A stretch of 43,799 nt of DNA from Acidobacteriota bacterium. Lineage in GTDB: Bacteria > Acidobacteriota > Blastocatellia > Chloracidobacteriales > JADJPF01. The translations under genes and the position numbers were made by a program. The stretch is taken from assembly GCA_016213785.1 (NCBI GenBank), contig JACQZQ010000117.1:1-43799 (forward strand), written 5' to 3'. The notes beneath the pieces were generated by a model, which saw only the letters and a program-made list of their open reading frames with translations, was not told where the DNA came from and did not search any database. Positions 1 through 43,799 of the stretch are shown piece by piece; the stretch's first letter is position 1; each line of letters starts with the position of its first letter.

Positions 1-141
1 ACTACTATCCAGGGCATTAACCATAAGTATTTTATACTTTTACATTCTTGTGATGGCTATTCTTATTCTTACTTAGCACAAAACAAGACTGCAATTCCTC
101 CCACACCTAAAGTCGTGGGTTTCCTTGCAGGAGATTTATGA
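1..141 (+). CDS. C-terminal fragment of an unknown protein
   Basis: Frame 1 is open from the window edge to a TGA at 139-141, giving 46 residues of a gene whose start lies outside the window. The other two forward frames hit stops early. The TGA overlaps the ATG of the next gene in an ATGA arrangement, the usual form of translational coupling, which is the main reason to call it real. The visible tail includes KYFILLHSCDGYSYSY and ends VVGFLAGDL. I recognise no domain. Its product is probably made together with the downstream receiver protein, so a signalling role is possible but is inference. Confidence 0.55.
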   Translation, partial: TTIQGINHKYFILLHSCDGYSYSYLAQNKTAIPPTPKVVGFLAGDL

Positions 142-512
142 GCGAAAAACCTAAACTGCTTGTTATTGATGATCAGCCTTTTATTGTTGCAATATTTACA
201 GAACTCTTTAGATCTGATGAAATTGATCTTATAAGTGCATCTAATGGTGAAGATGGTTTAGACTTGGCGCTTAAAGAAGAGCCTAATTTAATTTTTCTGG
301 ATATAGAAATGCCTAGAATGGATGGGTTATCTGTTTGTAAAAAATTGCGTCAAGATCCTCGTTTTGAAAGCACCCCAATTTTTCTACTTTCTGCTAAGGG
401 TGAAGGCCCAAGTGATGATGAACAACAAGAAATAGGTGTAACAGGCTATTTAACTAAACCTTTTAGCCCCTTACAAATTTATAGTTTAATAAAACAACAC
501 TTAAATATTTAA
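138..512 (+). CDS. Single-domain response regulator (CheY-like receiver)
   Basis: The 124-residue protein is one receiver domain with no output domain. The acidic pair is D11/D12, the phospho-acceptor is D55 in FLDIEMPRMDG, the switch Ser is S85 and the conserved Lys is K107 in the LTKPFSP motif. Family knowledge: such proteins take phosphate from a histidine kinase and act by protein-protein contact, for example on flagellar or pilus motors or in a phosphorelay. No kinase or chemotaxis gene is visible nearby; the only neighbour is the upstream partial gene it overlaps by four bases. The start is supported by GCAGGAG eight bases upstream, within the preceding reading frame. The family is certain; the partner is unknown. 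Confidence 0.93.
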   Translation: MSEKPKLLVIDDQPFIVAIFTELFRSDEIDLISASNGEDGLDLALKEEPNLIFLDIEMPRMDGLSVCKKLRQDPRFESTPIFLLSAKGEGPSDDEQQEIGVTGYLTKPFSPLQIYSLIKQHLNI

Positions 513-863
513 CTATAATCAATTTATTTAATATCTACTTTTACCCTACTTTTACTCTTTTTTACTCCGCTTTTAAGCTAAAAGTAGCACAACTTCTTTA
601 GAAAGTTGTTGCATCTTACTTGCGATAACGGTAGGTAATTGCAATTCTAAGTACTGATGCTATAATCCATTTGCTTGTTTTTACCAAAAACTCTTAATCT
701 TATTGCTCTAAGTTCGTATAAATAGCTGGTTCTATAGTAATTAAGTATTATAGATTTCAGTTTAGTTTTTATCTTTATATTTATAATTTTATAATCCTAA
801 ACAGGTTGGAGGTCGGCGCATGTTTGGCAGTCATAGTTAGCCAATAACTAGCCCATATCTAGC
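513..863 (+). other. 351-bp intergenic region with short hairpins and a mini-ORF
   Basis: No gene of normal size is present. After the receiver gene there are T-rich repeats of the form TTTTACT, then two small hairpins: CTTTTA/TAAAAG near 571-584 and ACAACTT/AAGTTGT at 589-609. Neither has a clear U-tract, so I do not call a terminator. A GGAGG at 808-812 precedes a seven-codon frame at 820-840, described separately. No convincing promoter was identified by eye. Confidence 0.4.
820..840 (+). other. Possible leader mini-ORF (MFGSHS) with strong Shine-Dalgarno
   Basis: GGAGG at 808-812 sits seven bases before ATG at 820. That frame encodes six residues and stops with TAG at 838-840. The large gene downstream starts at 864 and is out of frame with it, with no clear ribosome site of its own. 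A perfect 6-bp hairpin TAGTTA/TAACTA spans 834-850, between the mini-ORF and the gene start. Either the mini-ORF is translated and couples initiation at 864, or the hairpin merely separates the Shine-Dalgarno from the true start. No homology is claimed. Confidence 0.3.
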
Positions 864-3173
864 ATGAATAAAATACATCGTAGTTTAATAAGCTTTTTTT
901 GTTTAGTTTTAGCATTTTTTTTGGTTATTAATAATGTTATTGCCCGCGACGATCAAGATATATTAGATATACTTAATTATAAAATTGAGGCTGAAATAAT
1001 CCCTGACACTCACACCCTTAAAGCTACTACTGATGTTACCTTTCAAGTATCAAAAGCTACTCAGTCAGTAATTTTTGAAATGAATGGAGCGCTAAAAGTT
1101 AGCAAAATTACTACAGTTGATAGTCGTGAATTACAGTTTGTACAAGATAGTTTAGATGCACTAAACTTACGTATTGACCTAGGAACACAAATCCCTGCTA
1201 ATCAACCTTTTACATTAAAATTTACTTATGAGGGTATGCTTACATCTCCACAGGGAGGAGTTTTAGCAAATAAACGCTTAGCCTATATTGGGTCTGAAGG
1301 GTCTTACTTAACCTATGCTTCACGTTGGTTTCCTTTTCATGGTTATGCTTCAGACATTGCAACCTATCAGATTTCTTTAATCGCCCCATCAGATTTAACT
1401 GTAGTTGGCTTAAGTACTCAACCTGTAGAAAGTCGTGCTTATGTTCCACCTTCATTAACTCCAGTTCAGCCAGAAATAATACCTGAAGAAAAAACACCTG
1501 AAAAAGTACCACCTAAAAAGCCTACAGCTAAAAAGCCTGTGCCACAAAAAACTACACCACAAAAAGCTGTACCGCAAAAAACCTCTCCAAGCACCACACC
1601 TACAGTAAAAAAACCTACAACATCTAAATTTTTTCCTACTTCTTTTGTTTCTAGCACAAAGACTATCAGTAGTGCTAATAGTTCTGTAAAGATAGATCCC
1701 CAAGATCCTAGTCTAACTACTACTAATAGTCCTAGGAATATTCATACTTTTATTAGCACCCAAGCTGTACTTCCTGGTACATTTGCAATAGCTCGTTACA
1801 TAAATAGAAATGCTAAAAGTGGCTCAGTTGACATAGATTTTTATGTTAAGCCAGGTAGCGAAGTAAAAGCACAAACCTATGCTCAAACAGTTGCTCAAGC
1901 AGTTGACGTTTATAACTCTAAGTTTGGAAACTATGCTTTTGGTAATAAGCTTGTTTTTGCTGAAGTAGATAATGAAACTTTAGACACTTTAACAACTGCT
2001 GGAATAAGTTTACTAGCAGAAAAGAATTTTAAGCTTGTAGATACACCATCTGAGTTACTTTACAGAGAAACCGCCTATCAATGGTGGGGGCAAGCCGTTA
2101 TTCTTAAATCTTTTGATGATGTTTGGCTATCTCAAGGGTTAGCTCAATATAGCGCTTTAAGTGTTTTAGAAGCTAATTCTCCAGAGGGGGCATTTAGAGA
2201 AACTGCTCGTGGGGCAATGGAAAGAGCAATGGCATTTGAAGCACAAACTTCAATTTCTCGTGCTCCAACAGAACTAGATGACCAATCTGAGGCATATCGC
2301 TCAATAGTTTTTTACAAAGGTGCCTTTGTATTTCGTATGCTTCGCTTAGTGATTGGTAATGATATTTTTGATAAATTAATTCAAACTTATTATCAAGATT
2401 ATAAAGGCAAGCAAGCAAGCATTACTAATTTTGAAACATTAGCTAATAAAGTTGTGGGTAAAGATATGCGATACTTCTTTGGTCAATGGGTTGATGCCAC
2501 AGGAGTTCCAGAATTTCGCGCTGATTACCAAATGCTTAGAACTAAAGGTGGTGCTTTTAAGGTTCGCGGTACTATTAATCAAGATGTTGATTCTTTTAAC
2601 ATGCCAATAGATGTTGAACTACTTTATGAAGGGGGTTCAGAAAGAACTCAACTAAATATGGTAGGTAAAACGGTAGATTTTAGTTTTGAAGCAAAAGGAA
2701 AGCCACTAGATATAGTAGTTGATCCTGATAGCAAACTACTAAAAGTATCTGAAGACATTAGGGTTTCTGTTATTGTTCGTCGAGGAATAGAGCATTTTCG
2801 TAATGATGAATATCCTGAAGCTGAACAACAATTCCAAGCAGCTATTAAGTTAAATCGTAGTAGTTCTTGGGCTTGGTACAATTTAGGTCTACTTTATTTT
2901 GCTCAAAAAAATTATCCTAAAGCTAATGACGCATTTGGAGAAGCTTTAGAATTAGATCTGCAACCTCGTTGGGTGCAAGTTTGGTCACATATAAAAAGAG
3001 GAAATTGTTATGACTCTTTAGGCCAAAGAGAACGTGCTGTAGCCGAATATAAAAAGGCAATAGAAGTAGGTGATAACTATGATAATGCCCAACAAGCAGC
3101 GCAACAATACTTAAGTGCTCCTTATCGCAGAGATCAGGAAAATCAACAGGGTCAAATTCCAAGTACTAATTAA
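864..3173 (+). CDS. Secreted M1-aminopeptidase-like protein with degenerate active site and C-terminal TPRs
   Basis: The 769-residue protein begins with a signal peptide (hydrophobic core about residues 8-27). An M1-type N-terminal beta domain follows, interrupted at about 195-260 by a Pro/Lys/Thr-rich low-complexity linker, then the gluzincin catalytic domain, then TPR-like repeats at about 640-755. The fold is recognisable from YQWWGQ and from FDDVWLSQG 16 residues later. However, the HExxH-x18-E zinc motif reads R401-E402-T-A-Y405, then Q424. Both zinc His residues and the zinc Glu are replaced, so peptidase activity is unlikely. I infer a binding or scaffold protein in the periplasm or outside the cell. 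The next gene lies 62 bp downstream on the same strand. The start is the only sensible one before the signal peptide, but it lacks an adjacent ribosome site. Confidence 0.85.
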   Translation: MNKIHRSLISFFCLVLAFFLVINNVIARDDQDILDILNYKIEAEIIPDTHTLKATTDVTFQVSKATQSVIFEMNGALKVSKITTVDSRELQFVQDSLDALNLRIDLGTQIPANQPFTLKFTYEGMLTSPQGGVLANKRLAYIGSEGSYLTYASRWFPFHGYASDIATYQISLIAPSDLTVVGLSTQPVESRAYVPPSLTPVQPEIIPEEKTPEKVPPKKPTAKKPVPQKTTPQKAVPQKTSPSTTPTVKKPTTSKFFPTSFVSSTKTISSANSSVKIDPQDPSLTTTNSPRNIHTFISTQAVLPGTFAIARYINRNAKSGSVDIDFYVKPGSEVKAQTYAQTVAQAVDVYNSKFGNYAFGNKLVFAEVDNETLDTLTTAGISLLAEKNFKLVDTPSELLYRETAYQWWGQAVILKSFDDVWLSQGLAQYSALSVLEANSPEGAFRETARGAMERAMAFEAQTSISRAPTELDDQSEAYRSIVFYKGAFVFRMLRLVIGNDIFDKLIQTYYQDYKGKQASITNFETLANKVVGKDMRYFFGQWVDATGVPEFRADYQMLRTKGGAFKVRGTINQDVDSFNMPIDVELLYEGGSERTQLNMVGKTVDFSFEAKGKPLDIVVDPDSKLLKVSEDIRVSVIVRRGIEHFRNDEYPEAEQQFQAAIKLNRSSSWAWYNLGLLYFAQKNYPKANDAFGEALELDLQPRWVQVWSHIKRGNCYDSLGQRERAVAEYKKAIEVGDNYDNAQQAAQQYLSAPYRRDQENQQGQIPSTN

Positions 3174-3188
3174 TTTTATATTTTTTAT

Positions 3189-3235
3189 GGGAGGTTTAGG
3201 CAAGAAAAGAGTTTTCTTGCCTAAAAGCTATTAAG
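3189..3235 (+). promoter_or_regulatory. Shine-Dalgarno separated from its start by a perfect 14-bp hairpin
   Basis: GGGAGG occupies 3189-3194. Immediately after it, 3195-3225 forms a perfect stem TTTAGGCAAGAAAA / TTTTCTTGCCTAAA with a GAG loop. Ten bases later comes the ATG at 3236. In linear sequence the Shine-Dalgarno is far too distant (41 nt); with the hairpin folded the effective spacing is 10 nt. There is no U-tract after the stem, so a terminator is unlikely. The arrangement recalls the hairpin-bridged ribosome site of phage T4 gene 38 (established example). Function here is inferred. Confidence 0.6.
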
Positions 3236-4213
3236 ATGCTTAAAAGAGTTTTGTTAACTCTATCTTTAATATTTGTCTTTTTATTTCAAACATTTGCAAA
3301 TCCTCAAGATAAAAGCCAAGAACCTCCTAATAATCCCTCTAATAATTCTCCTTTAGATAAATTTGTTAAGCTAGATGATATAGCGATTCTTAGGCTACTT
3401 TACTCTAAAGAAACTCTTACTTATAAAAGTGTAGACCCTGAATCTAATGAGCCTTTAGAAGAGCAACACTATCAAGTTGGAGAAGGAGAAAATCATAAAA
3501 TTTCTGTACTTAGCCGAACACTAGGAAAATTTACTCAAGCAGAAAATCAAGAACTTTTAGCAATGATCAGTATAGAAAATTCTAGTAATACTCCATATAA
3601 AAGCGGTATTTACGCATTACTACTTCGTATAGGCGATAGTGGAGTGGCTGAATTAATAGCTCGGTCTAGTAATCTTTATCGCTTGGTATCTAGCGATAAA
3701 ATCTGGCGATCAGCCTTAATAACAGATATTAATTTTGATAAACAGGATGATTTAGTAATGCAGGAAGGTGAAAAAAAAGGTGTAACAGCTTATAGCCTTT
3801 ATACTTGGGATAGCAGTAGTAAAGATTTTACTTTAGTTTCTAATCATCCAGCACAAGCACTTTTATCATATTATGCAAGTCTAAATGCTGCTGCTATTTT
3901 GGGTTTAGAAGGAGAGCAAGCACCTGGAAATAATCAACTAACTGCTGCATATGAAAAGCTTTCTCCTAAAATGCAAGGTTTACAAAGTACTGATGTAGTT
4001 CGCCGCCGTCTAAAGGATGTTAAAAGAGTTGAGTTAAATAGCCTTAAATTACTTATTAAAAGCGACATAAGCGCTTTAGTTCGTATTCAATATCGATTAG
4101 TTGATAATGATGGATTTAAACAGACTTTTGAGGGTGATTATCAAATTAAGCGTAACAACCAAGAGTGGCAATTAGATAGCGAAAGGCTTAAGTCTGTTAA
4201 CTTAGCTAAATAA
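3236..4213 (+). CDS. Secreted protein of unknown function
   Basis: The 325-residue protein has a clear N-terminal signal peptide (MLKRVLLTLSLIFVFLFQ, cleavage probably after TFA) followed by a Pro/Asn/Ser-rich linker to about residue 40. The mature part is about 285 residues of mixed alpha/beta character. The stretch DINFDKQDDLV at about 170-180 resembles the Asp-rich loop of FG-GAP/VCBS-type repeats, but only once, so I do not assign that fold. No catalytic motif is visible. It follows the M1-like gene on the same strand and may share its transcript. Its translation start depends on a hairpin-separated ribosome site. Presumably periplasmic or outer-membrane associated. Confidence 0.8.
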   Translation: MLKRVLLTLSLIFVFLFQTFANPQDKSQEPPNNPSNNSPLDKFVKLDDIAILRLLYSKETLTYKSVDPESNEPLEEQHYQVGEGENHKISVLSRTLGKFTQAENQELLAMISIENSSNTPYKSGIYALLLRIGDSGVAELIARSSNLYRLVSSDKIWRSALITDINFDKQDDLVMQEGEKKGVTAYSLYTWDSSSKDFTLVSNHPAQALLSYYASLNAAAILGLEGEQAPGNNQLTAAYEKLSPKMQGLQSTDVVRRRLKDVKRVELNSLKLLIKSDISALVRIQYRLVDNDGFKQTFEGDYQIKRNNQEWQLDSERLKSVNLAK

Positions 4214-4287
4214 TTATTTAAAATACATTTATTTGAATAAAATATTTTAAGACTAGTCTGAAAGTTTAGAGTTAAATATTTTTTACA

Positions 4288-5373
4288 GTGCCTAATACCT
4301 ATCAAAATTCAAAACTATATCTTTCAATTCAAAAACTCTTGCGTAAACTTAAACGTCATACAGTAGCGGAACTAAGGTTACTAAGGATTTTAAGGGCTGA
4401 GTTTAAAATATCGCTATGGATTTTATTTATAGAACTTTCCTTAGGCACAACTTTGATACGCTATCATTATCCTCGCCCTAATGAGCCTATAGATTGGCCT
4501 GAGGCTTTTTACTACACTATTCATGCAATGTTAGGCCAAGCCTTACTTCCTTACCCAAAACACTCTTATATATCGTATCTATTTATTATATTACCTGTTT
4601 TAGGCGTAGGCATTATTACTCATACTATAGCAAGCCTAGGAAGTTTAATATTCCAAAGACGCAGCCAAAAAAAGGAGTGGTATATTTTGCTAGCATCAAC
4701 TTATAGAGATCATGTTGTTATTTGTGGTTTAGGTCATGTAGGCTATAGAACTCTGCAAAATTTATTACACAATAATATAGAATGTGTAGTTATAGAAGTA
4801 AAAGAAACTCTTTTTGTAGAAGAGATACGTAGTCTAGGAGTTCCAGTTATAATTGCTGATGCAAGAAGGCAAGAAGCACTTGAGCAAGCTAATATTAGAG
4901 AAGCTAAAGCTATAATGGTTGTAACTAATGATGATTTGGCTAATTTAGAAATAGCTATTGATGCTCGGACTATACGGCCTGATATTCGTGTAGTAATGCG
5001 AATGTTTGATGAGAATCTAGCAAGAAAAATCTCTAAGAGTTTCAATATTCATTGTGTTTTTAGCACTTCAGCAATTGCTGCTCCTGTTTTTGCTGCTGCA
5101 ATAACCGAGCGTAATATAATAAATTCTTTTGTCTTTAACAATGTTCAGCTTAATACAGTAGAATTTACGGTAGCAGAAAACTCGCAACTCCTAGGATGGA
5201 CACTAGATCAATTACGTAGCCGTTTAGAACTTACTATTGCACTCTATCAAAGCGCTACAGAAATGGATTGGAACCCAAACCCTAGTTTTGTTTTAGAACC
5301 AGGAACAAAACTTTTAATTATTACTACTGCAAATAGTTTACATGAATTAGAAAAGCTAAACAAACCTGTATAA
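4288..5373 (+). CDS. Two-TM membrane protein with RCK (TrkA-N/TrkA-C) domain, potassium-channel-like
   Basis: The GTG start gives 361 residues. After a basic cytosolic tail there is TM1 (about 41-58), a re-entrant pore-like segment (about 70-90), TM2 (about 96-120), a Rossmann RCK domain starting at 142 with the nucleotide-binding GLGHVG (147-152), and a TrkA-C domain at about 290-355. This is the architecture of RCK-gated potassium channels, where ligand binding in the cytosol opens the pore. The odd point is that the segment aligned with the TVGYGD selectivity filter reads AMLGQALLPYP, so potassium selectivity cannot be assumed. No strong ribosome site precedes the GTG. Most likely an ion channel or sensor of altered specificity in the inner membrane. 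Confidence 0.82.
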   Translation: MPNTYQNSKLYLSIQKLLRKLKRHTVAELRLLRILRAEFKISLWILFIELSLGTTLIRYHYPRPNEPIDWPEAFYYTIHAMLGQALLPYPKHSYISYLFIILPVLGVGIITHTIASLGSLIFQRRSQKKEWYILLASTYRDHVVICGLGHVGYRTLQNLLHNNIECVVIEVKETLFVEEIRSLGVPVIIADARRQEALEQANIREAKAIMVVTNDDLANLEIAIDARTIRPDIRVVMRMFDENLARKISKSFNIHCVFSTSAIAAPVFAAAITERNIINSFVFNNVQLNTVEFTVAENSQLLGWTLDQLRSRLELTIALYQSATEMDWNPNPSFVLEPGTKLLIITTANSLHELEKLNKPV

Positions 5374-5468
5374 TTTTTCGCTGATATTTTGCTACTTTAG
5401 CTAGAAAAAACAAAATTAATTTATTAAAATCTTAAAAACTAAATTTGACATTATTAAGTAATTTATCT

Positions 5469-6344
5469 ATGAGTAAATCTATTCTTCCAAAACAAGTAGA
5501 TGGTCATCCTCTCTCACCTAGAGAAACTTTACCTACAATGTATGATTTACCTAGCGAAGAAATAGGAGAAAGTGGTGTGCCAGACGAATTTCATGTTATC
5601 CAACCTCAATTATTAAAAGAAACTTTTCAACCCTCTAAATATAAAAGTGAAGAAATTTTTATTGGTATAGATATAAATTTTTATTTTGATGTTAGGCATC
5701 AAGCTTGGTATAAACGCCCTGATTGGTTTGCTGTTTTAGGTGTACCAAGACTTTATGATGGAATAGATACACGTAGTAGCTATGTTATTTGGCAAGAAGG
5801 AATTAGCCCAACTGTTGTAATAGAATTTCTTTCCAAAAGCACAGAAAAAGAAGACCTAGGAAAAACTAACAGGGAAGAATACAATGCACCTACTAAATGG
5901 CAAGTCTATGAAACTATACTACGTATTCCATATTATATAATTTTTGATCGTATTACTAATAAAATACAAGCATTTCGGCTAGAAGGGGATTCATATATAA
6001 GCTTTTTACCTAATAATGAGCAGTGTTATGAAATACCAAGCCTAGAAATGAGTTTAGGTTTATGGCAAGGTAAATATCAAGAGGTTGATAGGCTTTGGCT
6101 TCGTTGGTTTAATAAAGAAGGTTGTCTTATTGCTACACCTCTAGAAAAAGAAACCCAAGAAAAACAATTGGCTTTAGAGTCTGCTGAAAAAGAACGCCAA
6201 ATTGCTGAAAGAGAACGCCAAATTGCTGAAAAAGAACGCCAAATTGCTGAAAGAGAGTGCAAAGAGAAAGAAAATTTAGCTAAAGAGCTAGAGATACTTA
6301 CAGCAAAACTAAAGGCAATGGGAATAGATCCTACTAAGCTTTAA
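5469..6344 (+). CDS. Uma2-family (DUF820) PD-(D/E)XK-like protein with coiled-coil tail
   Basis: The N-terminal 190 residues match the Uma2 / DUF820 family, a restriction-endonuclease-like fold common in cyanobacteria, Chloroflexota and some Acidobacteriota, whose biological role is poorly known. The hallmark segments are RPDWFAVLGVPR, then SPTVVIEFLSKST carrying the putative catalytic Asp and Glu, then IPYYIIFDR. The C-terminus is a charged coiled coil built from near-identical heptads (KERQIAE). I choose ATG 5469; an in-frame TTG at 5445 would add eight residues, and neither start has a good ribosome site. The gene stands alone, converging on the molybdopterin gene. Nuclease activity is a family-level inference. 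Confidence 0.85.
   Translation: MSKSILPKQVDGHPLSPRETLPTMYDLPSEEIGESGVPDEFHVIQPQLLKETFQPSKYKSEEIFIGIDINFYFDVRHQAWYKRPDWFAVLGVPRLYDGIDTRSSYVIWQEGISPTVVIEFLSKSTEKEDLGKTNREEYNAPTKWQVYETILRIPYYIIFDRITNKIQAFRLEGDSYISFLPNNEQCYEIPSLEMSLGLWQGKYQEVDRLWLRWFNKEGCLIATPLEKETQEKQLALESAEKERQIAERERQIAEKERQIAERECKEKENLAKELEILTAKLKAMGIDPTKL
6186..6248 (+). repeat. Three tandem 21-bp repeats (heptad coding)
   Basis: Three consecutive 21-bp units (6186-6206, 6207-6227, 6228-6248) each encode E-[KR]-E-R-Q-I-A; a diverged partial unit follows. They are almost identical at the DNA level, which suggests recent slippage expansion of the coiled-coil heptad in the Uma2 protein tail. Confidence 0.85.
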
Positions 6345-6406
6345 CTCTACTATTAAGTACTATACAGATAGCTTAGTAGGATGATTTTAAGGAAGTTTTT
6401 AATTTT

Positions 6407-7099
6407 CTAACTCCAACGATAGCGCTCCTCTTTCCAAGGGTCGCCTTTCATATGATAACCACCTTGTTCCCAAAAACCGGCTTTATCTTTAGCTAAAAAC
6501 TCTATACCACGAACCCATTTAGCACTTTTCCAGGCATAAAGCCTAGGAATAACTAAACGTAAAGGATAGCCATGATCTAAGCTTAGTGGTTTCTCATCGT
6601 GTTTATAGGCAAATAAACAATCTTTTTCTAAAAAATCTTCTAGTGGCAAGTTTGTTGTCCAACGATGTTCTGCATAAACTAAAACATATTTAGCTTCTGG
6701 TTTGATTTTGACACGGCTAGCAATTTCTTGAGTTGATACACCTTCCCATAAATTATCTAATCTTGACCAAGTAGTAACACAATGAAAATCTGACTTAACT
6801 TTTACTTTTGGTAAAGCTAAAAATTCTTCATAGTTACAAGACCATTCTTCTTCTACAAGACCAAAAACACGGAAATTCCAAGTCTTTAAGTCTATTTCTG
6901 GAACCATTCCAGCATGCAGTACAGGCCATTGAGTCGTTTTACCTTGCCCTGGTGGAATACGTTCAGAGCGTAGAGTGTCAGGACTAATAATTATATCTCC
7001 TTCTACTTTTACTTCTGCCTTGGTTTCTATTTCTTCTTTATCTTTAAAATCTCTAGAATGTTTACTTAAGCCTAATAATGATTTTATTTTATTTAGCAC
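6407..7099 (-). CDS. Oxidoreductase with molybdopterin-binding (sulfite-oxidase/MsrP-like) domain
   Basis: The 230-residue protein carries the PF00174-type molybdopterin domain. The Mo-ligand cysteine is C107 in SDFHCVTTWSRLDN, and the family segments HAGMVPEID, YPLRLVIPRLYAWKSAKW and GFWEQGGYH are present. E. coli MsrP, the catalytic subunit of a methionine sulfoxide reductase, is the best-known relative. Here the N-terminus (about residues 1-50) is charged and has no Tat or Sec signal, so the protein is probably cytosolic. No MsrQ-like heme subunit gene is adjacent. It is divergent from the glycosyltransferase gene across 87 bp. Substrate unknown: sulfite oxidase-like or methionine sulfoxide reductase-like. 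Confidence 0.85.
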   Translation of the reverse strand: MLNKIKSLLGLSKHSRDFKDKEEIETKAEVKVEGDIIISPDTLRSERIPPGQGKTTQWPVLHAGMVPEIDLKTWNFRVFGLVEEEWSCNYEEFLALPKVKVKSDFHCVTTWSRLDNLWEGVSTQEIASRVKIKPEAKYVLVYAEHRWTTNLPLEDFLEKDCLFAYKHDEKPLSLDHGYPLRLVIPRLYAWKSAKWVRGIEFLAKDKAGFWEQGGYHMKGDPWKEERYRWS

Positions 7100-7186
7100 A
7101 AATCTTTAGCCCCCTTAGTTGCAATAGCTATAGGTCAATTTTATAATTTGGCAGCCAAGATTGAAAATAGGTTTTGTTCTTAAGTT

Positions 7187-7951
7187 ATGGCAAATAAATT
7201 ATCTATTAGCGCTAAAGAAAATCCCCCTCTTACTAAAACTAAAATAGCTGTGATTATTCCAGCACTTAATGAAGAAAAAGCTATTGGTCAGGTTTTAGCT
7301 GAACTACCTTTAGAACTTATCTATCAAGTAATTGTTGTAGATAATGGTAGTAGCGATCTTACAGCAGATATTGCCCATCAAAATGGTGCAGAAGTAGCAT
7401 TTGAGCCTAAAAAAGGCTATGGTGCTGCTTGTAAGCGTGGGCTTAAACTAGTCAAAGCTGAAGTAGATATTATTATTTTTCTAGATGGCGATTATAGCGA
7501 TTATCCCCAAGAGATAAACCTACTTATTTCTCCTATACTCAATAACTCTGCTGATATGGTAATAGGGTCAAGAGTCTTAGGCAGAAGGCAAAAAGGATCG
7601 CTCACACCTCAACAAATTTTTGGTAATTGGTTAGCAACTAGATTAATCAAACTTTTTTGGGGATTTAATTATAGTGATTTAGGCCCATTTCGTGCTATTA
7701 GAGCAAAAAGCCTTGCACAGCTTCAAATGCAAGACCATAACTTTGGTTGGACTGTAGAAATGCAAATCAAAGCATTAAAACAAAAGTTAAAAGTTCAGGA
7801 AGTAGCTGTACGCTATAAAAAACGCTTAGGCAAATCTAAAATTAGTGGAACATTAAGTGGAACAATTAAAGCAGGGGTTAAGATTTTGTATCTAATTGTA
7901 AAATATGGCTTAATTGATTATTCTAGCCCCTGGCAAACAGACGTAAGCTAA
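7187..7951 (+). CDS. Family 2 glycosyltransferase (dolichyl-phosphate sugar transferase-like)
   Basis: The 254-residue GT-A protein has the nucleotide-sugar binding start IPALNEEKAIG (24-34), VDNGSSD (51-57), GYGAACKRG (78-85) and a metal-binding DxD in FLDGDYSD (D100/D102). The order and spacing match polyprenyl/dolichyl-phosphate mannosyl- or glucosyltransferases, which charge a lipid carrier with one sugar at the cytoplasmic membrane. It lacks the C-terminal transmembrane pair of some family members, so it is probably a peripheral membrane enzyme. It is divergent from the molybdopterin gene and precedes rimO. No polysaccharide cluster surrounds it, so donor and acceptor are unknown. Confidence 0.85.
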   Translation: MANKLSISAKENPPLTKTKIAVIIPALNEEKAIGQVLAELPLELIYQVIVVDNGSSDLTADIAHQNGAEVAFEPKKGYGAACKRGLKLVKAEVDIIIFLDGDYSDYPQEINLLISPILNNSADMVIGSRVLGRRQKGSLTPQQIFGNWLATRLIKLFWGFNYSDLGPFRAIRAKSLAQLQMQDHNFGWTVEMQIKALKQKLKVQEVAVRYKKRLGKSKISGTLSGTIKAGVKILYLIVKYGLIDYSSPWQTDVS

Positions 7952-8069
7952 ATCATTATTAACACAGAAATAAAAATACTTATTATTAATTTACAATCAC
8001 TGAGTTGAATTTTGATTTTTATCCTGTTAAATTTAACTCTTTTTTGAAATGTTATAAAGGAAACAAATA

Positions 8070-9491
8070 GTGAGTAAAATAGGATTTGTTAGTTTAGGTT
8101 GCCCTAAAAACTTAGTCGATAGTGAAGTAATGATGGGACTACTGGAAAATAATTCCCACCAATTAACTACAGAAAAAAATTCTGCTGATATTATAGTAGT
8201 AAATACTTGCGGTTTTATTGATGCTGCTAAACAAGAATCTATTGATACCATTCTAGAAATGGCTCAGTATAAACAAACAGGTCAATGTCAAAAGCTAATT
8301 GTAACAGGCTGTCTAGTTGAACGTTACCGTCAAGAATTACAAGAAGAAATCCCTGAAATAGATGCTTTATTAGGTACAAACGAAGTAGAAGAAATCTTGC
8401 AAGCTTGTAATTCTACTAGTAAGATTAGCTTACGTCGTTCACTTCCAGTTATTGCACCTTCAATTTTAGCTGAAACAGATAATTTTATTGATATTGTAGG
8501 TCAAACGCCTAAAAGAGAAGAAGATATTGCTGCGGCGGCCTATCTTTATAATGATAAAACTCCTAGAAAAAGGACTACGCCTAAGTTTTATTCCTATATT
8601 AAAATATCTGAAGGTTGTGAACATCCTTGTACTTTTTGTATAATCCCTAAACTTAGAGGAGATTTTCGTAGTCGTCGCTTAGGTTCAATACTAAAAGAAG
8701 CCGAAATTCTTGCCAAGCAAGGAGTTAAAGAGCTAGTTTTGATAGCTCAAGATAGTACTTGGTATGGTCAAGATTTAGGGATTAAAGATGGTCTTGCAAC
8801 ACTTCTAAAATCACTTGCCAGTGTAGATGGAATAGAATGGATTCGTTTTCTTTACAGTTACCCATCACGACTCTCAAATGCTGTTTTAGATGTGATGGCA
8901 CAAGAACCTAAGCTTTGTAATTATGTTGATATTCCACTCCAACATGCTAGTACTAAAATGTTAAAAGCAATGAAACGCCCTGGTAATAGGGAGTTTGTTG
9001 AAAAGCTAGTAATGCGAATGCGCCAAAGAGTTCCCAAAATTGCGATAAGAACAACTTTTATAGTTGGTTTTCCTGGTGAAACTGAAGATGACTTTCAAGA
9101 ATTAATGGAGTTTTGTAAGCAAATGGAGTTTGATAATTTAGGAGTATTTACTTATTCTGATGAAGAAGGAACCCCTGCTTATGAAATGGAAAATAAAGTT
9201 CCTCTTAAAACTGCTCAAGCAAGACAGCGTAAGTTAATGAAACAGCAGGCACAAATTTCGCGCCGCCATAATAAGAAAATGATAGGTCAAAGAGTAAAAG
9301 TATTATTTGAAGGCGAGTCTAAGGAAAGTGATCTTCTCTGGCAAGGTAGAATGGAGTCTCAAGCACCTGAAATAGATGGATGTATTTTAATAAATGATGC
9401 TCCTGAGAATTTTTCTATGGAACCAGGAACCTTTGTCACCGTTGAAATAACCGAAGCCCACGATTATGATTTGATAGGTCGTATTGTTTAA
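8070..9491 (+). CDS. rimO: Ribosomal protein S12 methylthiotransferase RimO
   Basis: RimO adds a methylthio group to an Asp of ribosomal protein S12, using two [4Fe-4S] clusters and S-adenosylmethionine. The N-terminal MTTase domain starts SKIGFVSLGCPKNLVDSE, the RimO signature, with further cluster Cys in NTCGF and VTGCLV. The radical-SAM motif is C183-x3-C187-x2-C190 in EGCEHPCTFCIIPK. A TRAM domain closes the protein (about 405-473). At 473 residues it is some 30 longer than usual, the excess being a charged linker at about 140-172 between the two domains. The GTG start is supported by AAAGGA eight bases upstream. RimO rather than MiaB, because of GCPKN and the SEGCEHPC context. Confidence 0.95.
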   Translation: MSKIGFVSLGCPKNLVDSEVMMGLLENNSHQLTTEKNSADIIVVNTCGFIDAAKQESIDTILEMAQYKQTGQCQKLIVTGCLVERYRQELQEEIPEIDALLGTNEVEEILQACNSTSKISLRRSLPVIAPSILAETDNFIDIVGQTPKREEDIAAAAYLYNDKTPRKRTTPKFYSYIKISEGCEHPCTFCIIPKLRGDFRSRRLGSILKEAEILAKQGVKELVLIAQDSTWYGQDLGIKDGLATLLKSLASVDGIEWIRFLYSYPSRLSNAVLDVMAQEPKLCNYVDIPLQHASTKMLKAMKRPGNREFVEKLVMRMRQRVPKIAIRTTFIVGFPGETEDDFQELMEFCKQMEFDNLGVFTYSDEEGTPAYEMENKVPLKTAQARQRKLMKQQAQISRRHNKKMIGQRVKVLFEGESKESDLLWQGRMESQAPEIDGCILINDAPENFSMEPGTFVTVEITEAHDYDLIGRIV

Positions 9492-9615
9492 CTTTTAATT
9501 TAGGTAATTAAAAATTTAGATTTCTTTTTTTAGAATATTTGTTATAGATTATAGGAAACATATCCGTCCTATAAATACATCAAAATTATAAAAGTAAGTC
9601 TTTTGGAGTAAAACT

Positions 9616-10182
9616 TTGAATAAATTGATTTTATCTTTATTTATATTAGTTCTTTTTACGATTAATTTAGCAGCACAAACCTTAGGCGGTTCTGGCATGA
9701 GGGTAATGCCTGTAGATGAATTATCCTTACGTGCTGATGTAATAGTTAGAGCAAAGGTTAAAAAAGTTGAAAAAGCTAGCTATTTGGATTATACCCAACT
9801 TGCAACCTTACATATTACAGACATTATTAAAGGTGATAGTAGGCTAAAAGAAGTCCGTGTTTGGTCTGGAACACAAAATATTAATGCTAATGATTCGTTT
9901 AGTAAAGATAATGATGTAATCATTTTTCTAGTGCATGAACAAACTTTTTATAGATTACTTAATTTTCAATTTGGAATATTTCCAATTGAAGGTGAAACTG
10001 TCAGAAATTGGCGTTTTGCAATCCCTCCTAACCCTAATCCTAATGAAACCAATAACAATGCTGAACCCATAGAAAATACTCCTTTTGGTTTAATTGATAA
10101 AGGCTACACAGAAGTTCGTAAAGAAATAGCAGTAACCCTTCGCTCAGTAAAAGGTGGCGGTAAAGGTCTTATTAAAGAATAA
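9616..10182 (+). CDS. Small secreted protein of unknown function
   Basis: The 188-residue protein has a signal peptide (about residues 1-20, ending NLAAQ) and a mature part of beta character. The pattern ELSLRADVIVRAKVKKVE, then an alternating strand ending in HITDIIKGD, resembles OB-like secreted domains often annotated only as hypothetical in Acidobacteriota and related phyla. The C-terminus is Asn/Pro-rich and then basic. The TTG start is favoured by GGAG at 9605-9608 just upstream, and it places the signal peptide correctly. It follows rimO by 124 bp and converges with the PP2C gene. No function is assigned. Confidence 0.75.
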   Translation: MNKLILSLFILVLFTINLAAQTLGGSGMRVMPVDELSLRADVIVRAKVKKVEKASYLDYTQLATLHITDIIKGDSRLKEVRVWSGTQNINANDSFSKDNDVIIFLVHEQTFYRLLNFQFGIFPIEGETVRNWRFAIPPNPNPNETNNNAEPIENTPFGLIDKGYTEVRKEIAVTLRSVKGGGKGLIKE

Positions 10183-10273
10183 TCTACTTATAGTTAAATA
10201 CTCTTAAGCAAACAACTAGATCAAAAAATTAAATATTCGTTTAGTTTTTGCTAAATTCTGTATTCTATAGTAG

Positions 10274-11488
10274 TTAGCGTAATTGAGGGTTAGGATAAAA
10301 AATCTTTAGTAGATAGCGCCAAATTTTTTGATAAAAGTCTTCTGATTTATTTTCTTTTTTATTTTTTATTTCTTTTCTAATCTCAAATTTAGCCATTTCT
10401 TCTATAGTTATTTTTGGTATTGCTAGAGATGTTATAGCTATACCCTCTTCTATTTCATCCTTTATTTGGCTTTGTGAATAAGTCTTAGATACTGTTTTAG
10501 AGACTCTTAAATTTGATAAATCATCTTGCTCGGTTAACATTTCATCTAAAGGTTTATTTTCTAAAGTAATAGGCTCAAATAAATCTAAATCTTTAGGTAA
10601 ATTTTCATCACGCTCTAGTATTTCAATATTTAACTCATTACTATTTGTATTTTCAATATTCTTAAAGTTTTGTAATTCAGTAATTTGAGCTAAGACAATA
10701 GTAATGTTATCATAACCTCCTCGTTCATTAGCAAGTTTAATTAAAATATTTGTAGCTTCTTGTAAGTTATTAGAGTTGTTTATGATAGAGAGAATCTCAT
10801 GGTTTTTAATATGTGAAGTTAATCCATCAGAACAAAGTAGTAAAATATCTTTTTCTTTTAGTGTAAACTTATTTACTACAACATTTACATAGGGCTGACA
10901 ACCTAAAGCTTGTAAAATAACATTTCTTAAACAATAATGCTCTACTTCTTCTTCAGTAATAAAGCCTGATTCTAAAAGCTGGCTAACTAATGATTGATCT
11001 TTAGAAATTTGCTTAATTTCTTTATTTCTAATAAGATAGCAGCGAGAGTCTCCAACTTGAGCAACATAAGCAGTATTTTGGCTAATACCTAAACCTGTAA
11101 AGGTTGCGCCCATTCCTGTACATTTAACATCTTTACCTGCTCTATAAATTATTTCTTTATTTGCTAGCTCCACAGCTAAGCGAAATTGCTCATAAAAAGG
11201 CAATTGATTAAAACCTATATGTTCTTGAATTTGAATAACTTGTTCTCTAACTGTATCAATAGCTAGTTGGCTAGCAACTTCACCTGCTAAGGCACCACCC
11301 ATACCATCAGAAACCGCTAATAATAACTCTTTATCCAACTTAAGCTTTATTAGTTTATCAGTAGGTTGGAAAGCATTCCAAAAATTTTTACTTGTTAAAT
11401 CTGCAACTAAGAAATTATCTTCGTTATTTCTTCTTTCCTGACCAATATTAGTAGAAGCATAAAGGTCTATATTTAATAACTGGCTCAT
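10274..11488 (-). CDS. PP2C-type serine/threonine protein phosphatase with long C-terminal extension
   Basis: Residues 1-245 form a bacterial PP2C (Stp/PrpC) domain that removes phosphate from Ser/Thr using two metal ions. Visible motifs are RRNNEDN (D24), LAVSDGMGGALAGE (D61), CTGMGATF, AQVGDSRCYL, LLCSDGLT and GGYDNITIV. Residues 250-404 are an acidic, Asn/Glu/Leu-rich extension with no recognised domain, ending in a short basic-aromatic segment (WRYLLKIFY) that might touch the membrane; this is inference. A partner Ser/Thr kinase is not in the window. It lies downstream of the sigma-54 activator on the same strand with 221 bp between them, so they may or may not be co-transcribed. Confidence 0.92.
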   Translation of the reverse strand: MSQLLNIDLYASTNIGQERRNNEDNFLVADLTSKNFWNAFQPTDKLIKLKLDKELLLAVSDGMGGALAGEVASQLAIDTVREQVIQIQEHIGFNQLPFYEQFRLAVELANKEIIYRAGKDVKCTGMGATFTGLGISQNTAYVAQVGDSRCYLIRNKEIKQISKDQSLVSQLLESGFITEEEVEHYCLRNVILQALGCQPYVNVVVNKFTLKEKDILLLCSDGLTSHIKNHEILSIINNSNNLQEATNILIKLANERGGYDNITIVLAQITELQNFKNIENTNSNELNIEILERDENLPKDLDLFEPITLENKPLDEMLTEQDDLSNLRVSKTVSKTYSQSQIKDEIEEGIAITSLAIPKITIEEMAKFEIRKEIKNKKENKSEDFYQKIWRYLLKIFYPNPQLR

Positions 11489-11709
11489 AATAATACCCCC
11501 AATAAAGAGTTTTTACGAGAAGTACTCAAATTTTGTGCCAAAATAAAACAATATTTCTTCAAAGTCTGTAATTTACTTATTATCAATAGGATAGTAGTAT
11601 TTAAGGAAGAGGTTTTAGAAAACATTTAGTCTAAGAGTTCAACTTTCAAACTAAATCTAATTCAATTTTTAGACTAGCAACTTAAGAAAGCATTAAGAAA
11701 CCAAATTTT

Positions 11710-13326
11710 TTATAGCCCATAAGCTTTTTTACGATCAAAGAACTTAGCTCTTGAAATACCTAAAAGCTCAATAGCCCGATCATTATTGCCTTCTGCTAAT
11801 GCTAAAGCGCGTTGAATATAATCTAGCTCTATTTGTGAAATAACTTCATTAAGTGGTAAGAATTTATTTGTAGTTAACTGAGTATTTTCTAATTTATTTT
11901 CTAGCCTATTTTCACTGTTAATTATATAGTCTGGTAAATGAATTAAATCTAGTTCTTGGTTGTCATAAAGTGCATCTAGTTCTTCAACTAACCTTAGCAG
12001 TTGCCTAATGTTACCAGGCCAAGAGTATTTTTGCATTTGATGAATTGCTTTTAGAGTAAACTTTTTTTCTGAATATATTTTTTCTAAGAAATATTCAATA
12101 ATTAATGGTATATCTTCAGTACGTTCTCTTAAAGGGTTAATACCTATAGTAGCACCTTTAAGTCTATAATAAAGATCTTCGCGAAACTCACCCTTTTTTA
12201 TTAAATCTAGCAAATTTTTATTTGTAGCAGAAACAATTCTAATATTTGTTTGTAGTGTTTTAACCCCACCTACACGCTCAAACTCGCCTGTTTCCAGCAC
12301 TCTAAGAAGTTTTGCTTGAATTTTAAGCGGGATTTCTGCTACTTCATCTAAAAAAAGCGTCCCCTCATTAGCAAGCTCTAATTTACCAATCTTTGTTTGA
12401 GTTGCTCCAGAAAAAGCTCCTTTTTCATGTCCAAAAAGTTCACTTTCAATTATGGGTTCCGAAAGTGCAGCTAAATTAATAGCAATAAAGCTATGATAAG
12501 CTCTTTTTTGGTGTAGTTTATGAATAGCTCTAGCAAAAAGTTCTTTACCTGTTCCTGTTTCACCTTGAATTAATATAGGGAGTTCTTTACTAGACACTTT
12601 TTTTAATCGTAAATAACTCTCTTGTAAAGCTTTAGATTTGCCAACTAGTCCAACTTTTAGCATTTCCTCTATAGTTTCACTTAAATATAATGGTTGACTT
12701 TCTAAGGTTATTTTTTTATCTATTTCCTCGCTAGCAGTATTTAACCCCAAGTAAACATAATGAGCTAGAGCAATAAGAAAAAGTAAATCTGCGTGTGAAA
12801 AGCTATCTGCTAGGCGACGACTATCTGCATAAATAAGTCCTATTATTTTACTATCTTTTACACCTAAAGGAGCACACATTACAGTCCGAATCTGATTTAG
12901 ATTCATACTTTGACGACTTGAAAAAGGGTTATCTTTTAATGTATCCATAACTAGAAGTGGGACAGCATCTCTCATAACTCTACTTAAGAGAGTTTTACTT
13001 ACAGGCCAATCAGATACTTTTTCTCTAAGCTCAATATTATATCTAGCTATAGGTTGAAGTGTGTTATTTTCATCTAAAACAGCAATAAAACAACGTTCTA
13101 GATTAGTCATTTTTACTAGAGCTTCTACAGTAGCCTCTGGAATTTTGCTTAGCTTAGATTCTGAGCAAAGCGCCCGACCAAAACCATAAATTAGTTGTAA
13201 CCGGCTATAACTTGTAATTAGGGTATTAGGATCAATATAGGTAGTATCACGGAGATCTATATCAGCACTATTTTCTAGAAAAGCTTCTAAACCAGTGAGC
13301 TTATTAACACTTAAATCTTTACTCAT
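11710..13326 (-). CDS. Sigma-54-dependent transcriptional activator with N-terminal GAF domain
   Basis: The 538-residue protein has a GAF sensor (about 45-200), an AAA+ sigma-54 interaction domain (about 228-460) and a Fis-type helix-turn-helix (about 500-538, ending ISRAKFFDRKKAYGL). ATPase motifs are GETGTGKE (255-262), LFLDE (324-328) and the sigma-54 contact loop GAFSGA (303-308), a common Ser variant of GAFTGA. It hydrolyses ATP to open promoters held by RNA polymerase-sigma54. It has no receiver domain, so activation probably comes through ligand binding to GAF. The start is supported by AGGAG seven bases upstream. Targets are unknown; I saw no sigma-54 promoter that I would defend in the window. 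Confidence 0.93.
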   Translation of the reverse strand: MSKDLSVNKLTGLEAFLENSADIDLRDTTYIDPNTLITSYSRLQLIYGFGRALCSESKLSKIPEATVEALVKMTNLERCFIAVLDENNTLQPIARYNIELREKVSDWPVSKTLLSRVMRDAVPLLVMDTLKDNPFSSRQSMNLNQIRTVMCAPLGVKDSKIIGLIYADSRRLADSFSHADLLFLIALAHYVYLGLNTASEEIDKKITLESQPLYLSETIEEMLKVGLVGKSKALQESYLRLKKVSSKELPILIQGETGTGKELFARAIHKLHQKRAYHSFIAINLAALSEPIIESELFGHEKGAFSGATQTKIGKLELANEGTLFLDEVAEIPLKIQAKLLRVLETGEFERVGGVKTLQTNIRIVSATNKNLLDLIKKGEFREDLYYRLKGATIGINPLRERTEDIPLIIEYFLEKIYSEKKFTLKAIHQMQKYSWPGNIRQLLRLVEELDALYDNQELDLIHLPDYIINSENRLENKLENTQLTTNKFLPLNEVISQIELDYIQRALALAEGNNDRAIELLGISRAKFFDRKKAYGL

Positions 13327-13400
13327 AGCCTGCTCCTAAACTTAAATAGATTTGTTTAAGTTTAGCCAAAAACTATTTATAAAGAAATAGGGTTATTTTC

Positions 13401-13430
13401 AAAAAAAATACGGCCTATTTTGGCCGTATT
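13401..13430 (-). terminator. Rho-independent terminator
   Basis: A perfect 9-bp GC-containing stem AATACGGCC/GGCCGTATT (13407-13430) with a six-base loop is followed, reading the minus strand, by an uninterrupted run of T (13401-13408). It ends the transcript of the secreted-protein gene 13517-15097 and isolates the sigma-54 activator gene downstream. Confidence 0.85.
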
Positions 13431-13458
13431 CTAAAATTAAAATCTTTTTTAAGATACA

Positions 13459-13524
13459 AATATATTTTAGACTTAGATATTACTACTAGAGCCTAAAATA
13501 CTTAAGAGAATATATTTTAGACTT
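13459..13524. repeat. 16-bp direct repeat flanking the 3' end of a gene
   Basis: AATATATTTTAGACTT occurs at 13459-13474 and again at 13509-13524. The second copy contains the stop codon (13517-13519, minus strand) of the secreted-protein gene. The copies are 50 bp apart. Probably a small local duplication. Confidence 0.6.
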
Positions 13525-15097
13525 GAGATAAGATAACAGGTCTTGCATAGTAATTGATTAACCCTATTGGTAGAGTAGAAGTAGCTAAAGTGACTAATGC
13601 TGTAACTTGTCCATCTGTAAAGTCTATACGTACTGTTGATGCTAGTAGGCCAGAAATAACATCATCAAGATCTAGGCTAACTTGCTTATAAAGAGCTAAG
13701 ACATCAGGAATAATCACAGGACTTTGATTTAGCCCGTTTATTGCTTTTTGTAAACGGTCTTTAGCGTCTTTAATCGCAAAACGTACTTTAGAAGGTAAGT
13801 TAGGATTAGAATCTAAAACATTAAAACCAAATAGTAAATTATTAAGATTTGCTAAATAAGCAGCACGTGGTGAAGGGTTATTAGCAAAAAAGTTTTGTAC
13901 TCTTTGTGCTACCGCAGGATCATTATTAGCAATTTTTGCATATTGACTAGCACCTGTTCTAACAAATGGAAATGTGGTTGGAATGGTACTAAAAACAATT
14001 TGTGGAGGATTAGCACTAGTAGGAGGAAAATTAGCACCAGTAAAAAATATAGTCATAGTTTGATTATCAAGAGCAACTATTGCTGCTTGTAATTTATCAG
14101 CAGAATTTACTTGATAAGTAATCCTACTAGAACTAAAAAGTGATACTCCAATTGATGAGAGATAAGACAATACTCCTGCTCCAAAAACTGATCCTGGGTT
14201 AGCTTGAGCAGCACTTAATGGTGTGTTTGGAGTAAATGGAGGTAATGGCCCTCTTGTAGTTGGAGTAGGATTATTGGTGCCATTGATAGGAAGTCGGTTA
14301 AACAAATAATTTGAATACCCAATAGCAAGTATGTTTAATGCTGTATTTAATGTTACTTTACTGATGGCATTACTAGAAGATATTTGTCTAAGAACAGCAG
14401 CAGTTACACCATAAACTACATCTGGATCTGGAGCATTAGCATTAAAATCTGCCAATGAATTATATACTTTTTCTAAAAATTTTACCGCTTCATCAATAAC
14501 CGCATTTGTTGCTACATCATCACTAGAAGCAGTATTTTTAAGTGTAGTTAATACTCTAGCTAAATTTAATACGTTTGCTGCATAGTTACCGCGAGAAACC
14601 TGATCAACACTATATAGTAAATCAACTGCATTTTTTTGATCGCTAGTTAAAGGAGAACTATTAGCAGCATAACTTAATACCCCTTGTGGATCTAAAACTA
14701 CACGTGGGATTTGTGCTGTGGATGTTGGAGGAAATGGAGTTTGTGCACCACCTGGATTTGGTGTTCCAGTAGGTGATTGACCTGGCAATCCTAAACAAAG
14801 AGAAATGCTGCCATCTGAAAGACCACTAAGAAATTTTACCTGTGAATATTGCAAGCCTTGAGCAGAGTTAACAGCCAAACTAATAAAAGAATCTTTATAG
14901 CTATTGCTAGAAAGGCGAAAGATATTGCTAAGAAATGATTTTAATGGTTCTTGAAAAGCCCCTTTTGGATCTAAGACTGGTGGTAATTGGGGGGTTGGTT
15001 GTTGTGCAAAATTAGTACCTATATTCATCATTAGCATAATCATTATGCTAAAAACTGTTGTTACTTTGGAAAACTTTGATTTACTACTAAAAAACAT
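13517..15097 (-). CDS. Large secreted protein of unknown function
   Basis: The 526-residue protein has a long signal peptide (hydrophobic core about 12-30, ending GTNFAQQ). The mature part is rich in Ala, Asn, Ser and Pro. It is largely helical at about 35-90 and 140-270, with Pro/Thr/Gly-rich spacers at about 105-130 and 275-300 and a beta-like C-terminal third. No enzyme motif, repeat or anchoring signal was recognised. The AAGGAG ribosome site directly upstream of the start is strong and a good terminator follows, so it appears to be a well-expressed single-gene transcript. Function unknown; surface or periplasmic structural protein is only a guess. Confidence 0.8.
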   Translation of the reverse strand: MFFSSKSKFSKVTTVFSIMIMLMMNIGTNFAQQPTPQLPPVLDPKGAFQEPLKSFLSNIFRLSSNSYKDSFISLAVNSAQGLQYSQVKFLSGLSDGSISLCLGLPGQSPTGTPNPGGAQTPFPPTSTAQIPRVVLDPQGVLSYAANSSPLTSDQKNAVDLLYSVDQVSRGNYAANVLNLARVLTTLKNTASSDDVATNAVIDEAVKFLEKVYNSLADFNANAPDPDVVYGVTAAVLRQISSSNAISKVTLNTALNILAIGYSNYLFNRLPINGTNNPTPTTRGPLPPFTPNTPLSAAQANPGSVFGAGVLSYLSSIGVSLFSSSRITYQVNSADKLQAAIVALDNQTMTIFFTGANFPPTSANPPQIVFSTIPTTFPFVRTGASQYAKIANNDPAVAQRVQNFFANNPSPRAAYLANLNNLLFGFNVLDSNPNLPSKVRFAIKDAKDRLQKAINGLNQSPVIIPDVLALYKQVSLDLDDVISGLLASTVRIDFTDGQVTALVTLATSTLPIGLINYYARPVILSQV

Positions 15098-15712
15098 ATC
15101 TCTACTCCTTAAGAATATAATTTATGTCTTATAGTATAAATACTCTTCCGATTTTATTATTACTTACAGATAACAAGTTAAACTAAAATCAATGAAATGA
15201 CTAAGCTTACCTACTGATATAAATTTTTGATTTTTGTGATTAAATTTAATTATTTATTTTGGTTATTTGTCAAAATCAAATAAATTAGTACTAATAATAG
15301 TATTAGTAGCTAATTGCAGCTAATTATCATTAGCCTAGTTTAAGTTATTTTTTAAAAGTATTTTCCACTAAAAGTGGTATTATGGGGCACTTACTTAATA
15401 CTAAAACAAAATTTGGTTATATTTAAAGTTTGTTATCTTATATAGAATTAATTATAAAAAAATCAAATGAATATAATAATATACTATAAGCTCATACTAC
15501 TACATTCTGACTAGGGAATTATTAAAAGTAAATAGCTTTTAGCGAACTTACTGCAAGATCCCCATTAAATCAACAACTTAGGCTACATAAAATCATTAAT
15601 ACTGAATAAGCATATCTCTCAAAGCTATTTTGCTATTACTCAAAATAGTTAAGGTTTTAATTTTTTACTTTCTATTTTATTAAGTAAGAACATTAGTAGT
15701 GTTAGATTTTTA
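15098..15712. other. 615-bp intergenic region between two minus-strand genes
   Basis: This is the longest gene-free stretch. It should carry the promoter of gene 13517-15097 and the end of uvrA. I see a tandem AGCTAATT spaced 10 bp (15308-15325), a small CCACT/AGTGG hairpin at 15365-15377 and an 8-bp hairpin CTATTTTG/CAAAATAG at 15625-15648 downstream of uvrA. None has a convincing U-tract. No ORF with a ribosome site and no tRNA-like structure was found by eye. Confidence 0.4.
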
Positions 15713-18580
15713 CTAAGCTTTTTCATTAGTATTAGTAGTAACTTTTTTATAAGCTCCTGTTCCATAAGGGGTTATATGAGCAAATTCTGGTAGCATTTTA
15801 AGTGCTTGCCCTGTGTAAGAGCGTTTAACTCGGGCAATTTCTTCAGGTGGGCCTTCGGCTACAATTTTACCGCCTTGGGTGCCTCCTTCTGGGCCTAGGT
15901 CAATAATCCAATCAGCACTTTTAATTATATCTAAATGATGCTCTATGATAATTACTGTATTACCTAGTTCAACTAGCTTTTGTAAAACATCTAGGAGTTT
16001 TCGCACATCTTCAAAATGAAGCCCAGTTGTAGGTTCATCTAAAATATAAATTGTTCTGCCTGTAGCACGTCGGCTTAACTCCTTAGCTAGCTTAATTCTC
16101 TGTGCTTCACCACCAGAAAGTGTAGTAGCCGATTGACCTAGCTTGATATAGCCTAAGCCAACTTCATAGAGAGTATTTAACTTTTGTTTAATTTGAGGGA
16201 TTGCATCTAGTAGTTCTAGACCTTCCTCAACCGTTTTATCCAGCATTTCAGCAATAGAACAGCCTTTATAACGAACGGCTAAAGTCTCACGGTTATATCT
16301 AGCGCCTTGGCAAATGTCACATAACACATAGACGTCAGGTAAAAAGTTCATTTCAATACATTTTAATCCATCGCCTTGACAAGTCTCACATCTTCCACCT
16401 TTTACATTAAAAGAAAATCGCCCTGCTTTATAACCTCGCTCTTTTGATTCTGGAAGCGATGCATAAAGCTCACGAATTGGAGTAAAAAGCCCTGTATAAG
16501 TAGCAGGGTTAGAGCGTGGAGTTCGCCCAATTGGAGATTGATCTATTTCTATAACTTTATCTATAAACTCTAGCCCTTCAATAGAAAGGTGTTCGCCAGG
16601 CTCATTTAGGCTTTTATAAAGAGTTCGTGCAAGGCTACGATAAAGGATGTCTTCAACTAAGGTAGACTTTCCTGAACCTGAAACCCCTGTAACTACATTA
16701 AGTAAACCTAAAGGAAAATTAACATCTATTTTCTTTAAATTATTTGCACTTGCCCCAATAACACGTAAGAGTTTTCCATTAGAGGAACGTCTTTGTTTAG
16801 GGATCTGAATTTTTAGCTCGCCAGAAATATACCGACCTGTTAAAGAATCTTTTTCACCTGCAACTGCCCTTGGTGTGCCTTGAGCAACAATAAAACCGCC
16901 ATGTGTTCCTGCTCCAGGCCCAAGATCAACAATATGATCTGCTTTTCTAATAGTATCTTCATCATGCTCAACAACTAAGACTGTATTACCTAAATCACGT
17001 AACTTAAAAAGAGTATCTAGCAAACGTTGATTATCACGAGGATGTAGACCTATGCTAGGTTCATCTAATACATAAAGTACTCCTCGAAGTTGTGAACCTA
17101 TTTGTGTGGCAAGGCGAATACGTTGACCTTCGCCACCTGAAAGCGTAGTAGCAGCGCGGTCTAAAGAAAGATACCCAAGCCCAACGCTGGTAAGAAATTG
17201 TAAACGACCTTGAATTTCTCGGAGTATTTGTCCTGCTATTTTTTCTTCTCGCTTAGTAAGTTTAACCTGAGTAAAAGCTATAACGGCTTCTGCAATTGGC
17301 ATTGAAACACAGTCTGCTATTGTTAACTCCCCAACTCTTACAGCTAAAGATTCTGGGCGCAAGCGTTTTCCTTGACAGCTATGACAAGGACGAGGTGAAA
17401 CCAGTCCCTCTAAAGCACCTCGGGTCTTGTCTGTTTTAGCCTCTTCATAACGGCGCTTAATTAAATTCGTTGCACCAGTCCAAGCAGCATTATAAGTATA
17501 GCCACCATATTCAAAAGTAAGTTTTTCTTTTGTCCCATAAAAAAAGGCTTCTTTTGCTTTTTCTTCTAATTCAACAAAAGATTTATTAGTAGGAAAATTA
17601 AAAATTTTTGCTATAGAAAGTAACGCTTCTTTTAATTGGCCTCCAGTGTTTTCATCTTCAGGAGTAAACTCTAGTTCTGTTAAGGTTTTAGTATCATCTA
17701 TTATTAAACGAAGCGGATCGACTTCCATTTGTAACCCAATTCCATTACAAGTCCGACATGCACCATAAGGGCTGTTAAAAGAAAAAGATCTAGGCTCAAA
17801 AGTAGGTAAGCTTACCCCACAAACAACACAGGTCATTTTTTCTGAGTAAAGTTTTTCTGTTCCATCAACAATAGAGACTAATACTATCCCCTCAGTAAGT
17901 TTTGCTGCTAAAGACACAGAATCAGCCAAACGTTTTTGAACACCTGGCTTTATCATTAAACGGTCAATTACGACCTCAATAGTATGATTACGTCGTTTAT
18001 CAAGACGTATATCTTCGTCTAGCTGGCGCATTTCCCCATCAACACGAGCACGCAAGTATCCGTCTTTTAATAACTTCTCTATTTCCTTACGAAATTCACC
18101 TTTACGGCCTCTAACAATAGGAGCAAGGATCATTACTCTTTCACCTTCAGGGAGTTCAAGTAAATTAGCAATTATTTGTTCAACTGATTGACGTGTAATT
18201 TGCTGACCACATTGATAGCAAGAGGGTTGACCAATAGAAGAAAAAAGTAGCCTTAAATAGTCATAAACTTCTGTTACAGTCCCAACAGTAGAGCGAGGAC
18301 TACGGCTAGTGGTTTTTTGCTCAATAGAAATAGCTGGGCTAAGCCCTTCAATACTATCAACATCAGGTTTTTCCAGTTGATCTAAGAACTGACGAGCATA
18401 GGCCGAAAGCGAATCTACATAACGACGCTGACCTTCAGCATAAATTGTATCAAAGGCTAGTGAAGACTTTCCCGAACCGCTTAGCCCAGTAATTACAGTA
18501 AGTTGATTACGAGGAATCTCAACATTAATATTTTTTAAGTTATGCTGACGAGCACCACGAATAATAATTTTTTCTAACAC
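15713..18580 (-). CDS. uvrA: UvrABC excision nuclease subunit A
   Basis: UvrA is the damage-recognition ATPase of nucleotide excision repair. The 955-residue protein has two ABC ATPase modules. Walker A motifs are GLSGSGKS (32-39) and GVSGSGKST (632-640); signature motifs are [12 protein letters not shown] and [12 protein letters not shown]; Walker B segments are [13 protein letters not shown] and [10 protein letters not shown]. Zinc-binding cysteine pairs appear as CVVC...CRTC and CETC...CDIC. The family start [13 protein letters not shown] follows the GTG at 18578-18580. The C-terminal tail after LPEFAH is short and variable. No uvrB or uvrC is in the window, as is usual. Complete and apparently functional. 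Confidence 0.98.
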
Positions 18581-18833
18581 AAATTCTTACCTACAGTATG
18601 AAATTTTTCTTATTTGGAAAACCTACATTTTAACTGAGGCGAAAAACAGGTAGCAAGTCTAAGAACCCTTTAATTTAGGCATTTTCTGCAAAGGCTTATA
18701 ATAGTTGTATTTACTTTTTTTTATGGCTTACTAGCGTATTTTAAGATTCTGCTGTACTCTAAATAGTAGTTTTGGGATAATTAGATTATCTTTTAACCTA
18801 TAAATCCACCAAATATTTAATTAGGAGGTAGCT

Positions 18834-19856
18834 ATGCAAAGGCCAGTAGTGTCTCAGCTAGCAAAAATCCTAGTATCTAGTTTACTGCTAATACTAGGCA
18901 TTTTTTTCCCCTTAACTTTGGCTCAACAAATTGGACACAGTTTGCGAGGTAAAGTTTATTTACCCGGTAATAATACTACTGCCCCAAACCCTCCAGTCCG
19001 TGTACAGCTATTAAGCAAAGGCTCACTACAAGCAGAAACATTTACTGATTCTAGCGGAGCTTTTAACTTTGGCCCTTTAGTTAATGGCAATTATCAACTT
19101 GTTGTTCAAAGTGATGGATTAAGATTTTCTACTACAATTACAGAGGTGCAAATATTTTTTATGTCTGGTAATCGTGTACCTCAAATAGTTACTCAAGATA
19201 TTTCACTTACAGCTAAACCTAGTGATATTGGCTCTATTCCTAATGCTACCTTAGCAGACCGTCAATTAGATGCTTCTATTCCTAAAGAGGCTAAAAAAGC
19301 TTATGAAAAAGGGAGTAAAAGCGCTAAAAAAGGCAATATGCCCGAAGCCTTAGAGTATTTAAATCAAGCTATTGGACTCTACCCTAAGTATTTTGATGCT
19401 CATATGGCTTTAGGAGAATTACATGCAAAAGCTAAAGATTTAACTAGTGCAGAGTCGGCATTTCTCCAAGCAATAGAGATAAAACCTAAATCTGCTGAAG
19501 CAAAGTTTCACTTAGGAGTAATTTTGATTAAGACAGGAAAATCAAATGAAGCTATAGAGAAACTTCGCCAAGCAATTGAATTAGGAGATGCTAGTGCTAA
19601 TACTCATTTATTTTTAGGCGTTGCACTAATGAATACAAAAAACTTTGAAGAATCAGAAAAAATGTTAGTTAAAGCTCTAGATATTGGCGGTAATCTTCAA
19701 CCTAGTATTAGAATTTATCTAGCAGATTGCTATGAACGATGGGGTAAAACAGATAAAACCATTGAACAATTAGAGGCTTATGTAAGACAAGCCCCTACAG
19801 CACCAAACGTAGCCGATATTGAAAGAGCAATTAAACAACTTAAGGAGAAAAGATAA
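18834..19856 (+). CDS. Secreted protein with carboxypeptidase-regulatory-like domain and TPR repeats
   Basis: The 340-residue protein has a signal peptide (about 1-31, ending LTLAQQ), a beta-sandwich domain at about 35-120 of the carboxypeptidase regulatory type (LRGKVYLPG, FTDSSGAFNFGPLVNGNYQLVV) and at least four TPR units at about 150-335. This combination is common in secreted Acidobacteriota proteins and suggests a periplasmic protein-interaction role. AGGAGG just upstream of the start is the best Shine-Dalgarno in the window. Its end, AAGGAG followed by the stop at 19854-19856, provides the ribosome site for hisZ five bases further on, so the two are almost certainly co-transcribed although functionally unrelated. 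Confidence 0.85.
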   Translation: MQRPVVSQLAKILVSSLLLILGIFFPLTLAQQIGHSLRGKVYLPGNNTTAPNPPVRVQLLSKGSLQAETFTDSSGAFNFGPLVNGNYQLVVQSDGLRFSTTITEVQIFFMSGNRVPQIVTQDISLTAKPSDIGSIPNATLADRQLDASIPKEAKKAYEKGSKSAKKGNMPEALEYLNQAIGLYPKYFDAHMALGELHAKAKDLTSAESAFLQAIEIKPKSAEAKFHLGVILIKTGKSNEAIEKLRQAIELGDASANTHLFLGVALMNTKNFEESEKMLVKALDIGGNLQPSIRIYLADCYERWGKTDKTIEQLEAYVRQAPTAPNVADIERAIKQLKEKR

Positions 19857-19861
19857 ATTTA

Positions 19862-20962
19862 ATGAAATCTATTTCAAAAATTCCTCGTGGCGTACGCTAT
19901 TTTTATGGTGAGGAAGTAAAAAAGCGCCGCTATGTTGAACGTCTTATTTTATCAGTCTTTGAAGGCTGGTCTTATGAAGAAATTATCTTACCGATTTTTG
20001 ATTATCATAGTCTTTTTGCTTTAGGAATAGGCCAGGACAAGGCAGAACATACTTATAGGTTTTTAGATAGTGATGGAGAACTTCTTGCCTTACGACCTGA
20101 CTTAACTTCACTTGTTGCTCGAACTGTTGCAACCCGCTTTGCTACTTCAAATCGCCCTATCAGGCTTTGCTATAATGGCGAAGTCTTTCGTTATAAAGAA
20201 GCCCAAGAACAACGCCCTCACGACTTTCACCAACTAGGACTAGAACATATAGGTAATGATCGCCTAGAAGCAGACCTTGAGGTTTTACTTGTAGCAATTG
20301 AAGCACTAAGTGCTTTGGGGCTATCAGATTTTATAATAACTCTTGGGCATGTTAATTTCTTTAATGGAATTGTTGAGTATTTAGGGCTTAATCAACATTT
20401 GATAGAAGAATTTAGGCTTTTAGTAGATAGCAAAAACCAAAGCAAACTAAGTTATTTTCTAGGTGAAAAATTACCTAAAACACAAGCCAAAGAATTGTGT
20501 GAGCTTTTTAGAAATACTGGTGGAAGCGCTTTTCTAGAAAAGGCTAAAAACTTTGCTACCTATAATCAAACCCTCACAAACGCTTTAGCCGATTTAACAG
20601 GAATTTTTGAAATTGCCCAAAGTCTAGATATCACTAAATACTTAACCATAGATTTGGGTGATGTTAATGGCTTAGATTATTATACTGCAATGACTTTTAA
20701 GATTTATGTTGACAAAGTTGGAGCAGCTATTGCTAGCGGAGGCCGATACGATAGTTTGCTTAAGAATTTTGGGGTAGAAGATCCTGCTGTAGGTTTTCAG
20801 ATTTCATTAGATTTGATTGCTAATATCATTGAAAAACCCACTAATTCTATAATTGAAAAAAAACACTTGTCTGCTTCTCAAAATTTAGTAGAAATGTTTC
20901 AACAGGCTAAAGAACTGCGTAAGAATAATACACAGATTGAGATAGTCGATCAAATAATTTAG
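19862..20962 (+). CDS. hisZ: ATP phosphoribosyltransferase regulatory subunit HisZ
   Basis: HisZ is a histidyl-tRNA synthetase paralogue that combines with short HisG to form the active, feedback-regulated first enzyme of histidine biosynthesis. The 366-residue protein has class II synthetase-like motifs (LALRPDLTSLVARTVA; the motif-2 region YNGEVFRYKEAQEQRPHDFH; ASGGRYDSL; AVGFQISLDLI). It lacks the C-terminal anticodon-binding domain that a real HisS carries, and it is shorter than HisS. The presence of a 212-residue HisG in the same window supports HisZ. It lies five bases after the TPR gene and is closed by a terminator. The last 40 residues are low-complexity. Confidence 0.92.
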   Translation: MKSISKIPRGVRYFYGEEVKKRRYVERLILSVFEGWSYEEIILPIFDYHSLFALGIGQDKAEHTYRFLDSDGELLALRPDLTSLVARTVATRFATSNRPIRLCYNGEVFRYKEAQEQRPHDFHQLGLEHIGNDRLEADLEVLLVAIEALSALGLSDFIITLGHVNFFNGIVEYLGLNQHLIEEFRLLVDSKNQSKLSYFLGEKLPKTQAKELCELFRNTGGSAFLEKAKNFATYNQTLTNALADLTGIFEIAQSLDITKYLTIDLGDVNGLDYYTAMTFKIYVDKVGAAIASGGRYDSLLKNFGVEDPAVGFQISLDLIANIIEKPTNSIIEKKHLSASQNLVEMFQQAKELRKNNTQIEIVDQII

Positions 20963-20982
20963 TTTATAACCCTAAAAACTTT

Positions 20983-21010
20983 AATGCCCTGAGATAAAAC
21001 TCAGGGCATT
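20983..21010. terminator. Bidirectional terminator hairpin between convergent genes
   Basis: A perfect 11-bp stem AATGCCCTGAG/CTCAGGGCATT with a six-base loop lies 20 bp after the hisZ stop and 46 bp after the stop of the minus-strand coiled-coil gene. The T-tracts on both sides are short, so the efficiency is uncertain. Confidence 0.7.
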
Positions 21011-21056
21011 TATCATTTATCTGAAAACAATTAAACCTTAAAGCCTGCCTGTTTTA

Positions 21057-21839
21057 TTAAGCTAACTTAACTAGTTTAGTCTCTATTTTTTCCATTTTAT
21101 CTTCAAGGTCTTCTACCCTAAGTATCCTATCGCTAATATCTTTATTCATCATATGATAATGTCGCCATACATCTTTAACATCAAACCTAATTGCTTTAAG
21201 CTGTTCTGCGGTTTGTGTCTTAAAGCTATTTAAGTCTTCTGAAATTAAATCAAGTTTACTTCTAATGGGCTTTAGCTTTCTATTAAGTATTTCAACTAGC
21301 TCTGCTTTTTGCTCTGTTAAAGCAATTTTTAGAGCCTCTGTTTGCTCTTCTCTCAATTTAATACTTAACTGATCCATCATTTCTCTAATTTCTGCTCGTA
21401 GTTCTGCTTTTTGCTTTTCTAATCCTGCTCTTAACATTTCTGCAAATTCTACTCGTAGTTCTACTTTTTGTTGTTCTAAGGCTTCTTTGATCTCTGCTCG
21501 TAGTTCTGCTTTTTGTTGTTCTAAGGCTTCTTTGATCTCTACTCGTAGTTCTACTTTTTGTTGTTCTAAGGCTTCTTTGATCTCTGCTCGTAGTTCTACT
21601 TTTTGTTGTTCTAAGGCTTCTTTGATCTCTGCTCGTAGTTCTGCTTTTTGTTGCTCTAGAGCTTCTTTAAGTATTCTAGAAAAAGCAGAAAGTAAGTCTG
21701 CATTGGTTCGTCTAGACTGTGCATCAACTTTATTTTCAACAGTTTCTAAACGATAGTCTAGAGATTTTATTTCTGCTGCCATTTTATTTAGGCTCTGAGT
21801 CTCATCTTCGTTTGGTAATAATTGGTCACTATTTGACAT
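21057..21839 (-). CDS. Coiled-coil protein with 15-residue repeats
   Basis: The 260-residue protein has no signal peptide and is predicted almost wholly helical. After about 55 residues it enters five copies of a 15-residue unit (consensus EIKEALEQQKAELRA), followed by diverged copies to about residue 185 and a non-repetitive helical end (EDLEDKMEKIETKLVKLA). A 15-residue period corresponds to a 15/4 coiled coil rather than the usual 7/2 heptad. No membrane segment or enzyme motif is visible. The AGGAG site upstream supports the start. It sits alone between terminators within the split histidine locus. Scaffold or oligomerisation role is inference. Confidence 0.8.
   Translation of the reverse strand: MSNSDQLLPNEDETQSLNKMAAEIKSLDYRLETVENKVDAQSRRTNADLLSAFSRILKEALEQQKAELRAEIKEALEQQKVELRAEIKEALEQQKVELRVEIKEALEQQKAELRAEIKEALEQQKVELRVEFAEMLRAGLEKQKAELRAEIREMMDQLSIKLREEQTEALKIALTEQKAELVEILNRKLKPIRSKLDLISEDLNSFKTQTAEQLKAIRFDVKDVWRHYHMMNKDISDRILRVEDLEDKMEKIETKLVKLA
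21451..21675. repeat. Five tandem 45-bp repeats inside the coiled-coil gene
   Basis: Five 45-bp units (21451-21495, 21496-21540, 21541-21585, 21586-21630, 21631-21675) are nearly identical; variation is mainly Ala/Val codon switches, and the last unit is diverged. Each encodes one 15-residue helical unit. Near identity implies recent expansion and probable copy-number variation between strains. Confidence 0.9.
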
Positions 21840-21920
21840 AATTTCTCCTACTAGTTTGGTAGTTTGATTTTAGCTTAAGTTAAAAATAAAGTGTTAACAA
21901 TGTTTTCTTAAATATCTAAG

Positions 21921-21961
21921 AAAAATACCAACTTTCTAGCAATACTAGAAAGTTGGTATTT
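21921..21961 (-). terminator. Rho-independent terminator
   Basis: A perfect 17-bp stem AAATACCAACTTTCTAG / CTAGAAAGTTGGTATTT (21923-21961) with a five-base loop is followed on the minus strand by a T-rich tail. It lies 26 bp after the stop of the small secreted protein and ends the CehA-like/small-protein operon. Confidence 0.8.
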
Positions 21962-21987
21962 AAGTTTATAAAATCTTTATTAACAAA

Positions 21988-22341
21988 CTACTTAGTTAAA
22001 TCTATACGCCCATCGGGGTGAAAATTTACCACTGCATCACCTGTCTTTTTTTCAATTACTGAAACAATGCCGTTAGAGACGCTATGTTTCCAAACTGTAT
22101 ACCATTTCTTTGCAAAAGCCTTACGTTCTTTTTCTGTAAGTTTAAACCAACAATCTCCAACTTCTACAACTAGTAGTCTTGGAAGGTCTTTTTGCATTTC
22201 TGCTTTTTCTACACAAGCAGACTCTCTAGCTTCTTTGCTATTTATATAAGCAATCACTTCCTCTTTTGGGACAGTGTGAGCAAAAGAAGTTATTACAAAT
22301 AAAAAAACAATTAGGAGTAAAAATAAAACTTTATTTTTCAT
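21988..22341 (-). CDS. Small secreted protein of unknown function
   Basis: The 117-residue protein has a signal peptide (hydrophobic core about 5-19, ending SFAHT). The mature part is about 95 residues with two cysteines (in ESACVEK and GDCWFKL) that could form a disulfide. It ends with a beta-like segment (GDAVVNFHPDGRIDLTK). No family recognised. Its ATG lies 11 bp inside the end of the CehA-like gene, so translation is probably coupled and the two products may act together outside the cytoplasm. A strong terminator follows. Confidence 0.75.
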   Translation of the reverse strand: MKNKVLFLLLIVFLFVITSFAHTVPKEEVIAYINSKEARESACVEKAEMQKDLPRLLVVEVGDCWFKLTEKERKAFAKKWYTVWKHSVSNGIVSVIEKKTGDAVVNFHPDGRIDLTK

Positions 22342-25300
22342 TATCTTTATCGCTTTGTTTTGGTACTACAAATTGACGAGTAGTATTTTCATCTAGCATT
22401 TCTTGAAAAAGCTTAATTTCTTGAGCACCAACTTTAAGCCCATACCATGGAAAACGTATATGATGTCTTTCATCAGAAAGACTTTCTACTAGGTCTGTTT
22501 CAACTTCAATAGGCTCATCTGGGGTTGTGATAAATTCACGGCTTGCACTAATACCAGCATTATCAAATTTACCATTACCATTACGGTCAATAAAGATTGG
22601 GTTGGTAAAGCCTAAAGAAGTAAATCCTGGAGCAATTTGTGAATAAATTGGTGGGGAAGGTGGTTGAACAAAGCCTCTGTCCATAGCATCTACTTTGCCA
22701 TCTCCATTTGTATCGGCTGTTTCAATAACGCCATCACCGTTTAAGTCAGCGACTAAGGGGAGTTTAATACCCGCTTCTACAGTAAAGAAAGAATCTTTTT
22801 TAGAAGATTTAACTTTTAAGCCAACAACTTTAAGACGCTCAACACCTTGATTAGAAGTAGGATCGGTTGGAGTGGGGTTAAGTTTAATCTTACTATTAGC
22901 ATCAAAAGTCATAACAACTTTGCCATTTTCTAAAAGGCGTACTTCATCAACTGGAACCCAAGCAGGAGCGCTAACTGTAATATCAACTTTTACTTTACCA
23001 CTAGTCTTTTTCACTAGGGAGCCAATAGCTTGACCTTGAATACTAAAGCGAATAAATGGCCCTGAAGTACCAACTAAGTTACGTGCAAGCACAGCACTTG
23101 TTACCATTTCATCCTTTACAGCACTTGGATCATCAGTTGGACTAGCAACAAAGCTTACAGGAAAACCTGGAGTCTCAACTACAGCACGATGAGAATCAGA
23201 AACGGCTGTAGCAGTCTTAATAAAGCCTTGGTTAATTAAACCAAACCAGTCATTACGAGTTACTTGATACCCAGCAATACTATCACCGTTATAGAGTTCC
23301 ATTGCATCAAAATCAATATTACGAGTTGTAGGAGTTAGTTGACTACCTACAGTAAAAGCAACTGGTATTGGTCTAGTAGGACTATAATTAACAATATTAA
23401 ATAAACCTATAAGGGTTAAACCAGCAACTCCTGCACGAGGATGGTTAAGTTGGATAACCTGTTTATTACTTGGGTTAGGGTTCATCATCCTAACACGATC
23501 ATAAAAAGTGGCAGCAGGTACATATTCTGTAAATGGTGCGCCACGTCTAGCAACGCCAACTTGCTCTGTCAATGGGAAAGCAATGTGATGACCAAAAGCT
23601 TGTGGGAAAAGCGGTGTAGGAAGACTGGTTGTTAGTTCATCACCTACTATAGTTTTCATAAAGCTATTAAGCATTAATTTACTTACTATAGGAGAATAAT
23701 CAGCAATATAGTTATGTTCTGTAGAAACAACAACTTCAACGTTTTCTGCTGCAAAGCTACGTATACGGTCTTCTAGTGGGACACTTGCGTCAAAACTTTT
23801 ACCTGAATGGACATGGAAATCAGCAGAAACAAAACCTTTTGTATCAACTACGCGTTCTAAGGCAAAATCCATTTTTGCATCTTGACCTGCGCTAACTGTG
23901 ATGGTTTGACGAGAAATTGTATATTCTAGGCCACGAGAGGCAATTACTTGATATTTACCAGGTTTAATAGTTTGTTTCCCACTACCACTTGTAGCAAACA
24001 CAAAATTAAGAGTACCAGTAATTGCACTAGCTTGAAGGTCTGTTGCAGTGTTACCCATTGAATCAAACATTCGAGCATCAAAAAAGCGTCCAAAATCAGG
24101 ATTTGGAGTGCCTTCTACACCAATAAAGGTTAATTTTGCTGGAATAGCTTGACCTTTTTCTGTGATATTAAAACTTACTGAACCAGCAGCACTCATTCTA
24201 GGGATAGCAACATTATTAGTCATTCCAGGAGCAACGCTTACTTTAACTCCATTCATATCATCACGATTTGGAGCAACTATATTTAGGGTGTAATCTCCAG
24301 CAGGAAGAGTAACAGAAAACTTACCTGTTTTATCTGTACGCACTTGTGTTATAGGTAGAGTAGCAGTAGCAGGAAAGAAGGGTTGAAGCCCACCACTAAT
24401 AATTATACTAGCCTCTAGGTCTGCACTATCAGAAGCATCAACATCACCTGTAAGTGTTCCTAATGCCGCAGCAGGAAAACTTCGGCTTAACATTTGATCA
24501 GAAACCGAAGCTACATCATTTTTTTCACCAACAAAAATACGGCGTGTAAAAGTAATCGACCCACCAGCAGGAATCATTGGAGACTTTGTAGGGTCAAAAG
24601 CATTTCCTGTAGCGCTAACTTCTGCACTAGTAACTCCTAATAAAACAGGCAGTGGAGTTGTAGTTGGAGGCATTGGGCCTGTTGGGCCATCTGGGTCTAT
24701 TGTCATACTTACTGGAGCAACACCATAAGAGACTTCTCCACAACTTCCTTTAGTTACTGTGTCCATTATTCCATCTTCTGGACGTACATTGCCTGGAAAA
24801 GCAATATAAGGAAATAGACCTAAGGCAGCAGCTATACCTGTTGGTGTTAAAGAAAGCACAGGGGCACTAAAACCACGACCTGGAAATGTTGCAAAAGGAA
24901 GTGTTGAACGCCCTACAAGAGGAAAAGCATCTGTAATATTAAAAAGTGGGGCAGCTTTTCCAGTACCATTTATAATAGTGCTAGTAACAGTAATAAATTT
25001 ATCTCCAGGGGCAACAGAAAAAACCGTTTGCCCTGCTAGAGTTGGCCCAGGGCCCCCTGTACCAGGAAGAGTAGAGAGGCCAGTAAAAAGCACTACTCCA
25101 TCTACTACAATGCTGGCTTGATTATCAGTATTTACTGCTTTAATTCCAGTATAGAAAAATGCATTTGCTGGATCAATGTTACAAACTTGGAACATTGAAT
25201 TAAATTGATCATTATTTTTTCCCACTAACCCTAAATCAATTAAGGTGCCTCCAGTGGGAGCAATTCCATTTTGTTGTGGACGACTAATATTAGCGGCTTT

Positions 25301-25519
25301 TACCAAATCATCTTGAAAAGCTACATTATCAATTACAGCCTCAACAATACCATTAGAAATATACCAATCACCAATTCCACCATTAGCATCTGTTCCTGCA
25401 AAAAGTCGCTTTGCAGCATTATCTTTTGTTACTTGCTCAGCCACTAAAGGTTGTTGTGGATAGGCATCACCCACAAAACAAGCGGCCAAGATTAATGTGG
25501 CCCAAACTAGTTTATTCAT
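22331..25519 (-). CDS. Secreted CehA/McbA-type metallohydrolase (PHP domain)
   Basis: The 1062-residue protein starts with a signal peptide (about 1-22, YPQQ). The first 400 residues are beta-rich, then a carboxypeptidase-regulatory-like sandwich (about 385-450), then a PHP-type metal-dependent hydrolase with DFHVHSG (H569, H571), STEHN (E601, H602), NHPRAG and SDSH. The C-terminus has calcium-binding dockerin/EF-hand-like loops (DLNGDG, DTNGDGKVD, DRNGNGKFD). CehA/McbA, a carbaryl hydrolase, is the named relative; many family members have unknown phosphoester or amide substrates. The AGGAG upstream supports the start. It is followed by an overlapping small secreted protein. Substrate unknown; a metal-dependent secreted hydrolase is a firm inference. 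Confidence 0.85.
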   Translation of the reverse strand: MNKLVWATLILAACFVGDAYPQQPLVAEQVTKDNAAKRLFAGTDANGGIGDWYISNGIVEAVIDNVAFQDDLVKAANISRPQQNGIAPTGGTLIDLGLVGKNNDQFNSMFQVCNIDPANAFFYTGIKAVNTDNQASIVVDGVVLFTGLSTLPGTGGPGPTLAGQTVFSVAPGDKFITVTSTIINGTGKAAPLFNITDAFPLVGRSTLPFATFPGRGFSAPVLSLTPTGIAAALGLFPYIAFPGNVRPEDGIMDTVTKGSCGEVSYGVAPVSMTIDPDGPTGPMPPTTTPLPVLLGVTSAEVSATGNAFDPTKSPMIPAGGSITFTRRIFVGEKNDVASVSDQMLSRSFPAAALGTLTGDVDASDSADLEASIIISGGLQPFFPATATLPITQVRTDKTGKFSVTLPAGDYTLNIVAPNRDDMNGVKVSVAPGMTNNVAIPRMSAAGSVSFNITEKGQAIPAKLTFIGVEGTPNPDFGRFFDARMFDSMGNTATDLQASAITGTLNFVFATSGSGKQTIKPGKYQVIASRGLEYTISRQTITVSAGQDAKMDFALERVVDTKGFVSADFHVHSGKSFDASVPLEDRIRSFAAENVEVVVSTEHNYIADYSPIVSKLMLNSFMKTIVGDELTTSLPTPLFPQAFGHHIAFPLTEQVGVARRGAPFTEYVPAATFYDRVRMMNPNPSNKQVIQLNHPRAGVAGLTLIGLFNIVNYSPTRPIPVAFTVGSQLTPTTRNIDFDAMELYNGDSIAGYQVTRNDWFGLINQGFIKTATAVSDSHRAVVETPGFPVSFVASPTDDPSAVKDEMVTSAVLARNLVGTSGPFIRFSIQGQAIGSLVKKTSGKVKVDITVSAPAWVPVDEVRLLENGKVVMTFDANSKIKLNPTPTDPTSNQGVERLKVVGLKVKSSKKDSFFTVEAGIKLPLVADLNGDGVIETADTNGDGKVDAMDRGFVQPPSPPIYSQIAPGFTSLGFTNPIFIDRNGNGKFDNAGISASREFITTPDEPIEVETDLVESLSDERHHIRFPWYGLKVGAQEIKLFQEMLDENTTRQFVVPKQSDKDNEK

Positions 25520-25678
25520 TATTTTGCTCCTAAAATATTGCTTTAGAAAAAGGTAGGTTTAATATATGACACTAAATTTTACATTATGTTCATACCACTT
25601 ACCAGCAATATATCTAAGACCATTTCCAGTAACAAATTTCCGTGCTATTTTATCTTTTTACTCTTTGGAGCAAAAATT

Positions 25679-25960
25679 GTGCAAATTAAAAAATTATCTA
25701 TAAATAACCAACTTTATTTAGGATGGAAACTTCTTTATGAAATTGAAATTATTGAAGATATGCCCCTAACGGATATTTTAGAGCGTCTAAAAACTACAGC
25801 TGAATGCATAGCAAACATACGTACTCGTAAACGTATTTCTCAAATTCAACAAGAAAAATTAATAAATTTAGAAAAATGGTATCAATCTTATGATATAAAA
25901 CGCTTACAAAAAGATATAAAAAAGCAAAGCAAAACTACTAAATCAAATATTAATCACTAA
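25679..25960 (+). CDS. Small helical protein of unknown function
   Basis: I choose the GTG at 25679, because GGAG at 25667-25670 lies eight bases upstream; this gives about 93 residues. An in-frame ATG at 25586 would add 31 hydrophobic-looking residues but has no ribosome site. The protein is basic and helical (ILERLKTTAECIANIRTRKR, IQQEKLINLEKWYQSYD) and ends in a Lys/Ser-rich tail. Its core resembles the next gene's product (shared IRTxR...IQQ...E.[WF]Y), which suggests an ancient tandem duplication. It heads the apparent hisGDC transcript. No function recognised. Confidence 0.6.
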   Translation: MQIKKLSINNQLYLGWKLLYEIEIIEDMPLTDILERLKTTAECIANIRTRKRISQIQQEKLINLEKWYQSYDIKRLQKDIKKQSKTTKSNINH

Positions 25961-26049
25961 GTAATTTGTATAGAATCTAGTTTTTTAAAACTCAGCTAAA
26001 TTTTGTTCTTAAAATTTTATCTTGCACTTAAACTTAACAAGAGGGACTT

Positions 26050-26325
26050 ATGAAAAAAACCCTAGAGCAAATCCAAGCAGAATTTCATCAAGATGCTGAA
26101 ACCTTAGCAACATTGCAAGGAATATACGCAGAAAGAGTTAAGCAAATTCGTACCAATAGAGCATTTCCACCAGATATTCAACAGCGGTTTTTACTTGAAT
26201 GGGAACAATTTTATGATCAACGTATAAAAGAAATTTTTAATTATGATTCTACTAGTCATTCTACTGACACAGACAATAATTTTTCTGTAACAGCAATTGA
26301 AGACTCAGCTTCTAGAAAAAGCTGA
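26050..26325 (+). CDS. Small helical protein of unknown function, paralogue of its upstream neighbour
   Basis: The 91-residue protein starts at ATG 26050 with AGAGGGA upstream. The first 70 residues are helical (LEQIQAEFHQDAETLATLQG, RFLLEWEQFYDQRIKEIF) and the tail is Ser/Thr/Asp-rich and probably disordered. The core YAERVKQIRTNRAFPPDIQQ can be aligned with the preceding gene's product. It ends 38 bp before hisG on the same strand, so the small pair and hisGDC probably share a transcript. Not a known histidine enzyme; whether it has anything to do with the pathway is unknown. Confidence 0.7.
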   Translation: MKKTLEQIQAEFHQDAETLATLQGIYAERVKQIRTNRAFPPDIQQRFLLEWEQFYDQRIKEIFNYDSTSHSTDTDNNFSVTAIEDSASRKS

Positions 26326-26363
26326 TAAAAGATCAAAAAGCTAACTTATAAAGATAACTTGTA

Positions 26364-27002
26364 ATGACAAAACTCACTATTGCACTAGCCAAAGGCCGTC
26401 TCCAAGATCAAGCAATAAAGCTTTTTTATAAAGCTGGTATTTATGTAGCAGAAGAACAAATATCTTCCCGAAAACTAATCCTTGAAGATAAGGAAAAAAA
26501 CTATAACTTTATATTAGTTAAACCTACTGATGTTCCAGTCTATGTAGAGCATGGCATAGCAGACCTAGGAATTTGTGGGCAGGATGTTTTATTAGAATCT
26601 ATTGCTGATGTACATCAACCACTAGACTTAGGTTTTGGTTATTGTCGTATTGCTGTAGCAGGAAAAAAGCAGGAAGATAATTTAACTAAAGAACTTTCTG
26701 TTCTTAGAGTAGCTACAAAATATCCTAGAATCGCTGCTGAATATTTTCAACAGCGAGGAGTAGCAGTAGAGCTAATTAAGCTTTCAGGGTCAATTGAGCT
26801 TGCGCCCTTACTTGGCTTAGCAGATAGAATAGTAGATTTAGTAGAAACAGGAAGAACTTTAATAGAAAATGGTTTAGAAATAAAAGAAATAGTCTCTGAA
26901 ACAACTGCTCAATTAATTGCTAATCGGGCAAGTTTTCAGCTTAAACGCACTTCAATTTTAGAGCTAGTCGATTTGCTAGCCAAAACACTTGATAAACCTT
27001 AG
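26364..27002 (+). CDS. hisG: ATP phosphoribosyltransferase, short form (HisG)
   Basis: HisG joins ATP and PRPP in the first step of histidine biosynthesis. The 212-residue protein is the short type, which lacks the C-terminal regulatory domain and requires HisZ. Visible motifs: LTIALAKGRLQDQAIKLF at the start, DVPVYVEHGIADLGICGQDVL, the PRPP-contact segment KLSGSIELAPLLGLADRIVD and LVETGRTLIENGL. The matching HisZ gene lies 5.4 kb upstream rather than adjacent. hisD follows after 14 bp. No clear ribosome site precedes the ATG, so translation may rely on the upstream small genes. Confidence 0.96.
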   Translation: MTKLTIALAKGRLQDQAIKLFYKAGIYVAEEQISSRKLILEDKEKNYNFILVKPTDVPVYVEHGIADLGICGQDVLLESIADVHQPLDLGFGYCRIAVAGKKQEDNLTKELSVLRVATKYPRIAAEYFQQRGVAVELIKLSGSIELAPLLGLADRIVDLVETGRTLIENGLEIKEIVSETTAQLIANRASFQLKRTSILELVDLLAKTLDKP

Positions 27003-27016
27003 TAGGCGATAAAATT

Positions 27017-28381
27017 ATGATAGAAATAGTTAATCTTATTCAAAATCCTAGTCACCCTCGTTTATATAAAATCTTAAATCGTGGTTTAGCCCTAGATTCT
27101 GAACTACTTAGCAAAGTAGCAAATGTTATTGAGCAAGTACGTCTAAATGGGGATCAAGCCTTATGTGATTTTACTCAGAGCTTTGATGGTATAGCTACAA
27201 CTCCAGCTAATTTAAGAGTTGAACCTGATTTAATAAAAACTCTTGCCTCTCAAGTTAGCTCTCAATTAATAGGATTTATTCAACGAGCAATTGAAAATGT
27301 AAAACTCTTTCATAAACATCAAATAGAAAAATCTTGGCAATTTACAGACGAAGATGGTGTTACACTTGGTCAAAGACTTGCTCCGCTTGATAGTGTTGGG
27401 CTTTATGTTCCAGGAGGAAAAGCCGCTTATCCTACTACTTTAATTATGAATGCCGTGCCAGCAATAACAGCAGGAGTAAAACGTATTGTAGTTGTAACCC
27501 CTCCTACTACTTTTATGTCAAGCCCAGTAATTGCAGCAACACTTAATGAGTTAAACCTTACAGAAGTTTACTCGGTAGGTGGCTCTCAAGCCATAGCAGC
27601 ACTAGCTTTTGGTACAGATATATTACCTAAGGTTGATAAAATAGTAGGGCCAGGAAATATCTATGTTACTGCGGCTAAAAAACTACTGTATGGAACGGTT
27701 GATATAGATAGTATTGCAGGCCCAAGCGAAATAGTAGTTCTTTCAAATCCAGAAACACCTGCTCGTTTTGTTGCTGCTGACCTACTCTCACAAGCTGAAC
27801 ATGACCCTGACTCATCAGCAATTTTAATTACTACTAATGCTGCATACGCTAGAGAAGTCCAATTAGAACTCCAAACTCGGTTGCTTGCACTTCCTCGCCG
27901 TGAAATTGCAGAAAGATCTATTACTAACTATGGAGCTATTTTTGTTGTTGGCTCAATAGAACAAGCTTGTCATTTAGTTAATCGTATTGCACCAGAACAC
28001 GTAGAAGTTATGATTAATGATGAGGAAAAAGTAGCCGAGTCAATTACACACGCTGGAGCTATTTTCTTAGGTAGTTATTCTTGTGAAGCAGTAGGTGATT
28101 ATATAGCAGGCCCCAACCACGTTTTACCAACAGGAGGCACAGCCAGATTTTTTTCACCTCTTGGAGTTTATGATTTTCTAAAACGCACTAACATCATTAA
28201 ATATAACAAAACTAAACTAGAAAAAAGCATTGCTGCTATTGTAGGACTAGCCGAAAGTGAAGGACTCACAGGTCATGCTCGTGCAGCACTTGTTCGCTTT
28301 GAAATGGAACAAGACCAATCACGTGCTACTAGACCTTTAGCAATAGTGCCAGGAATGAAACTCCCATTTATGGATGAGTAG
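27017..28381 (+). CDS. hisD: Histidinol dehydrogenase
   Basis: HisD carries out the last two steps of histidine synthesis, oxidising L-histidinol to histidine with NAD and a zinc ion. The 454-residue protein shows GLYVPGGKAAYPTTLIMNA, VGGSQAIAALAFGTD, KIVGPGNIYVTAAK, DIDSIAGPSEIVV, the zinc/catalytic segment LLSQAEHDPDSSA and the general-base region APEHVE. Further conserved C-terminal segments are GPNHVLPTGGTARFFSPL and GLTGHARAA. It is slightly longer than the usual 430 residues, the excess being a short C-terminal tail. Its last eight bases overlap hisC, so translation of the two is coupled. Confidence 0.97.
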   Translation: MIEIVNLIQNPSHPRLYKILNRGLALDSELLSKVANVIEQVRLNGDQALCDFTQSFDGIATTPANLRVEPDLIKTLASQVSSQLIGFIQRAIENVKLFHKHQIEKSWQFTDEDGVTLGQRLAPLDSVGLYVPGGKAAYPTTLIMNAVPAITAGVKRIVVVTPPTTFMSSPVIAATLNELNLTEVYSVGGSQAIAALAFGTDILPKVDKIVGPGNIYVTAAKKLLYGTVDIDSIAGPSEIVVLSNPETPARFVAADLLSQAEHDPDSSAILITTNAAYAREVQLELQTRLLALPRREIAERSITNYGAIFVVGSIEQACHLVNRIAPEHVEVMINDEEKVAESITHAGAIFLGSYSCEAVGDYIAGPNHVLPTGGTARFFSPLGVYDFLKRTNIIKYNKTKLEKSIAAIVGLAESEGLTGHARAALVRFEMEQDQSRATRPLAIVPGMKLPFMDE

Positions 28382-29456
28382 ATTAGATATGCTTAATCCT
28401 TTAGATAAAATTAAAACTCAAGTAAAGCGACTTTCAGCCTACACTCTTAATGCGCCTGAATGTAGGGTTAAAATTAATCAAAATGAAAACCCTTATGATA
28501 TGCCAGAAGAAATTAAGCAAGAAGTGATGAAACGCCTGGCTAATCGGCCTTGGTCACGATATCCAACTTTTGTACCAGTAGATTTACTAGTTACAATGGC
28601 GAAATTTTCTTCTTGGCGTGCTGATGGAATTTTAGCTGGTAATGGGTCAAATGAACTTATCCAAGCGCTACTTACAGTAACGGTTGGGCAAGGAACTAAA
28701 GTTTTAATTTCTGAACCTACTTTTACCCTTTACCGCCTATTAATAGAAATTTTAGGAGGTGAAGTCATTAGTGTCCCACTTAAGTCAAACCTCCAATATG
28801 ACACAGATTTAATAAAACAAACTGCTAAAGAAAAAGAAGTAGATTTAGTAATTATTTGCTCTCCTAATAACCCTACAGGTTGTGTTATAAAAGATAGCGA
28901 TCTAATAGATTTACTAAAGGATTTTTCTGGCCTAGTAATTTTAGATGAAGCCTACCATGAGTTTTCAAAACACTCTGTGGTTCCACTACTTAAACAATTT
29001 AGCAATTTAATAGTATTGCGCACTTTTTCTAAAGCAATGGCAATGGCAGGGCTTAGAGTTGGTTATTTACTTTCTCACCCAGATTTAGCTAAAGAAATCG
29101 CTAAAGCTAAACTTCCCTATAACTTAAACTTTTTTTCACTTACAGCAGCAATTGTTACAATGGAAAATTTCCACTTGCTTAGCCCAATAATTGATAAAAT
29201 TATAGCTGAGAGAGAAAGGGTTTTTGTTGCTTTAAGTAAAATTCCTGGACTTGAGCCTATTAACTCACAAGCTAATTTTATTCTTACAAAAACTAGTATT
29301 AAGCCTAGTGATTTGATGGCTAGACTACAAACCAAAGATATTTTAGCTCGTGATGTTAGCCGTTATCCAATGCTAAATGACTATGTTCGTTTTAGCATTG
29401 GAACAGAAGAAGAAAATAATGAGCTACTAGAAACACTTAAGCAAACTTTTAGTTAG
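28374..29456 (+). CDS. hisC: Histidinol-phosphate aminotransferase
   Basis: HisC is a PLP enzyme of fold type I that transfers an amino group from glutamate to imidazole-acetol phosphate. The 360-residue protein has VKINQNENPYDMP, GNGSNELIQALL (cofactor phosphate binding), CSPNNPTGC, VILDEAYHEFS and the Schiff-base lysine K220 in RTFSKAMAMAGLRVGYLL, plus a terminal VRFSIGTEEENNELL. Its ATG lies inside the end of hisD (8-bp overlap). It is the last gene of the run; sanA converges on it 34 bp later. No hisB, hisH, hisA, hisF or hisI is present in the window. Confidence 0.96.
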   Translation: MSRLDMLNPLDKIKTQVKRLSAYTLNAPECRVKINQNENPYDMPEEIKQEVMKRLANRPWSRYPTFVPVDLLVTMAKFSSWRADGILAGNGSNELIQALLTVTVGQGTKVLISEPTFTLYRLLIEILGGEVISVPLKSNLQYDTDLIKQTAKEKEVDLVIICSPNNPTGCVIKDSDLIDLLKDFSGLVILDEAYHEFSKHSVVPLLKQFSNLIVLRTFSKAMAMAGLRVGYLLSHPDLAKEIAKAKLPYNLNFFSLTAAIVTMENFHLLSPIIDKIIAERERVFVALSKIPGLEPINSQANFILTKTSIKPSDLMARLQTKDILARDVSRYPMLNDYVRFSIGTEEENNELLETLKQTFS

Positions 29457-29490
29457 GCAAAACATTAGTTTTCTATTTTAGTTCGCTACT

Positions 29491-30201
29491 TTAGTTCTCT
29501 ATTTTTATTTCTACTTTTGATCCTAAAAACTTAGGCTGTTTGCCAATAAATAAATCTACTAGGGCTTTTACTCTAGCAAAATATTCTCTTATATAAGTAT
29601 TAGGCGAATACCTAAAAGGGACTTTTTTTGAGCAAAATCCTACAGCCTCTATTCCTGAGTATTTAGCTAAAAATACTGCTCTATGAGAATGAAACTCATC
29701 TGTAACAATGGTTAATTTGTCTTGACCAAAAACTTCTTTAGCACGCACAACTGAATCAAGAGTTCTAAACCCTGCATAATCAAGAGTTATAGCATTTTCT
29801 GGTATCTCAAGTTGCATAAGTACTTCTTTCATATCACTTGGCTCATCATACTCTTTAACGCTATTATCACCACTAACAAGCAAATGTTTAACTTTTCCTT
29901 TTTTATAAAGCTGTGCAGCAGCCTCCATCCTAGCCTTAAAGTGCAAATTAACACGCCCTCCAGCAACATAACGGCTAGTTCCTAAAACTAAGGCTACATT
30001 ATTTTCAGGTACTTTATCTATACTAAGAAAAACCCGATTATTAACGCTATAAAATACCCAAAAATTTATTAACACTATTATTAAAGTAATCATTATTGGT
30101 AATATAATTATTATTTTCCATTTATGAAATATAATCTTTTCAACAAGTTGCACCCAAGTTTGCTTATTAGCAAAAAAATTAACAAATCGTCTAATAATCA
30201 T
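29491..30201 (-). CDS. SanA/YdcF-like DUF218 membrane-anchored protein
   Basis: The 236-residue protein has a basic N-terminus, one transmembrane segment (about 29-52) and a DUF218 (SanA/ElyC/YdcF) domain. Hallmarks are VALVLGTSRYVAGGRVNLHF, ARMEAAAQLYKKGKVKHLLVSGD, DYAGFRTLDSVVRAKEVFG, VTDEFHSHRAVFLAKYSGIE and a final IREYFARVKALVD. SanA relatives affect the outer-membrane permeability barrier and envelope carbon-source responses in enterics; the biochemical activity is not established. The topology suggests a periplasmic domain. Its neighbour 313 bp away is the Cpx-like module, which fits an envelope role. No clear ribosome site upstream. Confidence 0.88.
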   Translation of the reverse strand: MIIRRFVNFFANKQTWVQLVEKIIFHKWKIIIILPIMITLIIVLINFWVFYSVNNRVFLSIDKVPENNVALVLGTSRYVAGGRVNLHFKARMEAAAQLYKKGKVKHLLVSGDNSVKEYDEPSDMKEVLMQLEIPENAITLDYAGFRTLDSVVRAKEVFGQDKLTIVTDEFHSHRAVFLAKYSGIEAVGFCSKKVPFRYSPNTYIREYFARVKALVDLFIGKQPKFLGSKVEIKIEN

Positions 30202-30514
30202 AATTAAATATACTATAAAACAATATAAACCTAATGTATTTATTATTAATCTTGCTTAAGATATTATTTTATTAAATTTTATTAAATTTTATTGAGCTTT
30301 AATTTTCTATTCTATATTTATTCTTAGCTTAATGGCTATAGGCAATCCACATCTAGCAAAGAGGATTTCATCCTTGATAAAAAAAGGGAGATTAAAATCT
30401 CCCTAAAAGCTGAAGTGTATTATTGTAGAGGAGCTAAGCTAATCAAAAACAAACATTCAAAAACAAATGAAATAAGTCTTACGCTAACTTAAATTTTAAG
30501 CGTTTTAAGCTTTA
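30202..30514. other. 313-bp intergenic region
   Basis: Between two minus-strand genes. It carries the terminator of the CpxP-like gene (30377-30404, separate entry) and the upstream region of the SanA-like gene, including a tandem ATTTTATTAAATTTT-type AT-rich run near 30265-30292. No ORF with a ribosome site or RNA gene was seen. Confidence 0.4.
30377..30404 (-). terminator. Rho-independent terminator of the CpxP-like gene
   Basis: Stem AGGGAGATT/AATCTCCCT (30385-30404) is followed on the minus strand by seven or more T residues. It lies about 110 bp after the stop of the Spy/CpxP-like gene. Confidence 0.85.
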
Positions 30515-31372
30515 TTAGCCTTGTCTTGGAGGTCTAAAACCTTGTGGGCCTCTTGGTGATCCTGGAAATGGTGCTCCTAGCCCGCCTGGAAATGGTGGAA
30601 ACCTTAAAAATTCCTCTCGTTGCTCAGCACTAAGAATTGAGTAAATATTAAAATGCATAGTTGTATGAGCAACTATTAAATCAGCCATTGAAGGCAAATA
30701 CTGTCTAGATAGACCTAGTATTTGTGCTTCATCAAATTGACCTTTAGCTGTTAATGCTGCTAGTTGTTGATGAAAATCTCCAAGTCTTTCTAGTAGAGGA
30801 GTAATAGAGTCTTTTTGTCTAGCAAAAACATTTTGCAGTTGCCCTTGCTGCTCAGAGCTTAAAGATAAGCGATGAGAAAGCATTTCTACCATTCTATCTT
30901 GATTAGGCGATATTGGGGGCATAGGTCTATTTTGTATAAGTTTAGAATGTGTTTGATCAAGCTTTGCTTGCTGTTCAGAAGTAAGAATTGCGTAAATTTG
31001 TGAATGGCTACGTTGTTTTTCAACTAAAAGTAATATTTGATTATTAGCCTGATTTTCTGCAATTGCTCTAACTTCTGCTAAGTCAAAATTACCGCTTTTA
31101 ATTAAATCTTGGAGTTTTTGGTGATTTGTTAAACTCTTTTCCATAATAGATTTAACTGTAGAATGCTCAGTAGTAATTATTGCTTGAACTTTATCTTTTT
31201 GCTCACTAGTTAGATTTAACTCTCTAGATAAAAACTCTGCTGGATTATGATGAGGAGGATGCATTGCTCTACCATCAGGTTTAGGCATATTGCCATCTTG
31301 AGCAAAACTAGTTAATCCTAAAGAAAAGGCAACTATTAAAAGGCAAAAAATAAAAAAATTTCTTCGTTTCAT
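30515..31372 (-). CDS. Spy/CpxP-family periplasmic protein, internally duplicated
   Basis: The 285-residue protein has a signal peptide (1-24, FAQDG) and four LTxxQ-type motifs: LTSEQ (54-58), ILTSEQQ (129-135), LSLSSEQQ (169-176) and ILSAEQR (246-252). A normal Spy/CpxP protein is about 140-170 residues with two such motifs, so this is two domains in tandem. It ends in a Pro/Gly-rich tail. CpxP restrains the CpxA kinase and helps misfolded proteins to the DegP protease; Spy is an ATP-independent chaperone. The gene is divergent from a CpxR/CpxA-like pair across 199 bp, as in Enterobacteria, which supports the same feedback role. AGGAG supports the start. Confidence 0.9.
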   Translation of the reverse strand: MKRRNFFIFCLLIVAFSLGLTSFAQDGNMPKPDGRAMHPPHHNPAEFLSRELNLTSEQKDKVQAIITTEHSTVKSIMEKSLTNHQKLQDLIKSGNFDLAEVRAIAENQANNQILLLVEKQRSHSQIYAILTSEQQAKLDQTHSKLIQNRPMPPISPNQDRMVEMLSHRLSLSSEQQGQLQNVFARQKDSITPLLERLGDFHQQLAALTAKGQFDEAQILGLSRQYLPSMADLIVAHTTMHFNIYSILSAEQREEFLRFPPFPGGLGAPFPGSPRGPQGFRPPRQG

Positions 31373-31460
31373 AAATGCTCCTTATAAGCTAGTAGAATTT
31401 AGGTATCAAACTTTACTTGCTAATTAAACGACATTTAATCTTTAGTAACATATTAACTTG

Positions 31461-31528
31461 GTTAAGAATAGGCAAAGTTTTGTTAAGTTTTGTTAAGCTA
31501 TCTTTCAAATCTTAACAAATATCTTAAG
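31461..31528. promoter_or_regulatory. Phased GTTAAG repeats, candidate CpxR-like operator
   Basis: In the divergent intergenic region GTTAAG occurs at 31461-31466, 31482-31487 and 31492-31497, i.e. spaced 21 and 10 bp, all on one helical face. Inverted copies follow as CTTAAC (31511-31516) and CTTAAG (31523-31528). OmpR-family regulators such as CpxR bind tandem half-sites with about 10-bp spacing (E. coli CpxR: GTAAA-N5-GTAAA). This is therefore a good candidate for autoregulation by the adjacent response regulator and co-control of the CpxP-like gene. Confidence 0.6.
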
Positions 31529-31571
31529 CAAAATAGTGTATATTCAAATTGGTTAATTAAAGGAAATAAAC

Positions 31572-32279
31572 ATGAACTCAATATTAATTGTTGATGATGA
31601 TAAAGAATTATGTGAGTTAGTTTCAGAATATCTAAAAGAAGAGGGTTTTGAAGTCAAATATCTTAACAGCCCTGAGTCTGCTTTATCAGAAATTTTATCT
31701 GGTCTGTTTTCTATAGTAATTTTAGATGTAATGTTGCCTAAGATTAATGGATTTGAGCTTTTACGCTTAATTAGAGCTAAATCTAACATACCTGTTTTAA
31801 TGCTTACAGCTAAGGGTCAAGATATTGATAGAATTGTAGGGCTTGAAATAGGCGCTGATGATTATATGGCTAAACCCTTTAATAGCCGAGAGTTAGTAGC
31901 TAGAATACGTGCTATTTTACGTCGTATCAAAGTAGAAAATCTTAGTGAAAATATAGCTAGCGAGATAATAAATTTAGGCGATATATCGCTAAATACTGCA
32001 ACAATGACTGTAAGTTTAACAGGCAAAGTCGTTGAAAATTTAACTACAGTAGAATTTGATCTACTAAAAGTGCTACTTAAGGCTTCGGGTAGTGTTGTTA
32101 ATAGAGAAGATCTAGCTGAACAAGCTTTAGGGCGTAGGTTTTCCCCATTTGATCGTAGTATTGATACTCATATGAGCAACCTAAGAAAAAAACTTGCTCA
32201 ACATTCTATAGATTCTATAGGGACTGAAAGAATTAAATCTATTCGTGGTGTAGGTTATCGCTATATTATTGTTGAATAA
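31572..32279 (+). CDS. OmpR/CpxR-family response regulator
   Basis: The 235-residue protein has a receiver domain (acidic D8-D10, phospho-acceptor D52 in VILDVMLPKINGFELL, T79, K101) and an OmpR-type winged helix (about 130-233, ending IRGVGYRYI). The segment GLEIGADDYMAKPFNSREL followed by VARIRAILRR is especially close to CpxR. Ribosome site AAAGGA precedes the ATG. It is followed 60 bp later by its kinase and is divergent from the Spy/CpxP-like gene. Family knowledge: CpxR controls envelope protein-folding factors. The true regulon here is unknown; the adjacent GTTAAG cluster is the first place to look. Confidence 0.93.
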   Translation: MNSILIVDDDKELCELVSEYLKEEGFEVKYLNSPESALSEILSGLFSIVILDVMLPKINGFELLRLIRAKSNIPVLMLTAKGQDIDRIVGLEIGADDYMAKPFNSRELVARIRAILRRIKVENLSENIASEIINLGDISLNTATMTVSLTGKVVENLTTVEFDLLKVLLKASGSVVNREDLAEQALGRRFSPFDRSIDTHMSNLRKKLAQHSIDSIGTERIKSIRGVGYRYIIVE

Positions 32280-32339
32280 AGTATTAGAGCTTAACAAAAG
32301 CTAAAAATTATGGCTAAAAATTATGGGAAATAAAAAATT

Positions 32340-33755
32340 ATGAGAAGTATATTCTTAAAAATATTTTTATGTTTTTTGCTTACAATGGCTTTAGTTAGTG
32401 CTACATCTTTTGTTATTGCAATTATTTTTATTCGTAATAATGCCCAAGAAGTTCACCGTGAAGATTTTGTTATTAGTTCTCTAAATTTTTATGAACAAAC
32501 AGCCTTGGAAAAGCTTATCAATAATGGTAATGAGGCTTTTATAGAGTATTTAACTAACCTAGAAAAAACTCTTCCCCTTCGCCTGTCTGTCTATAATAAT
32601 GAAAACAAAATTATTTATAAACAAAATACACCTAGTCAAATAATTGATTCTAGACGACTTGAAGACCTTGCTAAAAAAAATACTGAAAATAATGAAAACT
32701 GTGATATTCATTTTGTTGAAGACCGTCTTTTTGTTTCAAAAACTGTTTTAACTTCTAATACTTCTAAGAAAGAAAAACTTTTTTTTCTTTGGGATGTGGC
32801 TATAAATAGGCCACATTTTGCTAATTCGCATCTTTTCTACCAAATCTTAAGATCTCTTTTAGCATTATCAGCCATAGGGTTGGTCTGTTATTTTCTTTCT
32901 CGCTATTTAACATCCCCTATTATAAAACTTAGTTTAGCAACTAGAGAGTTTGCTAATGGAAACTGGCAAGCTAGGGTAGGAAAATCTTTAGGCAGCCGTA
33001 GAGACGAACTTACAGAACTTGCAACGGATTTTGATGATATGGCAGAAAAAATTTGTTCTTTGATAGACTCACAAAAACGCTTAATTAGCGATGTTTCTCA
33101 CGAACTACGTTCGCCCTTAGCAAGGCTTAATGTAGCCTTAAGTCTTGCTAGAAAACGCTCTGGTGAAAAGGCTTTTAGCGCTTTAGATAGAATAGAGCTT
33201 GAGTCTGAAAGACTAAATGATTTAATTGAGCAAATACTTACTCTTGCCCGTTTAGAATCAGATAAAACCTTAAGTTTTACCCCTATTAATTTAACAGAGC
33301 TTGTTAAAGAAGTTGCAGAAGATGCTAGTTTTGAAGCCCAAAGCAAAGAATGTAATGTAGTTACCCAGCTAAAGGAAGTCTCAATAATTGCAGATAAAAA
33401 CCTAATCCATAGCACAGTAGATAATATTTTACGTAATGCAATTAGGCATACTAAAGAAAATTCTATAGTGCAAGTTTCCTTAGGCTATGAAGAAGGTTTT
33501 GGTAGAAAACAAGCTATTATCGAAGTCCAAGACCAAGGTGAGGGTGTACCAGAATCAGATTTAACAGAAATATTTAAGCCTTTCTATCGTGTAGATTATG
33601 CAAGAGAACGTGATAAAGGTGGTAGCGGTTTAGGGCTTGCAATTGTAGCCCAAGCCGTAAAATTACATAAAGGCAAGGTCACTGCTAAAAATTTAGCATC
33701 AGGAGGCTTAAAAATCTCTATTTCCTTGCCCTTAAATCCAAAAGAGCTAACATAA
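32340..33755 (+). CDS. CpxA-like sensor histidine kinase
   Basis: The 471-residue inner-membrane kinase has TM1 (about 8-30), a periplasmic sensor (about 31-165), TM2 (about 168-188), HAMP (about 189-245), HisKA with H254 in DVSHELRSPLARL, and an ATPase domain with the N box (DNILRNAIRH), DQGEGVPESD, FKPFYRVD and GGSGLGLAIV. The H-box region is close to CpxA of E. coli. It should phosphorylate the adjacent regulator, with the divergent CpxP-like protein as a plausible periplasmic inhibitor. The gene ends 22 bp before a foldback element that separates it from the convergent lysozyme gene. Confidence 0.93.
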   Translation: MRSIFLKIFLCFLLTMALVSATSFVIAIIFIRNNAQEVHREDFVISSLNFYEQTALEKLINNGNEAFIEYLTNLEKTLPLRLSVYNNENKIIYKQNTPSQIIDSRRLEDLAKKNTENNENCDIHFVEDRLFVSKTVLTSNTSKKEKLFFLWDVAINRPHFANSHLFYQILRSLLALSAIGLVCYFLSRYLTSPIIKLSLATREFANGNWQARVGKSLGSRRDELTELATDFDDMAEKICSLIDSQKRLISDVSHELRSPLARLNVALSLARKRSGEKAFSALDRIELESERLNDLIEQILTLARLESDKTLSFTPINLTELVKEVAEDASFEAQSKECNVVTQLKEVSIIADKNLIHSTVDNILRNAIRHTKENSIVQVSLGYEEGFGRKQAIIEVQDQGEGVPESDLTEIFKPFYRVDYARERDKGGSGLGLAIVAQAVKLHKGKVTAKNLASGGLKISISLPLNPKELT

Positions 33756-33777
33756 CCAAACATTTAAGAAATTTTAA

Positions 33778-34039
33778 GAATTATTTCCAGCAATTCCCGG
33801 TTTGGAAAAAATGAAATTCTTAAGTCGCGTTAGCGACGTTACAAATTTTAGCTTGGCACGTAAGTGCCAAGTCCCGAAGGGACGGCACAATCTTTCTTGT
33901 TTTTGTATCGTCCCTACGGGACTCTACGGTGTCTTGATTACTATACTTGGCAGTTACCTGCCAAGCTAAAAATAGTTTCGCCTCTTTCGAGGCTCAAGAA
34001 ATAAGATTTTTCTAAACCGGGAATTGCTGAATTATTTCC
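33778..34039. mobile_element. 240-bp foldback/MITE-like element with perfect terminal inverted repeats and target duplication
   Basis: The element (33789-34028) is bounded by perfect inverted repeats: CAGCAATTCCCGGTTT at 33788-33803 and its complement at 34014-34029. The 11-bp GAATTATTTCC occurs directly outside each end (33778-33788 and 34029-34039), the mark of a target-site duplication. Inside are six hairpins: 33824-33837, 33852-33871 (CTTGGCAC/GTGCCAAG), 33871-33883, 33910-33922, 33946-33965 (CTTGGCAG/CTGCCAAG) and 33980-33993. The middle ones are enclosed by a second perfect inverted repeat TTTTAGCTTGGCA. There is no ORF for a transposase, so it must be mobilised in trans. It is noticeably more GC-rich than its surroundings. 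Confidence 0.8.
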
Positions 34040-34784
34040 CTATTAAATCCCAATTCTTTCTTAAATCATCAACTGAGCCATTATAGACATTTATATCCAT
34101 ATCTGATTTAGTTCCAGGCACTAAATACAGACAGTTTTCAAGTTCTTTGGCTTTACAATTGATTTCACAAGAAAATTGCCAAAAAGTATAGCTTTCCCAA
34201 GTACCTACAGGAAAATCTGTAACTGCGGCTTTATAACGTGCATACCATAAAGGGGTTTTAGAAAAAACTTCATCCATACCATATTGCTCAGTGATTGCAT
34301 TGATTACTAAGCGATTTCCATATAATAAAGGGTATCGACCTGTTTTTTCTTTAATATAGCTAATAAAAATACGAGCATCATCTAGGCTCATACTCTCATT
34401 AGGATCTGGACTTTCAATATCTAAAGCTAATATTTCATCCTTGGGAGAATCAATAGTTTTAAGGTAAAAATTTGCTTGTTTTATTGGATCTCCAGGTTTT
34501 CCTAAATGGTAAGAACCCCATTTATAACCCCTAGTCTTAGCCTCATTTCTTCTCTCAAAATATTTTTTATCAACTCTATAACCAATAGTTGCACGATGAA
34601 TAATAGCTGTAACTCGTTTATCTGTAGATAGTTGCTCCCAATCAATAGGATTTCCCTCAAAAGGATCTATAACTATAGCAACATTACTGTTTTTCCAAGG
34701 TGCATCAAATTCATTTATTGCAGCAAGAGAAATAGTCCCAAACAAAAATAAAACACATAAAAGAGACAAAAATCTTCTCATCAA
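34032..34784 (-). CDS. Secreted GH25 family lysozyme (muramidase)
   Basis: The 250-residue protein has a signal peptide (about 1-22) and a GH25 catalytic barrel. Key segments are IVIDPFEGNPIDWEQL (first catalytic-site Asp, D40), IIHRATIGYRVD, KWGSYHLGKPGDP, the catalytic DxE in ALDIES (D122/E124), YPLLYGNRL, LWYARY and TFWQFSC. GH25 enzymes cut the beta-1,4 bond between MurNAc and GlcNAc in peptidoglycan. The four Cys near the C-terminus probably form disulfides. It is divergent from the deacetylase-caspase gene across 170 bp, which suggests a shared cell-wall context. Its stop codon lies inside the target duplication of the adjacent foldback element, so the frame is intact. Confidence 0.9.
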   Translation of the reverse strand: MMRRFLSLLCVLFLFGTISLAAINEFDAPWKNSNVAIVIDPFEGNPIDWEQLSTDKRVTAIIHRATIGYRVDKKYFERRNEAKTRGYKWGSYHLGKPGDPIKQANFYLKTIDSPKDEILALDIESPDPNESMSLDDARIFISYIKEKTGRYPLLYGNRLVINAITEQYGMDEVFSKTPLWYARYKAAVTDFPVGTWESYTFWQFSCEINCKAKELENCLYLVPGTKSDMDINVYNGSVDDLRKNWDLIGK

Positions 34785-34906
34785 AAATTCCTATAATTAA
34801 TAATGTAAGCTGTTTTAGAGACGGCTTTTTGAGGCTTTGGGCTAATTATAGTTATCAATCTTTAGCTTTTCCAGAGTTTATTTTTTTATCTTTTAGCATC
34901 TTTTAG

Positions 34907-34912
34907 TATAAT
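34907..34912 (+). promoter_or_regulatory. Candidate -10 box for the deacetylase-caspase gene
   Basis: A consensus TATAAT lies 42 bp before the ATG at 34955. No good TTGACA-like -35 box is at the expected distance; the upstream sequence is T-rich. A 6-bp hairpin AATAGG/CCTATT (34938-34952) just before the ATG buries the only AGGA ribosome site, which might modulate translation. Confidence 0.4.
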
Positions 34913-34954
34913 ATTTTTTCATTACTACATTTTTGCTAATAGGACTCCTATTTT

Positions 34955-37783
34955 ATGAAAAACATTTGTTTTATTACTATTTTACTTAGCCTTTTAGTTA
35001 GTTTTAGCAACATCAGTGCTAAAACCCTTGATATAAATAGCCAAGAAAGTAAAAAAACTAGTTCTAATAAAGACTCTCAAAATGAACTAAAAAATGAACT
35101 AAAAACTAAGCTAGATAGAGTCATAGAAGCCTATAGACAAATTATAGTTCTTTTTGATGATGATAGCTCTTTAGACAGTCAAAAACGCAATCAAAATAGA
35201 AATGTAGCTCAAATAATTTATTATGAAAAACAAGAACTTCTTGATGAACTTACAAAAACCCTTACTAGTGAGATAAAAAATGGTGGACATAAAGGCCCAA
35301 AATATGTTCATAAATTATCTGATGAGTTTATTACTTATATAAATAGTACAAACTTACACGATGCTGATCGCTTAGCATTTCTTGACCTTGCAGACGAGCT
35401 ATTAAGTGCTATAGAAACAGTTCCTAATAAATATGCTAAGAGACATCCCTTATATGATTCTTTAGAAAAGCTTAATAAAGAGTTAAAATCCATTCAAGAT
35501 ATTTATAGAGAAGAACTTAAACGTATTTTTTCTCAATTTGGGATGCGTAGCCAAGAAGTTAAGCGAGAAAAATGGCAAGACTATGTTTCTTTTCTAAAAA
35601 ATACAATGAATCGTGAGCAAATCCTTAAACAATATGCTCAAGAAGATATTAAATCTGATGAAACTCTTTTTCGTGGAGGCTTGCACGATACAAAGAATGA
35701 AATTTATGGTTATGATTTACCACCTAAGACTATTCTATTAACTTTTGATGATGGGCCTCACCCAAAATATACTCCTCAAATTTTAGAGACTCTAAAAAAA
35801 TATAATGCTAAAGCCTTTTTCTTTCATATAGGAAAAAACTTAGGGACTGTTGGAGAAAAAAACGCTGTTAAACTTGCTAACACCGCAGATATATCAAAGA
35901 AACTTTTAGCCTCAGGTCATTTGTTAGCTAATCATAGCTATTCACACCCTGTTTTAACTAAGCTTTCAAGCGATAAAAGAGAACAAGAAGTGGCTAAAAC
36001 TAATAGTCTTTTAGAAGAAATTACTGGGAAAAAAATTACTTTTTTCCGCCCTCCATATGGAGCTAAAAATGCTGATTTAATAAAAGAAATAGAAGCTAAA
36101 GGAATGCAAACAATGATGTGGAATATAGATTCTGTTGATTGGGGTGATCCTATTCCTGAATCTATTGTCCAAAGAGTCTTAAAAGAGCTTAATGAAAGCC
36201 AAAAAGGTATTTTGTTAATGCATGATATTCATAAACAATCAGCAACGGCACTACCTACAATTTTAGAAGAACTAGCTAAGCAGGATTATACATTTCTATT
36301 TCTTAAAGATGGAAAACTAGCGCCTTATACTCTAGCTAGAACAGGCGAAACCAACCCAACATCCACAGAAAATATAGACTCAGCTAAACCTGTGTTTTAT
36401 CGTCAAAATTGGGCTGTAGTAATTGGTATTAATGATTATAAAAATTGGCCTAAATTGCGCCATTGTCTAAATGATGCAAATGGTGTTGAAGAAATACTTA
36501 CAAGTAAATTTAATTTTAAGAAAGGTAATATTATCAAGCTCTTAAATAGTGAAGCTACAAAAGACCGTATTATTAAAGCTCTAGATGAATTAACTAACAC
36601 AAATAAAATTAGCAAAGATGATAGAGTGTTTTTCTTTTTTGCAGGACATGGAGCAACTAGAAAACTCCCCTCAGGTAAAGACATAGGCTATATAATCCCT
36701 GTTGATTCAGAAGTAGAAGCTTCTCAAGCCAAAGCTATTAGCATGACGCAACTTCAAGAATTTTGTGAATTAATTCCTGCAAAACATTTATATTTTGTAA
36801 TTGATTCTTGTTATAGTGGTTTAGCTTTATCTAGGTCAGGTGGGCTATCACCAAATACTCAAAATTACTTAGAGCAAGTAACAAAACGCCCTGCTAGACA
36901 AATTCTAACAGCAGGAGGAGCAGATCAGCCTGTAGCCGATAATGGGCCAGAAGGCCATTCAATCTTTACTTGGGCATTTTTGCAAGGACTACAAGGAATA
37001 GCAGATATTGATGGAAATGGAGTAATAACCGCATCAGAGCTTGGAGCCTATATAAGCCCTGTAGTTTCATCACTTTCTAAACAAACTCCTGTATTTGGGA
37101 ATCTCTTGGGAAGCGAAGGCGGCGAATTTGTTTTTGAACTTCAAAGCGAATCTCTTACAGAAGTTAGCAAACAACTTGACGAAGAAGCTATTAAGCTTAG
37201 CCAAGAGCTTGATAAAATCGAAAAAGAAATCGCCCTAAAACGCGAGCGTAATATTAAGTTAAGACAACAGCTTGAAGAAAAACGCTCTAAGTTAAATGGA
37301 GATTCAGCACCAGATACTCGTGGTAGCCGTTCTACAACTCTTGCTAAATCAGGCGCTAATGCTAATACTAGCTCTAATTCTACACCTACATCTACACCTA
37401 AAACTCAATCAAATAAACAACTTGCACAAAGTCATCAAACTCTAGGACTAAAATATTATAGAGAAAAAAATTATGAGTTAGCCATTAAAGAACTTCAAGA
37501 GGCTGTAAATTATGACTCTAAAAACGCAACTATAGCAAATAACTTAGGCTATACCTACTATAAAAGTGGTAATTATCAAGAGGCTCTTAAATGGCTTCAA
37601 AAAGCTATGCAACTTGACCCACAAAGGATGCTAGCTTACTTAAATATCGCTGATGCTTATTTTAAGTTAGGTATGAATAAAGAGGCTAAACAAAACTATG
37701 AAAAAGCCTTAGAGCTTAATCCTTCAACATCTATAGGCGACTATATAAAGAAACAGTTAGAATTAATAACTCAATCAAAATAA
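34955..37783 (+). CDS. Secreted fusion: NodB polysaccharide deacetylase - caspase-like peptidase (C14) - TPR
   Basis: The 942-residue protein has a signal peptide (1-22) and a helical region (about 30-240). A NodB-type deacetylase (about 258-450) follows with TFDDGPH (D265/D266), NHSYSHP (H327/H331), RPPYG (365-369), a VDWGDP segment and LMHDIH. Next is a caspase/metacaspase-like domain (about 485-730) with WAVVIGINDY, the catalytic His in AGHG (H565) and Cys in DSCYSG (C619). The rest is a coiled coil (about 745-790), a Ser/Thr/Asn-rich linker and TPRs (about 825-935). Both catalytic sets are intact. NodB enzymes deacetylate peptidoglycan or chitin-like glycans; C14 peptidases cleave after basic residues. 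Having both in one secreted chain is unusual. It is divergent from a lysozyme gene. Confidence 0.9.
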   Translation: MKNICFITILLSLLVSFSNISAKTLDINSQESKKTSSNKDSQNELKNELKTKLDRVIEAYRQIIVLFDDDSSLDSQKRNQNRNVAQIIYYEKQELLDELTKTLTSEIKNGGHKGPKYVHKLSDEFITYINSTNLHDADRLAFLDLADELLSAIETVPNKYAKRHPLYDSLEKLNKELKSIQDIYREELKRIFSQFGMRSQEVKREKWQDYVSFLKNTMNREQILKQYAQEDIKSDETLFRGGLHDTKNEIYGYDLPPKTILLTFDDGPHPKYTPQILETLKKYNAKAFFFHIGKNLGTVGEKNAVKLANTADISKKLLASGHLLANHSYSHPVLTKLSSDKREQEVAKTNSLLEEITGKKITFFRPPYGAKNADLIKEIEAKGMQTMMWNIDSVDWGDPIPESIVQRVLKELNESQKGILLMHDIHKQSATALPTILEELAKQDYTFLFLKDGKLAPYTLARTGETNPTSTENIDSAKPVFYRQNWAVVIGINDYKNWPKLRHCLNDANGVEEILTSKFNFKKGNIIKLLNSEATKDRIIKALDELTNTNKISKDDRVFFFFAGHGATRKLPSGKDIGYIIPVDSEVEASQAKAISMTQLQEFCELIPAKHLYFVIDSCYSGLALSRSGGLSPNTQNYLEQVTKRPARQILTAGGADQPVADNGPEGHSIFTWAFLQGLQGIADIDGNGVITASELGAYISPVVSSLSKQTPVFGNLLGSEGGEFVFELQSESLTEVSKQLDEEAIKLSQELDKIEKEIALKRERNIKLRQQLEEKRSKLNGDSAPDTRGSRSTTLAKSGANANTSSNSTPTSTPKTQSNKQLAQSHQTLGLKYYREKNYELAIKELQEAVNYDSKNATIANNLGYTYYKSGNYQEALKWLQKAMQLDPQRMLAYLNIADAYFKLGMNKEAKQNYEKALELNPSTSIGDYIKKQLELITQSK

Positions 37784-37794
37784 CTAAAGGTTAG

Positions 37795-37838
37795 TTAGTC
37801 TAGTAGCCCAACCTAAGTTATATGAGCTACTAGACTAA
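37795..37838. terminator. Terminator-like hairpin between convergent genes
   Basis: A perfect 13-bp stem TTAGTCTAGTAGC/GCTACTAGACTAA encloses an 18-base loop and sits midway between the stops of the deacetylase-caspase gene (+) and the Asp-box gene (-). U-tracts are short on both sides, so it may act as a bidirectional terminator or as a 3'-end protecting hairpin. Confidence 0.55.
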
Positions 37839-37841
37839 AAA

Positions 37842-39974
37842 CTATTGACCTCTATTAACAGAAAGCCCTGGGGTTTTTAACACATAAACCCCGCCTGAAA
37901 AAGACCCTACATAAAGAAGGTCTGGATCAAAATTATCAAAAGCAACTGCACCTATTCTATTTGAGGCAACTTGACGTTCTAGACGAGTAAAACTCTCTCC
38001 TAGATCAGTAGAAATATATAAACCACCATTACGATAATCACCTACTACAATAACATTAGGGTTAGTATTACTAAAACGTACCGCTAATGGCTCACCGTAA
38101 GGGATTCCACCACCACGTCTTAACCAAGTTTTGCCGCCATCTCTAGTTAAAAAACAAGTAGTATCACTAGTAACCATTAAAACATTACCATCATGAGGGC
38201 TAACATTAATTGCTTGTATAACTGGGGTTTGGTTAAGGATTGTAACAAGTTCCCAAGTCTTACCATCATCAAAAGAGCGATAAAGCCCTTGGTTAGTGCC
38301 TGCATAAATAATATGTTGTTTTTGATCAGTAGCAACAGAAAGTATTTTTCCAATATAGTTAGCGATTTTTAACTTTTCAATTTGCCCTGTTTCGCTGATT
38401 TGGTAAAGCCCTGACCAAGCAGCAACTAAATGACCACGATTATTAAAGTTTGGAGCAACAGAAACTACTCGTTCAGTTACAGTTGCATTTGGTAGCTTTT
38501 TAGTTTTACTAGAAACCTTAGCTACAACTTTTTTAGTAGTAAAAGTCTTTTTACCTGTAGCAGGCACATTTGGAGTAGGTTTAGGACTAGGAGTAATTGC
38601 TAGAGCAGGAAGTTTACTAGTAATTTTTGACCAAGATTCTCCTCGATCAACAGAAACATAAAGTCCTAAATTAGTACCTGCGTAAAGGAGTTTTTCATTC
38701 CAAGGAGATTGATAAATAGTATAAATATCTTCACTTGCTAGACCTCTAGAAGAAAGTTGCCAATTCTTTCCTCCATCAGTGCTTAAGTAAAGTCCTCCGT
38801 CAAAACCATTAAATAAGGCTGCTGCATAAACTCGACCTTGAATACTACGATCGGCAAGTAGCACAGAAATTTGCCTATTAATAAAGCCTTTATTACTCGC
38901 TATAAAACTATCCCCACCATTATCACTAACTAGAACCCCCCCAAATCTTATGCCAACATAAATCTTATTTGGGTTAGATGGATGTATTGCAACAGCATTA
39001 ACTACTGTGCGAAGCGAAGTTATTAGCCTCCAACTTTGTCCACCATTTATACTTTTCCATAGCCCCTCTGTAGTACCTGAGTAAATCACTTGATTATTAG
39101 TAGGATCTGGGTAAATTGTGTGTGTACGGCGGCTAGTAAAAGGAATTCCTTGGAATTTTGTCCAAGTAGCGGCACGGTCTGAACTAGTATAAATCCCGCT
39201 ACAAGCACTAGCAAAAAGCAAATTGCTATCTTGAGAATCTATAAGAATAGTAAAAATATCTGAGTCATCAATAAATTGTTGTTTCTTTTCTGTTGGATGG
39301 CCTTTAATACAAACCCAGTCTTTACCACCATTATCAGTCCGCCAAGGTAAATGCTCTGTTCCTAAGTAAATAATATTAGGGTCTTTATCAATAGCGATTG
39401 AATGAAAACGTCTTAAATCAGTATGATCTTTAGGTGTAATTCTCTCCCAAGTAGTACCAGCATCTAGACTACGAAAAGCTCCATCAATTGCAGCAGCAAT
39501 AATAAAATTAGAGTCTGTAGGGGCTAAAGCTAAGGCGCGTACAGAATGCCCTTTCATCCCTGTTAACTCTTGCCAACTATCGCCACCATCAGTAGTTTTA
39601 TAAATAGCCCCGTCTTCATCATTAGCTAAAGACCACAATGGAACATAAATCGTTTTACTATTTTTTTTATCAACTATAAGTCTATCTACTACATAACCTG
39701 GATGGTGAAAGGAAAGTAGCCTTACCCAAGTTTTAGTAGAATCTGTAGATCTGTAAATTTGTCCATCACCAGTCCCTAAGTAAAGCCTATTAGGATCACT
39801 AGGATCTATAGCTAAAGAACGGACATCACCACCTGTTGGCCCAACTTCTGACAAAGTAAAAGTTGTTGTTACATCAGGATCACTACTAGCAAGAGCTAGG
39901 TTACTTAAACTACTAAAACCCAAGAGTAGTAAAAAACACAAAATAATTCTAAACTTCATTATTTTTAACTCCAC
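37842..39974 (-). CDS. Secreted Asp-box (BNR/sortilin/YCF48-like) beta-propeller protein
   Basis: The 710-residue protein has a signal peptide (about 1-29) and roughly twelve Asp-box motifs of the form S-x-D-x-G-x-x-W (for example STDSTKTW, TTDGGDSW, STDGGKNW, SVDRGESW, SFDDGKTW, TRDGGKTW), spaced about 40-60 residues. This is typical of BNR/sortilin/VPS10-like propellers and GH74-type folds. A Pro/Lys/Thr-rich linker at about 460-500 splits it into two propeller parts. No GH74 catalytic Asp pair could be confirmed by eye, so I do not call it a glycosidase. Such proteins are abundant in Acidobacteriota and often of unknown ligand. The gene ends 58 bp from the convergent deacetylase-caspase gene. 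Confidence 0.88.
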   Translation of the reverse strand: MELKIMKFRIILCFLLLLGFSSLSNLALASSDPDVTTTFTLSEVGPTGGDVRSLAIDPSDPNRLYLGTGDGQIYRSTDSTKTWVRLLSFHHPGYVVDRLIVDKKNSKTIYVPLWSLANDEDGAIYKTTDGGDSWQELTGMKGHSVRALALAPTDSNFIIAAAIDGAFRSLDAGTTWERITPKDHTDLRRFHSIAIDKDPNIIYLGTEHLPWRTDNGGKDWVCIKGHPTEKKQQFIDDSDIFTILIDSQDSNLLFASACSGIYTSSDRAATWTKFQGIPFTSRRTHTIYPDPTNNQVIYSGTTEGLWKSINGGQSWRLITSLRTVVNAVAIHPSNPNKIYVGIRFGGVLVSDNGGDSFIASNKGFINRQISVLLADRSIQGRVYAAALFNGFDGGLYLSTDGGKNWQLSSRGLASEDIYTIYQSPWNEKLLYAGTNLGLYVSVDRGESWSKITSKLPALAITPSPKPTPNVPATGKKTFTTKKVVAKVSSKTKKLPNATVTERVVSVAPNFNNRGHLVAAWSGLYQISETGQIEKLKIANYIGKILSVATDQKQHIIYAGTNQGLYRSFDDGKTWELVTILNQTPVIQAINVSPHDGNVLMVTSDTTCFLTRDGGKTWLRRGGGIPYGEPLAVRFSNTNPNVIVVGDYRNGGLYISTDLGESFTRLERQVASNRIGAVAFDNFDPDLLYVGSFSGGVYVLKTPGLSVNRGQ

Positions 39975-39994
39975 GTAAATAAAAGATTTATTGA

Positions 39995-41512
39995 TTAAAA
40001 CGTAAAGACCTCAGAACGAACATCATTGTTAGAAATCAAAACAAGCTTATTACTATTAGCTTTTTTATTTAAGTTTAGCTGTTTACGCTTTCCTGTTATA
40101 GAAAGCTCTGTAGTATTAGCAATTTTTATAGGTAAAGTAGTAATTTTTCCATTTATTTCTACTTTAGTATCCTCATTAATATTAGTTGCATTAATTTTTA
40201 GCAGCTTAGCCTTTTTATCATACATAACACTAATAACTTTAGGGACAGAAACCCGATTAGACCAAAGAATTAAAGCCTTTGAAGAGCTACCACCTTTAAT
40301 TAATCCTTCAAAAACCACTTCATCATTATCAGACACTATTGAACCTAAAACGGCAGCATTAAAAGCTGCATCATCTGCAAAGACTCCACCAAGAGGGGTA
40401 GGATCTTTTTGCCCCACTATTTTTGATACTTTTCCATCAGAGGAATAGAAAAATAAACCATAGATGGTATTACTAGTCACAGCACGAAAAACAAAACTGC
40501 TTTTTTCTGTTAGTCTGCCATGAGAAGGGGTAAGAGCAAGGCTTAGAGTACGAAAAACACCTCCATCAGGCGAAGGATCGTCAATAGATATTAATTTAGT
40601 AATTTTATTATTTTCTGATGAGAACAAATAAAGGCTATCTTTACCTAAAACTTTGCCAATAAAAAGCACTTCACCTTTGCTATTAAGATAACGGCCAGAA
40701 GTGCTAACTTGCTCAAAAGGTGTTCCTTGTGGACTAAGATCACCTGAGGTGACAACTTTTTTTATTACTCCATTTGATGATAAATAAATGCCAGAAGATA
40801 GAGGTTTTTCCTCTAAGCTAGCCAAGAAAAGTACTTCGCCTTTTTCATTAATAGAAGGTATGGTGGCTTGAGTAAATTGAATTTTTCCTATGTTTGGAAT
40901 TTCATCACCGTTTGCCACTACTTTAGTTATTACTTTATCTTTATTAATAAGAAAAACTGTTGGTGTAATATCTGCTGTAACTACACTAGTTAGAAAAACT
41001 ATATCGCCTCTATTGTTTATACTAAATGAACTTGATAGAGGTAGGTCTGTACCAAAAACGCCTCCAATAGGTGTTTGACTATTAGCTAAAACAACAGGTC
41101 TTACTTGTTTTTGTGAGTAAAGAAACAATCCCCCATCTATAGGAAGATTAGAAACACTACCAGCAAATAAAATATCTCCATTATCATTAATTTTAGGAAA
41201 TATCATTCTAAAAACTTTAGCATCATTATCTAATCCAATAACAGGTGTGCTACGATCAATAATTACCTCTGTTTCCATCATACCAAAAATATTTCTAGCA
41301 ATAATAAGCCTAGGAGTAGATCTATCTGTAGCTAAAAAAGCTACTTCAGACTTATTATTAATACTAGGCTGACTAAGCGTAGCAATAGGTGTTCCATCAG
41401 GAGCATTGTCACCAATTTTAGTAAGTATGCGTAAGTTCTCACTTTGTGCAAAAGAATTAATTGTAAAAGTAAGGATTAAAATAAAAACTGATAGTAAAAC
41501 TCTTAAATTCAT
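39995..41512 (-). CDS. Secreted protein with about seven repeats of a GD.xPxGG.F...IN..G.V.F motif
   Basis: The 505-residue protein has a signal peptide (1-22, INSFAQS). The mature part is built of about seven repeats of 50-60 residues, each with a segment like GDNAPDGTP, DPSPDGGVF or DPTPLGGVF and then a strand such as PSINNKSEVAFLA, PKINDNGDILFAG or PSINEKGEVLFLA. The regular repeat suggests a seven-bladed beta-propeller. Similar repeats are annotated in databases only as domains of unknown function. A C-terminal basic beta segment (about 440-505) follows the propeller. GAGG supports the start. It lies 20 bp upstream of the Asp-box propeller gene on the same strand, so the two are probably co-transcribed. 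Confidence 0.8.
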   Translation of the reverse strand: MNLRVLLSVFILILTFTINSFAQSENLRILTKIGDNAPDGTPIATLSQPSINNKSEVAFLATDRSTPRLIIARNIFGMMETEVIIDRSTPVIGLDNDAKVFRMIFPKINDNGDILFAGSVSNLPIDGGLFLYSQKQVRPVVLANSQTPIGGVFGTDLPLSSSFSINNRGDIVFLTSVVTADITPTVFLINKDKVITKVVANGDEIPNIGKIQFTQATIPSINEKGEVLFLASLEEKPLSSGIYLSSNGVIKKVVTSGDLSPQGTPFEQVSTSGRYLNSKGEVLFIGKVLGKDSLYLFSSENNKITKLISIDDPSPDGGVFRTLSLALTPSHGRLTEKSSFVFRAVTSNTIYGLFFYSSDGKVSKIVGQKDPTPLGGVFADDAAFNAAVLGSIVSDNDEVVFEGLIKGGSSSKALILWSNRVSVPKVISVMYDKKAKLLKINATNINEDTKVEINGKITTLPIKIANTTELSITGKRKQLNLNKKANSNKLVLISNNDVRSEVFTF

Positions 41513-41555
41513 ATTAACCTCTTTAATTCAAAAAGCTATTTTTTATCTTTTAAGC

Positions 41556-41912
41556 TTATTTTGTATAGTGATCTGCGCCTAGAAAATGAAGTGAAACATA
41601 TGGCTCTGTTCCTACAACCCAGCTATCATGCGCAATTGATGGGATATAGAATAAAGCCCCTTGTGTCAGTTCAATAATATCTCCATTTTCTAGTGCTGCG
41701 GTTGCTGTTCCTGAGACTACTAAACCAACATGCTCAACTTCACAATATTTTTTACCAATTAGAGAGCCAACATGCTCAGACCATTTCCAACCAGGTTCAT
41801 AAGTAGCTCTACCTATTGTCATACTACCTAATTTAACTATTTCAAACTTTCCTTTTTCAAAGTTACGTATTTCATCTGGCATCTCAAATCTCTTAAGAAT
41901 TACTTCTAGCAT
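41556..41912 (-). CDS. Small cupin-domain protein
   Basis: The 118-residue protein is a single cupin barrel. Motif 1 is approximated by WKWSEHVG...EVEHVGLVVSG and motif 2 by GALFYIPSIAHDSWVVG, with possible metal ligands H66, E64 and the His in IAHD. The protein is cytosolic (no signal). Cupins of this size are often metal-binding isomerases, dioxygenases or ligand sensors; the substrate cannot be deduced. GGAG seven to eight bases upstream supports the ATG. It is divergent from the ribBA-like gene across 413 bp and lies 43 bp upstream of the propeller gene, so it might head that transcript. Confidence 0.88.
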   Translation of the reverse strand: MLEVILKRFEMPDEIRNFEKGKFEIVKLGSMTIGRATYEPGWKWSEHVGSLIGKKYCEVEHVGLVVSGTATAALENGDIIELTQGALFYIPSIAHDSWVVGTEPYVSLHFLGADHYTK

Positions 41913-42325
41913 GTCTCTCCTTTATAAGCTTTTCTATTATACTAAGATATTTACACTATATATTATTTATTAGTAAATATTGTTAGTTTAGACACTAAAA
42001 ATCCACTATTTATTTTATTTCAAAGGGTTTACCTAATTTAATAATTATAGAGTAAGTTTAGGTTTAGAATTATATCGCCCTTCGGTGCTTTAAGAAATGC
42101 GTTGTTTCCTGTCTCTTTTTATGATGCTTATTTTATGAGGTTTGTTTGATGCTTTGTTTTCATTTAATTAAAACTAAATATATAGCCTAAATATATTACC
42201 TAAGATAATTGTTTAGCCTAGAATGACTTTCCATTCTACTTCCCAAGCGGATTGATGCTTAAGGTGGCTACGTGTTAGGCTTTTGAAAAAATAATTTTAT
42301 CTCACAGTTCTTAGAGGTAATTCTC
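41913..42325. other. 413-bp divergent intergenic region upstream of the ribBA-like gene
   Basis: It should hold the promoters of the cupin and ribBA-like genes. Features seen: a TAGCCTA direct repeat (42183-42189 and 42214-42220), a structured leader at 42214-42281 (separate entry) and AGAGGT before the ATG at 42326. The canonical FMN riboswitch boxes were not found. No ORF was supported. Confidence 0.45.
42214..42281 (+). promoter_or_regulatory. Possible structured 5' leader of the ribBA-like gene
   Basis: An outer stem AGCCTA (42215-42220) / TAGGCT (42276-42281) encloses a perfect hairpin TAGAATG/CATTCTA (42219-42238, sharing TA with the outer stem) and a smaller AAGC/GCTT hairpin (42245-42260). 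A T/A-rich tail follows 45 bases before the ATG. It does not match the FMN riboswitch. Could be a cis-regulatory RNA or chance pairing. Confidence 0.35.
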
Positions 42326-43507
42326 ATGAGTGTTTTAGCAACGATTCCCGAAGCTATAGAAGAAATTCGCCAAGGCCGATTAGTTATTATTGTTGATGAT
42401 GAAGATAGAGAAAATGAAGGCGATTTAGTTTGTGCTGCGGAAAAAATTACACCAGAGCTTATTAATTTTATGGCTAAAGAAGGTCGGGGTCTTATTTGTT
42501 TATCACTAACAGAAGAGCGTTGTGATGAGCTAGATTTACCTCCAATGGCTACACATAATACTTCTAGTATGGGTACGGCTTTTACTGTAAGTATTGAAGC
42601 TAAACGAGGTGTAACTACAGGAATTTCTGCTGCTGATCGTGCAACTACAATTTTAACTGCAATTGATTCTAAAACTAAGCCATCGGATTTAGCACGCCCT
42701 GGACATACTTTTCCACTCAGAGCACAACGCGGAGGAGTTCTTATCCGCCCAGGTCAAACCGAAGCAAGTGTTGATGTCGCAAGACTTGCAGGTTTAATGC
42801 CTGCCGGGGTAATTTGCGAAATTATGAACGATGATGGAACAATGTCCCGTCTTGCCCAATTAGAAATTTTTGCTAAACGCCATAACTTAAAAATTATCTC
42901 GGTTGCTGATTTAATTCGTTATCGGATGCAAACAGAAGTATTTGTCCATCGTACTGCAAGCGCAATTTTGCCAACAATTTATGGAAAATTTCAAGCCATT
43001 AGTTTTTATAATGAGTTAAGTAAAGAAACACACCTAGCTCTTGTAATGGGAGATATAGACAAAGAGGATGAAGTACTTGTACGTGTACATACACATTGTT
43101 TATTAGGTGATGTTTTTGGTGGGCTTGTTGATGATATGGGTTTTTGGTTACATCGTTCGCTTGAGATTATTTCTAGTGAAGGTTGTGGAGTAGTTCTTTA
43201 TTTATCAATGGGAAATATGGGATATGAAATAGAGCGGCACTTAAAAGCAATTTCAGACTATCAGACTCAAAACCCTGATGAAGTTTTCCAATATAAGCAT
43301 GGAAATCCTCGTAATTATGGGCTTGGAGCACAAATTCTCCATGTATTAGGGCTAAAAAATATCCGTCTACTTACAAATCATCCAACCCGTTTTACGGCCC
43401 TGGAAGGCTTTGGAATCAAGATAACAAGCACAGTCCCAATAGAACCAATAGATAAAGGCTATAGCAGTTTATTTTTCCCAGAAAAATTAACACTCTTACA
43501 TCGCTAA
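42326..43507 (+). CDS. RibBA-like protein: 3,4-dihydroxy-2-butanone-4-phosphate synthase fused to a degenerate GTP cyclohydrolase II domain
   Basis: Residues 1-203 form a complete RibB domain ([66 protein letters not shown]), which makes the four-carbon riboflavin precursor from ribulose 5-phosphate. Residues 210-393 have the GTP cyclohydrolase II fold ([44 protein letters not shown]), but zinc ligands two and three are D269 and M271 instead of Cys, and only C258 remains. The catalytic RQEGRGIG segment is replaced by SMGNMGY. So it probably lacks cyclohydrolase II activity, like the RibBX proteins described in some bacteria. AGAGGT supports the start. Another RibA should exist elsewhere in the genome. 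Confidence 0.92.
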
Positions 43508-43560
43508 TAGCTTTTCTGACCATCTAAGGTCAAATTTATAAGTCTTAAGCATTTCTAAAA

Positions 43561-43580
43561 CCCCGGTTTTGAAACTGGGG
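43561..43580 (+). repeat. Hairpin, possible left end of an IS200/IS605-type element
   Basis: An 8-bp stem (one G-U pair) starting CCCCGG and ending ACTGGGG, with a four-base loop, lies 138 bp upstream of the tnpB start. IS200/IS605 elements end in subterminal hairpins recognised by TnpA, so this is a candidate left end. The exact boundary cannot be fixed without the right end. Confidence 0.45.
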
Positions 43581-43717
43581 ATACAGAAATCAGAGTTGCT
43601 GGAAGGCAATAAAAAACCTGTAATGTTAAGAAAATAGTTAACTTAGAGAAGTAGAAAGAAGTAATATAAACAAATATTACCTAGATTAAGTATAATAGAA
43701 AAAAAGTCAAAATAAGT

Positions 43718-43799
43718 ATGATAAAGGCGTATAAATACCAAATAAAGACAAGTAATAAGGTAAAAGAAAGAATAGAACAAACACTAGATTTGTGTAGAG
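43718..43799 (+). CDS. tnpB: TnpB (IS200/IS605 OrfB) N-terminal fragment, cut by the window edge
   Basis: Twenty-seven codons are visible from the ATG. The translation begins MIKAYKYQIKTS and reaches ERIEQTLDLCR, matching the well-known TnpB start (KAYKYRIYP...LxxTLxxCRxLYN). TnpB is an RNA-guided nuclease encoded by IS200/IS605 and IS607 elements and is guided by an omega RNA from the element's 3' end. No tnpA is visible upstream in the 210 bp after the ribBA-like gene, so this is either a tnpB-only (IS1341-type) element or one whose tnpA lies beyond the edge. The rest of the gene cannot be judged. Confidence 0.8.
   Translation, partial: MIKAYKYQIKTSNKVKERIEQTLDLCR

What the first reader, a model, noticed from the sequence alone, without database searches (positions are those of the whole stretch)
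34955..37783. Secreted NodB deacetylase - caspase - TPR fusion divergent from a lysozyme
Seen: one chain has a signal peptide, a complete NodB site (D265/D266, H327/H331, RPPYG), a complete caspase His-Cys dyad (H565, C619), a coiled coil and TPRs. Known: NodB enzymes modify peptidoglycan or chitin-type glycans, and C14 peptidases are usually cytosolic or in signalling or death contexts. Inference: a self-processing or protein-cleaving wall-modifying enzyme, possibly cooperating with the divergent GH25 lysozyme in wall remodelling, predation or self-lysis. I know of no characterised protein with this order of domains.
Basis: partly seen in the sequence, partly recalled or inferred. Interest (0 to 1): 0.75.

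Follow-up and report, generated by a model that had tools for sequence, protein, structure and literature searches.

The report
Known exported deacetylase-caspase fusion, new relative
The gene is a real, intact protein that joins a cell-surface sugar-deacetylating enzyme to a caspase-like protease, but it is a new relative of a protein type described in 2012 (the "Xanthomonas-type metacaspase") rather than a new kind of protein.

Summary
Observation confirmed: window 34955-37783 (+) is one intact 942-aa frame with an export signal, a helical N-domain, a complete NodB/CE4 site, a complete C14 His-Cys dyad, a coiled coil and TPRs. The fusion is not an artefact: full-length relatives in Acidobacteriota and Gammaproteobacteria show the same order, with catalytic residues invariant. 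The claim that no such protein is known is wrong. Asplund-Samuelsson et al. 2012 (PMC3501461) named this architecture the Xanthomonas-type metacaspase and already found it in two acidobacteria. New here: every full-length relative whose start I could read carries a Sec signal, lipobox or N-terminal anchor, so the family looks extracytoplasmic. The S1-type aspartates predict Arg/Lys specificity, which sits badly with the caspase-3-like (DEVD) death role inferred in Xanthomonas. The N-domain is family-specific. One acidobacterial family carries caspase-less copies derived from the fusion. The GH25 lysozyme neighbour is conserved only in the same genus. Most likely mechanism (inferred): an envelope polysaccharide deacetylase whose deployment or turnover is set by an in-chain Arg/Lys protease, with TPRs docking a partner. 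Novelty: new member of a known kind; interest modest.

The parts
34955..37783 (+). Deacetylase-caspase-TPR fusion gene, 942 aa
   Evidence: single ORF; Pfam; full-length relatives
34955..35020 (+). Sec-type signal peptide, residues 1-22 (predicted by eye)
   Evidence: sequence; export signals seen in the other full-length members
35066..35638 (+). Family-specific all-helical N-domain, residues 38-228, with the KREKWQDY signature
   Evidence: no Pfam family above its cut-off; found only in front of this NodB domain; AlphaFold2 helical, pLDDT 77.5, pTM 0.77; no convincing PDB fold match
35714..36307 (+). NodB/CE4 deacetylase domain, residues 254-451; D265 D266 H327 H331 R365-PPYG D392 W396 H423
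   Evidence: Pfam; PDB SpPgdA 2c1g E 6.6e-39; catalytic residues invariant
36395..37141 (+). C14 caspase-like domain, residues 481-729; H565 (36647-36649), C619 (36809-36811), D507 and D617 S1-type aspartates
   Evidence: Pfam; PDB metacaspases 7qp0/8a53/4f6o; invariance
37004..37039 (+). EF-hand-like loop D684-I-D-G-N-G-V-I-T-A-S-E695
   Evidence: positions 684, 692, 695 invariant and 686/688 D/N in 20 sequences; weak match to calcium-binding proteins 3akb/3aka
37154..37294 (+). Long helix / predicted coiled coil, residues 734-780; not conserved in the family
   Evidence: model; no near-invariant column in 746-815
37412..37726 (+). TPR repeats, residues about 820-924
   Evidence: Pfam, helical model with high pLDDT
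34785..34954 (.). Shared intergenic region between the divergent GH25 and fusion genes; blocks conserved with L025
34032..34784 (-). Secreted GH25 (lysozyme-type) protein, divergent neighbour; same-genus association only
   Evidence: Pfam E 6.1e-21; neighbour in L025 at 86% identity, not found at the other loci

Best explanation
It is an acidobacterial (Blastocatellia) member of the exported 'Xanthomonas-type metacaspase' family. Shown: export signal by sequence, helical N-domain, intact CE4 site, intact C14 dyad, TPRs in one chain, and strong conservation of both active sites across phyla. Inferred: outside the cytoplasm the CE4 domain de-N-acetylates an envelope glycan, most likely peptidoglycan GlcNAc because SpPgdA is its nearest solved relative. 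The C14 domain cleaves after Arg/Lys, probably in its own chain or in a partner held by the TPRs. That cleavage would switch, release or turn over the deacetylase and so tune wall or surface-polymer modification. Identity as a family member is about 0.95 likely; 'exported bifunctional envelope enzyme' about 0.8; peptidoglycan rather than another envelope glycan about 0.5; the protease-controls-deacetylase coupling about 0.35. The confidence given here is for 'family member and exported bifunctional envelope enzyme', without the substrate and coupling steps.
For: Domain order and E-values. All catalytic residues of both enzymes invariant in 19-20 sequences, including R627/R645/R648 in the p20 linker and D617, D657, D662. 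NodB nearest PDB relatives are the peptidoglycan deacetylases SpPgdA and PdaC, and the best NCBIfam model is PgdA. C14 nearest PDB relatives are metacaspases; the alignment puts D507 and D617 on the conserved ND and DSC positions, which I equate with S1 residues Asp95 and Asp211 of TbMCA2 (PMC4357240). Export signal, lipobox or N-terminal anchor in every full-length member whose start is readable (for L085, MWQAFGLAKVLLVSFCLWSSSVGA). N-NodB-only copies nested within the fusions show that the fusion is ancestral there and the deacetylase half can persist alone. Named and described in the literature.
Against: No activity is shown for either domain in any Acidobacteriota member. The glycan substrate is inferred from a distant relative. 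Neighbourhoods do not converge on one pathway. One relative (L084) sits in an exopolysaccharide-type locus, which points to another substrate. The AlphaFold2 model of the full chain is poor in the C14 region, so no structural test of the S1 pocket was possible. Export signals were judged by eye and pattern, not with a trained predictor.
Confidence: 0.75

Rival explanations
1. Programmed-cell-death executioner: the caspase half kills the cell from within, as proposed for Xanthomonas, and the deacetylase half is incidental.
For: Published: caspase-deficient X. campestris pv. glycines mutants are reported not to undergo PCD, and the product of the fused gene cross-reacts with caspase and PARP antibodies (PMC3501461). 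Related caspase-3-like activity work: PMC4006831.
Against: All full-length members examined have export signals, and all ten members in the order of S. koreensis have lipoboxes, so the mature protease is predicted outside the cytoplasm. The S1-type residues are acidic (D507, D617), predicting Arg/Lys rather than the DEVD specificity assayed. The reported 55-kDa enzyme does not match the roughly 100-kDa product without processing. The NodB catalytic residues are kept as strictly as the C14 ones.
Confidence: 0.12
2. Exopolysaccharide or capsule modification: the CE4 domain acts on a secreted surface polymer, and the C14/TPR part controls the machinery that makes or anchors it.
For: In L084 the gene lies among genes that read as mannose-1-phosphate guanylyltransferase, a sulfatase-family membrane protein, UDP-sugar dehydrogenases and a Stealth-like glycosyltransferase, and overlaps a downstream BNR_2 gene (only the sulfatase and BNR_2 names come from a Pfam scan, the others from reading the sequences). 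Exported CE4 enzymes with TPR or partner domains act on exopolysaccharides in PgaB-like systems (general knowledge).
Against: Only one locus of this kind was seen. The window locus has no polysaccharide biosynthesis genes next door. The nearest solved relatives are peptidoglycan enzymes.
Confidence: 0.3
3. GH25-fusion wall-remodelling pair: a lysozyme and the deacetylase act together, the deacetylase altering glycan strands or the protease activating the lysozyme.
For: The divergent pair, with conserved intergenic blocks, is kept in both species of the genus although the genes upstream of GH25 differ.
Against: No GH25 next to the gene in the other Acidobacteriota and Gammaproteobacteria loci tested. 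The downstream BNR and DUF7453 genes are conserved in L025 as well, so the linkage may be plain synteny.
Confidence: 0.12
4. Artefact: two genes joined by assembly or a missing stop.
For: The closest relative's frame is broken once (L025).
Against: The break there lies inside C14, not at the NodB-C14 junction. Intact fusions occur independently in Acidobacteriota and Gammaproteobacteria.
Confidence: 0.01

Closest known systems
Xanthomonas-type metacaspase (PF01522 + metacaspase + TPR; Asplund-Samuelsson et al. 2012, PMC3501461; X. campestris pv. glycines GI 88792532)
   Same: Same domain order, intact His-Cys dyad, TPRs at the C-terminus; the paper already includes two acidobacteria (Solibacter, Koribacter). 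L027 (S. koreensis) has the mnmE/trmE neighbour the paper reports and is 37-39% identical to the window protein over nearly its full length.
   Different: Different gene neighbours (GH25, BNR, DUF7453 instead of trmE); Sec signal rather than the lipobox of the members in the order of S. koreensis; an extra coiled coil before the TPRs. The passages of the paper that I read do not discuss the export signal of this architecture or the helical N-domain as a family signature.
Streptococcus pneumoniae PgdA (PDB 2c1g), peptidoglycan GlcNAc deacetylase, CE4
   Same: Best solved match of the NodB domain (E 6.6e-39), all CE4 motifs, N-terminal extra region before the catalytic domain.
   Different: Far below the PgdA equivalog cut-off (140 vs 800 bits); no caspase or TPR part in PgdA; N-domain unrelated by sequence.
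Orthocaspases / metacaspases (MEROPS C14B), e.g. MaOC1 and the yeast, trypanosome and plant metacaspases (PDB 7qp0, 4f6o)
   Same: His-Cys dyad, D in DxC and ND in alpha-1 (S1-type aspartates), so predicted basic P1.
   Different: Exported and fused to a glycan deacetylase; an EF-hand-like loop follows the catalytic core.

Membership tests
Xanthomonas-type metacaspase (PMC3501461) | Polysaccharide deacetylase followed by metacaspase domain, with TPRs C-terminal | tested here: met
   Pfam scan; full-length alignment with S. koreensis
Xanthomonas-type metacaspase (PMC3501461) | Conserved Cys-His catalytic dyad | tested here: met
   H565, C619 invariant in 20 sequences
Xanthomonas-type metacaspase (PMC3501461) | One homologous family rather than a look-alike fusion | tested here: met
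   Full-length homology including the family-specific N-domain; C14 domains group together against other class C14s, though support for that branch is weak (39/85)
CE4 / NodB polysaccharide deacetylase | Motifs TFDDGP, HxxH, RxPYG, DxxxW and the final H | tested here: met
CE4 / NodB polysaccharide deacetylase | Metal-dependent de-N-acetylation of a glycan | not testable with these tools
   needs purified protein
Orthocaspase / metacaspase (C14B) | p20 His-Cys dyad with acidic S1 residues | tested here: met
   S1 residues as in PMC4357240
Orthocaspase / metacaspase (C14B) | Caspase-hemoglobinase fold | tested here: inconclusive
   AlphaFold2 model from a 5-row alignment is low-confidence in the C14 region; sequence match to solved metacaspases E 1.7e-7
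Orthocaspase / metacaspase (C14B) | Arg/Lys-specific proteolysis | not testable with these tools
   needs an assay
Peptidoglycan deacetylase PgdA (equivalog) | Score above the curated NCBIfam cut-off for PgdA | tested here: not met
   140.1 bits against a cut-off of 800; relatedness of the domain only
GH25 lysozyme (neighbour) | Score above the Pfam GH25 cut-off | tested here: met
   76 bits against a cut-off of 27

The most novel reading that the evidence does not exclude
A self-regulating envelope enzyme: a periplasmic or surface orthocaspase, possibly calcium-gated through its EF-hand-like loop, cuts its own chain at conserved arginines (R627/R645/R648) or in the NodB-C14 linker to switch or release the glycan deacetylase. 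The 'bacterial apoptosis' caspase of Xanthomonas would then really be a cell-envelope remodelling enzyme.
Probability: 0.25. Interest if true: 0.65.

Novelty: new member of a known kind. Interest (0 to 1): 0.33.

Why it matters
The architecture is known, but I found no work in the searched library that assigns it a biochemical activity on purified protein. The survey makes an old claim testable. The protein cited as the Xanthomonas 'programmed cell death caspase' belongs to a family whose members, where checked, look exported, have an Arg/Lys-type active site and keep a strictly conserved glycan deacetylase. That points to envelope remodelling rather than intracellular apoptosis. Caspase-less descendants in one acidobacterial family give natural controls for separating the two activities.

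Tried and rejected
Assembly artefact or frameshift at the NodB-C14 junction: rejected by intact relatives. Plasmid-borne relatives: no plasmid place covers 80% of the protein; those listed cover about 30% or less. Conserved neighbourhood: I saw no gene family next to the fusion shared across phyla. The N-NodB-only copies were checked for a nearby separate C14 gene (a split fusion): none in the fetched 15-kb regions. Full-chain AlphaFold2 model: too poor to use (pLDDT 59.8, pTM 0.31). N-domain fold search: no Foldseek match under E 0.2 and VIA Z below 8 for a helical bundle, so no fold assignment. Literature searches for orthocaspase + deacetylase and for caspase family protein + polysaccharide deacetylase + Xanthomonas found nothing.

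Full report
Observation. The window is a contig of a 6.4-Mb genome. Its closest relative, placed in the same genus, is a Blastocatellia (Acidobacteriota) MAG. The ORF 34955-37783 (+) is intact, 942 aa. Pfam finds a polysaccharide deacetylase (254-386), a C14 caspase domain (485-681) and TPRs, all well above their cut-offs. The divergent GH25 gene is real.

Reality of the fusion. A tblastn-confirmed pattern search of a species-level genome collection gave three further loci. L025 is the same genus and 77-82% identical. L026 is a contig with proteobacterial gene content in a MAG labelled Pedobacter. L027 is Stenotrophomonas koreensis. L026 and L027 match from about residue 47-60 to 936 at 37-40% identity in one frame. 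A profile of these found the family in 14 of 396 Acidobacteriota genomes: six with the full fusion, one broken or fragmentary, seven with caspase-less copies only. It found 10 of 151 genomes in the order of S. koreensis and 3 of 195 in the order of L026's genome. The family is real, sparse and spread over at least two phyla. The same-genus copy in L025 has one frame break from a 10-bp difference inside C14. With 3x coverage I cannot tell a sequencing error from a decayed gene.

Conservation. Across 19 full-length sequences plus the L025 C-terminal piece, all CE4 residues (D265, D266, H327, H331, R365, P367, Y368, G369, D392, W396, H423) and C14 residues (H565, C619, D617, R627, R645, R648, D657, D662) are invariant. 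C14 is the most conserved part (92 of 265 near-invariant columns), then NodB (48 of 206) and TPR (21 of 127). The linker 456-480 and the coiled-coil region 746-815 have no near-invariant column. Both enzymes therefore look strongly constrained wherever they are kept.

Export. Every full-length member whose start can be read has a Sec-type signal, a lipobox (all 10 in the order of S. koreensis, and L033) or an N-terminal hydrophobic anchor. These are sequence judgements, not output of a trained predictor. They argue that the protease works outside the cytoplasm.

N-domain. Residues 38-228 match no Pfam family above its cut-off. In 396 Acidobacteriota genomes the domain was found only in front of this NodB domain. 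AlphaFold2 gives a helical domain (pLDDT 77.5, pTM 0.77) with no convincing solved fold. It is a family signature of unknown role.

Enzyme parts. The NodB domain's closest solved relatives are peptidoglycan deacetylases, SpPgdA first (E 6.6e-39). The C14 domain's closest solved relatives are metacaspases. I equate D507 and D617 with S1 residues Asp95 and Asp211 of TbMCA2 (PMC4357240). This predicts cleavage after Arg/Lys. An EF-hand-like loop (D684-E695) is conserved in form; a calcium role is inference. Orthocaspases are reported to autoprocess without further activation when made in E. coli (PMC5756287).

Evolution. In the N-NodB tree the caspase-less copies of one acidobacterial family (f29) form a single clade nested inside the fusions. 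The fusion is thus ancestral there and the C14-TPR half was lost, perhaps after a tandem duplication still visible in G403, where the fusion and a short copy are adjacent. The C14 domains of the family group apart from other C14 domains of the class, but that branch is weakly supported.

Neighbourhood. GH25 sits beside the gene only in the same genus. There the divergent pair and intergenic blocks are kept while the genes upstream of GH25 differ. S. koreensis has mnmE/trmE, as reported for Xanthomonas, Xylella and Stenotrophomonas (gene named by reading the sequence). L084 has an exopolysaccharide-type locus. I saw no neighbour shared across phyla.

Known or new. Asplund-Samuelsson et al. 2012 (PMC3501461) describe exactly this order as the conserved 'Xanthomonas-type metacaspase', in Xanthomonas, Xylella, Stenotrophomonas and two acidobacteria, with intact dyads. 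They link it to reported caspase-dependent cell death in X. campestris pv. glycines and suggest auto-processing. The present gene is a new, deep-branching member.

Mechanism. Shown: anatomy, conservation, export signals by sequence, family membership. Inferred: deacetylation of an envelope glycan, Arg/Lys proteolysis, TPR docking. Speculative: that the protease controls the deacetylase by cutting the chain. The cell-death reading is disfavoured by export and by the predicted basic specificity, but it is not excluded.

Noticed in passing
L025:5560-5640 (G001:C363): The same-genus copy has one 10-bp difference that breaks the frame inside the caspase domain; both halves are otherwise 77-87% identical to the window protein. 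MAG coverage is only 3x.
   Followed up: partly
L035-L043, L058; G403:C1:907513-911397: Caspase-less N-domain plus NodB copies in one acidobacterial family, one of them adjacent to a full fusion; the tree makes them derived from the fusion.
   Followed up: yes
L084:2460-15818: The fusion lies in an exopolysaccharide-type locus and overlaps a downstream BNR_2 gene by a few bases.
   Followed up: partly
L046-L054, L027 N-termini: Members in the order of S. koreensis carry lipoboxes, so the 'cell-death caspase' type is predicted there to be a lipoprotein outside the cytoplasm.
   Followed up: partly
L026: Contig in a MAG named Pedobacter carries LpoB, CsgG-like and other proteobacterial genes at 59% GC; the organism label is probably wrong or the contig misbinned.
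   Followed up: no
window 37842-41512 (-): Sortilin/BNR propeller and DUF7453 genes downstream are also conserved in the sister species; function unknown.
   Followed up: no
G000:C30:39297-40058, C105:6516-7262, C114:36631-37401: Three further C14 proteins over the Pfam cut-off in the same genome; none carries this family's N-domain.
   Followed up: partly
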